Shown one piece after another: positions 1 to 64,000 of a DNA stretch of 64,000 nucleotides (positions within the stretch are counted from its first letter, which is position 1; every line of letters starts with the position of its first letter). A program made the position numbers and the translations under genes. The notes beneath the pieces were generated by a model. That model made no database searches, was not told the origin of the DNA, and saw nothing but the letters and a program-made list of their open reading frames with translations. The stretch is from an uncultured Cycloclasticus sp. (GTDB taxonomy: Bacteria > Pseudomonadota > Gammaproteobacteria > Methylococcales > Cycloclasticaceae), in NCBI GenBank assembly GCA_913060865.1, contig CAJXTU010000011.1:1-64000 (forward strand), in the 5' to 3' direction.

Positions 1-50
1 TACGAGATCCTCTCTGGTCTCGTGGGCTCGGAGATGTGTATAAGAGACAG
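1..50 (+). other. Illumina Nextera i7 adapter (sequencing artefact)
   Basis: Bases 32-50 read AGATGTGTATAAGAGACAG, the 19-base Tn5 mosaic end. Bases 17-31 read GTCTCGTGGGCTCGG, the Nextera read-2 adapter. Bases 9-16 (CCTCTCTG) fit an i7 index, and bases 1-8 (TACGAGAT) are the end of the P7 primer. This is untrimmed library adapter at a contig end, not genomic DNA. Real sequence starts at base 51. Confidence 0.98.
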
Positions 51-182
51 ATCAATAGCTTCCGGATAGGTTTCAGAAACATGGCTTGCGCCCTTCTTCG
101 CCCCTTGCCAACCAAGCTTCGCTGCTTTTTGAGAAAAGACTAGTAACTTATTAATAAAGTCAGATGATTTTTTTGTGTCCAT
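51..182 (-). CDS. Hypothetical protein, N-terminal part (cut by contig end)
   Basis: An ATG at 182-180 on the minus strand opens a frame without stops to the adapter junction, giving 44 residues that begin MDTKKSSDFINKLLVFSQ. AAGGA stands about 7 bases upstream as a ribosome binding site. The visible part is basic and polar with no clear membrane segment. I do not recognise the family. The 3' end is missing because the contig ends there. Confidence 0.55.
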
Positions 183-327
183 TTACATTCCTTGTAATTG
201 ATCACATCGTAGCCTACTTAAGATTCATTATCAAAAAGGTATGCCCAAGCCATAAAAAATTATTCAACTTAAAAAGCCTTGCCTGCAAAGAAACAGAGCT
301 GCTTAGGAATATTTCATTCTAAAACCT

Positions 328-528
328 TTAATCAGGTAAAAAGCTCATCGCCACAAAGTACCCGACAGTTACGACAACCAAGTCGATGGCAATATACTGA
401 CCAGAGCCAGATGCAACAGCAATCACACTCATGATAATCGCAACGGTATTCAATGTTGTAATTCTTGAACTAAAAACAGGCACCAAAAGCAAGGGTACTG
501 CATGCAAAATTGCTACTAATAAAATCAT
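328..528 (-). CDS. Small two-helix membrane protein, unknown
   Basis: A 66-residue protein that is almost wholly hydrophobic. It has two likely membrane segments, near residues 1-20 and 28-62, joined by a short polar turn containing SSRITTLN. A purine-rich AGGATTAAGG lies directly before the ATG and could serve as ribosome binding site, though the spacing is tight. No catalytic motif or family signature is visible. It lies alone between the partial gene at the contig end and the Mrr-like gene on the other strand. Function unknown. Confidence 0.5.
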   Translation of the reverse strand: MILLVAILHAVPLLLVPVFSSRITTLNTVAIIMSVIAVASGSGQYIAIDLVVVTVGYFVAMSFLPD

Positions 529-673
529 CCTTAATCCTATATTAATAAACTACCTACTGAGAATAACATGAACTCTCAATTTGTATAATCATAGGATTTT
601 GCAGAGCGCTTCTTTGTGCCATACAATAATCTTCTATAACATTTTCAAATATTCATGAATTAAGGACGATTAA

Positions 674-1135
674 ATGAAATTTCTTGATAAATTTAAACGT
701 AAAAGTGCAGCATCTAGGCTTTTGGAAGAGCAACTGTATTCAGAGGTTGTGCAAGAATTAGCAGAAGGCACTTTAAGGAATGGGCTATGGGGCCAAGCGC
801 TAGAAAAAGCAAACGGAGATGAAATAAAAGCAAAATCTTTGTACATCCCTTTACGAGTGCAATCAATGAAAGACGAAGCCGAGATTTATCAAGCTATTGA
901 GGAAGAAGCAGAGGTAGTAAGACAGGTTAAGCTTGCGGACCCTGCAACGAAAGCAAGAAGTTTTGGGTTAACCGAAGATGAGATTGCATATCTAGGCACA
1001 CCAATTGAAGCGGTACGGTATATAGAAAAGTACAAAAGTAGTCAGGACAAACTTTCGAAGGCGATAAATCAAAGAAAAATCCTAGGTGTCGTGTCTCATG
1101 GAGCTCTTTGGGTTCAAGATAAGAAGTATTCCTAG
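674..1135 (+). CDS. Hypothetical protein, N-terminal part of a frameshifted Mrr-like nuclease gene
   Basis: A 153-residue soluble, charged and mainly helical protein with a good ribosome binding site (AAGGA, about 8 bases before ATG). Residues 15-70, around SRLLEEQLYSEVVQELAEG, resemble a small helical domain found at the N terminus of various proteobacterial hypothetical proteins. The last residues (WVQDKKYS) look like the QxK core strand of an Mrr-type endonuclease domain (usual form QCKxYS), but the frame then stops. The rest of that domain continues in another frame just downstream (1129-1308). I read it as one gene broken by a frameshift. The protein made, if any, would lack most of the nuclease fold. 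Confidence 0.5.
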   Translation: MKFLDKFKRKSAASRLLEEQLYSEVVQELAEGTLRNGLWGQALEKANGDEIKAKSLYIPLRVQSMKDEAEIYQAIEEEAEVVRQVKLADPATKARSFGLTEDEIAYLGTPIEAVRYIEKYKSSQDKLSKAINQRKILGVVSHGALWVQDKKYS

Positions 1136-1308
1136 CATTCACAGTCGGGAATAAAGCCGTCCAAGAAATTTACAGTGGTAAAGGTCATGTTCAAGCAAAT
1201 ATTGCAGCAGTGGTTTCTAACACAGCTTATACAAAATCTGCAAAAGAACTTGCTAACTCACTAGATGTAGAACTCCTACATCATGATGATTTATGCAATA
1301 TTGCTTAA
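1129..1308 (+). pseudogene. C-terminal fragment of an Mrr-type restriction endonuclease domain
   Basis: The frame at 1129-1308 ends with TAA and has no start of its own. It translates to a stretch containing VGNKAVQEIYSGKGHVQAN, then AAVVSNTAYTKSAKELA and LLHHDDL. This is the usual C-terminal half of Mrr_cat / topoisomerase-like restriction nuclease domains (KPVGNKAVQE, then a V(V/T)N-x-(Y/F)TKSAxELA stretch, then a late hydrophobic-His/Asp segment). It directly continues the truncated gene ending at 1135, in another frame. The acidic catalytic residue normally upstream of QxK is not visible, so nuclease activity is unlikely. Confidence 0.6.
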
Positions 1309-1426
1309 TCAAAATAAATACCTTCCCTGCCTTTTTCCACTCAGCATCAAATGTTATATTTTTTTTTACAAAATTATTATAATTTTTTAAAACTTGTATC
1401 CAAGCCTGCAAGGGTCCCCCTACCCC

Positions 1427-1444
1427 GTGCCTTGTACAAGGCAC
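1427..1444. repeat. Perfect 18-bp palindrome
   Basis: GTGCCTTGTACAAGGCAC is its own reverse complement. It is flanked by C-rich bases on both sides, so the symmetry does not extend further. It is followed at 1456-1476 by a second inverted repeat with 7-base arms. It could be a protein-binding site or a short repetitive extragenic element. Confidence 0.7.
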
Positions 1445-1455
1445 CCCCACTTCGG

Positions 1456-1476
1456 ATTCGAGTTTTCATCTCGAAT
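1456..1476. repeat. Short inverted repeat (7-bp arms)
   Basis: ATTCGAG and CTCGAAT are separated by seven bases. No T-run follows on either strand, so it is not a typical terminator. Confidence 0.5.
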
Positions 1477-1669
1477 GCAAATCTAGCACCGAAATGCCCA
1501 AACGAAAAAGTACTTTATCTAGCGAGCACTCAACCACAGAGAGTTCGCTCATTAGTCACTCGCGCTTGCATCAGCAAGGTGTAAACATAATCTGGGATTA
1601 TACGCAGTCGACAAAGCTGACTGTCCGCTACGCCATATAATCAAGACTATGTTAAATCTCACTAATGCC

Positions 1670-1713
1670 TAATCTTGATTAAGGTCGTTACTGCTCATGC
1701 TTCACAGAAACTA
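1670..1713. repeat. 44-bp direct repeat, copy 1
   Basis: Starts TAATCTTGATTAAG and ends TCACAGAAACTA. The copy at 1760-1803 differs at 6 of 44 positions and lies exactly 90 bases downstream. Confidence 0.75.
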
Positions 1714-1759
1714 TTTAAGCAGTGAGCTCGTGCTGAACAAAGCATCAACACCAGCAGTT

Positions 1760-1803
1760 TAATCTTGATTAAGACCGTTACTGATCGTTCCTCACAGAAA
1801 CTA
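1760..1803. repeat. 44-bp direct repeat, copy 2
   Basis: Second copy of the repeat at 1670-1713, about 86 percent identical by eye. The 46 bases between the copies are not repeated. Confidence 0.75.
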
Positions 1804-1998
1804 AAGAGCATGAATGTCCGAAATGGATAAAGCCTCATTACCGACATGCCTTTACACCATTTATGACAAAACGGGGGGCAAATTCCATTTAAACCTTCCA
1901 ATCACCGCAATGAAGAGCCCTCGCTTTTATAAGTATTACCCACGTTACAGGAAAAATAATTAACAGCACAATGTTCCGCATATGTTCCGTACAGGCAT

Positions 1999-2030
1999 AA
2001 AAAAACCACTCACATTTCTGTAAGTGGTTG
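1999..2030 (-). terminator. Rho-independent terminator after tRNA-Glu
   Basis: Read on the minus strand, an AACCACT/AGTGGTT stem is followed by a run of six to seven T (1999-2005). It sits directly downstream of tRNA-Glu and would end the tRNA-Ala/tRNA-Glu transcript. Confidence 0.75.
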
Positions 2031-2037
2031 TTTTATA

Positions 2038-2113
2038 TGGCGTCCCCAAGGGGGTTCGAACCCCTGTTACCGCCGTGAAAGGGCGGTGTCCTAGGCCTCT
2101 AGACGATGGGGAC
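2038..2113 (-). tRNA. tRNA-Glu (UUC)
   Basis: A 76-base cloverleaf starting GTCCCCATCGTCTAGAGG, with anticodon loop CCTTTCACG (anticodon TTC), T-arm GGGGTTCGAACCCC and encoded 3' CCA. It lies beside tRNA-Ala and about 175 bp downstream of gltX, the enzyme that charges it. Confidence 0.97.
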
Positions 2114-2169
2114 TAAGTCTTTATTTACTACAAAAGTGAATCGTCTAAATCACTTTATCACCAAAAAAT

Positions 2170-2245
2170 TGGTGGAGCCAAGCGGGATCGAACCGCTGAC
2201 CTCAACACTGCCAGTGTTGCGCTCTCCCAGCTGAGCTATGGCCCC
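2170..2245 (-). tRNA. tRNA-Ala (GGC)
   Basis: A 76-base cloverleaf starting GGGGCCATAGCTCAGCTGGG, with anticodon stem-loop CACTGGCAGTG (anticodon GGC), T-arm GCGGTTCGATCCCGC and encoded CCA. It is probably co-transcribed with the downstream tRNA-Glu. Confidence 0.97.
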
Positions 2246-2287
2246 TCTTGGCAGGACGCGAATTGTACTGAATGCTGAACTATGTGT

Positions 2288-3706
2288 CTAGCCTTCTTGC
2301 TCAAGAATTCTATTTTTTATGTAATTTATTCCTTTTTTAATATTTTTCAAACAGGTCGTTTTGCCCAATAAGAACAGAGTCGCATCCAATGCCGGTGAAA
2401 CTGACGTTCCTGACAATGCAACACGCAAAGGCTGGGCCACTTTCCCAAGCTTTAATTCCAATGTTTCGGCTGTCTCTAAAATAACTTGATGTAATGGTTC
2501 TTTAGACCAATCGTCTAACGCTTCAAATTTGGCGAGCATCAACTCTAATGGTTCCAAGCCAGCGGCTTTTAAATTTTTCTTAGCTGCTTTTTCATCGAAT
2601 TCGTCATAATCGTTATAGAACATGAGGCTTTTTTCAGCCATTTCCTTTAACGTTTTTGCTCGTTCTTGCTGCGTTTTTACAAGATCAAGGATTGAAGGGC
2701 CATTGTCCACATCACAACCCAGTGTAATTAACTGCTCAGTCAATGGCGCAACCAAATATTGAGGGTCACTACTCATAATGTACTGCTGATTAATCCAAAG
2801 CAATTTCTCTGTATTGAATGCTGATGCGGTTCTGTTTACATCTTTTATATCAAATAACTCAATCATTTCATCGCGTGTAAACAGCTCTTTATCACCATGA
2901 GACCAACCTAGGCGAACTAAGTAGTTCAGCAAGGCTTCAGGTAGAAAGCCCTCATCACGATATTGCATGACACTCACCGCACCATGTCGTTTAGATAAAC
3001 GCGCGCCATCGTCGCCAAGAATCATTGGTACGTGTGCGAAAAGCGGTGTCTTTGCGCCTAAGGCGGCCATGATATTAATTTGACGCGGTGTGTTATTAAT
3101 ATGATCGTCACCACGAATAATATGTGTCATATTCATATCGATATCATCAACAACAACGGTCAAGTTGTAGGTGGGTGTGCCGTCTGATCGTGCAATGATA
3201 AGGTCATCTAGTTCTTCATTAGCAATGGAAATTTTGCCACGCACCAAATCATCAAAAACAACGAGGCCTGTTTCTGGGTTTTTAAACCGTACAACTGGTG
3301 ACACACCCTCAACTGCTTCTGTACGGTGACGGCATTTACCGTTGTAACGTGGTTTTTGTTTATTTGCACGTTGTTCTTCACGCATGGCTTCGACCTCTTC
3401 TGCTGAGCAATAACAGTGATACGCATCACCTTGGTCAAGCAATTGCTGAATAATTTCTATATAACGTGGGAATCGATCTGTTTGAAAGAAAGGCCCTTCA
3501 TCGTGTGATAACCCCAACCACTCCATACCATCAAAAATCGCTTGGACAGATGCCTCTGTTGAGCGCTCACGATCAGTATCTTCTATTCTTAGAACAAACT
3601 GCCCTTTCGTTTTTTTAGCGTACAACCATGAGAACAAAGCTGTTCTTGCGCCCCCAACGTGTAAATACCCTGTAGGACTTGGAGCAAATCGTGTGCGAAC
3701 CGTCAT
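2288..3706 (-). CDS. gltX: Glutamate-tRNA ligase
   Basis: Class I aminoacyl-tRNA synthetase that joins glutamate to tRNA-Glu in the cytoplasm. The 472-residue length is normal. The HIGH-type motif [13 protein letters not shown] is at residues 9-21 and the KMSKS-type motif LSKRHG at 237-242. C98, C100, C125 and H127 match the zinc-site positions of the E. coli enzyme. The C-terminal helical anticodon-binding part runs from about residue 330. It begins with ATG at 3706; the ribosome binding site is weak. Transcription would continue toward the tRNA-Ala and tRNA-Glu genes, which lie just downstream on the same strand. A discriminating GluRS is assumed; a GluQ-type paralogue is shorter. Confidence 0.97.
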
Positions 3707-3946
3707 TTATAATTACCACGTATTAAAAAAGCGATATTTTAGCAAAAACTAACGACGACCGTGTTATTGAATAGTGTTCTCACAACGAAACCTAATCAGG
3801 TCGAGAATTCGTTTTTTGTATCAAAAAGCCCGACTGCCCTTGTCTGTTTATGGTCATCCTCTGACGCAATAAAAACTTTGATTGAAAGTAAGCGTTGCTA
3901 GTGCTTTGTTAATCGAATTTTCATTTCTTATGAAATACCTAATGAG

Positions 3947-4660
3947 TTATTCCGCTTGAGTATCAACTCTCTCCCAAACACACACACCGCCTGAGGCTTT
4001 TTTTATTGCTTCAATACGTTGAAAGTGATGTTCTAACTCCTCACTACTCGCTTTAATGACCGGTAAAGAGGGACGATTTTTATCAAATGCTTTGGGTTTA
4101 AATTCTATATCTGTAGAGTTTTCATCATCAAACAGAGATTTTTGCCCCCCGGTCATCATCAAATACACGTCTGCTAGAATTTCAGCATCAAGTAACGCGC
4201 CGTGTAAGGTCCGTTGACTATTATCTATTTCATATCGTTTACAAAGCGCATCTAAGCTGTTGCGTTGACCGGGAAACATTTTTCTCGCCATGTGGAGAGA
4301 GTCAGTTATCTCACACCATGACCCCATATCTGTATGAGGAGACCCCATTAATCGATACTCATGATTAATAAACCCAACATCAAATGCAGCATTGTGAATC
4401 ACCACTTCTGCACCTTCTAGATAATCAAATAATTCCTCTGCAACCTCTTCATACAAAGGCTTATCAGCTAAAAATTCTGTTGTTAAGCCATGAACTTCAA
4501 CGGCTCCTTCGTCAATTTCACGTTGTGGGTTCAAATAATAATGAAAGTTATTACCTGTAAGCCGTCTATTGATCAACTCGACACAACCAATCTCAATAAT
4601 TCGGTGCCCTTGCTTAGGTTCAAGACCCGTTGTTTCCGTATCTAAAATAATCTGTCTCAT
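3947..4660 (-). CDS. dnaQ: DNA polymerase III subunit epsilon (3'-5' proofreading exonuclease)
   Basis: Proofreading exonuclease of the replicative polymerase. It is 237 residues, close to E. coli DnaQ. The DEDDh exonuclease motifs are complete: D7 and E9 in LDTETTG, D94 in HNAAFDVGF, and H153 with D158 in LHGALLDAE. A flexible linker and polymerase-binding tail follow from about residue 180. Its ATG overlaps the rnhA stop codon (ATGA), so the two are translationally coupled in one operon. In E. coli the same two genes are neighbours but divergent. Confidence 0.97.
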   Translation of the reverse strand: MRQIILDTETTGLEPKQGHRIIEIGCVELINRRLTGNNFHYYLNPQREIDEGAVEVHGLTTEFLADKPLYEEVAEELFDYLEGAEVVIHNAAFDVGFINHEYRLMGSPHTDMGSWCEITDSLHMARKMFPGQRNSLDALCKRYEIDNSQRTLHGALLDAEILADVYLMMTGGQKSLFDDENSTDIEFKPKAFDKNRPSLPVIKASSEELEHHFQRIEAIKKASGGVCVWERVDTQAE

Positions 4661-5094
4661 AGAGAATCTATACCCATATTGGCTAATTCATCTGCTCGAT
4701 CGTTACCGGCGTTTCCACTATGCCCTTTAACCCATACCCACTTAATCGTATGGGGTTGAATCTGCGCATCAAGCTGTTGCCATAAATCAACATTTTTGAC
4801 TGGTTTCCGATTCGCCGTCTTCCAGTTTCTTTTTTTCCAGTTAGGCATCCATTCATTAATGCCGCTTAACACATATTTAGAATCACTATTAATCGTTAAA
4901 TCACTAGGTTCTTTCAACGCTTTAAGTGCCTCAATAACGGCCGTTAATTCCATTCGGTTATTAGTTGTGTCTAGTGCGCCACCATAAATTTCTTTATGCG
5001 TACCGTTATAGCTTAAACTGGCACCCCAACCACCTATGCCTGGGTTTCCACGGCATGCGCCGTCAGTGTAGATCTGCACCTTTTTTTTCAACAT
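4657..5094 (-). CDS. rnhA: Ribonuclease HI
   Basis: Degrades the RNA strand of RNA-DNA hybrids. At 145 residues it has the standard length. All catalytic residues are visible: D11 (YTDGACRGNPG), E49 (NRMELTA), D71 (NSDSKYV), H125 (VKGHSGNAGND) and D132. Its start lies inside the end of the upstream methyltransferase gene (32-base overlap), and its stop overlaps the dnaQ start by 4 bases. This gives a tightly packed yafS-rnhA-dnaQ operon. Confidence 0.97.
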   Translation of the reverse strand: MLKKKVQIYTDGACRGNPGIGGWGASLSYNGTHKEIYGGALDTTNNRMELTAVIEALKALKEPSDLTINSDSKYVLSGINEWMPNWKKRNWKTANRKPVKNVDLWQQLDAQIQPHTIKWVWVKGHSGNAGNDRADELANMGIDSL

Positions 5095-5848
5095 GTATCG
5101 TCTTTGTCGCTGGTTCTGTTAGAGGTGAAATAAATCGGTTCTTTAAATTTTGTAAGTGAAAAACAGACGTGCCACCTGATACACGCTTAACACCCATTAC
5201 AAAATATGCCGCCGGTACAAAGGGTATACAAGCGAGTACCTTTCTAAAGGTTTTTGGTAACTTTATTGGTTTATCTTTTTTAAAAAGTGGAAACAAACAA
5301 CACCCTTGACTCACTTCAATCTCAAAATTGAGGAGTTTTAACCAATCAAGCACCCTATAGCGACTGATAAAACGACCATTCCAAGGCGTTTTTCTTTTAG
5401 CCGTCGGTAGAAACCTAGGTAAATGCCAAAAGGCCCACGGATTGAAACCCATCAATAAAACAATACCTTCTGGTTTTAAAACCCTGTTAACCTCTCGCAA
5501 AACTTGATGTGGATTTTCATCAAACTCTAAGGTATGAGGCATAATCACAATATCAACGCTATGCGTATCGATCGGCAAGCTATCCGCCTCAGCAACAACA
5601 CGCGTATATTTTGTTAAATCAGTCGTATCATGATCTAAAATTGTGTAATGCGCGAAACGCATTGCTTCATGAAACTCTTCTTCCCAACCTATAAAATCAA
5701 GTTGCAAAACCTCCGCACGAAAATTTTCACTCAGCTTTTGACTCAATAGAGCAGATTCCGCCTGCCGAAAGGCTTGCCCAATCGGCGTATTAAACCAATG
5801 CCGAAGCTCAACTGAGTGATCTATAAATGAGTTTTTTTTATCTGCCAT
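5063..5848 (-). CDS. YafS-like SAM-dependent methyltransferase
   Basis: Class I methyltransferase of 261 residues. The motif I region is poorly conserved, but the later motifs are recognisable: VDIVIMPHTLEF around residue 98 (motif II/post II), then EVNRVLKPEGIVLLMGFNP (motif III). The type 11 family and the position directly before rnhA match E. coli YafS, whose substrate is not established. The gene starts 55 bp from divergent mltD. In enterobacteria gloB lies between yafS and mltD; it is absent here. Substrate unknown. Confidence 0.85.
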   Translation of the reverse strand: MADKKNSFIDHSVELRHWFNTPIGQAFRQAESALLSQKLSENFRAEVLQLDFIGWEEEFHEAMRFAHYTILDHDTTDLTKYTRVVAEADSLPIDTHSVDIVIMPHTLEFDENPHQVLREVNRVLKPEGIVLLMGFNPWAFWHLPRFLPTAKRKTPWNGRFISRYRVLDWLKLLNFEIEVSQGCCLFPLFKKDKPIKLPKTFRKVLACIPFVPAAYFVMGVKRVSGGTSVFHLQNLKNRFISPLTEPATKTIHVEKKGADLH

Positions 5849-5903
5849 TGCTTAAACAATCTATAATTAGAATACTAAATGACTTCTTTACCCACTCGAC
5901 ATA

Positions 5904-7502
5904 ATGCAATATTTAATCACAAATAAAATGATAAGGTTCTTTTTATTTGCAAGCTTTTCAGCACTCATTTCATGCTCATCGTCATCGCTTAGACCGCCTA
6001 ACATAACTAAGCTCACTCCCCCTGCTAATCCGATTACCCAAGCGGCTGTTCGCGGTGAAAATAAAATAAGCAAAGCGCCTACGGTAGCGCCTGTTTCAAC
6101 AGACAATTTATGGCAACGGTTATTTTCATTATACAAATTGCCCGCTGTTGATAATAAACGTGTTCAAGCTGAAATAGATTGGTATAGCAAACACCCAGAC
6201 TACCTTCTCCGAATTCAAAAGAATGCAACGCCTTACCTTTTCCATATTGTTAATGAAATTGAAAAGCGCAACATCCCCGGTGAGCTCGCGTTACTACCCG
6301 TTGTTGAAAGCGCCTACCGACCTTTCGCTTATTCGCATGGAAGAGCCGCGGGGTTATGGCAATTTATTCCGTCAACAGGAGAAGCCTTCGGTTTAGAGCA
6401 AACGTGGTGGCATGACGGACGACGCGATGTATACGCTTCAACAGATGCCGCATTAAGCTATCTTACAAAGCTGTCGAAACGTTTTAACAATGACTGGTTT
6501 CTTGCGTTAGCCGGTTATAACGCTGGCGGCGGAACAATATCGTCTGCCATTAGAAAGAACAAACGCCTAGGGCGAGAAACTGATTATTGGGCGCTCGACC
6601 TGCGCAAGGAAACTAAGCATTACGTTCCGAAATTAATCGCAATAGCGAGTATTTTAGCTAATGCAGAAAAATACAATGTAACCCTGATAGATATCCCAAA
6701 CAAAGCTTTTTTTGAGCGTGTCGATACCAAAAAACAAATTGATCTTGCCCGCGCAGCTGAGCTTGCCGACATTAGCATTGAAGAGCTGTATGTTCTGAAC
6801 CCTGCTTTTAACCAGTGGGCAACGAACCCAAATGGCCCCCATTACTTATTAATTCCAACATCTAAGTCAGCGAGCTTTAAAACTAGGCTAGCTGCTTTAC
6901 CCGACTCTCAACGCCTAAAATGGGTACGTCATAAAGTAAAAAGTGGTGAGTCATTAGGGCAAATAGCTAAACAATATCGCACGACCATCAAACAAATAAA
7001 GCAAGCCAACCCTATTAAGAACCACCTAATAAGAGCTGGAAAACACCTATTAATACCGACAGCAAATTATAACGATACGCTCTATGCTAGCAGCGCTAAG
7101 ATGCGTAAAAATAACATTGTTAACACATCTCGTAAGGGCTACAAAACTGAGCATCGCGTTAAGGCTGGCGATTCGTTCTGGCGTATCGCAAAAAAACATA
7201 AGGTTGACGTTCAACGCTTAGCAAGGTGGAACGCAATGGCGCCTGGAGATACGTTAAAAGTGGGGCAAAAGTTGGTTATTTGGAGTAACACTCAATCAAA
7301 CCCAAATTCTACTACTCGCTTAACGTCTGCTGATAAAAATCAAACTGTCCGCTATACCGTTCGACAGGGTGATTCTTTATATTTAATTTCTAAAAAATTC
7401 AACGTCAGCATTAACGACCTTAAACGCTGGAATACCTTGAATAAGAAGTACTTAAAACCGGGCCAAAAATTAAAAATCATTGTTGATGTAACCAGAACCT
7501 AA
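5904..7502 (+). CDS. mltD: Membrane-bound lytic murein transglycosylase D, lipoprotein with three LysM repeats
   Basis: Cleaves peptidoglycan glycan strands to 1,6-anhydro products. A lipoprotein signal peptide ends in LISC with lipidated C24. The SLT catalytic domain covers about residues 105-230, with catalytic E135 in LLPVVESAYRPFAYS followed by AAGLWQF and the NAGGG motif. Three LysM peptidoglycan-binding repeats follow near residues 341-386, 413-458 and 481-528. The 532-residue length suits an MltD with three LysM units. It is divergent from the yafS-like gene and stands alone on the plus strand. Confidence 0.93.
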   Translation: MQYLITNKMIRFFLFASFSALISCSSSSLRPPNITKLTPPANPITQAAVRGENKISKAPTVAPVSTDNLWQRLFSLYKLPAVDNKRVQAEIDWYSKHPDYLLRIQKNATPYLFHIVNEIEKRNIPGELALLPVVESAYRPFAYSHGRAAGLWQFIPSTGEAFGLEQTWWHDGRRDVYASTDAALSYLTKLSKRFNNDWFLALAGYNAGGGTISSAIRKNKRLGRETDYWALDLRKETKHYVPKLIAIASILANAEKYNVTLIDIPNKAFFERVDTKKQIDLARAAELADISIEELYVLNPAFNQWATNPNGPHYLLIPTSKSASFKTRLAALPDSQRLKWVRHKVKSGESLGQIAKQYRTTIKQIKQANPIKNHLIRAGKHLLIPTANYNDTLYASSAKMRKNNIVNTSRKGYKTEHRVKAGDSFWRIAKKHKVDVQRLARWNAMAPGDTLKVGQKLVIWSNTQSNPNSTTRLTSADKNQTVRYTVRQGDSLYLISKKFNVSINDLKRWNTLNKKYLKPGQKLKIIVDVTRT

Positions 7503-7554
7503 ATCCACATCAAAGCTGCACCCTGTTATTAAATGCTACTACTATTAGTAATGG

Positions 7555-9561
7555 CTAATCATCGTTAGGCGTAAACAATAAACAAGCGACTTTATGACTA
7601 CTGCTTAAATTAACATCTCTTGGTTTAATCTGCCGACAGTCTGGCATGACATGTTCGCATCGAGTATGAAAGTGGCAGCCATCAGGTGGGTTAGAGGGAG
7701 AAGGCATATTATCGGGCAATTTAACGACCGTTTTTTCTAGGCTAGCATCCCATGTAGGTACTGCTTCTATCAACGCCTTGGTATAAGGATGTGCAGGGTT
7801 ATTAAGTACATCATCAACTGTACCGTATTCAACAATTCGACCTAAATACATAACCGCTACCGTATCTGCCAAATAAGCGACGACTGATAGGTCATGTGTA
7901 ATAAATAAATAGCTAAGCCCTTGCTCATTTTGCAACTTTTTTAATAAATTTAGAACCTGTGCTTGAACCGACACATCTAACGCGCTCGTTGGCTCGTCGC
8001 AAACAATAATAGAGGGGTTGACGGCTAATGCACGTGCGATACAAAGCCGCTGACGCTGCCCACCAGAGAACTCATGAGGGTAGCGCAATCTAACGTCTGA
8101 ATTTAGCCCAACTTTCTCTAGTAATGTGTCGCATTGATGCTCGATGTCGGCATCGGTTAGGTCCGACCGTAGGGCTCTAATCCCCTCTTCTAAAATATCC
8201 CCTACTAACATTCTGGGGTTCATGGAGGAAAATGGGTCTTGAAAAATAATTTGTAATTGCTCTCGATATTGTTTGAATGCCTGTTCAGATAACGTTGCTA
8301 GGTTTTGACCTTTATATTCAACATCACCTTCTGTGATGGGTAATAATTGTAACAAAGCTTTTCCTAACGTTGTCTTACCACAGCCCGACTCACCTACAAG
8401 TGCAGTCGTGGTACCAGCAGGTAACTCAAAACTTACATCATCCACCGCCTTAACCTGCCCGACCGTGCGTTTTAATAAACCTTTTTTTATTGGGAAGTAA
8501 ACTTTTAAACCTTTGACAATCAACGGCGAGTCATCATCAAGCTCACTTGTTCCTTCAACCAGTATATTTCCTGACTTTTCTATCAATTCAAGTTTGTCTA
8601 CTCTTACACACCTAACATGATGATCGTTAGAAAATATTGCCCACCCAAGCTCAGGTAATTCAGTACAAGAGTGCTCTTTATAATCACAACGTTCGGCGAA
8701 ACGACAGCCAACAAACGAGCCCGACAATTTAGGTACAGCGCCCGTCAACGTCACCAATAATTCTTTACGTTTATGTAGGTCAGGTAAGGCATCGAATAAT
8801 CGCCGACTATATGGATGCAACGGCTTTTTAAAAAAATCGTCACGAGACGCCACTTCAACTAATTGTCCTGCGTACATTACAGCGACTTTGTCTGCTATAT
8901 CTGCAACGATGCCTAAATCGTGTGTAATGATCCATAACGACATGCCCATTTGACGCTGAAGGTCCTTTAATAGCTGTAAAATTTGAGACTGAATCGTCAC
9001 ATCGAGGGCTGTCGTTGGTTCATCGGCAATCAACAAGTCTGGCTCATTCGCTAATGCTATTGCGATCATCACGCGTTGTCTCATGCCACCTGATAATTGA
9101 TGAGGAAAGGTTGAATAACGCTCTTCTGGGTCAGATATTCCAACTTGCTGAATGAGACTGATGACTCTTTTCCTAATTTCACTGGCCGAGCTTTTTTTAT
9201 GTGTTAAAACTGCTTCAGCTATTTGTTCTCCAATGGTCATGACCGGATTCAGTGATGTCATGGGGTCTTGGAAAATCATCGATATGCGTACGCCACGTAT
9301 TTCTCGCATATTTTTTTCTGGCATACGTAATAAATCTGACCCACGATAAATCACTTTTCCAGCTGTAATCTGAGCATTATTTGGCAATAATCTGAGCACC
9401 GACAACGCCGATATGGATTTACCACAACCTGACTCACCAACTAACGCAAATGCCTCACCCTCTGCAATATCAAAGCTTATTCCATCAACCGCTTTTATCG
9501 TTTCAGATGGTTGATTAAATTGAGTTTTTAGTCCTTGAACAGACAGTAAGGGAACTGGCAT
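7555..9561 (-). CDS. yejF: Double ABC ATPase of an oligopeptide/microcin-C type importer (YejF-like)
   Basis: A 668-residue fusion of two OppD/OppF-type ATPase domains energises import of peptides through the two permeases upstream. The first domain has Walker A GESGCGKS at residues 42-49 and the signature LSGGMRQR, followed by an oligopeptide-type C-terminal extension with a CxxxxxC cluster. The second domain repeats Walker A (GESGCGKT, about residue 390) and the signature FSGGQRQR, and ends with its own CHFHTRC-type extension. It follows serB by 2 bp and is the last gene of the operon. The tandem fused ATPase is the hallmark of YejF and glutathione-type importers. Confidence 0.9.
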
Positions 9562-9563
9562 TG

Positions 9564-10391
9564 CTAAGCTTTTAATAGATCAATAACTGTATCTAAGCCG
9601 CCAACATTTATTTGAATATCGGTTCGTGCTTGTACGGTTGGTTTTGCATGATAGGCCACACTCAACCCGGCGATATCCATCATTAGTAAGTCATTGGCAC
9701 CATCACCCATCGCCATCACTTGATGTGGTTCTATCTGTAACTCTGCTGATAAGCTAGACAGCAAGTCTGCTTTCGCTTGTGCCCCTATAATATTCCCGCT
9801 TACCTTGCCTGTTAAACAACCCTTCTCGATACCTAATGTGTTAGCCAAGGTATAATCCAGACCTAACCGTTCCTTTAGCTTGTCGGTAAAAAAGGTAAAG
9901 CCGCCCGAAACAAGCGCTAATTTGATGTTAGCTTTCTTTAAGTAACTTATTAATTCTTCAGCACCTGGGTTCAACTTCAATCGCTCATCATAAACACGTT
10001 GTAGTTTGTCAATTGGCAAGCCTTTTAATAACGCAACCCGTTGAGTTAACGATTCTTCAAAATCCAATTCACCGCGCATAGCCGCTTCGGTAATAGCAGA
10101 TACTTGTGGTTTTATGCCCAACATATCAGCTATTTCATCAATACATTCAATTGAGATTAACGTTGAATCCATATCGGTAACGAGCAGACGAACCTGTTCC
10201 CCGTTAAACTGCTCACTGAGTTTGCTCACATCACAACCCAGTTGCTCACGAAGTAATGGTAGTTCAATATCGTTAGCCGTTTGAAGGCTATAAAAATAAC
10301 CTTTATTGTCAGCATTGGTACCAAATTCAGCTCTAACAAAATCAAGCTCTTTATTCGTCAAAAGCTCTTTATGTAAAATATATTTATTCAT
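9564..10391 (-). CDS. serB: Phosphoserine phosphatase
   Basis: HAD-family enzyme for the last step of serine synthesis (phosphoserine to serine). Nucleophile D73 and acid D75 are in VTDMDSTLIS. SGGFTFF is motif II and GDGANDLLMM is motif IV. At 275 residues it lacks part of the long N-terminal extension of E. coli SerB, but the catalytic domain is complete. It sits inside the peptide-importer operon, between the second permease and the ATPase with only 34 and 2 bp gaps, so co-transcription is likely. Why serine synthesis is linked to this importer is not clear. Confidence 0.95.
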   Translation of the reverse strand: MNKYILHKELLTNKELDFVRAEFGTNADNKGYFYSLQTANDIELPLLREQLGCDVSKLSEQFNGEQVRLLVTDMDSTLISIECIDEIADMLGIKPQVSAITEAAMRGELDFEESLTQRVALLKGLPIDKLQRVYDERLKLNPGAEELISYLKKANIKLALVSGGFTFFTDKLKERLGLDYTLANTLGIEKGCLTGKVSGNIIGAQAKADLLSSLSAELQIEPHQVMAMGDGANDLLMMDIAGLSVAYHAKPTVQARTDIQINVGGLDTVIDLLKA

Positions 10392-10425
10392 TTATCAATA
10401 GGTTATGTAGTTTATATAATCTAGT

Positions 10426-11781
10426 TTATTCTATATATCTTGGGTCAAAAGCATCACGAACAGCATCCGCAAATAAGTTGGCTGCTAATACCAAGGTAAA
10501 CATAAAAACAAAGGCTGCCGTTAAAGACCACCATACAATCGGTTCACGCGCCATTTCTAGCCGTGAGGTGTTGATCATGTTTCCCCAACTATAGGTTGAA
10601 GGGTCAACACCAATATTAATATACGATAAGACAGCCTCAGCCAGTACTAAACCGCTAAAATCCAACACGATTGTTATCATCACTAAGTGCATGACATTTG
10701 GTAACACGTGGCGTTTTAGAAGTTGAAATCGGCCAACACCTAAAGCACAAGCGGCGACCACATAATCCATTTCTCGTATTTTTAACGTTTCAGCACGCAA
10801 TAATCGGCATAGCCCCGTCCAACTGGTAATGCCTAGAATAAAACATAACAATAATAAACGCATATCGGCACGGTCTTCGAGCGTTGTGAATAACGCTGGA
10901 TTATTAGCCATATAGACTTGCGCCATTAATATCGCAGCAGCAATCAGCAACACACCAGGGATTGAACTCAACGTGGTATATAAATATTGAATAACATCGT
11001 CGACCCAACCACGAAAAAAACCAGCCATCAAACCTAGTCCAATGGCAATCGGCAGCATCACTATCGTGGTGAGCCCACCAATCACTAAGCCCGTTCTGAT
11101 ACTTTTTATGGCTTGATAAAGAACATCTTCACCTACTTTATCTGTCCCCAAAATATGATAGAAAGAACCCAATGATGCAATCATTCCCACCACACAAAAA
11201 ATAACCAATAAAGTTAACAAGCCACTGTTAACCCCCTTTAGCTTGGTTTTAAATAAGTTCCTTTTCGTTAACCTTAGTAGAAAAATGAATCCTAACCAGG
11301 CTAATAAGCCGTGAGCTAAACCTTTCCCTATTTTTAAAAGTATATCGGCTTGCTTATCTGATTTAGGGTTATTTAAATGAGCACCACCATAAAGTAAACG
11401 CGGATAAAGCCACTGAGTTACACCAGCCTCATCAACATTCATTTCTTTAGCATAAGCTGTATGTGCAAAGGGTTCAGAGTATGTTTTTTCAACCTGTAAT
11501 CGGATTGGGGTTAATATAATATCCAGTACACTTAATGCCTTTGCGTGTTCGCTATAGTCACCATCTGGTAATTTCTCATAATGCTGGAGACGTACAGAAT
11601 CCAATACCCCTACCAATAAAAAGAACAATACAATAGTTAAGGAAACGACACCCATCCTATTATTAAATATTTTTGCCCAAGGCCGGCGTAGGTGTTCTTT
11701 TTTACTAGATCGCCAAACGGCGACAACTGCACCTATAACAAGGCCAAAAATTGCGATATCTGTCCACAGCAACGTCAACAT
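10426..11781 (-). CDS. yejE: Peptide ABC transporter permease, OppC/YejE-like
   Basis: Inner-membrane permease of the importer, about 451 residues. After the first membrane helix (about 40-65) a soluble, presumably periplasmic segment of roughly 90 residues contains LPDGDYSEHAKAL and is followed by a further helix pair. The conserved BPD_transp core then spans about residues 225-440, with the EAA-type loop around ACALGVGRFQLLKRHVLPNV. An ATG at 11781 overlaps the upstream permease stop by one base; a TTG one codon earlier is also possible. The N-terminal insert is of the type known in YejE. Confidence 0.88.
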   Translation of the reverse strand: MLTLLWTDIAIFGLVIGAVVAVWRSSKKEHLRRPWAKIFNNRMGVVSLTIVLFFLLVGVLDSVRLQHYEKLPDGDYSEHAKALSVLDIILTPIRLQVEKTYSEPFAHTAYAKEMNVDEAGVTQWLYPRLLYGGAHLNNPKSDKQADILLKIGKGLAHGLLAWLGFIFLLRLTKRNLFKTKLKGVNSGLLTLLVIFCVVGMIASLGSFYHILGTDKVGEDVLYQAIKSIRTGLVIGGLTTIVMLPIAIGLGLMAGFFRGWVDDVIQYLYTTLSSIPGVLLIAAAILMAQVYMANNPALFTTLEDRADMRLLLLCFILGITSWTGLCRLLRAETLKIREMDYVVAACALGVGRFQLLKRHVLPNVMHLVMITIVLDFSGLVLAEAVLSYINIGVDPSTYSWGNMINTSRLEMAREPIVWWSLTAAFVFMFTLVLAANLFADAVRDAFDPRYIE

Positions 11782-12758
11782 CAATCCAGCCTGACCCTTG
11801 GATCAACCAAGGTATATGAAATATCAGTCATTAACAGGCCAATAATGTACAAAAATGATCCTAGGAATACCATTGATCGTACAATCGCAAAATCTTGGCT
11901 ACTAATCGCATCAATGGTGTAGCTACCTAAGCCTGGTATACCAAAAAATGACTCGGTAATCAGGCTTCCCATAAACAATAATGGCAGGATCACGACGATA
12001 CCCGTTAATATGGGAATCATGGTATTTTTTAAAACATGTCTGAACAATACTTGAAGGTCAGATAATCCCTTAGCTTTTGCTGTTCTAACGTAATCTTTCG
12101 CAGCCTCTTCTAAAAACAACGTTCTATACCAACGCGCGCCTGAACCTAAACCTCCGACCACTCCAATAAAAACGGGTAAAAGAATAAATTTGAACGCATC
12201 TATGCCTGGCGCATAACCAGAAATGGGGGTTAACGCTAATAATTTCCCAATAAAGTACTGCCCTGCAATAATATAAAAAAGCCCTGAGATAGACATCAAC
12301 GTAATACATAAAAATAAACCAGCAAACTCTAAAACACTGCTTCGATAAAAAATTAATAATAAGGCAAAAGTAATATTCGCCAACACACCAAATATTAATG
12401 AGGGAATCGCTATCGCTAAGCTCGGCCACATGCGTTGCGTAATATCTGCAACAATATCCCGCCCATTATCAGATATACCCAAATCAAAGACGAACAGGCC
12501 AACGGACTTCTTAAAGAAAATAGTGTTAGATGCTTTTTGCAGCCCCTCTTCTTGCTCATTCCACAATAAGGGTAAGTGATAACCACGTTGTTGTTTCCAA
12601 TTGTCTACTGCTTCTTGAGTAACGTGCTTATCACCTAATTGCATACGCGCCATATCATCAGGTGTATTAACAACAAAAAATAACACGAACGTGAGTATAT
12701 TAACGCCTAGCAGCACGGGTACCACATAAAACAAACGTCTAATAATGTAATTAATCAT
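11781..12758 (-). CDS. yejB: Peptide ABC transporter permease, OppB/YejB-like
   Basis: Inner-membrane permease of 325 residues with about six membrane helices. The N terminus MINYIIRRLFYVVPVLLGVN is typical for OppB/YejB proteins. I therefore place the start at 12758, where ATG overlaps the stop of the substrate-binding protein gene (ATGA), not at the longer upstream start at 12848. The EAA-like loop AAKDYVRTAKAKGLSDLQV is the contact site for the ATPase. It is translationally coupled to both neighbours. Confidence 0.9.
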   Translation of the reverse strand: MINYIIRRLFYVVPVLLGVNILTFVLFFVVNTPDDMARMQLGDKHVTQEAVDNWKQQRGYHLPLLWNEQEEGLQKASNTIFFKKSVGLFVFDLGISDNGRDIVADITQRMWPSLAIAIPSLIFGVLANITFALLLIFYRSSVLEFAGLFLCITLMSISGLFYIIAGQYFIGKLLALTPISGYAPGIDAFKFILLPVFIGVVGGLGSGARWYRTLFLEEAAKDYVRTAKAKGLSDLQVLFRHVLKNTMIPILTGIVVILPLLFMGSLITESFFGIPGLGSYTIDAISSQDFAIVRSMVFLGSFLYIIGLLMTDISYTLVDPRVRLD

Positions 12759-14890
12759 AACGCTGTTGCACGTTCTATTCGGCGGTAAATGATATATGCC
12801 GGCAATAATAAGCACGCGGCTATCAACATCGCCAGCAATAAAGGCCAATACGTAGGCTTATTCCACTTATTTTGGTATATCTGACGTAACTTAGGGTCTA
12901 TATTAATGTACTTGGTTTTATTGTTAGCCATTAAATTGGGGTAGGCGTTTTTGTACCACCCATGGTGTAACGAAAAAGCCTTCGGGTGAAATCCCCATAA
13001 CCAAGGTGCATCTTGTTGTGCAATAGCGACCATTTTACTAATAATGAGCTGTCGCTCAGGTGTGTTAGCCATTGTGCTCATTTGCTCGAATAAAGCATCA
13101 AATTGTACATTTTGGTAATTAGCCGCATTCTCTCCACCGTAAATCGACTTTGCATTTTTTCCATAAAGTAAAAACAAGAAATTTTCTGGATCTGGGTAAT
13201 CAGCATTCCAACCCCACATAAACATTTGTGCACTACCTGAGCGCATCTTTTCTTGAAAACGGTTGTAATCCGTCCCTCTAATGACTAACTGTATGTTTAT
13301 CTTATTAAATTGCTTACGTAACCAATTGAGTCGAGACTTACTATCAGGGCCACTGTCCATCGTATCAAAATACAATACCAGGGGCTTCCCCGTCGCCGGG
13401 TCAATACCTTTTTGATAGCCAGCCTCGGCCAATAATCTCTTCGCTTGACCTATCGGCCGCCTAACTAACCCTTCGTCCCATGTATAAACTACTGGATTAA
13501 TACCTAATTCACCTTCAATGTAGCCAAAAATGCCAGGCGGAATAATACCTTGTGCAGGAACACCTCGACCATTTTGAAAAATGGAAATATATTCCTCGTA
13601 ATCCATCACAATTGAAATGGCTTGACGCAGTTTTTTTGCTTTATCCGAATACCCGCCCACAACCTCATTCAACATATTAAAACCAAAATAATAACTGGAT
13701 GTTGTTACCGCTGTTTGTAATCCGATACCGCGTTCAATCATATTTGTAGTCAAACCAATATCGCCGTCAGCTGAAAAACTAACTGCTTGATCAAAACTGT
13801 CAGAACTAATCCCCGAGGCATCGTAATACCCTTGTAGAAATTTATTCCAGTAGGGAATACTTTCTTTTTCTAAAGAAAAAATCACTTTATCTGTTAATGG
13901 CAGTTTTTTGCCTGCATCTTTTAATAAACCTTGTGCGCTAGCAGCCTGATCACCCTCTATGGGATAGTATTCATCATGAAAGTTTTGATTTTTTAATAAA
14001 ACCATGCGCCTATTTGGGTTATTTTCTGCTAAGAAATACGGCCCTGTACCCACTGGGTACCAATCCAAACTGATGTTTTTTGATGCCAATAATGGGTTCG
14101 AGTAAAACTCATCGGCTTCCCATGGCATCGGTGCAAAAAATGGCATCGCCAGCCAATTTATAAACTGAGGATATTTACCCTTAACCCGTATACTGAAGTG
14201 ATGATCATCAATTTTTTTCACACCAAACATTTTTTCTGATTGCAGGCGTTGAGCCTTACGCAAGGTGGGGAATTGCCGTTTTAACGCTGTTTGTTTCTTT
14301 GAAAAGTCATTAAAACCAATAATATAATTAGCCATCAAACCGGCTATTGGTGATTGTGTAGCAGGATCCGCTAGGCGTTTTATCTGGTAGATAAAGTCAT
14401 CGGCTATTAACTCCCGCGTCCCTAACGGTAAATCATAGATTGAAACAGCATCCCAATCGCTTGGTAAGTCATCATGTCGCTTTATATTGAAACTTGGATG
14501 AGGCTGAAATTTAGTTCCTGCCTTTATGCTTAGTAGGTATTCGCTATAAGCTATATCTACATCAGGTGCGGTGTTAGGTAACGGGTTGTTGTGTTTATCA
14601 AAATAGCTTACCGTCGGCATAGCCGCAGCTAATAAAGGTTCTAATTGGTAGGGGCGTTTTAAATAATGGTATTGAAATAACGGTTCATAAATTTGAGCAA
14701 TAATCGCATACTCGTTCGAGCTGTATGCTTTTGCTGGATCTAAGTGCTTAGGGCGCTCAGAAAAAGATGAGTAAATAACCTTCTCTTCCCCCTCTCCTTC
14801 AACGTAAGGGTTATTCAACGCTCTGTCCGTACAGGCGGCCATAAGCAAGAGAATAAATAGATGGGTTGCCGCCTTAAACCATTTAATCAC
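12755..14890 (-). CDS. yejA: Extracellular solute-binding protein family 5, lipoprotein with C-terminal membrane helix (YejA-like)
   Basis: Peptide-binding component of the importer, 711 residues. The signal peptide ends in a lipobox, LLMAAC, with C20 as the lipidation site. The family 5 binding fold follows: HLDPAKAYSSNEY, then YPVGTGPYFL and the late WNADYPDPENFLF. Unusually, the C terminus carries a clear transmembrane helix (about 678-700, WPLLLAMLIAACLLLPAYII) and a short basic tail. The protein may thus be fixed by a lipid at one end and a helix at the other. It is first gene of the operon and overlaps the next gene by 4 bases. Confidence 0.87.
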   Translation of the reverse strand: MIKWFKAATHLFILLLMAACTDRALNNPYVEGEGEEKVIYSSFSERPKHLDPAKAYSSNEYAIIAQIYEPLFQYHYLKRPYQLEPLLAAAMPTVSYFDKHNNPLPNTAPDVDIAYSEYLLSIKAGTKFQPHPSFNIKRHDDLPSDWDAVSIYDLPLGTRELIADDFIYQIKRLADPATQSPIAGLMANYIIGFNDFSKKQTALKRQFPTLRKAQRLQSEKMFGVKKIDDHHFSIRVKGKYPQFINWLAMPFFAPMPWEADEFYSNPLLASKNISLDWYPVGTGPYFLAENNPNRRMVLLKNQNFHDEYYPIEGDQAASAQGLLKDAGKKLPLTDKVIFSLEKESIPYWNKFLQGYYDASGISSDSFDQAVSFSADGDIGLTTNMIERGIGLQTAVTTSSYYFGFNMLNEVVGGYSDKAKKLRQAISIVMDYEEYISIFQNGRGVPAQGIIPPGIFGYIEGELGINPVVYTWDEGLVRRPIGQAKRLLAEAGYQKGIDPATGKPLVLYFDTMDSGPDSKSRLNWLRKQFNKINIQLVIRGTDYNRFQEKMRSGSAQMFMWGWNADYPDPENFLFLLYGKNAKSIYGGENAANYQNVQFDALFEQMSTMANTPERQLIISKMVAIAQQDAPWLWGFHPKAFSLHHGWYKNAYPNLMANNKTKYINIDPKLRQIYQNKWNKPTYWPLLLAMLIAACLLLPAYIIYRRIERATAL

Positions 14891-14914
14891 TGGATTATTT
14901 CACCATAACTAATC

Positions 14915-16171
14915 TTAACGTAAGACCTGCTTTTCACCTTCACTGCGCGCAATAATAACGGCGCCGCATGAATCACTAAATACATTAACACTGGTTCTGC
15001 ACATATCTAACACACGGTCAACGGCTAGGATCAATCCAATCCCTTCCAATGGCAAGCCGATAGTTACTAAAATAATACTAATTGCAACTAGGCTAGCGGC
15101 AGGAATACCAGCAACTCCAATGGACGTAACCAATGCTGTAATAACGATAAGAAATTGTTCAGAAAAACCCAAATCTAAGCCGTAGGCTTGAGCAATAAAC
15201 ATTGCCGCCACACATTCATATAAAGCAGTACCATCCATATTAATAGTAGCGCCCAGTGGTAATACGAAACTACTGGTTCGGTTGGATACCCCCGCATTTT
15301 TTTCAACACATTCTAAGGTAATAGGTAATGTGGCGGATGATGAACTGGTTGAAAACGAGGTTAACAAGGCAGGTGTCATCGCTTTGAAGTGACGCAGTGG
15401 CTTTACTCGACCAAGGTATTTCAACGCCAAAGGCATTACGCCGAACATATGCAACGCTAAAGCAATAATGACGGTGAAGAAAAAGTAGGCTAATGGCAAA
15501 AATGCTGCCAAGCCTGTTGAGGCAACTACTTTAGCCACTAATCCGAACACGCCAATGGGTGCAAACTTCATCACCCAGTCAGTCATTTTCATCATGACAT
15601 CAAGAACCGCATTCCAAAATGTCAGTAACACTGCCTTCCTTTGCTCTACCACCTGGGTCATAAAATAACCAAACAGTAAACCAAAAAATATCAAGCCAAG
15701 CATTTGACCATTTGCCGCCGCCGCAACGATATTGGTGGGTACCATTCGCAGAAATACACCCGTTATATCACCGGCGCCCTTTCCTTCTATTTTTGATGCA
15801 ATATCACTGATATCTTCGGTCAAACCGACCCGATCACGGACCGGTTCCCCGTCAATAATGCCAGGCTCGATGATATTAACCAATACAAGCCCAATAAGAA
15901 TAGCTACAACACTCGTTGAAAGGTAGTACGTTATCGTCTTACCACCTAAACGGCCTAAGCCGCCAAGGTTACCCATATTAGCAATACCGCAAATAATGGA
16001 CGATAAAATAAGCGGTACAATCAGCATTTTTAACGCATTTAAAAATAGCGTCCCTAAAAATACATACACATCGTAAAATAAAAACGTACCTACACCCGCG
16101 CTTTCACCTGTTGCTATACCAGCAACAATGGCCAAGCCAATGGCGATAAAAATTTGCCAGTGGAGTTTCAC
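14915..16171 (-). CDS. Dicarboxylate/amino acid:cation symporter (GltP/DctA family)
   Basis: Sodium- or proton-coupled transporter of the DAACS family, 418 residues. It has eight predicted membrane helices and two re-entrant loops. The serine-rich loop SFSTSSSSATLPITLE (about residue 268) and the NMDGTALYE motif (about 312) form the substrate and cation site. Substrate choice between glutamate/aspartate and C4-dicarboxylates cannot be read from sequence alone. The stop of ppiD is only one base before this start, so it is probably read from the ppiD transcript. Confidence 0.92.
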   Translation of the reverse strand: MKLHWQIFIAIGLAIVAGIATGESAGVGTFLFYDVYVFLGTLFLNALKMLIVPLILSSIICGIANMGNLGGLGRLGGKTITYYLSTSVVAILIGLVLVNIIEPGIIDGEPVRDRVGLTEDISDIASKIEGKGAGDITGVFLRMVPTNIVAAAANGQMLGLIFFGLLFGYFMTQVVEQRKAVLLTFWNAVLDVMMKMTDWVMKFAPIGVFGLVAKVVASTGLAAFLPLAYFFFTVIIALALHMFGVMPLALKYLGRVKPLRHFKAMTPALLTSFSTSSSSATLPITLECVEKNAGVSNRTSSFVLPLGATINMDGTALYECVAAMFIAQAYGLDLGFSEQFLIVITALVTSIGVAGIPAASLVAISIILVTIGLPLEGIGLILAVDRVLDMCRTSVNVFSDSCGAVIIARSEGEKQVLR

Positions 16172-18079
16172 TTATTCAGCCTTATTTGAATAAACCACAT
16201 CAGCATCAACGCCTAAGTTTGCCAGTGATGCCGCTAGAGTTACTTCACCCGTTAAACGGGCCAAAAACTCTCTAAAGGATTCCCGTGACGCCTCAGTAAT
16301 ATCCGCCTTATCGCCATCGGTGATTTTACTCAACTCAATCAGTGCAACATCACCATTTTCCAGTGTCGTTAACTTGAAGGATGGTTTATCAGCTGTTGGG
16401 TGAGACATACTAAATGCCTCCCTTAATAAATTAGCTGAAACGGTTTTATCATTTCTTGTTACCGGGCCGATGTCTTGCAAAGTCACCCCGTCTTGTGAGG
16501 CCAAATCATCAATAGGAAAACCAGACTGAACCTTAGCTAGAAAATCGCTACCTTTTTTATTAAGTAACTCAATAGCCTTACCTGTTTTAACAGCCAGTTC
16601 AACCCTATCTTTCACGCTATCTAGTGGCTTAACTTCTTCCGGTTTATATTGGTTAATACGTAAAACTACCAGGTGTTCTGAATCCAGTTCAACAACATCA
16701 CTATTGTTACCCGCTAATACATCTTCATTGAATATCGCCCGACGTACTTTATTAGATGCCGATACACCCTCCCCGTTAGTTTGCGTTACCCCTGCTTGGA
16801 GTTTAATAGTCAGCCCCAATTCTTCTACTAAAGGGTCTAATGAGTCTGGGTTTTCAAAACTTAGCTCGGCTAAACGTTCCGCTACTTGATAAAACTTTTC
16901 ACTAGCAATATTAGTTCTAAAAAGCTCGCTCACTTTATCCTTAACCGCTTCATAAGGCTGAACCTTATCGGACTCTTTTGAGGTTAATTTTATAATTTGA
17001 AAACCATAGGCAGTTTGAGTTACCTCACTCACCTCACCTTCTTTAAGTGACGCGAGAGCCGTTTCAAACTCATCACCCATCATACCGTCAGTGATGATGC
17101 CTAGGTCGCCACCTATTTTGGCGGAACCTATATCATCAGAGAACTCTTTCGCTAATGTCGTAAAGCTCTCTCCCTGCTTAAGCCTAGTTAAAACCAACTC
17201 AGCTTGCGCTCTTTTTTCCTCAGAATCAACTTCCGGTGTACCTATAGGCGCTTCAAAAAGAATATGACTTGCTCTACGGTGACCGGCCACTGAATATGAT
17301 TGCTGCTCACTTTCATAAAAGGCCAGCAACTCTTCCTCTGTTGGTTCAACCTCCAACATAAGCTTCGCTAAGCTTAATTCAACATAATCAATAGATGCTT
17401 CTTCAGGCGTCTTATATAAATGCTCATTTTCAGCATAATTTGCTTCAACCTCTTCTTCAGTCACCGTTAAACCTGTTATTGCAGAAGTGATCGGAAGCGA
17501 TAGGTATTTGATATCTCTTGTTTGATTTGTCAGGCGATAAAACTCTTCTATTTCGCTGTCATCAATTAAAGTGGTCCCTACAATTGAGTTTAAAAATTGC
17601 TCTCGTGTAATACCTGACCGTACATTTTCTACGAAACTTGCCGTAGTTAAACCCCTGGCTTGCAAAAGCTGCTCATAAGTAGCTTTATCAAATTGCCCAT
17701 CTTTCTGAAAGGCATCTAATTTGGAAATAATATCAAGAACGGCTTTATCTGAAGCAACATATCCATCATCAGCAACCGTTTGAAGCACTAATTGGTCTTG
17801 AACCAACCGATTTAATGACTCTTGTCGTAGAGCTTCTTCACTGAACAAATCAGCTGAGTACTGTTCGCCATATTGTTCTTTCAATTGAGCCACACGGTTT
17901 TGATACGCATTATTTAGCTCAGCTTGATAAATCTTATACTCCCCTACTTCAGCTATCGGTGTTTCAGACCCTCCACTGGTGTAATTTTGCAAACCAAATA
18001 AAGCAAATGGTATCGATATCATTATCAGAATAACAACGCCTAACCAACCTTTCACATGTACTCTCAATCTATCTAACAT
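16172..18079 (-). CDS. ppiD: Periplasmic folding chaperone PpiD
   Basis: Inner-membrane-anchored chaperone near the SecYEG exit, 635 residues. One membrane helix (about 13-32) follows a short cytoplasmic tail. A SurA-like N-terminal helical domain covers about 36-200. A parvulin (PpiC) domain is at about 265-360, containing RRASHILFE, GGDLGII and AYGFQIIKL. The length is like E. coli PpiD (623). It lies downstream of hupB with two tRNA genes in between, the usual lon-hupB-ppiD order. Confidence 0.94.
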   Translation of the reverse strand: MLDRLRVHVKGWLGVVILIMISIPFALFGLQNYTSGGSETPIAEVGEYKIYQAELNNAYQNRVAQLKEQYGEQYSADLFSEEALRQESLNRLVQDQLVLQTVADDGYVASDKAVLDIISKLDAFQKDGQFDKATYEQLLQARGLTTASFVENVRSGITREQFLNSIVGTTLIDDSEIEEFYRLTNQTRDIKYLSLPITSAITGLTVTEEEVEANYAENEHLYKTPEEASIDYVELSLAKLMLEVEPTEEELLAFYESEQQSYSVAGHRRASHILFEAPIGTPEVDSEEKRAQAELVLTRLKQGESFTTLAKEFSDDIGSAKIGGDLGIITDGMMGDEFETALASLKEGEVSEVTQTAYGFQIIKLTSKESDKVQPYEAVKDKVSELFRTNIASEKFYQVAERLAELSFENPDSLDPLVEELGLTIKLQAGVTQTNGEGVSASNKVRRAIFNEDVLAGNNSDVVELDSEHLVVLRINQYKPEEVKPLDSVKDRVELAVKTGKAIELLNKKGSDFLAKVQSGFPIDDLASQDGVTLQDIGPVTRNDKTVSANLLREAFSMSHPTADKPSFKLTTLENGDVALIELSKITDGDKADITEASRESFREFLARLTGEVTLAASLANLGVDADVVYSNKAE

Positions 18080-18103
18080 ATATATAACCTACATAAAATT
18101 TTC

Positions 18104-18139
18104 AAAAAAAAACCCTAAGACCATAACGGCCTTAGGGTT
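18104..18139 (-). terminator. Rho-independent terminator after tRNA-Asp
   Basis: On the minus strand a 9-bp stem AACCCTAAG/CTTAGGGTT with an 11-base loop is followed by seven T. It ends the hupB/tRNA transcript just before ppiD. Confidence 0.88.
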
Positions 18140-18143
18140 GTTT

Positions 18144-18220
18144 TGGCGGAGTGGACGGGACTCGAACCCGCGACCCCCGGCGTGACAGGCCGGTATTCTA
18201 ACCAACTGAACTACCACTCC
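18144..18220 (-). tRNA. tRNA-Asp (GUC)
   Basis: A 77-base cloverleaf starting GGAGTGGTAGTTCAGTTGG, with anticodon loop CCTGTCACG (GTC), T-arm GCGGGTTCGAGTCCCGT and encoded CCA. Confidence 0.97.
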
Positions 18221-18224
18221 TATT

Positions 18225-18300
18225 TGGTGGGTGCTGAGGGGATCGAACCCCCGACATTCGCCTTGTAAGGGCGACGCTCTCCCAGCTGAGCTAAGCACCC
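18225..18300 (-). tRNA. tRNA-Val (UAC)
   Basis: A 76-base cloverleaf starting GGGTGCTTAGCTCAGCTGGG, with anticodon loop CTTACAA (TAC), T-arm GGGGGTTCGATCCCCT and encoded CCA. Only 4 bp separate it from tRNA-Asp and 16 bp from the end of hupB, so all three may share a transcript. Confidence 0.97.
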
Positions 18301-18316
18301 TAACTTGGAAAAGACG

Positions 18317-18589
18317 CTAGTTTACAGAGTCCTTTAAAGTTTTGCCAGCTTTAAATGAAGGTATTTTAGAGGCTTTAATTTGGATCGTTTCACCTGTTTG
18401 TGGATTACGGCCTGTACGTGCAGAACGCTCTTTTACAGAGAAAGTTCCGAAGCCAATTAGTGAGATAGAGTCACCGCCTTTAAGCGCATTACCGACTGAT
18501 GTAATAGTCGCATCAAGTGCCCGTCCTGCATCTGCTTTAGTAAGTCCTGATTCTTCTGCAATTGCGTTAATAAGGTCCGATTTATTCAT
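18317..18589 (-). CDS. hupB: DNA-binding protein HU-beta
   Basis: Small histone-like protein of 90 residues that bends and compacts DNA. It has the whole HU fold: N-terminal helices ([20 protein letters not shown]), the GFGTFSV beta segment and the arm with the GRNPQTGE signature. The ribosome binding site is a strong GGGGGAA. It lies downstream of lon and upstream of tRNA-Val, in the usual order. Confidence 0.97.
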
Positions 18590-18814
18590 GTATTTCCCCC
18601 AATAGGATTATTTAAAAAATATTAAAAAAGTTAGTTTTTTAGCTGTTGGCGTTGATAACTGTTTATATCCGCTCTGCTATTAACTCAACAGTATGAATTT
18701 ATATCCTTTAACCCCTATGAGTGTCAAGCAGCATAAGGCTTTTAAGGCCTTTTTTAATTTTAAAATCAAGAAAAAGAAACATTGCATGTCTCAAGCAAAT
18801 TTTAACTATCTGCC

Positions 18815-21226
18815 TTAATGCGCTGTTATTGTTTTATTTTTTACTGATTGTTTCTTTTTTTCATCTGCTTTAGATAATTTCTCACCAGCCTTTAAAGGAG
18901 TAGGTGATTTCTCTAACGCAACATCAAACACCTCGTCAATCCAACGAACAGGAATAATCTTGAGACCTTGTTTAATGTTCGCAGGCATTTCAACCAAATC
19001 TTTCTCATTTTGATGCGGAATAATAACGGTCGTTATGCCACCGCGCAGAGCCGCCAACAGTTTTTCTTTCAATCCACCAATCGGTAACACTTCTCCACGC
19101 AGAGTAATTTCGCCCGTCATAGCGACATCTGCCAAAACAGGGATTCCCGTCAAAGAAGAGACTAAAGCAGTACACATACCAACACCCGCACTAGGACCAT
19201 CTTTAGGGGTCGCTCCTTCAGGCACGTGCACATGGATATCATTACTTTGATAGAAATCAGGCTTAAGCCCTAGGGTAGCAGAGCGGCTTCTTACAACGGT
19301 TAAGGCTGCTTGTATTGATTCTTGCATCACGTCACCTAACTTACCTGTTAAGGTCAATTTGCCTTTACCTTCAGTGATAGCTGACTCAATCGTTAATAGC
19401 TCTCCACCAACTTCTGTCCATGCCAAGCCGGTGACCTGACCGATTTGATTGTTTTCCTCAGCCTTACCAAAGTCAAAACGTTTAACACCTAGGTACTTAT
19501 TAAGATTTCTTGATGTGACATTAATTTTTTTCTTCGGCTTACTCAAAAGAATATCGCGAACTACCTTACGACAAATTTTAGACATTTCCCGATCAATATT
19601 TCTCACGCCCGCCTCACGGGTATAATAGCGAACCGTATCCCTGATCGCTGATTGACTTATGTGCAATTCAGTCTCTTTCAAACCATTATTTTTAAGTTGT
19701 TTTTTAATTAAATAGTTTTCAGTGATATTAATTTTTTCATCTTCTGTATAGCCCGCCAGGTTAATTACTTCCATGCGGTCTAACAACGGTCCAGGAATAT
19801 TCATACTATTGGCCGTAGCAACAAACATCACCTCAGATAGATCAAAGTCCACTTCTAAATAATGATCATTAAATGTATTGTTTTGCTCAGGGTCTAATAC
19901 TTCCAACAAAGCTGACGCAGGATCACCTCTAAAATCCATTGCCATTTTGTCGATTTCATCGAGCAAAAACAAAGGGTTCCTGGTTTCAACTTTAGATAAA
20001 TTTTGTAATATCTTTCCAGGCATAGAGCCAATGTATGTACGTCTATGCCCTCTTATTTCCGCCTCATCACGTACTCCGCCTAATGACATACGCACAAACT
20101 TACGATTGGTTGCTCGGGCGATTGATTGACCCAGTGATGTTTTACCAACACCAGGAGGCCCTACTAGACAAAGAATAGGCCCTTTCATGTTTTTCACACG
20201 TTGTTGAACAGCCAAGTATTCTAAAATCCGCTCTTTAACTTTATCTAAACCGTAATGATCGGCATCTAAGACCTTTTGAGCCGCCGCTAGATCATGCCTA
20301 ATACGTGTACGTTTTTTCCAAGGAACACTCACCATACAATCAATGTAATTCCTTATCACGCTTGCTTCAGCAGACATCGGCGACATCATTTTTAATTTAT
20401 TAAGCTCGGACGCGGCTTTTTCATTCGCCTCTTTCGACATGCCCGCATCAGAGATTTTCTTTTCAAGCTCCTCTATTTCATTTGAGCCTTCATCCATATC
20501 GCCTAATTCATTTTGAATGGCTTTCATCTGCTCGCTTAAATAGTATTCGCGCTGATTTTTTTCCATTTGTTGCTTAACACGGCTACGAATTTGTTTTTCC
20601 ATTTCAAGAATATCAACTTCGCCTTCCATTAACAGCATTAAATGCTCAAGGCGTTCACGTAGATTATTTGTTTCTAAGATTTTTTGTTTTTCTTCAACCT
20701 TTAACACCATATGGGCTGACATGGTATCTGCAAGCCGTCCAGAGTCTTCAATACCTGATAACGATGTAAGAACCTCCGGCGGTACTTTTTTATTTAATTT
20801 AACGTAACTTTCAAAAGCAGAAGTCACTGTTCTTATCAGGACATCCATTTCTTTTTCTTCAAGATCCAAGTCATCTTCGAGTAAATCAACATCAGCAGAA
20901 AACAACTTGTCAGTCGCACTAATCTTAGCAATTTTGACTCGCTTTTCTCCTTCAACCAATACTTTGACAGTTCCATCAGGTAGTTTAAGCAGTTGTAAAA
21001 TAGTAGCTAGAGTACCTACCTCATAAAGGTCTGTCTCTTTAGGGTCATCGTTATCAGCATTCTTTTGTGCAACTAAAACGATCTTTTTGTTATCTTCCAT
21101 TGCTAAGTCAATAGCCTGAATAGATCGCTCACGGCCAACAAAAAGCGGAATAACCATATTTGGATAAACAACCACGTCTCGAAGTGGAAGAATAGGTAGG
21201 TTTGTTAAATTTTGTTCGTCATTCAT
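18815..21226 (-). CDS. lon: ATP-dependent protease Lon
   Basis: Homo-hexameric cytoplasmic AAA+ serine protease that removes damaged and regulatory proteins. The 803 residues comprise an N-terminal LON substrate-recognition domain (about 10-205), coiled-coil linker, ATPase with Walker [10 protein letters not shown] (about 355) and Walker [11 protein letters not shown], and C-terminal protease. The catalytic serine is in [11 protein letters not shown] (about 680) and the lysine in [10 protein letters not shown]. It sits downstream of clpX behind a hairpin terminator, and so probably has its own promoter. A second, LonB-like protease is at 57799. Confidence 0.97.
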
Positions 21227-21304
21227 TTGATGAGCACCTTAAAAGATAAGTAGGAGTTAATAACTATATTAGGGCACGAAGTGCTATTTTCAAGTTATTA
21301 AATA

Positions 21305-21334
21305 TAAAAAAAGGCGCTTAAAGCGCCTTTTTTT
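21305..21334. terminator. Bidirectional hairpin terminator between clpX and lon
   Basis: AAGGCGC and GCGCCTT form a strong stem flanked by A-run and T-run, giving a T-tract on either strand. In the minus direction it would end the tig-clpP-clpX transcript. Confidence 0.85.
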
Positions 21335-21349
21335 GAGTTTAAACTTCTT

Positions 21350-22627
21350 TTATTCTGATGAAGCTAACTTTTGCTCATTTTCATAAATGAACATAGGGTC
21401 TGATTCTTGACGAATAACTTTTTCATCAATAACCACCTTACATACGTTTTCCAATGAAGGCAGGTCATACATCGTATCAAGTAATACATTTTCAAGAATC
21501 GTTCTTAAACCGCGAGCGCCTGTTTTGCGAGCCATTGCTTTTTTCGCAACTTCTCTTAATGCTTCTTCCCTAAACTCCAATTCAACACCTTCCATTTCGA
21601 AAAGTCTTTTATATTGTTTAGTTAATGCGTTTTTAGGCTCACTTAATATTTCTATTAGTGCGTCCTCATCTAATTCTTCAAGGGTCGCTACAACAGGTAG
21701 CCTACCAACGAACTCTGGTATCAAACCATATTTAACAAGATCCTCTGGCTCAACGCTTTGCAACACATCACCAACTTCCAACTCATCACTTTCGCCAATC
21801 ACCTCAGCTGAAAAACCAATACCAACATTTTTTTGTGAGCGGTCCTTAATAACTTTATCTAAACCAGCAAATGCACCACCAACAATAAATAAAATGTTTG
21901 CCGTGTCAACTTGTAGAAATTCTTGCTGCGGGTGCTTCCGTCCGCCTTGAGGAGGCACTGAAGCAACGGTTCCTTCAATCAATTTCAACAGTGCTTGCTG
22001 CACACCTTCACCTGATACATCTCGGGTTAATGAAGGGTTATCTGATTTACGTGAAATTTTATCTATCTCATCAATGTAAACTATACCACTTTCTGCTTTT
22101 TCAACATCGAAATCACATTTTTGTAGAATTTTTTGGATAATATTTTCAACATCTTCACCAACATAACCTGCCTCGGTTAAGGTTGTCGCATCGGCGATTG
22201 TAAAGGGGACATTTAGCATACGCGCTAATGTTTCAGCTAATAATGTTTTTCCTGAACCTGTTGGTCCAATTAGTAGCACATTACTTTTAGCTAACTCAAC
22301 ATCATCTACGCCTCGTGAAGCATTCAGGCGCTTATAGTGATTATATACGGCAACGGATAAGATTTTTTTAGCTTGCTGCTGACCAATGACATATTTATCT
22401 AACGACTCTTTGATCTCTATGGGTTTAGGTAATTCACTTCCTGCACCAGCGGCTTCATTTTCTTGAAGTTCTTCCTTAATAATATCGTTACAAAGTTCTA
22501 CACACTCATCACAAACAAAAACTGAAGGGCCTGCAATTAGTTTTCTAACTTCGTGCTGATTTTTGCCACAAAACGAACAAATTAAAAGTTTTCCATCATT
22601 TTCATTATTGTCCATATCATCACTCAT
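21350..22627 (-). CDS. clpX: ATP-dependent Clp protease ATP-binding subunit ClpX
   Basis: AAA+ unfoldase that feeds substrates to ClpP. The 425 residues include an N-terminal zinc-binding domain with C17, C20, C39 and C42, Walker A GPTGSGKT (about 120) and Walker [15 protein letters not shown] and the RKTGARGLR sensor 2 segment follow. The IGF-type loop that docks on ClpP appears as IGF in NVGIGFSAE. It lies 116 bp downstream of clpP on the same strand. Confidence 0.97.
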
Positions 22628-22743
22628 AAAAACCTCTTTTTCTTTAACGCTAACACTATATCTGACAGCCTTATTAGTCTCAATCTTTCACCACACCTAA
22701 TACTGAGTATGGCCGAGATTTTAGATCTGTCTAGTCTAAGTAG

Positions 22744-23385
22744 CTATTTTTCTAGCTCTTCAGAACTTCTGGTTTTTAATACTTTATCTATTAAACCGTA
22801 CTCAACAGCCTTATCACTGCCCATAAAGTTATCTCTATCAGTGTCACCTTGAATAACATCAATAGGCTGGCCGGTATGCGCTGCCATTATATTGTTCAAA
22901 CGATCTCGTATCAGTAAGATTTCTTTAGCATGTATATCAATATCAGAAGCTTGGCCTTGAAAACCACCTAACGGTTGGTGAATCATCATTCTAGAGTGCG
23001 GTAATGCATAACGCTTACCTTCTGCACCGCCGGTTAATAATAAAGCACCCATACTAGCTGCTTGACCAATACACATCGTACTGACATCGGGTTTGATAAA
23101 CTGCATTGTGTCATAAATAGACATCCCAGCCGTTACTGAACCACCGGGTGAATTAATATATAGGTGTATATCTTTATCTGGGTTTTCTGATTCTAAAAAC
23201 AGCATTTGGGCGACGATCAAATTAGCCATATGATCCTCAACCTGACCCACCATAAAAATGACTCGCTCTTTAAGCAATCGAGAATAAATATCATATGAGC
23301 GTTCGCCACGGGCAGTTTGTTCAACAACCATTGGAACTAAACCAAGTGCTATAGCTTCTGGTGTATTTTGCATATTAATTCCCAT
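22744..23385 (-). CDS. clpP: ATP-dependent Clp protease proteolytic subunit ClpP
   Basis: Serine protease forming a tetradecameric barrel with ClpX. Catalytic S111 is in [12 protein letters not shown]136 in [10 protein letters not shown], and the aspartate is probably D185. The 213-residue reading starts at 23385, but ATG at 23373 (fifth residue) has a GGGAA ribosome-binding-like sequence just before it and may be the true start, giving 209 residues. It follows tig by 12 bp in the conserved tig-clpP-clpX cluster. Confidence 0.96.
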
Positions 23386-23397
23386 TGTTTTTATCAG

Positions 23398-24705
23398 TTA
23401 ACCCGCTGCTTGCGCAGGTGACATCAGTTCTTCAAATGTTAATGATGTTTCAGTTACTTTAGCTTTCTCTAGCACCCAATCAACCAGCTGGTCTTCTAAC
23501 ACAACGCTTTCGATCTTATTACGCTCTTCAGGGTTAGAGTTATACCAATTAATCACCTCTTCAGGAGATTCATAGGTTTGAGCAAACTCTTCAATACGCG
23601 CCTGAACCTTGTCTGCCTCAGCTTTCATATCGTTTTGTTTTATGACTTCAGATAGCAACAGTCCTAATTTAACGCGTTTAGCCGCTTGATCATGAAATAG
23701 TTCTTTTGGCAATTCAGGCTGTGCAGGCTGCCCAGCTTGAGCTGCTTTTTCATTTAACGACGCCATCATTTGATTAATTTCGTTGTCAATCAGTGCTTCA
23801 GGAACTGACACTTCGTTATTTTCAACAATCGCATCCATGACAATTTGCTTACGCTTTGATGCCAGGGCACGACTCATTTCACCACTCATATTTTTAGTCA
23901 AGTCAGCTCTAAAATCTGCCATATCACCGCTTTCTACGCCAAATTCCTTAATGAACGTTTCATCTACTTCTGGCAACTCGCTCTTTTCAACTTTATCGAT
24001 TTCAACATCAAAAGCACCTACTTTGCCAGCAAAGTCAGTTTGCTGGTAATCTTCAGGGAAGGTTACTTCAAAACTTAATTTTTCACCTGTTTTAACCCCT
24101 TTTAAATTATCTTCAAAACCGGGGATCATGCTTTTTGAACCTAAAACTACTGGAAAACCTTTAATTGGTTCTTCTGAAATAGGCTTATCACCCACTTTAC
24201 CTTCAAAACTAACCGTCACTTGGTTACCATCTTTAGCCTTAGTCTTAACTTCTATCCAGTTTGCTTTTTGTTTTTGCAGCTTTTCGATCATATTGTCTAT
24301 GTCAGACTCAGCAATTTCCACCACAGGGCTGTTCAGTGCCAAGTCCTCTACTGGGTTAATCGTAATTTCTGGGTAAACTTCAAAGCTAGCTGAAAATTCA
24401 TAGCCGTCTGCTTTTTCATCATTTGGTGTTATAACAGGTGGACTAACAGGATTAATTTTTTCTTCCATAATGGCTTTATAGAAGGAACTTTGCGTCAATT
24501 CTGATAGCGCTTCAGCTCTAACACTAGCGCCAAATTTCTTTTTAATAACGCTCATTGGAACTTTGCCAGGCCTAAAACCGTCGATACGTGCATTTCGCTT
24601 TACATCGTCGTAACGTTTATTGATAGCCGTATCCACTTCTTCTTGAGGTACAACAATTGTTAATGTTCTTTTAATATCAGAATTAGATTCAACAGAAACC
24701 TGCAT
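23398..24705 (-). CDS. tig: Trigger factor
   Basis: Ribosome-bound chaperone and peptidyl-prolyl isomerase that receives nascent chains. The 435 residues include the ribosome-binding signature GFRPGKVP (about 44-51), an FKBP-type domain at about 160-245 (VTVSFEGKVGD to VEIDKV), and a long helical C-terminal chaperone domain. It is the first gene of the tig-clpP-clpX cluster, just downstream of tRNA-Leu. Confidence 0.97.
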   Translation of the reverse strand: MQVSVESNSDIKRTLTIVVPQEEVDTAINKRYDDVKRNARIDGFRPGKVPMSVIKKKFGASVRAEALSELTQSSFYKAIMEEKINPVSPPVITPNDEKADGYEFSASFEVYPEITINPVEDLALNSPVVEIAESDIDNMIEKLQKQKANWIEVKTKAKDGNQVTVSFEGKVGDKPISEEPIKGFPVVLGSKSMIPGFEDNLKGVKTGEKLSFEVTFPEDYQQTDFAGKVGAFDVEIDKVEKSELPEVDETFIKEFGVESGDMADFRADLTKNMSGEMSRALASKRKQIVMDAIVENNEVSVPEALIDNEINQMMASLNEKAAQAGQPAQPELPKELFHDQAAKRVKLGLLLSEVIKQNDMKAEADKVQARIEEFAQTYESPEEVINWYNSNPEERNKIESVVLEDQLVDWVLEKAKVTETSLTFEELMSPAQAAG

Positions 24706-24750
24706 AATTATTCTCTAGTGTAGTTTATTGATGGTGTATAAAAAAATAGA

Positions 24751-24836
<86 letters not shown>

Positions 24837-24929
24837 TTTTGGTTGGTAATAATGTGCGGTATCATACCGACTCTTTCAACATTTTTGCACCTCTTTTCGA
24901 GACAATTTTCTTAAATCGTATAAATTTAT

Positions 24930-25796
24930 ATGAAAGCTACTGTTTTTTTTATTTTTTACTTCTTAATGGCGTCCCTTATTGCGGCTACTATTGCTTACCC
25001 ATTATTTCAACTCGTTGGTAACGATACCTATCGCTTTGAAAGCTGGGTAACTCGTTCTGCTCTGCTGTTTTTGGTTTTAGGCTTAATACCCTGTATTAAA
25101 TATTTTGACCTGAGTCTACGCTCACTGGGCCACAATCAATCTTTCCCAAACTTTTTCAAAAAAGCCTCTCGCGGATTTATATCTGGATTAATTATTCTAG
25201 GCGTTGTTGTTGCATCACTCATCTACCTTGACGTTAGAACATTGGCGGACGATACACAATTAACGCTAACATTTATCCTTAAAGCTCTCGCTGCTGGACT
25301 CATCGTTGCGCTTATTGAAGAAACTCTTTTTCGAGGCCTATTCTTTAAGCTAACTAAAAAATGGCATGGTGGCTACACCGCCGTTCTTGTTAGTAGTTTT
25401 TTTTACGCCATATTACACTTCATCAAACCCGTTGAGCACATTGAGCAAACTTTATTAAATTTTAATAGCGGTTTCGAGGTCATTGCTAATGCTTTTAAGG
25501 GCATTAGTTTTATGACGACTGATGATTTTTTTGCTTTATTCGTCGTAGGTATCTTGCTTGCCTTAGTTCGACGTCAAACTCATACCTTAGCTTATTGTAT
25601 TGGCCTACACGCTAGCTGGGTATTTCTTCTTAAAATCACAAAGGAGCTAACTGATGGTAATAACGTATCAAATTTGGCTTTCTTAACGGGCCAATACGAT
25701 GGCATAATTGGCTGGTTTAGTTTCATATGGATTGCCTTACTAGCCTTCGCCTACATGATTTATATCATTAAATCTAACAATCACCAGCATTCATAA
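24930..25796 (+). CDS. CPBP family intramembrane glutamic protease
   Basis: Polytopic membrane protein of 288 residues with about seven or eight helices. The CPBP/Abi signature is visible: E130 and E131 with R135 in LIEETLFRG, a second motif FFYAILHF with a histidine near 163, and the late HASW motif. Family members cleave peptides in the membrane or process prenylated proteins; the substrate here is unknown. It is divergent from tRNA-Leu and followed by the Fur-controlled feo promoter, so it is probably a separate unit. Confidence 0.82.
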   Translation: MKATVFFIFYFLMASLIAATIAYPLFQLVGNDTYRFESWVTRSALLFLVLGLIPCIKYFDLSLRSLGHNQSFPNFFKKASRGFISGLIILGVVVASLIYLDVRTLADDTQLTLTFILKALAAGLIVALIEETLFRGLFFKLTKKWHGGYTAVLVSSFFYAILHFIKPVEHIEQTLLNFNSGFEVIANAFKGISFMTTDDFFALFVVGILLALVRRQTHTLAYCIGLHASWVFLLKITKELTDGNNVSNLAFLTGQYDGIIGWFSFIWIALLAFAYMIYIIKSNNHQHS

Positions 25797-25807
25797 AATA
25801 GCTTAGC

Positions 25808-25835
25808 TTGACATGCTTTGCCGATAGATTAGAAT
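25808..25835 (+). promoter_or_regulatory. Sigma-70 promoter of feoABC
   Basis: TTGACA at 25808-25813, a 16-base spacer and TAGAAT at 25830-25835, 31 bases before the feoA start. The -35 is perfect and the -10 differs from consensus at one base. The -10 lies inside the Fur site. Confidence 0.75.
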
Positions 25836-25848
25836 GGGAATCATTATC
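25830..25848. promoter_or_regulatory. Fur box over the feo promoter
   Basis: The 19 bases TAGAATGGGAATCATTATC match the classic Fur consensus GATAATGATAATCATTATC at 15 of 19 positions. The site covers the -10 element, so iron-loaded Fur would block transcription of feoABC. Confidence 0.8.
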
Positions 25849-25866
25849 ATTAACGTTTGAGAGTCC

Positions 25867-26115
25867 ATGTCAAACTGCACTGAATTAAAAAAACACACAA
25901 CATTAGCCGATATTGAAATTGGCCAAAAAGTAATGCTGTGCAAAAACAAAATGGACCAAAAATTAGAAAAAAAACTCTTAGCACTTGGGTTTTCAAAGCT
26001 TATCCCTCTTCAAGTAACGCAAAAAAGAAAAGGCGGCCTAGTGGTTGGTATCGGTAATGCCCGTATCGCATTAAATGAAGCGTTAGCGCAACAAGTCCTC
26101 ATCCAAACACTATGA
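25867..26115 (+). CDS. feoA: Ferrous iron transport protein A
   Basis: Small cytoplasmic SH3-like protein (82 residues) needed by FeoB for ferrous iron uptake. It shows the FeoA pattern: a start strand (LADIEIGQKVML), a helix with KLLALGFSKLIPLQV, and the end GIGNARIALNEALAQQVLI. First gene of the operon, directly downstream of the Fur-controlled promoter; its last bases overlap feoB. Confidence 0.93.
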   Translation: MSNCTELKKHTTLADIEIGQKVMLCKNKMDQKLEKKLLALGFSKLIPLQVTQKRKGGLVVGIGNARIALNEALAQQVLIQTL

Positions 26116-28469
26116 CTAAACAATGCTGCGAAACCAGTAACCCCACTACCTTCTCAAATCAATGCCCTGTTATTGCTGTTATTGGCAATCCAAATTGCGG
26201 CAAATCAACGCTATTTAATGTTATTACCGGCATTAAACAGAAAACAGGTAATTGGCCAGGTGTAACAGTCGAGCGCAGAGAAGGCCTCGCTAAAGTTAAC
26301 AATCAAGATATTGTATTAGTCGACCTACCTGGCGTTTATGCACTCGATAGCGACCGTGAAGCATTGGATGAGCAAATCGCTCGTCAATATATTTTATCTG
26401 ATGAGGCCGACGCCTTATTAATTGTTGCTGACGCGGCAAACTTAGAACGTAGCTTATTTTTGACTACACAGCTACTTGAGACAGGCATCCCTGCCGTATT
26501 AGCACTAAACATGATGGACGTCGCCGTTTCTAGAGGAATGGAAATCAACCTCGACGTTTTATCTGATTCACTCGGCTGCCCCGTTCTCCCCATTATGGCT
26601 CGGCAAAAAAAAGGCATCACCCCTCTTTTAGATGAACTAATAAACGTAATACACCAGCCACCCAACCAACAGTTTAACGTTGATTACCCTAACACTCTCA
26701 AATCAGCTATTAACGAAATAATTCCAACGTTAAATAACAGGTTAAAATCACAATTTAAACTCCATTGGCATGCTTTGCAGTGCCTAGAAGGTTACTTTTC
26801 CCCTTCCACAACTCAACAAACTAAAGACACTTGCTGTCGCTTACAAAGCAACATCAAAAAAGAAACTGGCGAAGATACCGATACATTGATTGCCGCTAGT
26901 CGATATGAATTTGCACATCACTTAACCGCCAACGCAGTTGAGCAAACAGAAAACAGAAAACAGACATGGTCTGACCGTGTCGATAAAGCCGTTCTTAACG
27001 ATTACTTAGGTTTACCTATTTTCTTTTTAGCTATCTATTTAATGTTTAGTATCACCATTAATTTTGGTGGCGCTTTTATTGATTTTTTTGATATGACAGT
27101 CGGCGCTCTACTCGTTGATGGGCTAAAAATTCAGCTTGAAAACCTAGCTTTTCCTAGTTGGTTTCAAGTTCTACTCGCAGATGGCTTGGGGGGCGGCATC
27201 CAAGTTGTTGCTACTTTTATACCTATCATCGCTACGCTCTATTTTTGTCTATCTATATTAGAGGACTCTGGCTATATGGCACGCGCAGCCTTCGTCATGG
27301 ATCGTTTTATGCGTAAATTGGGTTTACCCGGCAAAGCATTTGTACCACTTATTGTCGGCTTTGGTTGTAACGTCCCGTCTATTATGGCGACACGCACCTT
27401 AGAAAAACAACGCGACCGTATTATGACCGTCATGATGGCCCCCTTTATGTCATGTGGTGCTCGACTATCGGTATACGCTTTATTTGCTGCCGCATTTTTT
27501 CCACATTCTGGGCAAAATATTGTTTTTTTACTTTATTTACTGGGCATAGCTGCCGCAATTTTTACCGCATTGCTATTAAAAAGCAGCGTCCTCGAAGGCG
27601 AGTCTGATAGTTTTTTAATTGAACTACCTCCTTACCACCGACCTGCCATCAAGAGCCTATTGATTCATACTTGGGAGCGATTAAAAAGCTTCATACTTGA
27701 AGCAGGTAAGTTTATTGTCTTAATGGTCATGGTCATTAACGTCTTAAATTCTGTTGGAACAGACGGTAGTTTTGGCAATGAAAACAGTTCAAACTCTGTC
27801 TTGAGTGAGGTCAGTAAAACCTTTACGCCCGCATTTGAGCCTATGGGTATTCAGCCAGAAAATTGGCCAGCTATCGTGGGTATTTTTAGTGGACTACTCG
27901 CTAAAGAAGTTGTGGTTGGCACGCTTGATGCCGTTTATTCCAACTTAGAAGGTAACACGAGTACAAATGACGAGGACTTCAGTCTGAAAGCACAATTCTC
28001 AAACGCTTTAACCGTCACCAACGAGAACCTAAGTGATGCCTTTCAAAACATGGGCGACCCACTCGGCTTACGCACTCTGGATGCCACAGAAAATATTGAA
28101 GATGCTGCGGCAGAACAAGAAGTTAGTCATGCCCTATTTGGCACATTAGTGAAGTATTTTGACGGTAAGATCGGTGCATTCAGCTATCTACTTTTTATTC
28201 TCTTATACGTACCTTGCGTTGCCGCTATTGCTGCTGTTAAACGCGAAACTGGTAGCCGCTGGGCCCTATTCTCAATCTTTTGGAGTTTGTATTTAGCCTA
28301 TAGTATTGCTACATCTTTCTATCAACTTGCGCACTTTGCTAATCACCCAACTGAAACATTGCTATGGCTTAGTTTATTTAGCAGTGGCTTCCTTGCTATA
28401 TGGCTAGTACTTCGCCATGCAGGTCAAAAACTACTCGCTATAGACCTCGCCCCGATCAAAAACACATGA
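26112..28469 (+). CDS. feoB: Ferrous iron transport protein B
   Basis: Inner-membrane ferrous iron transporter of 785 residues with an N-terminal G protein. A short Cys-rich leader (MTKQCCETSNP) precedes the G1 motif GNPNCGKST (about residues 26-34). G3 is DLPG and G4 is NMMD. The membrane domain carries two Gate repeats, the first with GFGCNVPSIMATRTLE and the second with SGLLAKEVVVGTL. It overlaps feoA by 4 bases and feoC by 4 bases (ATGA). Confidence 0.96.
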   Translation: MTKQCCETSNPTTFSNQCPVIAVIGNPNCGKSTLFNVITGIKQKTGNWPGVTVERREGLAKVNNQDIVLVDLPGVYALDSDREALDEQIARQYILSDEADALLIVADAANLERSLFLTTQLLETGIPAVLALNMMDVAVSRGMEINLDVLSDSLGCPVLPIMARQKKGITPLLDELINVIHQPPNQQFNVDYPNTLKSAINEIIPTLNNRLKSQFKLHWHALQCLEGYFSPSTTQQTKDTCCRLQSNIKKETGEDTDTLIAASRYEFAHHLTANAVEQTENRKQTWSDRVDKAVLNDYLGLPIFFLAIYLMFSITINFGGAFIDFFDMTVGALLVDGLKIQLENLAFPSWFQVLLADGLGGGIQVVATFIPIIATLYFCLSILEDSGYMARAAFVMDRFMRKLGLPGKAFVPLIVGFGCNVPSIMATRTLEKQRDRIMTVMMAPFMSCGARLSVYALFAAAFFPHSGQNIVFLLYLLGIAAAIFTALLLKSSVLEGESDSFLIELPPYHRPAIKSLLIHTWERLKSFILEAGKFIVLMVMVINVLNSVGTDGSFGNENSSNSVLSEVSKTFTPAFEPMGIQPENWPAIVGIFSGLLAKEVVVGTLDAVYSNLEGNTSTNDEDFSLKAQFSNALTVTNENLSDAFQNMGDPLGLRTLDATENIEDAAAEQEVSHALFGTLVKYFDGKIGAFSYLLFILLYVPCVAAIAAVKRETGSRWALFSIFWSLYLAYSIATSFYQLAHFANHPTETLLWLSLFSSGFLAIWLVLRHAGQKLLAIDLAPIKNT

Positions 28470-28705
28470 TCTTATTAGATATTCGTGATTACTTAAAAGC
28501 AGCGGGTATGGTGCCCGTTCGCGATCTCGCATTACATTTCAACATATCGCAAGATGATGCTAAATCAATGCTCGAACATTGGGTTAAAAAAGGTTACGCA
28601 AGCAAGTTACCAGCGGGATCATTATGTCAAGGTGGTTGTAGAAACTGCGCCCCTGATAGCATAGATATTTACCAATGGAATAACCCTGACTCAACTCATA
28701 ACTAA
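28466..28705 (+). CDS. feoC: FeoC-like regulator of iron transport
   Basis: A 79-residue winged-helix protein. I start at the ATG that overlaps the feoB stop (ATGA), which gives MILLDIRDYLKAAGMVPVRD, the normal FeoC beginning. An upstream start at 28400 would only read feoB in another frame. The wing has the Cys cluster CQGGCRNC (three cysteines visible), which in FeoC proteins can bind an iron-sulfur cluster. It may tune FeoB stability or expression. Confidence 0.85.
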   Translation: MILLDIRDYLKAAGMVPVRDLALHFNISQDDAKSMLEHWVKKGYASKLPAGSLCQGGCRNCAPDSIDIYQWNNPDSTHN

Positions 28706-28796
28706 AAAACCATTAGCCTTACTGACTGTTAATGTCGATTTAACACCTACCTAATCAGCAAGAGCCGACTCTAAAAATTAAATAAAAACCCAGCTA

Positions 28797-29900
28797 CTAT
28801 TTCAAATACTGCCCAAAATTTTGCTGAACTTTAGCGACAGGAATCGAAACACCAAACCCCGTATTTAATGCCGACCCCTTGGCCACTTTGATGGTATTAA
28901 CCGCTATAACATGGCCATCATCTGTAATTAACGGCCCACCACTATTGCCAGGTAAAATTTGCGCATCGGTAACAATTCCTTGCGCTGAAAGCTGGGTCAC
29001 CGTGCCTTCTGTCAACTGATCTCGTAAACCTAATGGGCTTCCAATGGCATGCACTATTGCCCCTTGTGAAACACCTTTAGTAGCAAACTTAAGATGAGGT
29101 GCCCTACACGCATTCACCTTGAGCAAGGCCAAATCATCTTCCGGTGCCACCTTAATAAGGTTAGCTCGCGTTTTAGTATTATCTTTTAAGACAATCTCAA
29201 ATGATTGCGCCACATTTGATACTGCACTTGAGAAATTAAAATTCGATTGCTGTTGATTAAACTTTTTCTCATCCTCATACAACCTTCTCTCTGCTTCATC
29301 AAGTTGCTGTCGATCTTGTTCATATTGCCGTTCATAAAGCGCATATTCTCGCTGCGCCAATTGTTTTTGTTTTTCTGATGAGATGCCACCCATATAGGCC
29401 CAAAAATCATCGAGCTTTTGCTTATTAACAGCCAACCGTTCTCTTTGATTACTTATCTGCATTCTGTTGCGCTTAAATACCAGCGCATTTTGTTTGATTT
29501 TTGCCTGCGTAGCATCCCATTGCTTACCCTTAGCAGGACGAACCACGTGCTTATTAGTAATTAGATAACAGTCCGCTGTGACGAAAAAACCCGAACCCGA
29601 TCCAAGTTTACTTTTAACCGTTACCACCGCCATCGTGGCTTGTTGAACTGGGTTACTAGAAGGGTATTTATTATTCAGTAAGGTTTTAAAATCACTCAAC
29701 TTACCCGCAGATACGCCCGAACTTTTATAAGAACGAACGGAGTTTAAAGCCTTTCCATTTAGCGGCGAATCAGAAAACTGCCAACGGCCATCTTTATCCT
29801 TATATTTAAAAATATCAGCTAAACAAATATTTGAAAAAGAAATTGAGTAAACCGCGATTAACGTAAAAATAAAAAATATTCTTCTTTTGAAAATCAGCAT
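28797..29900 (-). CDS. Exported trypsin-like serine protease with DUF4124 domain and coiled-coil insert
   Basis: Secreted S1C/HtrA-like protease of 367 residues. The signal peptide covers about residues 1-28. A DUF4124-type segment follows (ADIFKYKDKDGRWQFSDSP, about 29-47). The triad is complete: H118 in ITNKHVV, D256 in EDDLALLKV and S320 in LPGNSGGPL. Between H118 and D256, about 100 residues (125-225) rich in Q, K, R and E form a likely coiled coil, far longer than the loop in ordinary HtrA proteins. There is no PDZ domain. Periplasmic location and substrate are inferred only. It stands alone between feoC and the aromatic dioxygenase genes. Confidence 0.85.
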   Translation of the reverse strand: MLIFKRRIFFIFTLIAVYSISFSNICLADIFKYKDKDGRWQFSDSPLNGKALNSVRSYKSSGVSAGKLSDFKTLLNNKYPSSNPVQQATMAVVTVKSKLGSGSGFFVTADCYLITNKHVVRPAKGKQWDATQAKIKQNALVFKRNRMQISNQRERLAVNKQKLDDFWAYMGGISSEKQKQLAQREYALYERQYEQDRQQLDEAERRLYEDEKKFNQQQSNFNFSSAVSNVAQSFEIVLKDNTKTRANLIKVAPEDDLALLKVNACRAPHLKFATKGVSQGAIVHAIGSPLGLRDQLTEGTVTQLSAQGIVTDAQILPGNSGGPLITDDGHVIAVNTIKVAKGSALNTGFGVSIPVAKVQQNFGQYLK

Positions 29901-30268
29901 ACTCGTTGGGCTTGCATAATCGAGCGACAGTTGAGCTGTACATGAATAAAATACGTTAATTGACTGAGCATATCCCCCTCCCTAGATCACCATACTTCAT
30001 AGTCTACCTTTATTAAAATCCCTTATTAGCTAAAAGATTTGCTCATCACATTAGCATAGTACATCAACTGAATATAGCCGCTTTTCTTATCAATCAGCAC
30101 CACATAAAACAACATTATTACGCTCACTTCTTTTAGCTTTTCTGATCTACATCAAAGCGTTAAAGGTCAACGACGATTAGAATCGACAACGCAATAAAAA
30201 ACAATTAAACCGTGCCATGGGCTCTGGTTTTTTAAAAAAAGGCTATACACATTGGAGAACACAATATT
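29901..30268. promoter_or_regulatory. Upstream region of the dioxygenase operon, 368 bp
   Basis: A/T-rich divergent region between the protease gene and the dioxygenase alpha subunit. It must hold promoters for both. I see GGAG at 30254-30257 as the dioxygenase ribosome binding site, spaced rather far from the ATG (11 bases). No operator or promoter that I would defend is visible, and no regulator gene is adjacent. Confidence 0.4.
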
Positions 30269-31588
30269 ATGAGTAACAATACTGATTACCATCAATTTAT
30301 TGATAATGAAGAAGGCTGGGTCGATCGCCGTATCTTTTGGGAAGAAGAAATTTATGAGCAAGAGTTAAAGCAAATTTTTGCTAAATCGTGGCAATTTATT
30401 GCTCACGACTCAATGATTCCCAATGCTAATGATTTCTATACCACTTATATGGGAGAGGATGGTGTCATTGGGGCGCGTCAAAAAGATGGGAGTGTGAGAG
30501 TCTTTTTAAATTCTTGCCCTCACCGCGGCAATAAATTCTGTTTTGCAGACGAAGGGAATACTCGCTCTTTTATTTGTAATTACCATGGCTGGAGCTTTGG
30601 CATTGACGGCAAACTCGGCGCTTTAGCTAACGAACACGTTTATGATGAAGGCGATATTGACAAAGAAAAATGGAGCCCTAAGCAAGCACGTGTTGAAACT
30701 TATAAAGGTTTAATATTTGCGACATTTGACCAAGAAGCACCTTCATTAGATGAGTGGCTAGGTGATTTTCGTTGGTACTTGGACATGATGTTTGATAACG
30801 ATGGTGAAACTGAATTCATCGATGGTGGCATCAAATCTTATGTCAATGCTAACTGGAAGTTTGGTGTAGAAAACTTTATTGGTGATGCTTATCATGCGCT
30901 TTGGAATCATGATTCTGGTCTAAAAGCTATGAATAATGGCGAAGGCTTTGGCCCCGCAGTCACCGAAAACTCTTACCACGCCAGTGTTAATGGGCATGGA
31001 TGGGAATTTGGAACAGACGGCTATGCTGACGTTGTCATTGGTGGCTCTGAAAAGTGGTTGAATTATGTTAGAGATATCATTAAGCCTAAAATAAAAGATA
31101 AATATGGTGAGCTTCGCTCAAATATTTTTGGATCATTAGCGTCCGTTTCTTTGTTTCCCAATATTTCCTTCTTACCCGGCATTCAAACATTTCGAGTTTG
31201 GTTACCCAGAGGGCCAAAAAAATTAGAATTGCGTATTTTCACCATTGTTAATAAAAATATGCCTGAAGAGATTAAACAAGAAATTAACAATGCTTGCATG
31301 ATGACGTTTAATCCAGCGGGTGTTCTAGAAATGGACGACGGTGAGAACTGGGAAGGTAATACACAAGTTAATAAAGGTTTTTTGACCCGTCAAGAAAAGC
31401 TCCATTATGGCTGTGGTATTACCCGAGAAATTGAGCACGAAGAATTACCTGGCATTATTTATAAAGGTCAATTCAACGATGCTAATCAACGCCACTTTTA
31501 TACCCGCTGGGCTGATTTAATGAATGCTGATTCTTGGGATGATGTCCCCACGCGTTATAAACCCCGCCACACAAAAACAACTAAATAG
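30269..31588 (+). CDS. Aromatic ring-hydroxylating dioxygenase, large (alpha) subunit
   Basis: Catalytic subunit of a Rieske non-haem iron oxygenase that adds both atoms of O2 to an aromatic ring, giving a cis-dihydrodiol. At 439 residues it is close to naphthalene dioxygenase alpha. The Rieske ligands are C83, H85, C103 and H106 (SCPHRG and CNYHGW). The mononuclear iron ligands are H209 and H214 with D357, and the bridging D206 is in GDAYHALWNH. The family is naphthalene/biphenyl type; the exact substrate cannot be read. Beta subunit and extradiol dioxygenase follow in the same operon; ferredoxin and reductase do not. Confidence 0.94.
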   Translation: MSNNTDYHQFIDNEEGWVDRRIFWEEEIYEQELKQIFAKSWQFIAHDSMIPNANDFYTTYMGEDGVIGARQKDGSVRVFLNSCPHRGNKFCFADEGNTRSFICNYHGWSFGIDGKLGALANEHVYDEGDIDKEKWSPKQARVETYKGLIFATFDQEAPSLDEWLGDFRWYLDMMFDNDGETEFIDGGIKSYVNANWKFGVENFIGDAYHALWNHDSGLKAMNNGEGFGPAVTENSYHASVNGHGWEFGTDGYADVVIGGSEKWLNYVRDIIKPKIKDKYGELRSNIFGSLASVSLFPNISFLPGIQTFRVWLPRGPKKLELRIFTIVNKNMPEEIKQEINNACMMTFNPAGVLEMDDGENWEGNTQVNKGFLTRQEKLHYGCGITREIEHEELPGIIYKGQFNDANQRHFYTRWADLMNADSWDDVPTRYKPRHTKTTK

Positions 31589-31599
31589 GAGCTAGGACG

Positions 31600-32133
31600 A
31601 TGACAAATTCACCAGAACAATCAGCAACCCCTGCTTCTATGGAACTCACCTTTGAGGTTGAACAATTTTTATATAAAGAAGCCCGCCTTTTAGATACCGA
31701 AGAGTTTCATGAATGGCTAACAATTTTAACTGATGATATTCATTACTGGATGCCTTACCGCTATCAGCGTTACCGTAAGAACCATGTAGAGCCTACGGTT
31801 AATGACACCTCTTATTTTAATGATGACATGCATAATTTAAAGAGAAGGGTTTTACGTAATGACACGGGGACATGCTGGTCCGAAGACCCTGCTACAAGAA
31901 CGTCTCATGTCATCAGTAATATTGAAGTTGAACATACGGACAACCCTGATGAATACAAAGTGTATTCATTGACAACAGTAAACCGCAATATGAATGAAGA
32001 CGAAGAACACCTGATGGTCGGTCACCGTACTGATATTTTGCGTCGTGTGAATGGGCAATTAAAACTAGCCAAACGTAAAATTATTTTGGATCAGAACATC
32101 TTTATGAATAAAAGTTTAAATGTATTTTTGTAA
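31600..32133 (+). CDS. Aromatic ring-hydroxylating dioxygenase, small (beta) subunit
   Basis: Structural partner of the alpha subunit, 177 residues, with the NTF2-like cone fold. Typical segments are EVEQFLYKEARLLDTEEFHEW near the N terminus (family hallmark F-L-Y-x-E-A-x-L-L-D), then YWMPYRYQR, and the end LAKRKIILDQ. It starts 11 bp after the alpha gene with a good ribosome binding site (GGAG). Confidence 0.94.
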   Translation: MTNSPEQSATPASMELTFEVEQFLYKEARLLDTEEFHEWLTILTDDIHYWMPYRYQRYRKNHVEPTVNDTSYFNDDMHNLKRRVLRNDTGTCWSEDPATRTSHVISNIEVEHTDNPDEYKVYSLTTVNRNMNEDEEHLMVGHRTDILRRVNGQLKLAKRKIILDQNIFMNKSLNVFL

Positions 32134-32173
32134 TTAATCTGTATTAATTTTAATATCTAAGAAGGAGAAAAAA

Positions 32174-33073
32174 ATGGTAAAAGTAATAGAACTAGGCTAT
32201 CTAGGCCTTAATGTAACCGATACAGCTGCGTGGAGAAAGTATGCGACCGAATGTATTGGACTTCAGATTGTCGAAAGTGCTCAAGATGACCGTTTTCACC
32301 TCAGAATGGATCTTCAACATCACCGTATAACAGTTCATCAAACAGCTGACTCTGATGATCTGGCTTATATGGGATGGCGTGTCGCTGGACAAGAAGAGTT
32401 CAAAGCAATGCAAAAGCAGTTATCTGATGCAGGTGTTGCTTTTCGAGTTGGAACACCAGAAGAGGCGCGTGAACGTCATGTATTAGCCTTGATAAAACTT
32501 GAAGACCCGTCTGGCACCGCCAATGAGATTTACTATAGCCCTCAAGTGGACGTGATGAAACCTTTCCATCCCGGACGCCCTCTATTTGGTAATTTCATTG
32601 CTGGCGATCAAGGTTTAGGCCATGTTCTTGTCCGCTCAGATAATGATGAAGAAACCTACAACTTCTATAAATTATTAGGTCTAGTAGGGTCTGTAGAATA
32701 TAGAATCCCGATGCCTGATGGTAACTTTGCTGAACCTTGTTTTATGCATTGCAACGGTCGTCAACACTCTATTGCATTTGGTTTCCATGGCATGGTAGAG
32801 CGTCTAAACCACCTTCATATTCAATACAGCAACCTAGATGATTTTGGTCAATCACATGATATTATTCGTAACCAAGGTATAGATGTTGCGATGCAGTTAG
32901 GCAAGCATGCTAATGATCAACTTTATACCTTCTACTCAGCCACACCTTCTGGCTGGTTAATGGAACTAGGCTGGGGTGATTATGTTAAACCAGAAACTCA
33001 GGAGCATTATGCCGGTGATATTTTTGGTCATGGCGTAGAAGCCTCTGGCTATGGCATGGACATTGATATTTAG
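32174..33073 (+). CDS. Type I extradiol dioxygenase (dihydroxybiphenyl/dihydroxynaphthalene type)
   Basis: Opens a catecholic ring next to the two hydroxyls using Fe(II), in a degradation pathway for polycyclic or biphenyl-type aromatics. The 299 residues form two vicinal-oxygen-chelate modules. The iron ligands are H150 (GLGHVLV), H213 (LNHLHIQ) and E264 (LMELGWG). A strong AAGGAG precedes the start. It follows the dioxygenase subunits by 40 bp; the dihydrodiol dehydrogenase that should act between them is not in this window. Confidence 0.94.
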   Translation: MVKVIELGYLGLNVTDTAAWRKYATECIGLQIVESAQDDRFHLRMDLQHHRITVHQTADSDDLAYMGWRVAGQEEFKAMQKQLSDAGVAFRVGTPEEARERHVLALIKLEDPSGTANEIYYSPQVDVMKPFHPGRPLFGNFIAGDQGLGHVLVRSDNDEETYNFYKLLGLVGSVEYRIPMPDGNFAEPCFMHCNGRQHSIAFGFHGMVERLNHLHIQYSNLDDFGQSHDIIRNQGIDVAMQLGKHANDQLYTFYSATPSGWLMELGWGDYVKPETQEHYAGDIFGHGVEASGYGMDIDI

Positions 33074-33172
33074 AGCCCGTGCGACAACACGTTTAATTTA
33101 GGCTACTTTTACTACTGTTTAGCTTAAATTAAACTAGCTTTATTCTATAATTGCTTAGACTACAAGCACTTA

Positions 33173-33206
33173 GAAAAAAAACGCTCACTAATATGAGCGT
33201 TTTTTT
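33173..33206 (+). terminator. Rho-independent terminator after the dioxygenase operon
   Basis: ACGCTCA (33181-33187) pairs with TGAGCGT (33194-33200) around a 6-base loop, preceded by an A-run and followed by six T. It closes the dioxygenase operon. Confidence 0.9.
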
Positions 33207-33377
33207 ATCCCCCATTAAAATAATTCAATCAAACCAATCAACTAATATCAACCTTTGAATCTGCATGGGAATATTAAACACTCATCAGACCCTAAACCAC
33301 TAGTAACACAGCATCTACCTATAATCGAAACACGATATAATAATGAGCTCACATAAGCACTTCCACATATTACACCT

Positions 33378-34496
33378 ATGTTAAATACCCCCCTCTCTTC
33401 CTTACTAAGTACCGTCGTAAAACCTCAACTCAGCGACCAAAAAGATACTAAAAGGACTCCCCCTAATAATAGAACAACGTGCCCCGTCACCATCATAGTG
33501 CCTGCTTATAATGAAGAAGATTGTATTGCAGACACCATCAATAGCTTATTAACCCAATCGCTAGTGGCCGAAGAAATTATCATTATTGACGATGGGTCAA
33601 CCGATGATACCGCTGAAATTTGTCGTTCATTAGGCGTCACCGTGATAACGCCACCTGAAAACACAGGCTCTAAAGCGGGGGCTCAAAATTTTGCATTGAG
33701 CCATATTAACACTCCATTCACGTTAGCTATAGATGCTGACACAACACTGCAACACGATGCTCTAGAGAAACTTTACGCTGCTATGACCGAGCAAGAGGTG
33801 GTTGCTGTCTGTGGTTTTGTCATACCTCAACGTGTCAAAACGTTATGGGAAAGAGGTCGATATGTGGAATACCTTATGGCCTTCACATTCTATAAAGAAA
33901 TTCAGTCGTATTATGAAAAGCCATTAATTTCATCGGGCTGTTTTTCCTTGTTTCGTACCGACTACCTTAATCAAATTGGCGGTTGGTCGTTACGCACAAT
34001 GGCAGAAGACATGGACTTAACGTGGACAGCTTATCAACTTGGTAAGAAGGTGCGTTTTGTGCCTGATGCTATCTGTTACCCTATCGAGCCACATAATTTC
34101 CACTTTATGCGCAAACAATTAAAACGTTGGGCTCATGGTTTTATTCAAAACGTCAAATTACATCGAAAAAGCATCTTACGCGTTCCATTTCTACGATCTA
34201 TTGTGACGGTTATGTGTTGGGATGCTTCAATAGCATCCATTTTTTACTTAACGGTCATCCCCATACTCTCTGTTGTTATTAGTCCTTTATTTTTGCTCGG
34301 GTATATTATCGACTTACCAATGGTCGTCGTCCCTACACTGGTAAAAGCATACGAAAGAGGTGAAACCTGGAAAGCGTTAACAAGTATTCCTGCCTTTATG
34401 GTCTTACGGGTGGTTAATTCGGCTATTTTCTTGGAAGCACTCTTTAAGGAACTCGTACTAAAGCAACCGCTAACCACTTACGAAAAAGGGCATTAA
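33378..34496 (+). CDS. Family 2 glycosyltransferase, membrane-bound (hyaluronan/PNAG synthase-like)
   Basis: Processive-type GT-A glycosyltransferase of 372 residues. The nucleotide-binding strand is VTIIVPAYNEED. IIIDDGSTDDT follows, then the metal-binding DAD motif in AIDADTTL, the catalytic AEDMDLTW, and the QxxRW motif as QLKRW. Two or three membrane helices are at the C terminus (about 275-355). The N-terminal membrane helices of PgaC-like enzymes are missing, so the catalytic domain begins almost at once. The following small membrane protein starts 1 bp after its stop and may be a partner. Product unknown. Confidence 0.82.
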   Translation: MLNTPLSSLLSTVVKPQLSDQKDTKRTPPNNRTTCPVTIIVPAYNEEDCIADTINSLLTQSLVAEEIIIIDDGSTDDTAEICRSLGVTVITPPENTGSKAGAQNFALSHINTPFTLAIDADTTLQHDALEKLYAAMTEQEVVAVCGFVIPQRVKTLWERGRYVEYLMAFTFYKEIQSYYEKPLISSGCFSLFRTDYLNQIGGWSLRTMAEDMDLTWTAYQLGKKVRFVPDAICYPIEPHNFHFMRKQLKRWAHGFIQNVKLHRKSILRVPFLRSIVTVMCWDASIASIFYLTVIPILSVVISPLFLLGYIIDLPMVVVPTLVKAYERGETWKALTSIPAFMVLRVVNSAIFLEALFKELVLKQPLTTYEKGH

Positions 34497-34497
34497 T

Positions 34498-34866
34498 ATG
34501 AATGTTGGATTACCTGGCGCTGGAATTGGCGGCCTTTATTACTTAATTTGTACCGCGGTCATGCCGTTTAAAGAAATATTCTTGACTTTAACTAAACCTA
34601 AACATCAATTTCGATATCGTTTAGTATTCACACAATTTAGTATTTCGAGCGCTATAATAATTGGATTTATTGCTATTTATCAATTGGTTAGCATTTTATT
34701 TGAAAGTAATTTATCACTACAAATTTCAATTAGCAACGATAGCTTTTTACCCAGCTTACTTCTACCTATTGTTATTAGTTTAGCTTTACTTGTCTTTATT
34801 TTAACCTTAGTTGAACTATCCGCATTCATCTCAAAAAAGAGAATCAAAACGGTAATAAAAAAATAA
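34498..34866 (+). CDS. Small membrane protein coupled to the glycosyltransferase
   Basis: A 122-residue protein with two or three likely membrane helices: about 45-68 and 80-110, plus a weaker one at 8-26. It starts one base after the glycosyltransferase stop, so the two are translationally coupled. It ends in a very basic tail (KKRIKTVIKK). I do not recognise the family. A role beside the transferase, for example in export or assembly of its product, is only a guess. Confidence 0.6.
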   Translation: MNVGLPGAGIGGLYYLICTAVMPFKEIFLTLTKPKHQFRYRLVFTQFSISSAIIIGFIAIYQLVSILFESNLSLQISISNDSFLPSLLLPIVISLALLVFILTLVELSAFISKKRIKTVIKK

Positions 34867-35652
34867 TTATTTAGTTACTTCAAAAAGATAGCGATTAATG
34901 CAAAAGAAGTATTCTCCCTTTTTCTCTAGGGAGTCGAGCCCTGCTAACCATGCCTCAGAATCACTTTGAGTCAAACCATCACGACCTTTTGCAAATGATG
35001 CAATAATTTTAGATAACCAATAACTAAAATTATTTTCATTATATTGGGTATTCATAATCGGTAATGCCTCTACAGTGTTGAGTTGTAAACCCGCTGATTT
35101 AATCGAGGCTGTTAAACGCATAGGCACCGACTCTTGTGCACAATGCCCCTTCCATGCATTAATCATGCTGTCACGACAATCACCATCAACTGCATTCCAA
35201 TAGGGGAACGCCCAGTCTGTATCAACAATAACTCCTCGCCCACCTAGGCGCAGTACCCGAGCGAATTCAGCTAATGCGATATTTAAGTCCGGCACATATT
35301 CATAAACTTGTGTGGATACAACTGCATCAAAACTGTTGTCAGCAAATGGTAATGACATCGCATCACCTTGTTCGAACGTTACATTCTCATTCTGATCACA
35401 AAGCTTTCTCGCAGAGTCAATCATATTACCAGCCATATCAACACCAGTAACAGACCCTGAAGCACCTATATTTTGGCTTATATCTCGCGCTAACAAACCG
35501 GGGCCAGAACCGATATCCAACACATGTTGCCCTTCGTGTAGTTTAAGCGCGGTAACAACTTTGGCCCTTGCTGAAACAATATCCGGCGTTTGATACGCCA
35601 TTTTTAACGCATGATTTACTTCATCACTGAACTCTAGACTGTCTGCCATCAT
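34867..35652 (-). CDS. Class I SAM-dependent methyltransferase
   Basis: A 261-residue methyltransferase with clear motif I VLDIGSGPGLLARD (about 45-58). GVDMAGNMIDSAR is motif post I, DAVVSTQVYEYVPD motif II and LRLGGRGVIVDTD motif III. It resembles UbiE/arsenite methyltransferase-type enzymes, but the substrate is not evident. AAAGGT precedes two adjacent ATG codons at 35652 and 35649; either can be the start. It meets the preceding membrane-protein gene end to end. Confidence 0.85.
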   Translation of the reverse strand: MMADSLEFSDEVNHALKMAYQTPDIVSARAKVVTALKLHEGQHVLDIGSGPGLLARDISQNIGASGSVTGVDMAGNMIDSARKLCDQNENVTFEQGDAMSLPFADNSFDAVVSTQVYEYVPDLNIALAEFARVLRLGGRGVIVDTDWAFPYWNAVDGDCRDSMINAWKGHCAQESVPMRLTASIKSAGLQLNTVEALPIMNTQYNENNFSYWLSKIIASFAKGRDGLTQSDSEAWLAGLDSLEKKGEYFFCINRYLFEVTK

Positions 35653-35682
35653 TGACCTTTTAAATTATTTTAAATGCGCACT

Positions 35683-36579
35683 CTACTTCATATCCAAGGT
35701 GTATTTTATCTCTGGCAACATCCGTTGGACGCAGTCTATCCCTTCATTTATCGCCTCTTCTCCCCTGTAGAACTCCAGCAAGCCCATGTGAGAGAGTTTA
35801 GGTGCGAGAACAATGTCAGGCGGGTCCCCAGCCATTCGACTGCGTGTAATTCTATCTTGAGTGATATTGACAGAGCCTGCAATAGCCTCAAATAAACTGG
35901 GTGATTGCTGCTGACTTCTGTCGACTGAAAAAAATGAATCAGCATATTCCGTTACCAAGCTAGAAATCCTATCAACCACCTTTTCAGAAGGTTTGCTAAT
36001 CTTTTCTTGTTTATGTATATGCTTACCGACAATATCACCGTTTAAATTAACAGCTATCACCACATCGGCTCCTAGAGCTCGACAAACAGAGACCGGTACA
36101 GGGTTAACGAGTCCGCCATCAACCAACCATTTATTGTGGTGTTGTATGGCTGGGAATAAACCAGGTAACGAGATAGAGGCCCATACTGCCTCAAGTACTG
36201 ACCCTTCAGATAACCAAACTTCTCTACCCGTTCCTAAGTCAGTTGCCACACTGGCAAATTGTTTATCAAACTCTTCAATGAGCGCCTTTTCTGGTGCAAC
36301 AAATTTGCTTAAAAAACTATGTAGTCGATCGGTATTAACGAAACCATTAAGCGAACGATTAATTTCAAAGAACTTGGCTGTTTTAAATTTAGACAACGAA
36401 CATGTCCATTGTTCTAAGTCATTTAAATGCCCAGAAACATAAGACGCGCCAACTAAAGAACCGATTGATGTACCACACACAATATCTGGCTCAATCCCTT
36501 GCGCCATCAGTGCTTTAATAACACCAATATGCGACCAACCACGAGACGCTCCACTCCCTAATGCTAACCCTATTTTCAT
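35683..36579 (-). CDS. Patatin-like phospholipase (RssA-type)
   Basis: Serine lipid acyl hydrolase of 298 residues with a Ser-Asp dyad. The oxyanion loop is LGSGASRGWSHIGV (7-20), the nucleophile elbow GTSIG (S38) and the dyad aspartate in LVDGGLVNP (about 155). It lacks a signal peptide and membrane helix, so it is cytoplasmic, as E. coli RssA. The physiological substrate is unknown. Single gene 30 bp before the methyltransferase on the same strand. Confidence 0.88.
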   Translation of the reverse strand: MKIGLALGSGASRGWSHIGVIKALMAQGIEPDIVCGTSIGSLVGASYVSGHLNDLEQWTCSLSKFKTAKFFEINRSLNGFVNTDRLHSFLSKFVAPEKALIEEFDKQFASVATDLGTGREVWLSEGSVLEAVWASISLPGLFPAIQHHNKWLVDGGLVNPVPVSVCRALGADVVIAVNLNGDIVGKHIHKQEKISKPSEKVVDRISSLVTEYADSFFSVDRSQQQSPSLFEAIAGSVNITQDRITRSRMAGDPPDIVLAPKLSHMGLLEFYRGEEAINEGIDCVQRMLPEIKYTLDMK

Positions 36580-36636
36580 ATCTTTAGTTCACCCTTCTTT
36601 TAACCACCTGCTGGCGTATATTCTCGAATATTTAAG

Positions 36637-37095
36637 CTAAAAACGCTTAACGACTAAAAACACGCCAATCGCCATGAATAATAAACCTGAAAAACGCTGT
36701 AAGGTAATAGAATATTGAAGCGAACCCAATAAACTAAAATGATCAATCAGCGACATTGAAACAAGCTGACCTAACAAGACAAAACAAACAGCATTACCAA
36801 TTCCAAATTTTGGCCCAATATAGGTAATACTCAAGGTATAAAAAATAATAAACACGCCACCCAAGTAATATTGGATAGGAATCGATACCTTAGGAAATAA
36901 ATTTGGCACGCCTTCTACAGTCAGCAGATAGATAACGGCTATAAAAAAGCCGACGACAAATAAGATGACCGCTGCCAATGCAGGACTTTGTAATCGCGCC
37001 CCTAAGCCTCCGCTTAACGCTCCCATAATTGGAATCCCCACACCTGCAATAAACATGACTAATCCATATATAACGTTTTGACCTAATAAATTCAT
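36637..37095 (-). CDS. DMT-superfamily membrane protein, YdcZ (DUF606) type
   Basis: A 152-residue protein with five hydrophobic helices, half the size of a normal drug/metabolite transporter. The early GVGIPIMGALSGGLGARLQSP and the late FSGLLFMAIGVFLVVKR are characteristic of the YdcZ family. Such half-size transporters dimerise. Substrate unknown. It lies between patatin and AbgT genes on the same strand without overlap. Confidence 0.8.
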   Translation of the reverse strand: MNLLGQNVIYGLVMFIAGVGIPIMGALSGGLGARLQSPALAAVILFVVGFFIAVIYLLTVEGVPNLFPKVSIPIQYYLGGVFIIFYTLSITYIGPKFGIGNAVCFVLLGQLVSMSLIDHFSLLGSLQYSITLQRFSGLLFMAIGVFLVVKRF

Positions 37096-37187
37096 CCCCT
37101 ATCCCCTCTTAATTGATTTAGATATCATTGAAAATTATTTTTATTAACGTCCCTTTATATACCTTTAAAATTTCAGTTATTTATTAG

Positions 37188-38714
37188 CTAGGGAACATTT
37201 AAAAACAACGAACCATCTGGCCCTAATGGAATGCCCAAAACTAACCAGACACTTAACAATAAACCCCAGCCGATTAAAAAGGCTATTGAGTAGGGCAACA
37301 TCAAAGTCATCATCGTACCAACACCGACACTATCATCATAACGTTTCATAAACGCATACACCAAGGCAAAGTAAGGCATCAATGGCGTAATGATATTGGT
37401 AGAGCTATCCCCCACCCGATAAGCTGCCTGCACAACTTCTGGCGCAACTCCTAGCAACATAAACATTGGTATAAAGACGGGAGCCATAATCGCCCATTTA
37501 GCCGAAGCACTGCCAATAAATAAGTTCGCAAACGTGCATAAAAAGATAAAACCTAACATAAGAGGCACCACCCCAAGGCCACTATTTTTTAGCCCTTCTG
37601 CACCATTAATGGCAAAAATTAATCCTAAGTTAGTCCAACTAAAATAGTTAACAAATTGAGCGGCAAAAAACATCAGCACAATATAAGTGGCCATAATAGC
37701 CATCGTTTTTTCCATGCTATTAATAATATCAACATGGTTTTTAAAACGGCCAGACACCTTACCAAAAACACTGCCCATAATAGCCGCCGTTAATGCAATC
37801 AAGGCAATTAAACCCGACATAAAAGGAGACTTTATAATACCGCCCGTTTCAGGGTGCCTTAAAAAACCTTGTTCAGAGATTAAGCCCCATAAAACACAAG
37901 CGAGAATTAACAAGCCCGCAATCGATGCCGCCAACAAACCGTTACGCTCCTCAGTAGAAAGCTCCGCACTCAACTGGGTTGACTTTGCCCCCCTATATTC
38001 ACCCAACATAGGAGTAATATAACGCTCAGTCACCACCGTAGCCAATGCTGAAATTAGCAAGGTAGACACCACAATAAAGTAATAATTAGCTGTTGCAGAC
38101 ACCTCATAATTTGGGTCAATCAAATGCGCTGCCTCGGTACTTATACCCGCAAGAATCGCATCAAATGGCCCCACTAATAAATTTGCACTAAAGCCGCCAG
38201 ACACACCCGCGAAGCAAGCCGCTATACCCGCTAGTGGATGTCGACCTGCGGCAAGAAATATAAGCCCTGCCATCGGTATCATAACAACGTAACCAGAGTC
38301 GACCGCGATGCTCGACATAACACCCGCAAAAACCACTATGAATGTTAAAAATTTATCTGGTGCCTGGATAACCAACAACCGCAAGGCTGTTTGAATTAAC
38401 CCTGAACGCTCAGCAATCCCTAACCCCAGCATAACAACTAACACAGGGCCTACCGGTGCAAAACTCATAAAGTTTGACACCATTTTACCCAATATTAAAT
38501 GTAGCCCAGTTACATTAACAAGGCTAACAACGCTCACCTGCTCACCATTGACAGGGTTCACTGCCATTAACCCTAAATAATGCCCAAGCCATGACAGCCC
38601 AATGACCAGCCCACATAGATAAATGAACAGCATCGTAGGGTGCGGCAACTTATTACCCCAAGCTTCAATTCGTAGCAAGCCACGCTGAATTAATGATTCT
38701 TTCACTTGTTCCAT
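37188..38714 (-). CDS. AbgT family transporter
   Basis: Inner-membrane transporter of 508 residues with about 11-13 helices. Signatures of the AbgT family are WGNKLPHPTMLFIYLCG near the N terminus, then SAVDSGYVV-like IAVDSGYVVMIPM, and GDSSTNIITPLMPYF in the second half. Family members import p-aminobenzoyl-glutamate or export sulfonamides by proton antiport. Which applies here is unknown. Confidence 0.9.
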   Translation of the reverse strand: MEQVKESLIQRGLLRIEAWGNKLPHPTMLFIYLCGLVIGLSWLGHYLGLMAVNPVNGEQVSVVSLVNVTGLHLILGKMVSNFMSFAPVGPVLVVMLGLGIAERSGLIQTALRLLVIQAPDKFLTFIVVFAGVMSSIAVDSGYVVMIPMAGLIFLAAGRHPLAGIAACFAGVSGGFSANLLVGPFDAILAGISTEAAHLIDPNYEVSATANYYFIVVSTLLISALATVVTERYITPMLGEYRGAKSTQLSAELSTEERNGLLAASIAGLLILACVLWGLISEQGFLRHPETGGIIKSPFMSGLIALIALTAAIMGSVFGKVSGRFKNHVDIINSMEKTMAIMATYIVLMFFAAQFVNYFSWTNLGLIFAINGAEGLKNSGLGVVPLMLGFIFLCTFANLFIGSASAKWAIMAPVFIPMFMLLGVAPEVVQAAYRVGDSSTNIITPLMPYFALVYAFMKRYDDSVGVGTMMTLMLPYSIAFLIGWGLLLSVWLVLGIPLGPDGSLFLNVP

Positions 38715-38740
38715 ATTTTTAAATAAACAGTCGATTTGAC

Positions 38741-39664
38741 CTAATGTTTTTTATAAAAACTAGGCTCCCCTTCGGGACGTGTTTTAAACCGCTTGTGCAT
38801 CCATAAGTAATCCTGTGGATGTAAACGTATTTTTGCTTCCAACCAGTCACTCCAACGTTGAGTATCCGCCACGTCATCATCGGTTGGGTAATCCTCAAGC
38901 ACCGGTTCAAATTCAACCACTGCGCCCTTCCCCTTCTCGCGATAAGCACTAAACAACATAACTTGGGCGTTGGTTTGCCGCGCGTACTGAGGAATACTCG
39001 TAATAGTCGCCGTAGGAATACCAAAAAAGGAAACAAATACCCCACGATTCACTCCAAAATCTTGGTCTGGTGAAATAAAAACCGTTCCGTTATCAGCTAA
39101 TTTCTCCAACATCTTCCGAATATCTTTACGATGAAAAAGGTGCATCGGGTATTTTTCCACCCCTCGTTGGTACAGATTTGCCTCCATCACTGGGTTATCT
39201 AAGCGTCTGTAAACCGCGTTATAGGGTGTAATAGATGCCAACTGAGTAGTCGCGTGGAACAGTGGCGTAAAATGCCCTGTTACCAATAAAAGTGGTTTAT
39301 CGGCCGCCAGCGCCTGCTCGATGTGTTCTATACCAATGACTCTAGCGGTTGATGTCATCTCTGACGGCTTGTGCCAAATCATGTTGAGCAACTCAAACAA
39401 CATCAACGCTGATGATTGCACATTACCCCGAATTAACGCCTCTCGCTCATCATCCGTCTTTTCGGGAAAACACAATTCAATATTACGCCGAATGGTACTT
39501 ATACGACGACTACCTGTATTCGCAAGCCTATTAGCAACCCAACTAGACAAACCAAACTGCCAAGATTTTGGAATAATGGCTAACAGCCAACTGACCCCAA
39601 CGACTAACCAGGTTAGCCAATATTTAGGATGTAAATAACTTAACTTTAATTTTTTAGATGCCAT
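38741..39664 (-). CDS. LpxL/LpxM-like lipid A acyltransferase homologue with altered catalytic motif
   Basis: Inner-membrane acyltransferase family that adds secondary acyl chains to Kdo2-lipid IVA. The 307 residues have an N-terminal membrane anchor (about 14-32), then RRNIELCFPEKTDDER and the acyltransferase core. The expected H-x4-(D/E) motif reads HFTPLF: H131 is present but position 136 is F instead of an acid. Later segments (FISPDQDFG, GVFVSFFGIPTATIT, YLWMHKRFKTRPEGE) are well kept. It may be an active divergent enzyme or have a changed role. It precedes AbgT by 26 bp. Confidence 0.85.
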   Translation of the reverse strand: MASKKLKLSYLHPKYWLTWLVVGVSWLLAIIPKSWQFGLSSWVANRLANTGSRRISTIRRNIELCFPEKTDDEREALIRGNVQSSALMLFELLNMIWHKPSEMTSTARVIGIEHIEQALAADKPLLLVTGHFTPLFHATTQLASITPYNAVYRRLDNPVMEANLYQRGVEKYPMHLFHRKDIRKMLEKLADNGTVFISPDQDFGVNRGVFVSFFGIPTATITSIPQYARQTNAQVMLFSAYREKGKGAVVEFEPVLEDYPTDDDVADTQRWSDWLEAKIRLHPQDYLWMHKRFKTRPEGEPSFYKKH

Positions 39665-39784
39665 AGAACCATATTTTTTTTATTAGAATTTCTAGACGAA
39701 TAAAAAGCATGTCATCCATCACATTCACTTTCTTTTAAAAAAACACCACTTAAATACCTAGAATAAAGCGCGCGATATTTTCAT

Positions 39785-40027
39785 TTATTGCCCATCAACA
39801 AGCTGAAGTAATGACTCTAATGGACTTTTATCAATATTCCAACGTTCAAAAAAAGCAAATAACTGTTGAATCGACACTATATCAACGACTTCATTATCTA
39901 GTTCCAATAGTAAATGTGTCGTCATATCCTCCACCCCTTTGTAAGAGAGCACTTCCGTTAGCTCAGTCATTAATAGAGTCGTTTTTTCCGTAGCAAGTGG
40001 TGATGGTTTAGTAAAAAGTATTTTCAT
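39785..40027 (-). CDS. Hypothetical protein, 80 residues
   Basis: Small, acidic, soluble protein without signal peptide, cysteine motif or membrane helix. It begins MKILFTKPSPLATEKTTLL and has a possible helical C-terminal half. The ribosome binding site is weak. It lies 25 bp downstream of the parvulin gene on the same strand. I do not recognise it. Confidence 0.5.
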   Translation of the reverse strand: MKILFTKPSPLATEKTTLLMTELTEVLSYKGVEDMTTHLLLELDNEVVDIVSIQQLFAFFERWNIDKSPLESLLQLVDGQ

Positions 40028-40052
40028 AATATCTGGGCTATAAATGGGGCTG

Positions 40053-40331
40053 TTATGTTCGATAAATCGTTTCGATTAAGTGATAACCAACCTTCGTTTT
40101 AACAGGTCCATGAACCGTTAATAAGGCTTTTTTAAACACCACATTGTCGAATGCTTTTAACATTTTACCGGGGCCGAACTCACCTAAATCGCCCCCTTTT
40201 TTCGCAGAATTGCATTGAGAATGTTTTTTTGCAAGTTTGGCAAAATCGGCACCCTGTTCTAGCTGCTTTTTAAGTTTATCAGCCTCTTCCTTCGTTTTAA
40301 CTAAAATATGCCGTGCACATGCTTTCGCCAT
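40053..40331 (-). CDS. ppiC: Parvulin-type peptidyl-prolyl isomerase, single domain (PpiC)
   Basis: A 92-residue cytoplasmic proline isomerase, the same length as E. coli PpiC (93). Active-site segments are ARHILVKTKEEAD, FAKLAKKHSQC, GGDLGEFGPGKM and VGYHLIETI. A strong AAGGAG ribosome binding site supports the start. It begins 3 bp after the stop of the upstream DMT transporter gene. Confidence 0.94.
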   Translation of the reverse strand: MAKACARHILVKTKEEADKLKKQLEQGADFAKLAKKHSQCNSAKKGGDLGEFGPGKMLKAFDNVVFKKALLTVHGPVKTKVGYHLIETIYRT

Positions 40332-40334
40332 ACA

Positions 40335-41180
40335 TCACTCCTTTATCTTTTCTTTCCACGTCACATTAAGGTACACACCTACAATAATCAAACCTGCACC
40401 CAATAAAGTTTCTATCGTTGGGTATTCTCCGTACACGAAAATACCCAGTAACATAGCAAAAACAACCTGCAAATAACCAAAACTCGTTGCGCGTCCGGCC
40501 GATTCCGTTTGCATACTCTTCGTTAGGCCAATTTGCCCAATTTGTGTCGCCACGCCAATCGCAATCAAATAAAGCCAGGTAATGCCTTCGGGCACAACAA
40601 ATTCTCCCCACAATAAAATGATACTGGCCGGTAAAGAGATTAACGGAAAATATAAAATAATCACTAAAGGATGCTCTGTTTTGGCCAACGATCGAACCAG
40701 TGTGTACGCCACCGCACTGCCAAAAGCCCCTGCAATAGCAACCATGACACTAAACCCATCGAAATCAACTGTTGTAGATGTAAACAAAAAACTTGGTTGC
40801 ACGATAACTAAAACACCTAGAAAACTTAAAAAAATACAAAGCATCGTTCCCACTTTAAGGTGCTCTTTTAAAAACAAAAGTGCCAAAATAGCAGTGAACA
40901 TGGGATGTAAATACTGTAATACCATTGCTTCTGCTAATGGTAAATGGGTAATGGCATAAAAAACACAAATCAACGCCGCAAAACCTGTTAGCCCTCTCGC
41001 AGCTAACAACGCTTTACGCGTGCCGAATAATGCTATGCCTTCACGTCGAATGCCCATATAACTTATGACTAACGACACCAATGAGCGCGCGGCTACAATC
41101 TCTAAAACAGGCACGCCTTTATCGCCCACTAGTTTAACGAACAAAGCCATAATACTGAACGAAAAAGCACTCAGAATCAT
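40335..41180 (-). CDS. EamA/DMT family transporter
   Basis: Inner-membrane transporter with ten helices in two EamA repeats. Typical parts are MALFVKLVGDKGVPVLEIVAARSL, LPLAEAMVLQYLHPMFTAILA and the second-repeat FGYLQVVFAMLLGIFVYGE. The ATG at 41180 has no ribosome binding site. The open frame extends upstream (INAFLSIPVGIRY), and GGAG stands 7 bases before an ATC at 41219-41217. The true protein may therefore be 13 residues longer and use a rare start. Substrate unknown. Confidence 0.85.
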   Translation of the reverse strand: MILSAFSFSIMALFVKLVGDKGVPVLEIVAARSLVSLVISYMGIRREGIALFGTRKALLAARGLTGFAALICVFYAITHLPLAEAMVLQYLHPMFTAILALLFLKEHLKVGTMLCIFLSFLGVLVIVQPSFLFTSTTVDFDGFSVMVAIAGAFGSAVAYTLVRSLAKTEHPLVIILYFPLISLPASIILLWGEFVVPEGITWLYLIAIGVATQIGQIGLTKSMQTESAGRATSFGYLQVVFAMLLGIFVYGEYPTIETLLGAGLIIVGVYLNVTWKEKIKE

Positions 41181-41403
41181 ATAGCGAATGCCAACAGGGA
41201 TGGATAAAAAGGCGTTGATGGGTTTCTCCAGAAATAAAATAAGCTCGCCGAGCTATTTTACATTGTTTAACAACCCCTAATGATTCGCAATTAGTCAGCT
41301 GATTTTAGCGACCTTTCCTTCTTAATGGCTCCACCTGTGTAAATGGCTTTTCAGTCGTTATATACTCAATACTTTAACAATGCTTCACAAAAATTACTGA
41401 CAC

Positions 41404-42048
41404 ATGCCATCGCTACCCATTCTGTATTCATTACGCCAATGTCCTTATGCCATGAGGGCTCGAATGGGCCTATTACTGGCTAAACAGCAAGTCATCTTAC
41501 GTGAAGTAATAATGAAAAATAAACCAACGGAGATGATAACCGCCTCAGCTAAAGCAACCGTCCCTATTTTAGTCATCAACCAGTCATTGGTTATAGATCA
41601 AAGCTTGGACATCATGTTGTGGGCCTTAAACAAAAATGACCCTAATAACTTATTACATGGCGGTCAAGTAGCCATGCTTGAGCTAATCTATCGTACTGAT
41701 AATGAGTTTGTTGATTCGCTAAAAAAGTATAAGGCTGCTTCACGTTATCACGATGTTGAAAAAGACTCCTATCGCTCACATTGCGAGACCTATATTAACT
41801 TTTTGGAACAACGTCTGAGTCAGCATGAATACCTCATGGGCGACATCCCCTGTTTGGCTGACTATGCGATTTTACCGTTTATTCGCCAATTCTCTCGCGT
41901 TGAACGACAATGGTATCGACAAGCACCTTACCCCCGGCTTCAACGCTGGCTAACAGCACAATATCAACAACCTATCTTCGCGCAAGCCATGGTGAAATAC
42001 GAACCGTGGAGAAAAGCTGACGCTCCGGTATTATTTGGAAATATTTAA
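41404..42048 (+). CDS. Glutathione S-transferase family protein
   Basis: A 214-residue two-domain protein. The thioredoxin-like N-terminal domain has CPYA at residues 13-16 as the glutathione-contact site, similar to omega/GRX2-type GSTs. The proline-rich strand is TVPILVI and the next helix starts VIDQSLDIMLW. The helical C-terminal domain (about 95-205) carries ADYAILPFIRQF. It is a monocistronic gene with convergent transcription towards the cation efflux gene. Natural substrate unknown. Confidence 0.88.
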   Translation: MPSLPILYSLRQCPYAMRARMGLLLAKQQVILREVIMKNKPTEMITASAKATVPILVINQSLVIDQSLDIMLWALNKNDPNNLLHGGQVAMLELIYRTDNEFVDSLKKYKAASRYHDVEKDSYRSHCETYINFLEQRLSQHEYLMGDIPCLADYAILPFIRQFSRVERQWYRQAPYPRLQRWLTAQYQQPIFAQAMVKYEPWRKADAPVLFGNI

Positions 42049-42116
42049 AGCATAAAGGCTAAGTGTATTTAACCCGCTCCAATTATTCATGCTGAAGCTA
42101 AATGCCTTTACATTTT

Positions 42117-43037
42117 TTATGATATGGCGCACGACTCATCATCACACTCATTAACTTCAACTGTAATGTGTGCAAGTTTGTGATAATCAAGTAATAATTT
42201 TTTATAGTAAGCAGTCGGTCTAGGATTATCGGTTACCAAAGAAATAATGGCGGCATAATGACTTGAACTGATTTTCCAAATATGGATATCAGACACGCGA
42301 TCATCTGAGTCTTTTTCAATGCAGTCTTTAATGCTTAATTTATACTCCTCATCAATACTACCATCCAACAATATAGGGCCTGTCTGTTTCACCAAACCAT
42401 AAGACCAACGTGTAATAATCACTGCACCGACTATTCCCATCACAGGGTCCAGCCAATGCCAACCAAAATACTTCCCCGCCAAAAGCGCAACAATGGCCAG
42501 TAAAGACGTTAATGCATCAGCCAGCACATGGAAATAGGCTGCTTTTAGATTATGGTCATGTGCATGATCATGTAAGTGGTGATGATCATCCTTTAATAGG
42601 AAAGCGCTAATGACATTAATGCCAAGCCCAATAACAGCGACACCAATGGCCGCATTAAACTGAATAATTTGTGGGTCAATCAAACGATGCAACGACTCAG
42701 CCAACATAACGAATGCAACAACAGTTAATGCCACTGCGCTAGCAAACCCACCTAATACACTGACTTTGCCAGTACCAAACGAATACGCTGTATTTTTTGC
42801 ATGCTGACGCGCATAACGATAGGCATAAATGGTTATTAAAAAAGCTGCAACGTGGGTCGCCATATGCCAGCCATCTGCGAGCAACGCCATCGAACCAAAA
42901 ACAGTGCCCGCGACTATTTCAACTACCATTGTTATTGCGGTGAGTATTAGCACATACATCGTGCGCCGTTCTCCACGCTCGTTCTTAAGTGAGAAATCAT
43001 GATCGTGGCGCAAGTTTTGTAACGTACGCTCGTGCAT
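42117..43037 (-). CDS. Cation diffusion facilitator, DmeF type (cobalt/nickel or zinc efflux)
   Basis: Metal/proton antiporter with six helices, about 306 residues. The DmeF signature NERGERRTMYVL is followed by ALLADGWHMATH, which carries the metal-binding aspartate and histidine. A His-rich loop (DDHHHLHDHAHDH) lies between helices 4 and 5. The start is set at ATG 43037, which has AAGGA 7 bases upstream; a GTG at 43073 would add 12 residues but has no such site. A cytoplasmic domain with HITVEVNECDDE closes the protein. Confidence 0.88.
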   Translation of the reverse strand: MHERTLQNLRHDHDFSLKNERGERRTMYVLILTAITMVVEIVAGTVFGSMALLADGWHMATHVAAFLITIYAYRYARQHAKNTAYSFGTGKVSVLGGFASAVALTVVAFVMLAESLHRLIDPQIIQFNAAIGVAVIGLGINVISAFLLKDDHHHLHDHAHDHNLKAAYFHVLADALTSLLAIVALLAGKYFGWHWLDPVMGIVGAVIITRWSYGLVKQTGPILLDGSIDEEYKLSIKDCIEKDSDDRVSDIHIWKISSSHYAAIISLVTDNPRPTAYYKKLLLDYHKLAHITVEVNECDDESCAIS

Positions 43038-43113
43038 TCTTACTTCCTTCATTTTCGCAGCTTCAATGGTCACTTAAGATTAGTCACTATGACGGCCAAC
43101 CTAAATAAGATCA

Positions 43114-43944
43114 TTAAATATCATTTTTTTTGTTAGGCCGTAAATAAATAATGTAATACACAAACCCTACAAACACACTACCACCAACAAGATTACCCAA
43201 AATAACAGGAACAATATTTTTGAAAAAACCCGTCCAATTAATAACACCGACATTTATTGAAAGGTGGCCCGAAGCCTCCAGCAACATGCCCATCGGAATG
43301 AAGTACATATTGGCAATACTATGCTCAAAGCCTGCGGCAACGAAAGCCGAAATTGGAAAAACAATCGCAACGGCTTTATCAAAAACACTGCGCCCCGCAA
43401 ATGCCATCCAAATAGCCATACAAACAAGAATATTGCACAACACACCTCTATAAAAAGCCGTCCAAAAGGGTAATAAACATTTAGCTTCTGCGATCTTAAG
43501 ATATTGCTCGGCAATGGCTCCATTATTCATATCGGGGTGGCCCGAATAAAACACCAATATTGCCATGCCAACCGCGCCGATAAAGTTGCTACAACAAACT
43601 ACTAGCCAGTTTCTCAGTAACGCCATCGTTGATATTTTGCCATCTGCCCACGCCATCGCAAGTAAGTTATTACCTGTAAATAATTCGGCACCTGCAACAA
43701 CCACAAGAAGAAGTCCTAATGAGAAAGCAACACCAGCTAGAACTTGGCTTGTTGCAAAACCAAGTGAGGCATCCGATTTAATTAACACAAAATAAAGCGC
43801 GCCTAAGCCAATAAAAGCGCCTGCAAGGAGGCCAAGCATAGCCATCGACAATAAGGAAAGCTGCGCCTTTGCAACCCCAACTGTTTCCACACGCTCTGCA
43901 ATTTCTTTTGGTGAATAGGCATTAAACCCAAAAACTTCTGACAT
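43114..43944 (-). CDS. Formate/nitrite transporter family (FocA/NirC)
   Basis: Pentameric channel-like membrane protein of 276 residues with six helices. Typical features are GAFIGLGALYF after the first helix, ELFTGNNLLAMAWADGK in the omega-loop region, and NILVCMAIWMAF. The end NIVPVILGNLVGGSVFVG completes the pattern. The conserved central histidine is probably in the GFEHSIANMYFIP segment. Substrate (formate, nitrite or another small anion) cannot be read. It has AGGAGG before its start. Confidence 0.93.
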   Translation of the reverse strand: MSEVFGFNAYSPKEIAERVETVGVAKAQLSLLSMAMLGLLAGAFIGLGALYFVLIKSDASLGFATSQVLAGVAFSLGLLLVVVAGAELFTGNNLLAMAWADGKISTMALLRNWLVVCCSNFIGAVGMAILVFYSGHPDMNNGAIAEQYLKIAEAKCLLPFWTAFYRGVLCNILVCMAIWMAFAGRSVFDKAVAIVFPISAFVAAGFEHSIANMYFIPMGMLLEASGHLSINVGVINWTGFFKNIVPVILGNLVGGSVFVGFVYYIIYLRPNKKNDI

Positions 43945-44044
43945 ATGTTACCTCCTAATGACAAAACAATACGGCTATAAGAATAACCGATATTCTATAA
44001 CAATATTTAAATGACTTAGCTTGGCTATTTTATCTAACAGTAAA

Positions 44045-44650
44045 TTATGATTTTTGTGCAACCACTAGAAAGACAGGGAATTTATTTTCTCCCTTAACAA
44101 CCGTATAAGCGGTAAAAAAATGAATAGCCTTAAAACCATTTTTTTCTAATATATTTTGCAATTCATGTCGTTCAAAACCATGATGAAAAATACCTTCGGT
44201 TCCAGCTGGGTGAAAGCTGCCGTCTTCCTTGTCTAAGTCCGCTAAGGCAATCATTGAGCCTGGTTTTAAGTGTTCAGAAAAAACCCGAATAAGCGCCTGC
44301 GTACTCTCTATATGATGAAGAGCCATTGCGCTCATAATTAAATCAAACTGCTCGCCCAACGGTGCTTCTAATATATCCTGACATACCGCCTTAACTTTTC
44401 CCTGAAGTGCCGGCTTAGAGACCAATTTAGTCAACATCGCTTCAGAAATATCTACCGCTACAATATTATTCACCAACGGAGCAACATGCGAGCTAATCAA
44501 ACCCGTGCCAGCACCAAAATCCATCACATTCATCTGATTATTCAACGGAACCTTTTCTAATATTAAAGAACCTATTGCTGAAGACAGTGTTTTTACCGTT
44601 TTATCAGCATCCCAACCTTTAGATTTTTCATCAAATAAATCTGTCATCAA
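44045..44650 (-). CDS. Class I SAM-dependent methyltransferase (small)
   Basis: A 201-residue methyltransferase. The SAM-binding loop is NVMDFGAGTGLISSHVAP (about 42-59), followed by IVAVDISEAML, then LIMSAMALHHIES (motif II) and PGSMIALADLDKEDGSFH (motif III). It starts with the FDEKSKGWD box seen in many small-molecule methyltransferases. Substrate unknown. Independent gene between FNT and PHA synthase genes. Confidence 0.88.
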   Translation of the reverse strand: MMTDLFDEKSKGWDADKTVKTLSSAIGSLILEKVPLNNQMNVMDFGAGTGLISSHVAPLVNNIVAVDISEAMLTKLVSKPALQGKVKAVCQDILEAPLGEQFDLIMSAMALHHIESTQALIRVFSEHLKPGSMIALADLDKEDGSFHPAGTEGIFHHGFERHELQNILEKNGFKAIHFFTAYTVVKGENKFPVFLVVAQKS

Positions 44651-44853
44651 GCCTTCCCTTTAGTTTCCGTTGTTTGCGTTATAGTCTTGACCCTCAACTC
44701 ATCATCACGCAAATAAATAATTCTGATCATTCTATTCAAGCTAGTTTAAAGAAGGCTGTAATAGATTATATAATTAATAGAGCATGATTAACTTATTTGA
44801 AATTTAATGCTGATAGGTCTAACTAACTCTTACACTCGAGTAAACTCACGCCG

Positions 44854-46602
44854 TTAACGCCCTAAAACATACTGACCCGGAGCATCCAACATACTCTCAA
44901 CCAAACGATCACCGCCGCCCATTAATGGTAAAGCATGATCCTGAGTCTTTTTATCAGCCAACCAACTCTGCCACTGTGGCCACCAAGAGCCTTTTTTTAC
45001 AGCCACTGTTTCAATCCAATTTTCAGGTGCAATATATTTATCTCCTTTTTTCTTCAAGGATACTCGGTAGTGACGGTGGTCATGTCCAGGCTCACTAATA
45101 ATGCCTGCGTTATGGCCACCACTTGCCAATAAAAATGTCACGTCTGTACGCGTCAGGCTCTTGATTTTATAAACAGACTTCCATGGAGCAACATGATCTT
45201 TTTCTGCCCCCACCACGAAAAGTGGGCAACGAATATCGCCTAGCGAGACATTTTTATCATGAACCTGATAACGGTTCGCCGAGAAATCATTATTCATAAA
45301 AAGTTTTTCTAGGTATTCGGCATGCATGAGATAAGGCATTCGTGTCGCGTCACTATTCCATGCCATCAAATCATTCATGGGTGCTCGTTTACCCATAAGG
45401 TAGTCGTATAACACTTTTGACCAAATCAAATCATTTGACCGTAACAACTGAAATGCACCAGCCATCTGTTTTGTATCTAAGTAACCTTGGTCCCACATCA
45501 TGTCTTCCAAATAAGCCAACTGACTATGGTCAATAAATAACATCAATTCACCTGCTTCTGAAAAATCTACCTGGGCGGCAAAAAGAGTTATAGAAGCAAT
45601 GGGCGTATCATCTTCTTTAGCTAATGCTGATGCCGCCAAGGTTAATAATGTACCCCCTAAACAATAACCTACCGTATGGATTTTTTGATCCGGTAAGATC
45701 GACATAACTTGGTTTAGTGCAGCCATCACCCCTAAATCAATATAGTCAACTAACCTTAAATCACGATCACCTTCGTCGGGGTTCTTCCAGGAAATCATAA
45801 AAACCGTATGGCCCTGATCTACCAAAAATTTGACCATCGAATTATGCTCTGAAAGGTCTAGGATGTAATACTTCATAATCCAAGCGGGCACAAACAAAAT
45901 GGGCTCAGCATACACCGCTTCAGTCGTAGGCGAATATTGAATTAATTCAATTAACCGATTACTGTAAACAACCTTTCCTTTAGTTGCAGCGATATTGCCG
46001 CCTACTTTAAACGACTCAATTCCAACGGGCCCCTTTCCTCTATGGTTACGCTCCCAGTCTTCAATGAAGTTATGCGCACCTCTTAGTAAGTTCATCCCCG
46101 ACTCTTGCTGCGTAACCTTTAGCACATCCGGGTTTGTCAGCAAGAAATTGGAAGGTGACACCATATCCAACAACTGTCTCGTCGTAAAAGAAACCACGTC
46201 CTCATGGTGCTTGGACATACCTTGAACGCTATCTATAGCGTTATGCCACCATTGCTGTGTTAGTAAAAATGATTGCGCATAAAAAGCAAACGGCAGCGTT
46301 TTCCACTCATCTGAATTAAATCGCTTGTCCTGAGGTAATGGCTCTATACAGCACGCCTCATCTAATTCTGAACCCTGATGGGTTAATCGCTGTATGACAT
46401 AATTCAAAAAACGAGTATTTTTTTTGAGGGCTTTTTGTACCAACTCACCCTGTTTTCCAGGTGAATTAGCCAGATGTATCGCCCAATCCATATAAGCCAA
46501 CAACATAGATGCTGGTGAAATGCCAGCCGTTGCCTTACCAAGAGTCGCATGAAAAAGGCGATCTAGTGTATTACTACTTGTCTTGGGGCTACTATGTTCC
46601 AT
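44854..46602 (-). CDS. phaC: Class I poly(3-hydroxyalkanoate) synthase
   Basis: Polymerises hydroxyacyl-CoA to PHA storage polyester. The 582 residues are the usual class I length. The lipase-like box has the catalytic cysteine C314 in GYCLGGT. The catalytic aspartate is in VVGAEKDHVAPW and the histidine in SGGHNAGI. The N-terminal PhaC domain holds SFLLTQQWW. The genes for monomer supply (phaA, phaB) and phasin are not next to it, which is common outside Cupriavidus. Confidence 0.95.
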   Translation of the reverse strand: MEHSSPKTSSNTLDRLFHATLGKATAGISPASMLLAYMDWAIHLANSPGKQGELVQKALKKNTRFLNYVIQRLTHQGSELDEACCIEPLPQDKRFNSDEWKTLPFAFYAQSFLLTQQWWHNAIDSVQGMSKHHEDVVSFTTRQLLDMVSPSNFLLTNPDVLKVTQQESGMNLLRGAHNFIEDWERNHRGKGPVGIESFKVGGNIAATKGKVVYSNRLIELIQYSPTTEAVYAEPILFVPAWIMKYYILDLSEHNSMVKFLVDQGHTVFMISWKNPDEGDRDLRLVDYIDLGVMAALNQVMSILPDQKIHTVGYCLGGTLLTLAASALAKEDDTPIASITLFAAQVDFSEAGELMLFIDHSQLAYLEDMMWDQGYLDTKQMAGAFQLLRSNDLIWSKVLYDYLMGKRAPMNDLMAWNSDATRMPYLMHAEYLEKLFMNNDFSANRYQVHDKNVSLGDIRCPLFVVGAEKDHVAPWKSVYKIKSLTRTDVTFLLASGGHNAGIISEPGHDHRHYRVSLKKKGDKYIAPENWIETVAVKKGSWWPQWQSWLADKKTQDHALPLMGGGDRLVESMLDAPGQYVLGR

Positions 46603-46761
46603 AAAAGCTCTTTCTCTTTAATTTTTGACCATCATTTATCACCACGTTACAACTGAAAAGACAGTAGAGCCGTGTAGAACACGCCAGCCCAAAACCTACT
46701 GTAGCGAACGTCTCCCTAACCTGCCTCAAGACTTTATGTACTATAAAGCCCTATTATCTTT

Positions 46762-47274
46762 TCATCGGTGAAAAGTAGTGGCATGACATTTCGGGCATGG
46801 TGGTATTTTTCCAGCTTTGTGAAAATGTAATTTTTCACCACACTGTTCACAAATTAACGTGCCTGCTCCGATGATTTCACCGGTATGCGGGTGAGCATGC
46901 TTATCAACCTCATTTTTTAAAGCCAGCATCTGAAGTTTCGTTTTATCGACAACTGTTAATAACTTCCCTAACGCTGCACTCTCCAATGTATCCACTTCAA
47001 AGCCGAGCCAATCTTTAAACTCTAAGCCTGTCTTAGCAAGATACTGAGCACCTTCGTTTAAATCTTGCTTGAGCGTACCTGCTAATTTATTCGCCTCTTC
47101 TTTAGTCACTTTCTCAAGCTTAACAGCCTCTTCTTTTGCATCATCAATCAAACCATGCAAGACAGGAGCTGAAAATTCTTCAACCTTCAGCAAGCGCTCT
47201 ACAACATCTTCAAACATCGTTTCATAAACCTCACCCAATACATCAATTAAGTCACTACCATGTTGAAATCTCAT
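46762..47274 (-). CDS. Zinc-ribbon protein of the YbeL (DUF1451) family
   Basis: A 170-residue cytoplasmic protein. A long helical, highly charged N-terminal part (residues 1-125) is followed by a C-terminal zinc ribbon with CEQCGEKLHF and CPKCHATTF, giving four cysteine ligands. Family members are annotated only as zinc-ribbon proteins and their function is unknown. GAGGGA precedes the ATG at 47274. Confidence 0.85.
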   Translation of the reverse strand: MRFQHGSDLIDVLGEVYETMFEDVVERLLKVEEFSAPVLHGLIDDAKEEAVKLEKVTKEEANKLAGTLKQDLNEGAQYLAKTGLEFKDWLGFEVDTLESAALGKLLTVVDKTKLQMLALKNEVDKHAHPHTGEIIGAGTLICEQCGEKLHFHKAGKIPPCPKCHATTFHR

Positions 47275-47469
47275 CTGTTTTCCCTCATCAATTAAAAAAC
47301 GAATTAACCAAATTAATATTTCTATTAAATATATTAATAACTCAGACTATAAGCAAACCTTCTTAACTACTTTATGCGCTCTTTATGACCGTTATTCAAG
47401 TGAATCAGCATATTAATAATACCTAATCTTAAGATAACGATGTCTCCTTCATATGTCGTGCCTTTAGTG

Positions 47470-47769
47470 GTCAAGATTTTTGCCACAGTTTTGTATTCAG
47501 CCCAGTCGTTATGGCGCTACCAAATAAAGCAAAGCATGAGTCGTTGAGGTAACTTGTTTGGGGATAATGCGCTAATGGAGCACTTCTTCAGAGGCTTAAA
47601 GGCTGAATGGGTACCGCAAACGGGCTACCGGTCATTCACTGAAGTTAAGACAGGAATTATTGATTATGTAATCAGGTAGTGTAGCCAAGTCAGGCCGCAT
47701 CAACATAATCCTGCTCTTTCGCCAAATGTTGCTGAGACTAAGTATTGCCTAAACTACCGGCTGATATAA
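47470..47769 (+). pseudogene. IS3-family transposase remnant (OrfB C-terminal part)
   Basis: The plus-strand frame 47470-47769 reads SLWRYQIKQSMSR, stop, GN(L)FGDNALMEHFFRGLKAEW, then TGYRSFTEVKTGIIDYVIR, stop, CSQVRPHQHNPALSP. This matches the end of IS3-family DDE transposases ([22 protein letters not shown] through to RPHQHNGGLSP). Two in-frame stops and the lack of the upstream half, including the first catalytic aspartates, show it is dead. No inverted repeat ends are evident. Confidence 0.85.
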
Positions 47770-47998
47770 GTTTTTCTTAAAAACATCACGAACAATGATG
47801 AGTCCGTTCTGTTCATTTTTTACACAACAACACACCCTATGAAAATAACCACTTAAACGGCCTAAGCCAATAAACCCTGTATTACGAAAGGTAAGCCGTC
47901 ACCTTTCTTATTCACGCTTACGGTTTATCTAATATGCAACCTACCGCCACGCTCAATGGAAACGCAAGCACAGTTTAGATTTACCCTAACAGCGTTTT
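47770..47998. other. Intergenic stretch after the IS3 remnant
   Basis: No gene or clear signal. It probably contains leftover IS DNA and the spacer before the DUF1275 gene. The stretch from 47371 to 47469 upstream of the remnant also looks empty. Confidence 0.4.
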
Positions 47999-48000
47999 TT

Positions 48001-48660
48001 TTAGCTGTGGTTTTTTGAATATACACGATAGATAAACGCAATTAATAAGCAAATACTGACTGGAAGCAACATGGCGAGAAATTGATATTTTGTATACATC
48101 AGCGCGCCCATAGTTCCGCCAACTACAAAACCAATAATGATGAGGATAAAAAGCTTTGCCTTTCGCTTATCCAGTGGTTCACCTCGTATAAAAGAACCTA
48201 TCATGATACCCAAGTCTGTGAAGATACCCGTTAGATGAGTAGTCCTTATTACGGCACTGCTGTACTTTGTTGCCAATGCATTTTGCAGACCGCATGCGGC
48301 CGAAGCAAAGAAGTGACCATAAAAGGAGCCTTGATATAGAAAACCCATCGCGATTAGCAATAAGGCAGACTCTAGAAACAAGGCAGTATCATAATGTCGG
48401 CCAAGCTTTAAACTTGACCCATGCAGCAAGAATCCGGCGATAGATGAGCCAGCTAAAAAAGATAGCAGCACACCTAATAAGTGAGTTATTTTTTGAACTG
48501 AACTCCCTAGTAAGCTTTCACCTAATAGAGTGGCCGTGCCTGATAAATGAGAAACCGATTGATGTTCAAAACTAAGCAGACCAATTGCATTAACAAAGCC
48601 AGCTACAAGCGCCAAAATTAACGCTCCATATTCAACCCATTTAGGTAATGTTGAGATCAA
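48001..48660 (-). CDS. YoaK/DUF1275 family membrane protein
   Basis: A 219-residue protein with six hydrophobic helices. Family markers are ALVAGFVNAIGLL at the start, VSHLSGTAT soon after, and the central ALATKYSSAVIRTTHLTGIFTD motif. Function of the family is unknown. It is a single gene bordered by the IS3 remnant. Confidence 0.88.
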   Translation of the reverse strand: MISTLPKWVEYGALILALVAGFVNAIGLLSFEHQSVSHLSGTATLLGESLLGSSVQKITHLLGVLLSFLAGSSIAGFLLHGSSLKLGRHYDTALFLESALLLIAMGFLYQGSFYGHFFASAACGLQNALATKYSSAVIRTTHLTGIFTDLGIMIGSFIRGEPLDKRKAKLFILIIIGFVVGGTMGALMYTKYQFLAMLLPVSICLLIAFIYRVYSKNHS

Positions 48661-48786
48661 TCTTCAGAAACTCCTTTAAAGCTTGCATCTTACCAAACCA
48701 CGTACATTAGTGCGCTCAAGTGGAGGCCGTTTTTTTGTCCAGAACAAATTTGAGTAACTTGTTATAACTCAATATTTATATGTTTG

Positions 48787-49155
48787 TTAACCATCATTAT
48801 TAGGCTCAGGCCTACTGATTAAGTACGTAGCTATTACAACAAATAAAATAGCACTACCCATAAGCCACCAGACATTATTAAAGCGATAGTACATTACAAC
48901 CCAGCTAGTTATTAGCATTAACACAGCCATTATTTTGCTGGCACGTGAAACGGCCCCCTGCTGCTCCCAATCAATAAGCAATTTACCTAAATGCGGATGA
49001 TCATATAACCAGCCATGCAAACGCTCAGAGCCTCTTGCTGCAAACCATGCTGTTAAAAGTAAAAAAGGAACTGTTGGTAAACCAGGAAGAAACAAGCCCA
49101 CTATTGCAAGAACTAAGAAAAAGTAAGCTAATATTAATGCCCCTAAACGCGCCAT
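48787..49155 (-). CDS. YbaN/DUF454 family inner-membrane protein
   Basis: A 122-residue protein with three to four helices. The DUF454 pattern is complete: GLFLPGLPTVPFLLLTAWFA near the start, then SERLHGWLYDHPHLGKLL and a W-x-x-x-G-A-V-S/R segment (WEQQGAVSRASKI). Function unknown; some members lie near haem or iron genes. Confidence 0.9.
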   Translation of the reverse strand: MARLGALILAYFFLVLAIVGLFLPGLPTVPFLLLTAWFAARGSERLHGWLYDHPHLGKLLIDWEQQGAVSRASKIMAVLMLITSWVVMYYRFNNVWWLMGSAILFVVIATYLISRPEPNNDG

Positions 49156-49785
49156 ATGTAGAACCCAGTAACTATCATTACTTATTTACAAAACTCTTAA
49201 TTGCTTAATTTAACTTAATGAAATAAAAAACAATGAGCTCGACCAGCTTTGTATTAAATTTAAGTCGAGCCTGCCCTTGGATTTCTGTAACGGCACTTGC
49301 TGCACATATCTTTTCTACCTTGATACAAACCTATTTCTACCGTTTTTTTGCCTGATAAGGTAACTTGCCAGCATTATAAATAGTTTTTCCTACACCGTCT
49401 TAGTGCCAATTTCATTACCCCTCTGTGCTGTCTTATCACATTCATCAAGATCCAAAAGATACTCAATAATAAAATCAAGAATTAACTTAAAAATCCATAT
49501 GCTTTTTTCATAGTCTTTGTCCTTAACTACTCCTAACGTCCAGACTCAGATCTGCACACTTTTTTCGCGTCAAACTAAACTAGCACCGTAAGTCAACTGC
49601 CTAATTTCTATTGGGAAGCTTTATAAAATTCGATGACATTTCACTTACATAGTTTATGAAAAAGAATGTTCCTCATTCAAGTGGTGCTTTATTGGTAAGA
49701 GCCATTCCATGGCTTAAAAGTTGTTTCTCAACAGCTTGGTCTTTTCAACCCCTAAGACAAACAGCTACGTTAGATTTTTAAATTA
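49156..49785. other. 630-bp region without a gene
   Basis: No credible reading frame. On the minus strand around 49264-49375 a short frame with a CSKCRYRNP zinc-ribbon-like end can be read, but it has no start and is interrupted upstream. It may be the tail of a decayed gene. Confidence 0.4.
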
Positions 49786-51474
49786 TCATTTAAAAAAAAT
49801 ATCCATCAATAAATACCCACCCAAGATCACACCAATCCACATTACCATGCTGCCTGTTGGCCAGCTGCTGGCTAAATGATACTTTGATAATCGGCTTGCC
49901 TGAAATGTAGACTGAAAACCTTGCCAGCTTTGTTGTATGGCATTTGTTACTCCACGATTAAAACTATGCAACAGGTTATAACCCACACGATCTGTTACCG
50001 AAAACAGTTTTCGATAAAACCAGTCAACATCAAGGCTGATAGTTAAGGTTCGTTTCATCATCGGTAACATGACAAAAAACGCGAGGCCCGCAAATAACAA
50101 CAACTGAAACTGTGCGACCAAGTGAGCCGCCGTATAAGGCTCATAATTCACCGCAAATGGTAAGATGGCATAAAGTGGCTCAGGGTAAACACCCAGGCCA
50201 ATACAAAGTGCCGCAAGCACCCCCATCGCTACTAACATATTGCGCGGCGCTTCTGCTGGCCGCATACCGGAATCTTTTTGGAAGAAAACAAACCAAGGGA
50301 ATTTAATACCTGCATGTAAAAAGACACCGGCTGAAGCTGCGGCCAGTGCAAACCAAACAATAATCAAATTTTGATCTGCCGCTGTTTGCGCAATCATAGA
50401 TTTTGTCACAAACCCTGACGTGAATGGGAAAGATGAAATCGCTAGCGCACCGATAATGCCAAGCAAGGCAGTCCAAGGCATAGTTTGGAAAAGGCCGCCT
50501 AAATCGGTACAACTACGTTTACCCGTTCTATACAACACCGCCCCGGCCGACATTAACAACAGTCCTTTATAAATGATATGAACAAATGCATGCGCGGCTG
50601 CGCCATTAAGCGCCATTTCCGTGCCTAGGCCTATGCCGGTTATCATGAAACCCACCTGATTAACGATGCTATAGGCCAAAATACGCCGCATATCGTTTTC
50701 TAATAAGGCATAAATAATACCGTAGAAAATCATATAGATGCCAATAGGGATTAACAACCACGTCCCAGGAAAAGCAATCAGTAAAGTAAACACTGCTGTC
50801 TTGGTGGTAAAGGCAGAAAGAAATACGCTACCACTCGGACTGGCTTCAGGATAAGCATCGGCAATCCAGGCAGATAATGGTGGTGCGCCGGCGTTTACTA
50901 AAAACCCTGCAAGAATGAGATACTGTGCTATTGAGTCCAATGCTAACGGCGTAAAACTAATAGAACCTGTTTGCACCACATGCCCTGCAATACCTATCAT
51001 CAATAATAAGCCACCCAGCAAGTGAACCATTAAATAACGCATACTGGCGCGATAAGCACCCTCATATCGCGCTGCCCAGATAACAAGTGTTGAGCCAATC
51101 GCCATGATTTCCCAAAAAACAAACAATGTGATCAAATCACCTGATAAGGTCACGCCAATGGCACTACCGGCATAAGCAAACGCGGCTGAAAGCTCTAAGG
51201 TACTCGCTGTCTTATAAGCAAAGATACCGCCAATTAATGCCATTAAACTAAAGATAGTGGCAAACAACTGTCCGACTGTCGTTATTTTTATCGGAACCAG
51301 TTCAAAGCCCAGAAAAGGCAAGGTCACAACATAGTCTGCCGGTGCTGACCAAATAAAGTATAAACAAAGCACAGGTAAAACAAAGATCAGTAGGTTGCGT
51401 ACTTTGATACCAAACGGCATAAACAAGGCACCAATAACAAGCAATAAACCGGGTGGTAATAATAACTCAGTCAT
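49786..51474 (-). CDS. Mrp-like antiporter subunit, NuoL/M/N-type (third proton-pathway paralogue)
   Basis: Membrane subunit of 562 residues with about 14 helices, similar to MnhA/MnhD. The helix-5 glutamate is kept (LFVFWEIMAIGSTL). At the helix-7 position where a lysine is usual (KxxxxPxHxWL) it has NAGAPPLSAWI, so lysine is replaced by asparagine; the later lysine in FLSAFTTKTAV is present. A C-terminal extension with the amphipathic, Q-rich GVTNAIQQSWQGFQSTFQ ends in a last helix. Last gene of the operon, overlapping the small gene before it by 8 bases. Confidence 0.87.
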   Translation of the reverse strand: MTELLLPPGLLLVIGALFMPFGIKVRNLLIFVLPVLCLYFIWSAPADYVVTLPFLGFELVPIKITTVGQLFATIFSLMALIGGIFAYKTASTLELSAAFAYAGSAIGVTLSGDLITLFVFWEIMAIGSTLVIWAARYEGAYRASMRYLMVHLLGGLLLMIGIAGHVVQTGSISFTPLALDSIAQYLILAGFLVNAGAPPLSAWIADAYPEASPSGSVFLSAFTTKTAVFTLLIAFPGTWLLIPIGIYMIFYGIIYALLENDMRRILAYSIVNQVGFMITGIGLGTEMALNGAAAHAFVHIIYKGLLLMSAGAVLYRTGKRSCTDLGGLFQTMPWTALLGIIGALAISSFPFTSGFVTKSMIAQTAADQNLIIVWFALAAASAGVFLHAGIKFPWFVFFQKDSGMRPAEAPRNMLVAMGVLAALCIGLGVYPEPLYAILPFAVNYEPYTAAHLVAQFQLLLFAGLAFFVMLPMMKRTLTISLDVDWFYRKLFSVTDRVGYNLLHSFNRGVTNAIQQSWQGFQSTFQASRLSKYHLASSWPTGSMVMWIGVILGGYLLMDIFFK

Positions 51475-51757
51475 GCTCTACCCCGTTTTCATTTAAACCC
51501 TGGTTGGTATCATCATCGTAATAATTCTCAGGGCGCTTTAAAACAAACCCCAGTAACTTGGCAAAAACCACCATGCCGACACAGGTAACAAACCCATACC
51601 AAGCAAAAAAACCAACACTGTCTTCAATACCAAACGATTCATGCTGATGTACAAAGAATCCAGCTAGTACTGTCAACATTAAAATAATAATGAAGCCAAT
51701 CCAGAGCTTGCGAATGTTTTCTTTACGAAGCAACCAATGTATATTTTGCTCACTCAT
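51467..51757 (-). CDS. Small membrane protein of the Mrp-like operon
   Basis: A 96-residue protein with two likely helices (about 18-38 and 47-68) and an acidic tail (YYDDDTNQGLNENGVEHD). It is embedded between two antiporter subunit genes, overlapping the next by 8 bases and starting 16 bp after the previous. It is therefore very likely a component or assembly factor of the complex. It is not one of the canonical seven Mrp subunits. Confidence 0.75.
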   Translation of the reverse strand: MSEQNIHWLLRKENIRKLWIGFIIILMLTVLAGFFVHQHESFGIEDSVGFFAWYGFVTCVGMVVFAKLLGFVLKRPENYYDDDTNQGLNENGVEHD

Positions 51758-51773
51758 TGTGGATGCTCTCCTA

Positions 51774-53249
51774 TTAATAACATCTTAATAACATCGCCAA
51801 TTGCAACGGCACGTCTGGGAAAAAAAACAGTAATAACGTTAACGAAGCCGTTGTCATTAAGGCAAATACAATCGCCTTAGGTGCCTCACCATGAACAACT
51901 AGCTCACCACTCTCCTGCCCTTCTTTTTTAAACCATGCCGTGTAAATAATCGGAATAAAGTAAGCCGCATTTAATAAAGTACTGGCGATGATGATCAATA
52001 CTGCAAAGACCTGCTCTTGCTGGAAGGCACCCTGCAACATATACCACTTTGAAAGAAAGCCAGCTGTCGGTGGAAGACCAATCATCGATATCGCACCAAT
52101 AGTAAATGCGGCCATCGTCCATGGCATACGATAACCAATGCCATTAAGCTGACTAATGTTGGTTTTATGCGAGGCGGTATAAATTGAACCTGCGGCAAAA
52201 AACAAAGTGACCTTGCCAAAAGCATGAGCAACTATATGTAATGCCGCCGCAACGATCGACAATGGTGCGAGAATGAATACAGCCAAAGTGACATAAGACA
52301 GTTGGCTAATGGTTGAATAAGCAAGACGACGTTTAAGGTTATCTTGCTTCAAAGCAATAATAGACGCGCTAATAATGGTAAACCCAGCAATCCATAATAC
52401 CCAATCCGCACCGTCAGACAGCCGCAACATATCCAGTCCGAAAACATAAATCACTACCTTCACGATACTGAAAACGCCAGCCTTCACCACGGCAACAGCA
52501 TGCAATAAAGCGGACACAGGGGTCGGTGCAACCATAGCCGCAGGTAACCAACGATGCATGGGCATCAATGCTGCTTTGCCAATGCCATAAACATACAAAA
52601 ATAAAAGTACAATTAATTCGGGGCCAGCAATTTTCCCAGCAAGAATACCCTCGGCTTTAAAATCAAGCGTGCCTGTCAAATGCCAAGTCCAGAGGATAGC
52701 TAGCAAGAAAAATCCAATCGAGGTACTCAACAAAATACCCAAATAAACTCGGCCTGCTTTCTTCGCGTCTTCATTGCCCTTATGGGTAACTAAAGGGTAA
52801 GTCGATAAGGTTAATAGCTCATAACAGATAAACAGCGTTAATAAGTTACCTGCCAAAGCAATCCCCATGGTGCAGGAAAGTGCGATAGCAAAACAAATAT
52901 AAAAACGAGTTTGGTGTTTTTCTTTATTACCGCGCATATAACCAATGGAATAAAGCGTATTCACTGGCCACAATAAAGCAGCAACACAGGCAAACAACAT
53001 ACCCAATGGTTCAAGCGTAAAGGTAATCGGTAAACCCGGCACGATCTCCAACAAAGTAATAGATGTCTGATTACCTTCTAGAATGCTGGGTAACAATGAC
53101 AAAACTGTAGCCAGCAAAGCCAGTGATATTATGATTGATAGGGCGTCACGCAGGTTTGGTTTTTTATCTACCAGCACAATTAAAACGGCTGCTAGCAAAG
53201 GCAATAACATCGCCAGTATGATTAATTTCTCACTTGCCAAACTAATCAT
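51774..53249 (-). CDS. Mrp-like antiporter subunit D paralogue (NuoM/N-type)
   Basis: A 491-residue membrane protein with about 14 helices. The helix-5 glutamate is in LFICYELLTLSTYPL and the helix-7 lysine in GIGKAALMPMHRWLPAAM, followed by APTPVSALLHAVAVVKAG with the helix-8 lysine. All charged residues expected for ion translocation are present. Start and preceding stop overlap by 4 bases. Confidence 0.9.
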   Translation of the reverse strand: MISLASEKLIILAMLLPLLAAVLIVLVDKKPNLRDALSIIISLALLATVLSLLPSILEGNQTSITLLEIVPGLPITFTLEPLGMLFACVAALLWPVNTLYSIGYMRGNKEKHQTRFYICFAIALSCTMGIALAGNLLTLFICYELLTLSTYPLVTHKGNEDAKKAGRVYLGILLSTSIGFFLLAILWTWHLTGTLDFKAEGILAGKIAGPELIVLLFLYVYGIGKAALMPMHRWLPAAMVAPTPVSALLHAVAVVKAGVFSIVKVVIYVFGLDMLRLSDGADWVLWIAGFTIISASIIALKQDNLKRRLAYSTISQLSYVTLAVFILAPLSIVAAALHIVAHAFGKVTLFFAAGSIYTASHKTNISQLNGIGYRMPWTMAAFTIGAISMIGLPPTAGFLSKWYMLQGAFQQEQVFAVLIIIASTLLNAAYFIPIIYTAWFKKEGQESGELVVHGEAPKAIVFALMTTASLTLLLFFFPDVPLQLAMLLRCY

Positions 53250-54736
53250 TTATTCACACCCGGTATAAGAAGTTGAACCGCCTGCTGCGCCGTACCAACA
53301 GTAAGTTCGGTATTAAAACCAAAGTACACATTGGCTAATACCAACACCCACATAGGGATAAGCATCATCAACGGCGCTTCTTTTACTGCGGTGTTATGTT
53401 GTTCCATTTCACCCGTCGCTTTAAAGTACAACACTTCAACTATTTTCCAGACATAGATGACGGCTAATAAAGAACCGATTAAAATCACGCCGACGATGAG
53501 CCAGTTCTGTTGTTCAATCGCCGCAAGCACAAGATACCATTTGGATATAAAGCCTGCTGTCCCTGGCACACCAATTAAGCTAAGGCCACCAATCACAATG
53601 GCGGCAAACGTCCATGGCATCTGTTTACCTAGGCCAGAGAAGTGCTCAAGACGGCTCGAACCAACACGATAAACCAAGGCACCAATCGCCATAAACAGGG
53701 CCCCTTTCATCAACGCATGATTAAACAAATGTACTAAGGTGGCGGTGGCACCTAGCACACTACCTAGGCCAATACCGAGCATCATATAACCAATTTGAGC
53801 CACACTTGAATAAGCCAATAAACGCTTACTATCTTTTTGATAAATGGCATAAAACGACATGCCTAAAATACCCATCACACACAGCAACAAGAACAACTCA
53901 TCCGCTGGCGTGCTCTCAATAAAGGTAAAGCTAAACACCGTAAACACCATGCGCAACATCACATAAACCGCAACCTTCGTTGCCGTTGCCGCTAGAAAAA
54001 TCGTAACGACTGTAGGCGCATAAGTATACGCATTCGGTAACCAGACGTGTAACGGGAACAACGCCAGTTTTAACGCAAAGCCCACCATAATAAATGCAAA
54101 CGCGGTATGAATGGTGCGGTGCTCATATAACTCGGGTAAACGTTGCGCTAAGTCTGCCATATTGAGTGTGCCCGTCATGGCATATAGCAAACCGACACCA
54201 ATAATAAAAAATGTCGCGCCAATCGTACCCATAATCAAATATTGATAAGCCGCGGTGAGTGCCTGCCGCTTTTTACCTAAGCTGATTAAGGCATAAGATG
54301 ACAATGATGAAATTTCTAAAAAGACAAATAGATTAAAAATGTCGCCTGTTTGTGCGATACCTAACAAGCCCGTCAGACACAACATAAAGGCCGCATAAAA
54401 AAGCGCGTGCTGCTGTTGCGGAATTTCTTTAATTACACTTTTCAGCGCATACGGCAAGGTGAGTGCTGCAATGCCTGAAACGATTAACGCCACTAAGGCA
54501 TTGGCTGCATCAATTCGATATTCAATGCCCCAAGGCGGCGCCCAACCACCGAGTTCATAACTGATGACATTACCCGTGTTGACATTCATTAATTGCCAGG
54601 CAGCCAAATAAAAGACTGACCAACTCACTAAGGTGCTAACGGCCCAAGGTAAGCGTCCATTTGGTAACACAGCAACAATAGGCGCAGCGAGTAACGGTAA
54701 AACAACCAACAGCAGGCTTAAATGGTTTTCTATCAC
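53246..54736 (-). CDS. mnhD: Na+/H+ antiporter subunit D (MnhD/MrpD)
   Basis: A 496-residue ion-translocating subunit. E in NLFVFLEISSLSSYAL (helix 5), K in GFALKLALFPLHVWLPNAY (helix 7) and a later lysine in LAATATKVAVYV are present. It overlaps the MnhC gene by 4 bases and the following D paralogue by 4 bases. Confidence 0.92.
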   Translation of the reverse strand: MIENHLSLLLVVLPLLAAPIVAVLPNGRLPWAVSTLVSWSVFYLAAWQLMNVNTGNVISYELGGWAPPWGIEYRIDAANALVALIVSGIAALTLPYALKSVIKEIPQQQHALFYAAFMLCLTGLLGIAQTGDIFNLFVFLEISSLSSYALISLGKKRQALTAAYQYLIMGTIGATFFIIGVGLLYAMTGTLNMADLAQRLPELYEHRTIHTAFAFIMVGFALKLALFPLHVWLPNAYTYAPTVVTIFLAATATKVAVYVMLRMVFTVFSFTFIESTPADELFLLLCVMGILGMSFYAIYQKDSKRLLAYSSVAQIGYMMLGIGLGSVLGATATLVHLFNHALMKGALFMAIGALVYRVGSSRLEHFSGLGKQMPWTFAAIVIGGLSLIGVPGTAGFISKWYLVLAAIEQQNWLIVGVILIGSLLAVIYVWKIVEVLYFKATGEMEQHNTAVKEAPLMMLIPMWVLVLANVYFGFNTELTVGTAQQAVQLLIPGVNK

Positions 54737-55089
54737 AACGATTGATCCTGATTATGAATATCATCTTCCTCAATGGTGCCGTACGCTTCCTTTATACGTA
54801 CCACCAACGCTAAACCCAGTGCTGTGGTTGCAACACCCACGACAATAGCGGTAAGAATTAAAACATGCGGTAATGGGTTGGAATAAAGGTCAACCCCTTT
54901 TTCTATGATGGGCGTTGCGCCGTCTTTCACATTACCGATGCTGATATAAAGTAAAAAGACTGACACCTGAAAAATATTCAAACCCACGATTTTTTTCACT
55001 AGGTTGCCACGGCTAATAACCGTATAGAACCCTGCCATCATAATAATGATAACCATCCAGTAATTGTAATGCCCTAGAATCATGTCCAT
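54733..55089 (-). CDS. mnhC: Na+/H+ antiporter subunit C (MnhC/NuoK-like)
   Basis: A 118-residue NuoK-like protein with three helices. Typical are IMAGFYTVISRGNLVKKIVGLNIFQVSVFLL and the conserved PLPHVLILTAIVVGVATTALGLAL. It starts 5 bp after MnhB and overlaps MnhD. Confidence 0.93.
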   Translation of the reverse strand: MDMILGHYNYWMVIIIMMAGFYTVISRGNLVKKIVGLNIFQVSVFLLYISIGNVKDGATPIIEKGVDLYSNPLPHVLILTAIVVGVATTALGLALVVRIKEAYGTIEEDDIHNQDQSL

Positions 55090-55094
55090 ATAAC

Positions 55095-55568
55095 TTACTC
55101 TCGTTCCGATTCAATTTTAGAATTCAGAACCGCTTGGCCTCGTTCCGCAAAGGTAAAGAAAATAATCAACATCACAGACATCACAGTCATGCCCACACCC
55201 AATTCAATCACCAGAATTCCCAGATGCTGACCGGCCAGTTGTGATGAAGCTAAGACACCGTACTGTAAAAAATTACCACCCAATAGTATCGTTGCAGCAC
55301 CCGTGCCAGCATAAATCAACACACCTAGGCTAGCCAGCAGGCGTAAAACATAAGGTGTAATAACTCTTTTGGCCTTATCAAGGCCAAACACTAGGCCATA
55401 CAAAATGATCGCGGCACTAAAAATAACACCTGCCTGAAAACCACCGCCCGGCCCAAAGTCGCCATGGAACTGCACGTAAAGTGCAAATAAAATAATTAAT
55501 GGAATCAGGAACTTGGAAACGACACGTAAAATTAAATTATGCTTCACGATCACCGCCGTTCTTTTCAA
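55095..55568 (-). CDS. mnhB: Na+/H+ antiporter subunit B (MnhB)
   Basis: A 157-residue subunit with four helices. The MnhB signature HGDFGPGGGFQAGVIFSAA is present. It begins inside the end of the upstream MrpA-C-like gene (32-base overlap). Confidence 0.93.
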   Translation of the reverse strand: MKRTAVIVKHNLILRVVSKFLIPLIILFALYVQFHGDFGPGGGFQAGVIFSAAIILYGLVFGLDKAKRVITPYVLRLLASLGVLIYAGTGAATILLGGNFLQYGVLASSQLAGQHLGILVIELGVGMTVMSVMLIIFFTFAERGQAVLNSKIESERE

Positions 55569-56124
55569 TTTTAGATTTCACACGACGACGGCCACCAATA
55601 ATTAACAGCACAGCGATACCCGCAGTAAAAATCACGGTCACTTCGCCTAATGTATCAAAGCCACGATAACTCGCCAATACCGCGGTCACCACATTCGGCA
55701 CGCCAGTTTCTGGCATACTTTTTTCCAAATAATATGGCGCAACGTGTAACTGTGACGGTGCATTAGGGTCACCAAAGCCAGGTAAGTTGTATGTACCATA
55801 AATTAACAACGCCCCTGTTATAAAGACAACACTTAAAGGAAGCCAAGGTTTATGTGTGGGTGCTTTTTCTTCTTTATCCGCCTCTGCTGGTGTATAGGTT
55901 AACGCCAACGTTGCTAACATGAGTACGGTTGATATACCTGCACCAACCGCCGCTTCAGTGAATGCCACATCAGCAGCATCCATTACTACAAATAGCCCTG
56001 CCGATAAAAAACTAAATCCACTGAATAACATTACGACAGCGAATAAACTTCGCATACGAATAATAGCTACTGCATGTATCGCAATAAGACTTAACAAAGT
56101 GATATCAACAATATTATCAATCAT
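55537..56124 (-). CDS. MrpA C-terminal-like subunit (DUF4040; MbhD-MbhE-type fusion)
   Basis: A 195-residue protein equal to the C-terminal domain of large MrpA. The first half (TLLSLIAIHAVAIIRMRSLF, then AAVGAGISTVLML) is DUF4040/MbhD-like. The second half (PNVVTAVLASYRGFDTLGEV) is MbhE-like. In canonical Mrp operons this is fused to a NuoL-like N-terminal part; here it stands alone. It overlaps mnhG by 4 bases. Confidence 0.88.
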   Translation of the reverse strand: MIDNIVDITLLSLIAIHAVAIIRMRSLFAVVMLFSGFSFLSAGLFVVMDAADVAFTEAAVGAGISTVLMLATLALTYTPAEADKEEKAPTHKPWLPLSVVFITGALLIYGTYNLPGFGDPNAPSQLHVAPYYLEKSMPETGVPNVVTAVLASYRGFDTLGEVTVIFTAGIAVLLIIGGRRRVKSKIEKNGGDREA

Positions 56125-56456
56125 TGCTTATCCAGCTGTTCTGAATTATCAATATCATCATTTGAAAGCACCGGCTTAAGCCCGCCCAGCATGGCCGCAT
56201 TAGCTAATAGGTGTGATGAGGTTGGACTGGTAAAAAATATAAACACAAAAATTAAAAATAATTTAATACTGGCTATGGTTAGACCAGCCTGAAAACCCAG
56301 CCCTAATAAAAATAATGCCGCACATAATGTATCGGTGATACCTACCGCATGAAGTCGTGTATAAAAATCAGGAAAACGGTGCATCCCAACACCACCAACA
56401 ATTCCAAGTAAACCGCCTAACGTCAGACAAATCCAGCTGAGTATTTCTATCATCAT
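56121..56456 (-). CDS. mnhG: Na+/H+ antiporter subunit G (MnhG)
   Basis: A 111-residue subunit with three helices. The MnhG pattern is GIVGGVGMHRFPDFYTRLHAVGITDT followed by FIFFTSPTSSHLLANAA. It overlaps its neighbours by 4 bases on both sides. Confidence 0.93.
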   Translation of the reverse strand: MMIEILSWICLTLGGLLGIVGGVGMHRFPDFYTRLHAVGITDTLCAALFLLGLGFQAGLTIASIKLFLIFVFIFFTSPTSSHLLANAAMLGGLKPVLSNDDIDNSEQLDKQ

Positions 56457-56758
56457 TTGTCATTCACCTCTTGCTGATTATCAACCGAGGTCTCACCATC
56501 AGTATAAAGGTTCCCCTGCTCGATTAATTTTAAAACAGCAACAACACCAATAAAATTAATCAAGGTATAAACCAGCGCAATATCAAGCAAGTCATGTCGG
56601 TCCGTTAAAAAAGCAAATACGGCTATAAGCAAAATTGTTTTAGTACCTATCATATTCATTGCTGCAATACGGTCGTAAACTGTTGGGCCTAACAAGGCAC
56701 GCACAAGCGCCAGTAAAATAGTTATTAGAATGGCAATAATCGCAACGGTAAACATCAT
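56453..56758 (-). CDS. mnhF: Na+/H+ antiporter subunit F (MnhF)
   Basis: A 101-residue subunit with three helices. The family pattern ALLGPTVYDRIAAMNMIGTK and ALVYTLINFIGVVAVLK is complete. An ATGA overlap links it to mnhE and mnhG. Confidence 0.93.
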   Translation of the reverse strand: MMFTVAIIAILITILLALVRALLGPTVYDRIAAMNMIGTKTILLIAVFAFLTDRHDLLDIALVYTLINFIGVVAVLKLIEQGNLYTDGETSVDNQQEVNDK

Positions 56759-57234
56759 GAAAATAACTCCCCATTCTCAGGAACCGCCTTTACCATGTCG
56801 CTTTTTTGTAAATCCTCTGCGCCTTCTTTACTTAAGGCATGAACTTTTATTTCATCATCAGATAATTCCAACGTAACAGTTCCCGGTGTGAGTGTTATTG
56901 AGTTGGCATAAATCACTTTGCCTAACGCTGTTTTTTTAATGGCAGGAAGCGTCATCACTTGCGGACTAATATTGACACGTCCTGGCGTGAGAATTCTTTT
57001 TATAACATCAACGTTTGCTTTAAGAATTTCTTTGCCAAGATAAAAATAATACCCCAGTAGGCGCCAACTCAAGTGAAAAGGGTAACTCTCGTGATCAATA
57101 ATACTCATTCGTTTGGCTAGGTAAACAGTGAGCATCGTTGAGAGCACACCAAATGTAAGCAGTAACGTTCCGGTATGCCCTGAAAGCATAAACCAAAACA
57201 GAAAAATCAGGCAGGCCGTAACAATTGTCCTCAT
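56755..57234 (-). CDS. mnhE: Na+/H+ antiporter subunit E (MnhE)
   Basis: First gene of the antiporter operon, 159 residues. Two N-terminal helices are followed by the soluble MnhE domain with YFYLGKEILKANVDVIKRIL and the signature YANSITLTPGTVTLEL. The operon order E-F-G-(A-C-terminal)-B-C-D-D-x-D resembles archaeal Mbh/Mbs modules more than the standard A-B-C-D-E-F-G. Confidence 0.93.
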   Translation of the reverse strand: MRTIVTACLIFLFWFMLSGHTGTLLLTFGVLSTMLTVYLAKRMSIIDHESYPFHLSWRLLGYYFYLGKEILKANVDVIKRILTPGRVNISPQVMTLPAIKKTALGKVIYANSITLTPGTVTLELSDDEIKVHALSKEGAEDLQKSDMVKAVPENGELFS

Positions 57235-57798
57235 TATTTTTTACTTCTCATTTCCGTTAGCTTAAACAAGTTGCATCACACGATTCAAAAGTCGCGCTTG
57301 TATTTATTGTTTTCATTGACTTTATAATCCTACAAGTTATGAGTAAATGTAAGTATAAAGTTCTATTAACAATACATTAGAACCTTAGTTACGTAAGGTC
57401 GCTTTTATTAAATTTAAAACTGCCTAGGGTACTAACTCATTGGTGTTAAAAACACGCCATCAAAATTATTTCGCACCCTCACCTTCTATTTATACCGATG
57501 AACAAATATCAGGATGCGCATCTACTGCCCGTCTAATATTTACAGAATATTCTATGCTCATCATTATGATTGAGTACACAGTCAGCCAAACATTATGGGG
57601 TAAACTCTTATTGTAGCTAACTATCAGCACAAAGTGCCACTTTGAACTTATCAAAATCATTTGAGAACTTGATGACCGGCATACAAGATACCGTTTATAG
57701 TCGCTTTTTCATGATACGATTTAAGCATATTATGGTTTAGGTGACTCTCTCTCCTGATAATGAAAAATAACTAATTTATGTAACGGGGCCGAGCTAAT
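57235..57798. promoter_or_regulatory. Divergent intergenic region, 564 bp
   Basis: Lies between the antiporter operon (minus strand) and the Lon-like protease gene (plus strand), and must contain both promoters. I see no clear operator, RNA gene or terminator. No open frame of credible composition is present. Confidence 0.4.
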
Positions 57799-60198
57799 AT
57801 GAAAACATCAAATTGCGCACATAAGCTGACTCCAGAGCAATTAACAAAACAAGTTCAAGCAGATCAGTTAAATTTCGACCCACTGACCCCACCCCCAGAA
57901 TTTAATCAAATCCTTGGGCAACCAAGAGCGACACGTGCGCTTGAATTTGGTGCTAGCATAAAAGAAACCGGCTACAACCTATATGTTGCAGGTGAAACAG
58001 GTACAGGTCGAACCCAATACATAATAAATTACTTAGAACCCATCGCTACCTACGGCAACACGCCAGATGAGTGGCTTTACGTCAATAACTTTGACAACCC
58101 ATCTGAACCACGTTGTCTAAAGCTTCCTGAACATCAGGGGAAAAAACTACTGACAGAAATTGAGCAGTTAATTGAGTCACTCTTAGCGACCTTTCCTGCT
58201 GTCTTCGAACACCCTTCTTATTTACAGAAAAAGAATACCATCCAACGTCTCTATGACGATGCTTACGAAAAAGCCATCTCGATAATTGAGCGTTCAGCAG
58301 CATCCAAAAATATAGCCCTTTTTCGTGATAATAATGCCATCACTTTTACACCCATTATTAATGGTGAAATTGCCGATGAAGCGGCTTTTGCTCAAATGGA
58401 TGAAATAGAGAGAGAAGTATTTCACGAAAATGTTATTGTCCTAGAAGATCAAGTTAGTGATGCCTTGTTAGAGCTTCCACAATGGCAACGAAACTTAAAT
58501 GAGAAGTTACAATTACTTAATCAACAAACCATCAATCAATCTCTAAAACCTCTATTTGAGAACTTGCAACAAACCTACCAAGGTGATGCAGGCGTTCTAC
58601 TTTATTTTGCACAAATTAAAAACCACTTACCAAAAGTCATCAGTGAAAACTTTGGCAATTCAAGTGACGATGAAGCTAGCAAACTACTCAGTAGCAGACG
58701 ACAGCTTTTGACTAGCCTGTACAAGCCAAACCTTTTGACACATTCAAGTTTAAAGCCGGGGCGACCCATTATCTTTGAGTCCAACCCCAGTTATTCAAAC
58801 TTATTCGGGCAAATTAACTTCTCTCCCGATAAGGATTCCTCAACCGTGGATTTCCAACATATTGTTGCCGGCGCTTTGCATCGCGCAAACGGAGGCTACT
58901 TAATACTGGATGTTGAAAAATTAATGATTGACCCTGCACTCTGGCAATCACTTAAACGTGCCATACGTGAAGGTAAAATCACCACTGAAATTACGTTTAA
59001 TGAAGTCGCACTCGGTCACCCGTTCTGTATAAAACCAGAACCCATTCCTCTCAACTTAAAAGTCATCTTGATTGGCCCACGTGATGTCTATTATGCTCTA
59101 GCGCAATTTGATCGAGACTTTGATGAACTTTTTCAAGTTTTTGTCGATTTCAGTGCTGAGTTTGATGTCAGCCCAGAAAACCTTCAACAGTTTGCATACT
59201 TACTTCATTTAAAAGCGACTGCGTCAGGTATTGCTGAACTAACCCCAAGCGCCATCGCGCTCATGGCTGAGTACAGCTGTCGTCTTGCTGAAAACCAGCT
59301 TAAGCTATCTGCCAAAATTGACCACATCATGGAAATAGTGAGTGAAGCAAATTACCATAGGGCGCAAGCCCGTTATGAAAAGGTGGATGTTCAACATATT
59401 CATCAAGCATTAGAAGCTCGCCAATATCGAAATGCCCGCCTTCGCGATCGTACCTTAGAAGATGTTTTATCTGGAACGATGCGCATTGCGACAACTGGCT
59501 TAGCCTGCGGGCAAGTGAATGGCTTATCTATTATTCAAGTGGGCGAAACAAGGTTTGGCAGCCCGATTCGTATAACCGCCACAGTGCATCCAGGTACCTC
59601 TGGTGTTGTAGACATTGAGCGCGAAGTTGAACTCGGCATGGCTGTGCACTCTAAAGGCGTCCTGTTGTTATCGGGCTATCTTAGCGGGCGCTATGCAAAG
59701 GACTTTCCCCTAGCCATTACGGCACATATCGCTATTGAGCAATCTTACGGTTTTATTGACGGTGATAGCGCCTCGTTGGCCGAGTTGTGCGCATTGCTAT
59801 CTGCCTTAGTTGATACTCCACTACGTCAAGATATTGCAGTAACAGGCTCTGTTAGCCAACTTGGAGAGGTTCAAGCAGTCGGTGGTGTTAACGAGAAAAT
59901 TGAAGGTTTTTTTGATATTTGTAAAGCTCGCGGACTAACCGGCTCCCAAGGCGTTATTATTCCCTCAACAAATCAAATCAATTTAATGCTCTCACAAGAG
60001 GTTATTGATGCTGTCAAAAATGAAAAATTCACCCTCTATACGGCTAAATCTGTAGATGAAGCCATGGGCTTACTCACAGGCCAAGATATGGGCGAAAAGA
60101 CCCCCGATGGAAACTTCCCTATCGACACCATCAACCAAAAAATTATCGACCAACTCCGACACTTTGCGAAATTAACCGAAAAAACGCGATTAAGCTAG
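57799..60198 (+). CDS. Lon-like ATP-dependent protease (LonB/YcbZ type)
   Basis: A 799-residue AAA-type protease with S16 active site, lacking the N-terminal LON domain. Residues 25-70 carry GQPRATRALEFGA, and the P-loop is GETGTGRT: arginine replaces the Walker A lysine. A long helical insert (about 115-300) precedes the second AAA part with ANGGYLILDVEKLM. The catalytic serine is in GDSASLAE and the lysine in GGVNEKIEGFF. It is the second Lon-family enzyme in the window. Targets unknown. Confidence 0.9.
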   Translation: MKTSNCAHKLTPEQLTKQVQADQLNFDPLTPPPEFNQILGQPRATRALEFGASIKETGYNLYVAGETGTGRTQYIINYLEPIATYGNTPDEWLYVNNFDNPSEPRCLKLPEHQGKKLLTEIEQLIESLLATFPAVFEHPSYLQKKNTIQRLYDDAYEKAISIIERSAASKNIALFRDNNAITFTPIINGEIADEAAFAQMDEIEREVFHENVIVLEDQVSDALLELPQWQRNLNEKLQLLNQQTINQSLKPLFENLQQTYQGDAGVLLYFAQIKNHLPKVISENFGNSSDDEASKLLSSRRQLLTSLYKPNLLTHSSLKPGRPIIFESNPSYSNLFGQINFSPDKDSSTVDFQHIVAGALHRANGGYLILDVEKLMIDPALWQSLKRAIREGKITTEITFNEVALGHPFCIKPEPIPLNLKVILIGPRDVYYALAQFDRDFDELFQVFVDFSAEFDVSPENLQQFAYLLHLKATASGIAELTPSAIALMAEYSCRLAENQLKLSAKIDHIMEIVSEANYHRAQARYEKVDVQHIHQALEARQYRNARLRDRTLEDVLSGTMRIATTGLACGQVNGLSIIQVGETRFGSPIRITATVHPGTSGVVDIEREVELGMAVHSKGVLLLSGYLSGRYAKDFPLAITAHIAIEQSYGFIDGDSASLAELCALLSALVDTPLRQDIAVTGSVSQLGEVQAVGGVNEKIEGFFDICKARGLTGSQGVIIPSTNQINLMLSQEVIDAVKNEKFTLYTAKSVDEAMGLLTGQDMGEKTPDGNFPIDTINQKIIDQLRHFAKLTEKTRLS

Positions 60199-60227
60199 TT
60201 AAGGCTTCTAAGAAAACTATCAACTAG

Positions 60228-60362
60228 ATGATACTGCCTGAACTCTGCCACATTGCTGAACACAGCGACAGGTTCTGGCGCTTACTGACCGAAGTAATGC
60301 CAAATTGGAAGCAAATCAAGTCAACATTAGACACTCAGGCAGAGCTCTATTTAAATAAATAG
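60228..60362 (+). pseudogene. C-terminal fragment of a YgjP-type (DUF45) metallopeptidase
   Basis: A 44-residue frame MILPELCHIAEHSDRFWRLL followed by TEVMPNWK resembles the tail of YgjP/SprT-like metal-dependent hydrolases, normally HELCHxxxxNHSxRFWxLxxxxMPDWK. The first catalytic histidine of HExxH is replaced (PELCH) and some residues before HSDRFW are missing. The N-terminal two thirds are gone. It is a decayed gene. Confidence 0.6.
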
Positions 60363-60810
60363 CTTTTCAAATAAAAAGGGGCTAAAAATGTCTTTTCTGG
60401 ATTTTTTTTGGGTAAACCAAGATACTCAAAAGTTAGCAACACAAACCATCATTGCAACACTAGCCCATCCCCCCTCATAAAACATGACGATTAAGTCGTT
60501 TTATGCGGGAAACCGGCTATTAGTTTATCCACCCTGACCTTAACTTTTTAAGTATGTTTTGTCAGCAAACTCTCCAATATTGCGACTATCTTATTGCTTT
60601 GAAGCGCATAAAAAAACCAAAGCCATTCAGTTGTTTAAATGCCTTATCAGAGCGCTCTTTACACATTGATGCTTTCAAGCTAATCAATGCATAAGTGATT
60701 GAAAATACGAGCCTTTATATTGCCAAAATTTTATACATCTTTAAATCAATATTTATCTGTTACACTTCAATTCAATTGTCGATTTTTGAGCTGAAATTAA
60801 GGAACATTTT
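60363..60810. other. Intergenic region before truncated rimK
   Basis: No credible gene. A 30-codon frame at 60388-60480 (MSFLDFFWVNQ...) has a GGGG upstream but no known relatives that I recognise. An imperfect hairpin with a TAAAAC arm and a GTTTTA arm follows at about 60476-60505. The rimK ribosome binding site (AAGGA) is just before 60811. Confidence 0.35.
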
Positions 60811-61344
60811 ATGAAACTTGCTATTTTATCGTGTGGGCCAAATTCTTATAGTACAAGACGTTTAAAAGAAGCGGCACTTCAAAGAGGGCATGATGTTAAG
60901 GTGTTGAACACACTTAAATTTGCCATTGATTTACAACAAGGGATCCCAGACCTCTACTACCGGCAAAAGGTATTAAGTAGTTACGATGCTGTATTACCAC
61001 GGATAGGGGCATCAATTACTTACTACGGCACGGCTGTTGTGCGTCAGTTTCAAGAAATGGGTGTTTTTTGTGCGAATACGGCACATGGCATCTCCAATTC
61101 ACGTGATAAGCTACGTAGTTTACAAATCTTAAGTCGTCACCACATCGGCATCCCTAGAACAACGTTTTTGCGAGATAAAAAAGATGTTATTCCTGCCATC
61201 GAGCGAGTCGGTGGAGCACCTGTCGTCATTAAATTAATTGAAGGCACCCAAGGTATTGGCGTTCTATTGGCAGAGTCAATGAAGGCCGCTGAATCTATTA
61301 TCGAACTCTTACAAAGCCAAAAGCAAAAGGTCTGGCGGGAATAA
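60811..61344 (+). pseudogene. rimK: rimK, truncated by a fused IS21-family fragment
   Basis: RimK is an ATP-grasp ligase that adds glutamates to ribosomal protein S6. The frame has a proper start (AAGGA upstream) and reads MKLAILSCGPNSYSTRRLKE, then RIGASITYYG, SRDKLRSLQ and GTQGIGVLLAES. After about residue 172 the sequence leaves the RimK pattern and runs into IS DNA, stopping at residue 177. Full RimK has about 300 residues, so most of the ATP-grasp catalytic half is missing. The rest is not found downstream. It is almost certainly non-functional. Confidence 0.88.
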
Positions 61345-62074
61345 TGACGGTATTGTAATGTGTTGCCAGTTGTTGATAAGTTGGATTTAGATCAGGTTCA
61401 TATCGGCAGGGTTTGGTAACCGCACTTTTAAGGTTGTCAGGAATGACCAGCTCTGGCACACCATCCAGAAACTCAAAACAACGGGCATGACTCATGACCC
61501 AATCTTCAAGCTTTTGGCTGTACGTGGCTTCCGCATACGTGTAATTTGATGCGCCCATAACGGCGACAAACACTTAGGGGGTAAGGCACTCACCGGTACT
61601 AGTGCCCACAATACTCATGGTGGGTCCACAGTAATCAACAAACAGTTTTTCACCTGCCTTGTGATTTTGCCGCATAGAAGGTTTTTGGCATTTAAGCCAT
61701 GCCTTGTACTGGCGGCAGAAGTGGGTGTAACTGTAAAAACCTTCCACGTGCCGCTCTTTATATTCCTCCCAAAGCAGTAACAACGTCATCGTTTTGGGTC
61801 GTAATTCTTGTTGAACCAATGACCAGTCAGGCATGGTGAAACCTTTTAACCGAGGCTTTGTTTTGAAGAACGCCTGCTGCAAAGAATGATCACTCCACTT
61901 TTGATCAAGCGGCCAAGAAGTAATACCAAGTTCTGCTGATTGGCGGGAATATTTAGAAACAATGGAGGGTGAAACAGATAGGCTACTAGCTATCTGACGA
62001 TGACTGAGTTGACAGCCGTATTTTAGTCTTAAAATCTCTTTAAGTTTACGCATTGAAATGGGTACCGTTGGCAT
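61331..62074 (-). pseudogene. IS21-family transposase IstA, truncated and with in-frame stop
   Basis: The minus-strand frame begins at ATG 62074 (MPTVPISMRKLKEILRLKYG) with an N-terminal helix-turn-helix (HRQIASSLSVSPSIVSKY). It continues to GEKLFVDYCGP, the first catalytic aspartate, and reaches a TAA at 61576-61574. It goes on in the same frame with [17 protein letters not shown], then [14 protein letters not shown] (second aspartate) and NTVIIPARP. It then meets rimK DNA at about 61331. The third acidic residue, the rest of istA and all of istB are lost. Confidence 0.88.
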
Positions 62075-62150
62075 AGTTATTCTCCTCCTAAAAAATGAAA
62101 AGAATAACGGTTAAAAGTACCTACTGGTTAGACCAAAAAATGTGAAAATC

Positions 62151-62194
62151 GAACGATACCATTCAAGCCGACCACTCAATACCATTTTGACCGA
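62151..62194 (-). repeat. Two inverted copies of the IS21-end repeat
   Basis: Read on the minus strand, 62174-62151 and 62194-62175 contain GGTCGGCTTGAATGGTAT and GTCAAAATGGTATTGAG, matching the plus-strand units that follow. They face the direct array, giving an inverted-repeat layout. Confidence 0.65.
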
Positions 62195-62198
62195 AAAG

Positions 62199-62290
62199 TG
62201 ATCGGCATCGATGGTATTGAGTGATCGCGATGGATAGTATTAGGTGATCGGCTTAGATGGTATTAGGTGATCGCGATGCATGTGGGTTAA
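62199..62290 (+). repeat. Four tandem 23-bp repeats at the IS21-family end
   Basis: Units start at 62199, 62222, 62245 and 62268, each beginning TGATCG. Units one to three hold GATGGTATT or GATAGTATT and end GAG or AGG. The fourth is degenerate. The period is exactly 23 bases. These are probable transposase-binding sites. Confidence 0.8.
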
Positions 62291-62418
62291 GGCATAAGCT
62301 GCGACTAGCAACCCTTACATTTACTGGGCTCATGGACTTCATTAACCGTTTGTTTGCGACTAAATAGAAGCATAAGGTGCGACTTTACCCGTGAAAAGCG
62401 GCATAAGGTGCGACTTTA
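62291..62418 (+). repeat. Three copies of GCATAAGGTGCGAC-type repeat
   Basis: GGCATAAGCTGCGACT at 62291-62306, AGCATAAGGTGCGACTTTA at 62369-62387 and GGCATAAGGTGCGACTTTA at 62400-62418. The last two share 18 of 19 bases with 31-base spacing. They lie just outside the IS21-type array, and may belong to another element. Confidence 0.7.
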
Positions 62419-62660
62419 TTATTCTCATGCTGCTTTTAGCTATTTTTAAGTTTCAAACGATATGGGGGGATTACAACTGCAAATGCTAGAGAACTTGAAC
62501 CTCCAACCACTAGTACCACAAACTGGTATATCTCCCGCCTAACTAATTGATTTTTATAATATATAAAAAAACCATCTAACCTTTTACTGTAGATCAGCCC
62601 TATATGAATCAATAATTTGAACCGTTTGGTTAGACGTTATTGGTAATTATCATAAACTCC
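62419..62660. other. Non-coding stretch before hemH
   Basis: No gene seen. On the minus strand around 62490-62515 a GGAGGTTCAAGTTCTCT sequence resembles the T-arm of a tRNA, but no complete cloverleaf can be folded. Confidence 0.35.
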
Positions 62661-63677
62661 TTATTTATAGTTTTGACACCACGATGCCAGTGTATCAACC
62701 CACGCAGGATGCTCATTTAGACAGGGGATTAATTTTAATTCACTGCCCCCTGCTTCCTTAAACACTTCGTCTGCACGAATGGCGATTTCTTCCAACGTTT
62801 CTAGGCAATCTGTTACAAAAGCGGGACAAATAACTAATACGTTTTTTACACCTGATTGGGCCAGTTCACGCAAGCGGTCTTCTGTATTAGGCCCTAGCCA
62901 TTTAGCGCGGCCTAGCCGAGATTGGAAGGCAACAGAGTATTTGTCTGAAGGTATGTTTGTCTGATCAACAAAACATTGCGTGGTGCGCATAATTTGGTGC
63001 CGATAGCAGGTTTTATGAGCCTCATTAGGTTGTTGGCAACAGCCTGGCCCTTGTAAGCAATGTTGGCCTGTTGGGTCACGTTTTGTAATATGCGATTCCG
63101 GTAAACCGTGGTAACTAAAGACGATGTGATCGTACTCTTGTTCCAAGTATGGCTTGGCACTGAGTACTAAGGCATCAATATAGTCTGGCCGATCATAAAA
63201 AGGCTCAACCACGCTCAGCTTAGTGTTTAGCTGATGTTTTTTTATAACACGTCCTGCTTCCTCAATTGAGGTGGTGACGGTGCTATCGGCAAAGTGTGGG
63301 TAGAGCGGGATGTACACCACTTCTTCGATACCGGGCTGTTGGCTGAGTGCTAATAGTTCATTTTCGATACTTGGCTTGCCATAACGCATAGCCATTGCAA
63401 CAGGCATCTCTAATTTAGCCTGCAATGCATTTTTAAGTCGTTCAGATAGGACAACCAGCGGCGAACCTACATCCGTCCAGACACTTTTATACGCCTCCGC
63501 TGAGGCTTTGGGCCGTGTCGGTAATACAAACAAACTGACGACCATTCGGCGTAATAACCACGGTAACTGAATGACGTGGTGGTCCATTAAAAACTGATTA
63601 AGATAACTGCGTACTGATGCTGTGTCTGGATTATCCGGTGAGCCTAAGTTGGCCAGTAATACCGCTTTATTTGTCAT
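62661..63677 (-). CDS. hemH: Ferrochelatase
   Basis: Inserts ferrous iron into protoporphyrin IX, the last step of haem synthesis. The 338 residues begin KAVLLANLGSPDNPDTASVR. The metal-site histidine is in FSYHGLPESH and the conserved glutamate in CLETLEEIA. A Cys-rich insert follows the histidine motif (HCLQGPGCCQQ and a later HKTCYRHQ), which in some bacterial ferrochelatases helps bind an iron-sulfur cluster. It lies 7 bp after the epimerase gene on the same strand. Confidence 0.95.
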   Translation of the reverse strand: MTNKAVLLANLGSPDNPDTASVRSYLNQFLMDHHVIQLPWLLRRMVVSLFVLPTRPKASAEAYKSVWTDVGSPLVVLSERLKNALQAKLEMPVAMAMRYGKPSIENELLALSQQPGIEEVVYIPLYPHFADSTVTTSIEEAGRVIKKHQLNTKLSVVEPFYDRPDYIDALVLSAKPYLEQEYDHIVFSYHGLPESHITKRDPTGQHCLQGPGCCQQPNEAHKTCYRHQIMRTTQCFVDQTNIPSDKYSVAFQSRLGRAKWLGPNTEDRLRELAQSGVKNVLVICPAFVTDCLETLEEIAIRADEVFKEAGGSELKLIPCLNEHPAWVDTLASWCQNYK

Positions 63678-63684
63678 ATAAAAT

Positions 63685-64000
63685 TTAGTCTTTGATCTGT
63701 AAAACGTCTGTTAACGCTAGTTTTAGGTCGGGATAAAAGAAATGAAAACCCATTGCTTGTGCTTTCTCGGGAATTGTTCGTTGCCCAGTTAATAATAAGC
63801 CAGACATTTCGCCTAATAGGGCTTTAACTAACCACGCAGGTACTGGAATAAACGCATAACGATGAAGAACATCGACCAATGTCTTCGTGAATAGTTTATT
63901 CGACACAGGGTTTGACGAGCTAGCATTAAACGGCCCGTCTGCTTGATTATTGCTCGCAAGAAATTCGAGCAAGTTGACCATATCTTTAATATGCACCCAA
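63685..64000 (-). CDS. TIGR01777 family NAD-dependent epimerase, C-terminal part (runs off window)
   Basis: The visible 105 codons are the C-terminal end of a YfcH-like extended short-chain dehydrogenase. WVHIKDMVNLLEFLASN marks the late substrate-loop region. FNASSSNPVSN and the DUF1731-like tail PVPAWLVKALLGEMSGLLLTG with GFHFFYPDL follow. The start lies beyond base 64000. Function of the family is not established; cell-division inhibitor names in databases (SulA-like) are not reliable. It is probably co-transcribed with hemH. Confidence 0.88.
   Translation of the reverse strand, partial: WVHIKDMVNLLEFLASNNQADGPFNASSSNPVSNKLFTKTLVDVLHRYAFIPVPAWLVKALLGEMSGLLLTGQRTIPEKAQAMGFHFFYPDLKLALTDVLQIKD

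Follow-up and report, generated by a model that had tools for sequence, protein, structure and literature searches.

A ten-gene group 3 Mrp-type operon with three antiporter-like subunits, a conserved small membrane protein and an apparent mosaic origin

Described systems closest to the operon

Group 3 Mrp antiporters are defined, in the available sections of PMC8415708, by the absence of an mrpA gene and by having only mrpD-type large subunits, possibly several. The genes of Pyrococcus furiosus (mrpEFGBB'CD) and of the Solemya velum symbiont (MrpEFGBBCDD) are arranged as E-F-G-B-B'-C-D, and group 3 members, including Ca. Nitrospira alkalitolerans, have no mrpA but carry one or more copies of mrpD-like genes (PMC8415708, PMC4287430 and PMC7784846, available text). 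The operon described here, found in a 64,000-nucleotide stretch of DNA from an uncultured Cycloclasticus sp. (the window), shares both features. Judged by its genes, it fits the published group 3 Mrp (CPA3) antiporters and is therefore of a known kind, with a putative antiport activity. What the sequence adds to this kind is a set of three large subunits with a conserved small protein, X, a module in common with complex I and a mosaic origin. The question at stake is how many antiporter-like subunits in the relatives of complex I actually move protons.

The closest systems differ from the window in several respects. P. furiosus has a single D, whereas the window has three antiporter-like subunits (D1, D2 and D3) plus X; in Ca. 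Nitrospira alkalitolerans, two NuoM/NuoL-like genes were reported after mrpD, and no small gene is mentioned in the accessible part of that report. Group 1 and 2 Mrp systems (Bacillus, Anoxybacillus, Dietzia and Sinorhizobium pSymB) have all domain types in common with the window; however, the NuoL-like core, the lateral helix and the C-terminal domain form one large protein in their MrpA, as described in the portion of PMC7419157 at hand, and are encoded by separate genes here. Haloarchaeal Mrp operons (Haloterrigena alkaliphila, L167; Halomontanus rarus, L181) share the order E-F-G-DUF4040-B-C-D-D-D, and their D1, D2 and D3 match the respective window families, with Asn in TM7 of both D3 proteins, but X is missing between D2 and D3.

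Two redox complexes are also relevant. In the rhizobial "green" complex I (S. meliloti pSymA and others), D2-X-D3 is present in the window order in all four operons opened, with HMM scores of approximately 600 bits for D2, 64-69 for X and 681-693 for D3. There, however, it is flanked by the nuoK and nuoM genes of a redox complex, in place of NuoL, rather than lying in an Mrp operon. The two large subunits of this complex I have already been reported in one paper, whose available text makes no mention of X. The P. furiosus MBS complex has a redox arm and two antiporter-like subunits, MbsH and MbsH', the latter retaining the TM7 lysine (K217), in contrast to three subunits and an Asn in the window; a lateral helix on MbsH' ties the antiporter-like subunits together (PMC7684303, sections available).

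Gene content, gene order and the small protein X

Ten open reading frames on the minus strand, spanning positions 49786-57234, were confirmed in the order E-F-G-Ac(DUF4040)-B-C-D1-D2-X-D3 (Table 1). Pfam detected MNHE, MrpF, MnhG, MbhD+MbhE, MnhB and Oxidored_q2 (MrpC/NuoK), which cover E, F, G, B, C and the MrpA C-terminal domain, all six of them, as well as three Proton_antipo_M proteins; NCBIfam, the source of the DUF4040 name, was consistent with Pfam. The Mbh-like order proposed by a sequence-only reading of this DNA is thus confirmed. Of the 121 loci compared (the window and 120 fetched ones), 98 have it complete. No PF00361 protein other than D1, D2 and D3 (491-562 aa) was found in the genome. 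A fused MrpA is absent: the longest product has 562 aa, as opposed to the single MrpA/MrpA' of approximately 780-1000 aa in groups 1 and 2. The same reading held that MrpA is split, which was borne out and can be refined: sequence comparison assigns the NuoL-like core to D2, the lateral helix to D3 and the C-terminal domain to Ac.

Table 1. Features of the operon (window positions; strand as encoded)
Feature	Position	Strand	Basis
E, MrpE-type subunit, 159 aa	56755..57234	-	PF01899, 99.6 bits
F, MrpF-type subunit, 101 aa	56453..56758	-	PF04066
G, MrpG-type subunit, 111 aa	56121..56456	-	PF03334
Ac, DUF4040 protein, MrpA C-terminal domain (MbhD+MbhE)	55537..56124	-	PF13244, PF20501
B, MrpB (MnhB domain), 157 aa	55095..55568	-	PF04039, 100.7 bits
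C, MrpC/NuoK-type subunit, 118 aa	54733..55089	-	PF00420
D1, MrpD/NuoN-side antiporter-like subunit	53246..54736	-	Pfam, alignment, tree
D2, MrpA-N/NuoL-side antiporter-like core without lateral helix	51774..53249	-	Pfam, alignment, tree
X, conserved membrane protein, 96 aa	51467..51757	-	
D3, MbsH'-like antiporter-like subunit, 562 aa	49786..51474	-	NF009310, 659 bits (cut-off 564)
Lateral helix and TM16 of D3	49789..50025	-	Predicted residues 484-532 and 541-561
Exchanged segment (ends approximate)	50000..53150	-	D2 beyond residue ~35, X, D3 as far as residue ~490

In alignments, the DR motif of the proposed cation path in F, the last-helix proline in G and RGFDTLGE in Ac are kept. At the site of the Glu in the MrpA "VEA" stretch, Ac has Gly, and its Glu lies one turn of the helix before that site, a pattern shared with the haloarchaeal protein. 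In C, the histidines that were named for MrpC of Anoxybacillus are not apparent. Two NQR/RNF-family genes occur in 11 of 11 genomes from the genus, which fits a sodium economy.

The gene arrangement recurs too widely for chance. The ten-gene order spans Pseudomonadota, Myxococcota, Planctomycetota, Deferribacterota and Desulfuromonadaceae; D2-X-D3 was found in 117 of the 121 loci and X directly ahead of D3 in 119. The two loci without X there (L102 and L158) are contig ends with fewer than 120 bases upstream of D3. L161 has X-D3 with no D2 in the approximately 790 bases available before X, and L140 is B-C-D1-D2-X-D3, with E, F, G and Ac not found within the locus. Some loci consist only of C-D1-D2-X-D3, but we dropped the idea of a separate five-subunit machine, as all five such genomes carry E-F-G-Ac-B elsewhere. 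Our literature searches turned up no biochemical work on a complex of this ten-subunit, E-to-D3 composition.

The embedded 96-residue membrane protein noticed in the sequence-only reading is real by this conservation check: a small protein that accompanies D3 in nearly all of these bacterial loci has no name in any library searched. It matched nothing in Pfam, NCBIfam or PHROG at E <= 0.001, and a sequence search of the PDB gave no credible match (best E 0.4). Helices are predicted at residues 12-35 and 50-73, and the conserved residues are F50, G55, F56, C59, K67, R75, Y79 and Y80. In a plasmid collection, the window X retrieved no matches and the S. meliloti X retrieved 99 records. X is presumably a true subunit accompanying D3, a view that forms part of the explanation favoured below.

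Three large subunits and the number of proton paths

The sequence-only reading had set the operon apart from standard Mrp. Its three large subunits do form separate groups in the phylogeny (support 98 for D1, 100 for D2 and 99 for D3, all starred), but the operon falls within an already named subgroup, the group 3 Mrp of PMC8415708 as far as its available text goes. D1 lies on the MrpD/NuoN/Mbh side of the tree (96, starred), D2 adjoins MrpA/NuoL/HyfD (90) and D3 groups with MbsH' (91).

Residues of the proton path separate D3 from the other two. The window D1 keeps E141, K223, K254, H340 and K399, and the window D2 keeps E144, K225, K256, H342 and K401. Across the D1 set, the TM5 Glu and the TM7, TM8 and TM12 Lys are kept in 111 of 111 proteins and the TM11 His in 109; in the D2 set, all five are kept in 114 of 114. 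In both haloarchaeal operons, D1 has no TM8 lysine, so such sites do vary in working lineages. The window D3 has Asn194 at the TM7 lysine site, aligned with MrpA-K223 and MrpD-K219. Among the 121 loci, this site is Asn in 91 (window included) and Lys in 30; that Asn is the sole alternative observed argues against simple decay. Because K223A in MrpA and K219A in MrpD each abolish activity (PMC5703873, in the sections available), a third full ion pathway in the window operon is doubtful. The earlier count of three ion-pathway subunits therefore stands as homology, with three Proton_antipo_M proteins, but not for the TM7 lysine of D3.

We favour, with a probability of about 0.7, a group 3 Mrp-type Na+ (or K+)/H+ antiporter in which ten kinds of subunit would form one membrane complex, with a non-standard D3 and with X as a subunit. 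E-F-G-Ac-B-C would be the cation half, and D1, D2 and D3 would line up alongside it in the manner of NuoN, NuoM and NuoL in complex I, clamped by the lateral helix of D3. Inflow of H+ through D1 and D2, where the key residues are kept, would drive cation export at the D1/C/Ac junction. Given Asn in place of the TM7 lysine, a window-type D3 is expected to cap the end of the row and serve in coupling, or to form an altered channel, rather than to act as a standard third pump; X probably packs against D3. The data establish the gene content, its conservation, the residues, the phylogeny and the mosaic; from these we infer antiport, assembly into one complex, the row order, the ion, its direction, the stoichiometry and the role of X.

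Alternatively, all three antiporter-like subunits may pump, giving an H+ per cation ratio above that of ordinary Mrp. On the one hand, TM7 carries both Lys and His in 30 of the 121 D3 proteins, including those of three congeners and of L159 (a MAG, Gammaproteobacteria bacterium), and the remaining key residues of D3 are invariant or nearly so. On the other hand, the window D3 and 90 others have the Asn at a site that is essential in MrpA and MrpD, and the TM7 His site is Ser in 78 of 121, which makes this alternative unlikely for the window. The family supplies natural variants in which near-identical cores are paired with a third subunit of either the Lys or the Asn type, and its module occurs in both an exchanger and a redox pump; the contribution of a single subunit is thus directly testable.

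Membership in a larger redox complex of the MBH, MBS or complex I kind, with the redox half encoded at another place in the genome, is far less probable. The D2, X and D3 relatives within the four rhizobial operons would suit this idea, as would the MrpD-like pairs that have been reported for complex I and for an oxidase complex (PMC9040806, available text). However, the Mrp cation subunits E, F and G, which complex I does not have, are present, and the genome yielded no further PF00361 protein. No redox family was found among the ten proteins adjoining the operon (44 to 64 kb), where both the Nuo redox/quinone subunits and an MBH/MBS-type hydrogenase-like module are absent. The coupling to another module once suggested for this operon is thus seen in rhizobial complex I but finds no redox partner among the window neighbours.

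The predicted model of D3 (mean pLDDT 89.5) has a 49-residue lateral helix and TM16, and its best PDB match is MrpA 7qru_A (TM-score 0.82 by query length). The TM15-to-TM16 spacing, read by a hydropathy method with which the Deinococcus MrpA was unreadable and left out, is 73 in the window D3, nearer to the 81 of NuoL, from a system with three antiporter-like subunits, than to the 45 and 54 of two MrpA proteins from two-subunit systems. The D3 linker is 77 in all four rhizobial complex I operons, compared with medians of 53-54 in Mrp operons. Spacing is only a weak guide to subunit number, and a rule that helix length counts the subunits has exceptions: the spacings of haloarchaeal D3 (88) and HyfB (103), both from systems with three large subunits, are as long as or exceed that of the four-subunit rhizobial case (93), and the intact operons L163 and L164 have linkers of 84 and 82.

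Mosaic structure and exchange of the D3 type

Genus-type sequence covers E to D1 and the lateral-helix end of D3, but the greater part of D2, X and the D3 core departs from it (AU p ~1e-45); D3 resembles the genus from about residue 496 onward, unlike its remainder. On this sequence evidence, the window operon is a natural chimera. Although the source is a draft genome of 39 contigs, an assembly error joining two organisms is hardly credible: both joints are in frame inside genes, genus-type sequence resumes at the end of D3, and exchange of this kind is recurrent. In the D1 tree, the starred branches require at least seven changes of D3 type, indicating repeated exchanges across the tree, in which the module carrying the third pump has been swapped between lineages. 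The nearest outgroups of the window on the D1 tree are Lys-type, which favours, without proving, the window rather than its congeners as the recipient.

More tentatively, D2-X-D3 may be a portable end module for an Mrp or a complex I core, with X as an overlooked subunit. D3 would then be ancestrally an Asn-type, non-pumping clamp, and recombinational swaps between Lys-type and Asn-type D3 would change the ion ratio, the window being one such chimera. If so, one of the published "extra pumps" of the rhizobial green complex I would contribute no proton.

The lateral helix does not always stay with the core. It was retained only in the window case; between L092 and L049/L050, D3 was exchanged with its lateral helix not retained and D2 was kept.

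Composition of the operon and kinship of its large subunits

The Mrp-type operon of the window belongs to a known kind of exchanger, as a variant that is widespread and has received little study; its points of interest are the small protein X, an Asn-type third subunit, a module also seen in complex I, and its nature as a natural chimera. Its ten genes were assigned with Pfam and NCBIfam. Ac matches Pfam MbhD and MbhE, corresponding to the C-terminal domain of MrpA. Searches of Pfam, NCBIfam and PHROGs with X (96 residues) gave no hit at E ≤ 0.001, and a PDB search gave no credible one.

Coordinates of features in the window
Feature	Coordinates	Strand	Observation
Mrp-type operon	57234-49786	-	5'-E-F-G-Ac-B-C-D1-D2-X-D3-3', all head to tail, gaps and overlaps short
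Stretch compared with congener locus L046	50033-49784		80% DNA identity
RimK-like gene and neighbors	60811-62074		looks like insertion or decay

A quick-method tree of 68 antiporter-like (PF00361) proteins, in which the tool flagged several long branches, supplies the phylogeny of the three large subunits that the sequence-only reading had proposed: D1, D2 and D3 form one group each, D1 with MrpD, NuoN, MbhH and MbsH (96, starred branch), D2 beside MrpA, NuoL and HyfD (90), and D3 with MbsH' (91). The haloarchaeal D1, D2 and D3 nest within the respective groups, as do D2 and D3 of Sinorhizobium meliloti complex I. The AlphaFold2 model of the window D3 (mean pLDDT 89.5, lower around residues 471-490 and 521-540) has a lateral helix at 484-532 and TM16 at 541-561; its top match among solved structures is MrpA of B. 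pseudofirmus, and MbsH' ranks 10th. Since D2 (491 residues) has no sequence beyond the core, D3 carries the lateral helix, and Ac is separate, MrpA is divided three ways (core, lateral helix and C-terminal domain, respectively), and the earlier claim of a split MrpA holds. Tree and fold show the kinship of D1, D2 and D3; their activity we infer, and antiport, ion and stoichiometry of the operon are likewise presumptive.

Read by hydropathy, two MrpA proteins of two-subunit systems have TM15-to-TM16 spacings of 45 and 54, and in three-subunit systems the spacing is 73 (window D3), 81 (NuoL), 88 (haloarchaeal D3) and 103 (HyfB). Thus, three-subunit proteins exceed two-subunit ones, whereas three- and four-subunit values overlap, D3 of S. 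meliloti complex I (four subunits: D2, D3, M and N) having 93. The linker is 44-62 residues in 113 of 119 D3 proteins from Mrp operons (a further two were not measurable) and 77 in 4/4 from rhizobial complex I. Six D3 proteins with 75-92 residues before TM16 (L163, L164, L154, L158, L160 and L161) come from Desulfobacterota-like, Deferribacterota, Scalindua and Syntrophomonadaceae records, and those of L163 and L164 sit in intact three-subunit operons. A row of three, D1, D2 and D3, is favored but unproven.

D1 keeps TM5 Glu, TM7 Lys, TM8 Lys and TM12 Lys in 111/111 loci and TM11 His in 109/111 (haloarchaeal D1 lacks TM8 Lys, 2/2); D2 keeps all five sites in 114/114, and rhizobial D2 does too. 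D3 keeps TM8 Lys, His295 and TM12 Lys in 121/121 and TM5 Glu in 120/121, the remaining one being a gap. The TM7 site of D3 carries Asn in 91 loci and Lys in 30, with no other residue, in a sample skewed to the Asn type because 80 named loci were chosen by likeness to the query. It is also Asn in rhizobial complex I (4/4 examined) and haloarchaea (2/2), and Lys in MbsH'. According to the available text of PMC5703873, MrpA-K223A and MrpD-K219A each abolish antiport in Bacillus. The signatures DR in F, Pro in G and RGFDTLGE in Ac are kept. Two features count against a simple reading: where MrpA has Glu in its "VEA" stretch, Ac has Gly (with a Glu one turn before it), and C has no evident equivalent of the histidines of MrpC discussed for Anoxybacillus.

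Distribution of the arrangement and its module in complex I

Among 274 genomes of the class, 49 exceeded the cut-off of NF009310, the NCBIfam family of D3. Operon-sized regions were taken from 37 of the 48 others among these and from three congeners; a D3-alignment scan of named genomes added the best 80 of at least 591 stretches, which, as the best-scoring, are biased toward likeness to the query. Loci were annotated with HMMs trained on the window plus the first 40 loci, doubled matches being counted once. The full ten-gene order is present in 98 of 121 loci, window counted, and 19 more have D2-X-D3 with the remaining genes cut off or elsewhere. The other four have X-D3 without D2 (L154, L161) or D3 alone (L102, L158); L154, L102 and L158 start at or near a contig end. 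L161 reads X-D3 and then E-B-F-G-Ac-C-D1, and no trace of D2 was found in the ~790 bases before X; from this locus, the tie of X to D3 may be closer than that to D2. Conservation of the 96-residue gene, a check suggested earlier, is high: X lies upstream of D3 in 119/121 loci.

Five genomes (L072, L075, L080, L107 and L120) have C-D1-D2-X-D3 alone at the locus and E-F-G-Ac-B elsewhere; L140 has B-C-D1-D2-X-D3, and E, F, G and Ac were not found at that locus, the region searched. In L057 and L060, ordinary MrpA-, C- and D-like genes adjoin the operon on the opposite strand, so that two exchanger types are neighbors. The X model matches two stretches each in L160 and L092, which may reflect a frame break or a second copy of X.

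On S. meliloti pSymA, the order is nuoJ-nuoK-D2-X-D3-nuoM-nuoN-nuoA-nuoB, and the Mrp-operon HMMs score 598 (D2), 63.8 (X) and 681 (D3) bits. Three more rhizobial records have this order, with X annotated as "hypothetical protein"; the idea of the sequence-only reading that such subunits can couple to another module is supported by all four records opened, where D2-X-D3 sits among nuo genes. A plasmid search with S. meliloti D3 (E ≤ 1e-60) gave 101 records (99 rhizobial, 2 haloarchaeal) and one with its X gave 99, with equal rhizobial genus counts; beyond the four, these are known by match alone. Haloarchaeal operons have an Mrp order like the window's, but without X. In rhizobial green complex I, NuoL is replaced by two MrpD-like subunits counted as ion pumps (PMC9040806); the available text of that paper mentions no small protein.

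As far as the available texts go, group 3 Mrp is defined by absent mrpA and at times multicopy mrpD (PMC8415708), and similar operons were sighted earlier in the S. velum symbiont (MrpEFGBBCDD; PMC4287430) and Ca. Nitrospira alkalitolerans (mrpD followed by two NuoM/NuoL-like genes; PMC7784846). Our literature search, with subscription papers mostly outside reach, found no study of X and no biochemistry of this composition.

The source genome (2.43 Mb, 39 contigs) has no PF00361 protein beyond D1, D2 and D3, and therefore no ordinary complex I. D3 and X occur in 4 of 18 genus genomes, some incomplete, and in a set of 61 relatives' genomes they are confined to the same four. Two NQR/RNF-family genes occur in all 11 genus genomes examined (of 18), and PF00361 in 4 of the 11, the D3 and X carriers, always in three copies at the Mrp locus; hence complex I is not seen in any of the 11. 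Elsewhere in the window, a RimK-like gene ends after 177 residues, its match to the RimK domain being limited to positions 2-74 of 188, and adjoins two opposite-strand ORFs without Pfam match.

Exchange of D3 and X

The window operon is a chimera. Identity to L046 is 88-98% for the proteins from E to D1 and only 56%, 39% and 50% for D2, X and D3; it drops past approximately residue 35 of D2 and recovers toward the end of D3. Residues 1-480 of D3 match L046 at 221/480 positions and L069 at 334/480; residues 496-562 match at 50/67 and 25/67, respectively. The D1 tree unites the window, the congeners L046-L048 and L159 (98, starred branch). Constraining this group was 190 log units worse for D2 (p-AU 6e-48) and 308 worse for the D3 core (p-AU 1e-45), p-AU values that are descriptive, as the group was chosen after the identities were seen.

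For the Lys/Asn label of D3, counted over 110 loci with a simpler model and quick search, the D3 tree requires a single change, the D1 tree 11 (of which starred branches force 7) and the D2 tree 6 (3 forced); the joined F+G+Ac+B+C tree (98 loci) requires 10 (6 forced) and the X tree (119 loci) 3. Thus, D3 and X have been exchanged repeatedly, and D2 moves along only sometimes. For example, in L092 (Thalassotalea sp. ND16A), compared with L049 and L050, the D3 type is switched and D2 is unchanged, with a break near the end of D2. Residue 70 of X is Arg in 29/30 Lys-type loci and Gly or Ala in 88/89 Asn-type loci, a correspondence that is no proof of contact, since adjacent genes move together.
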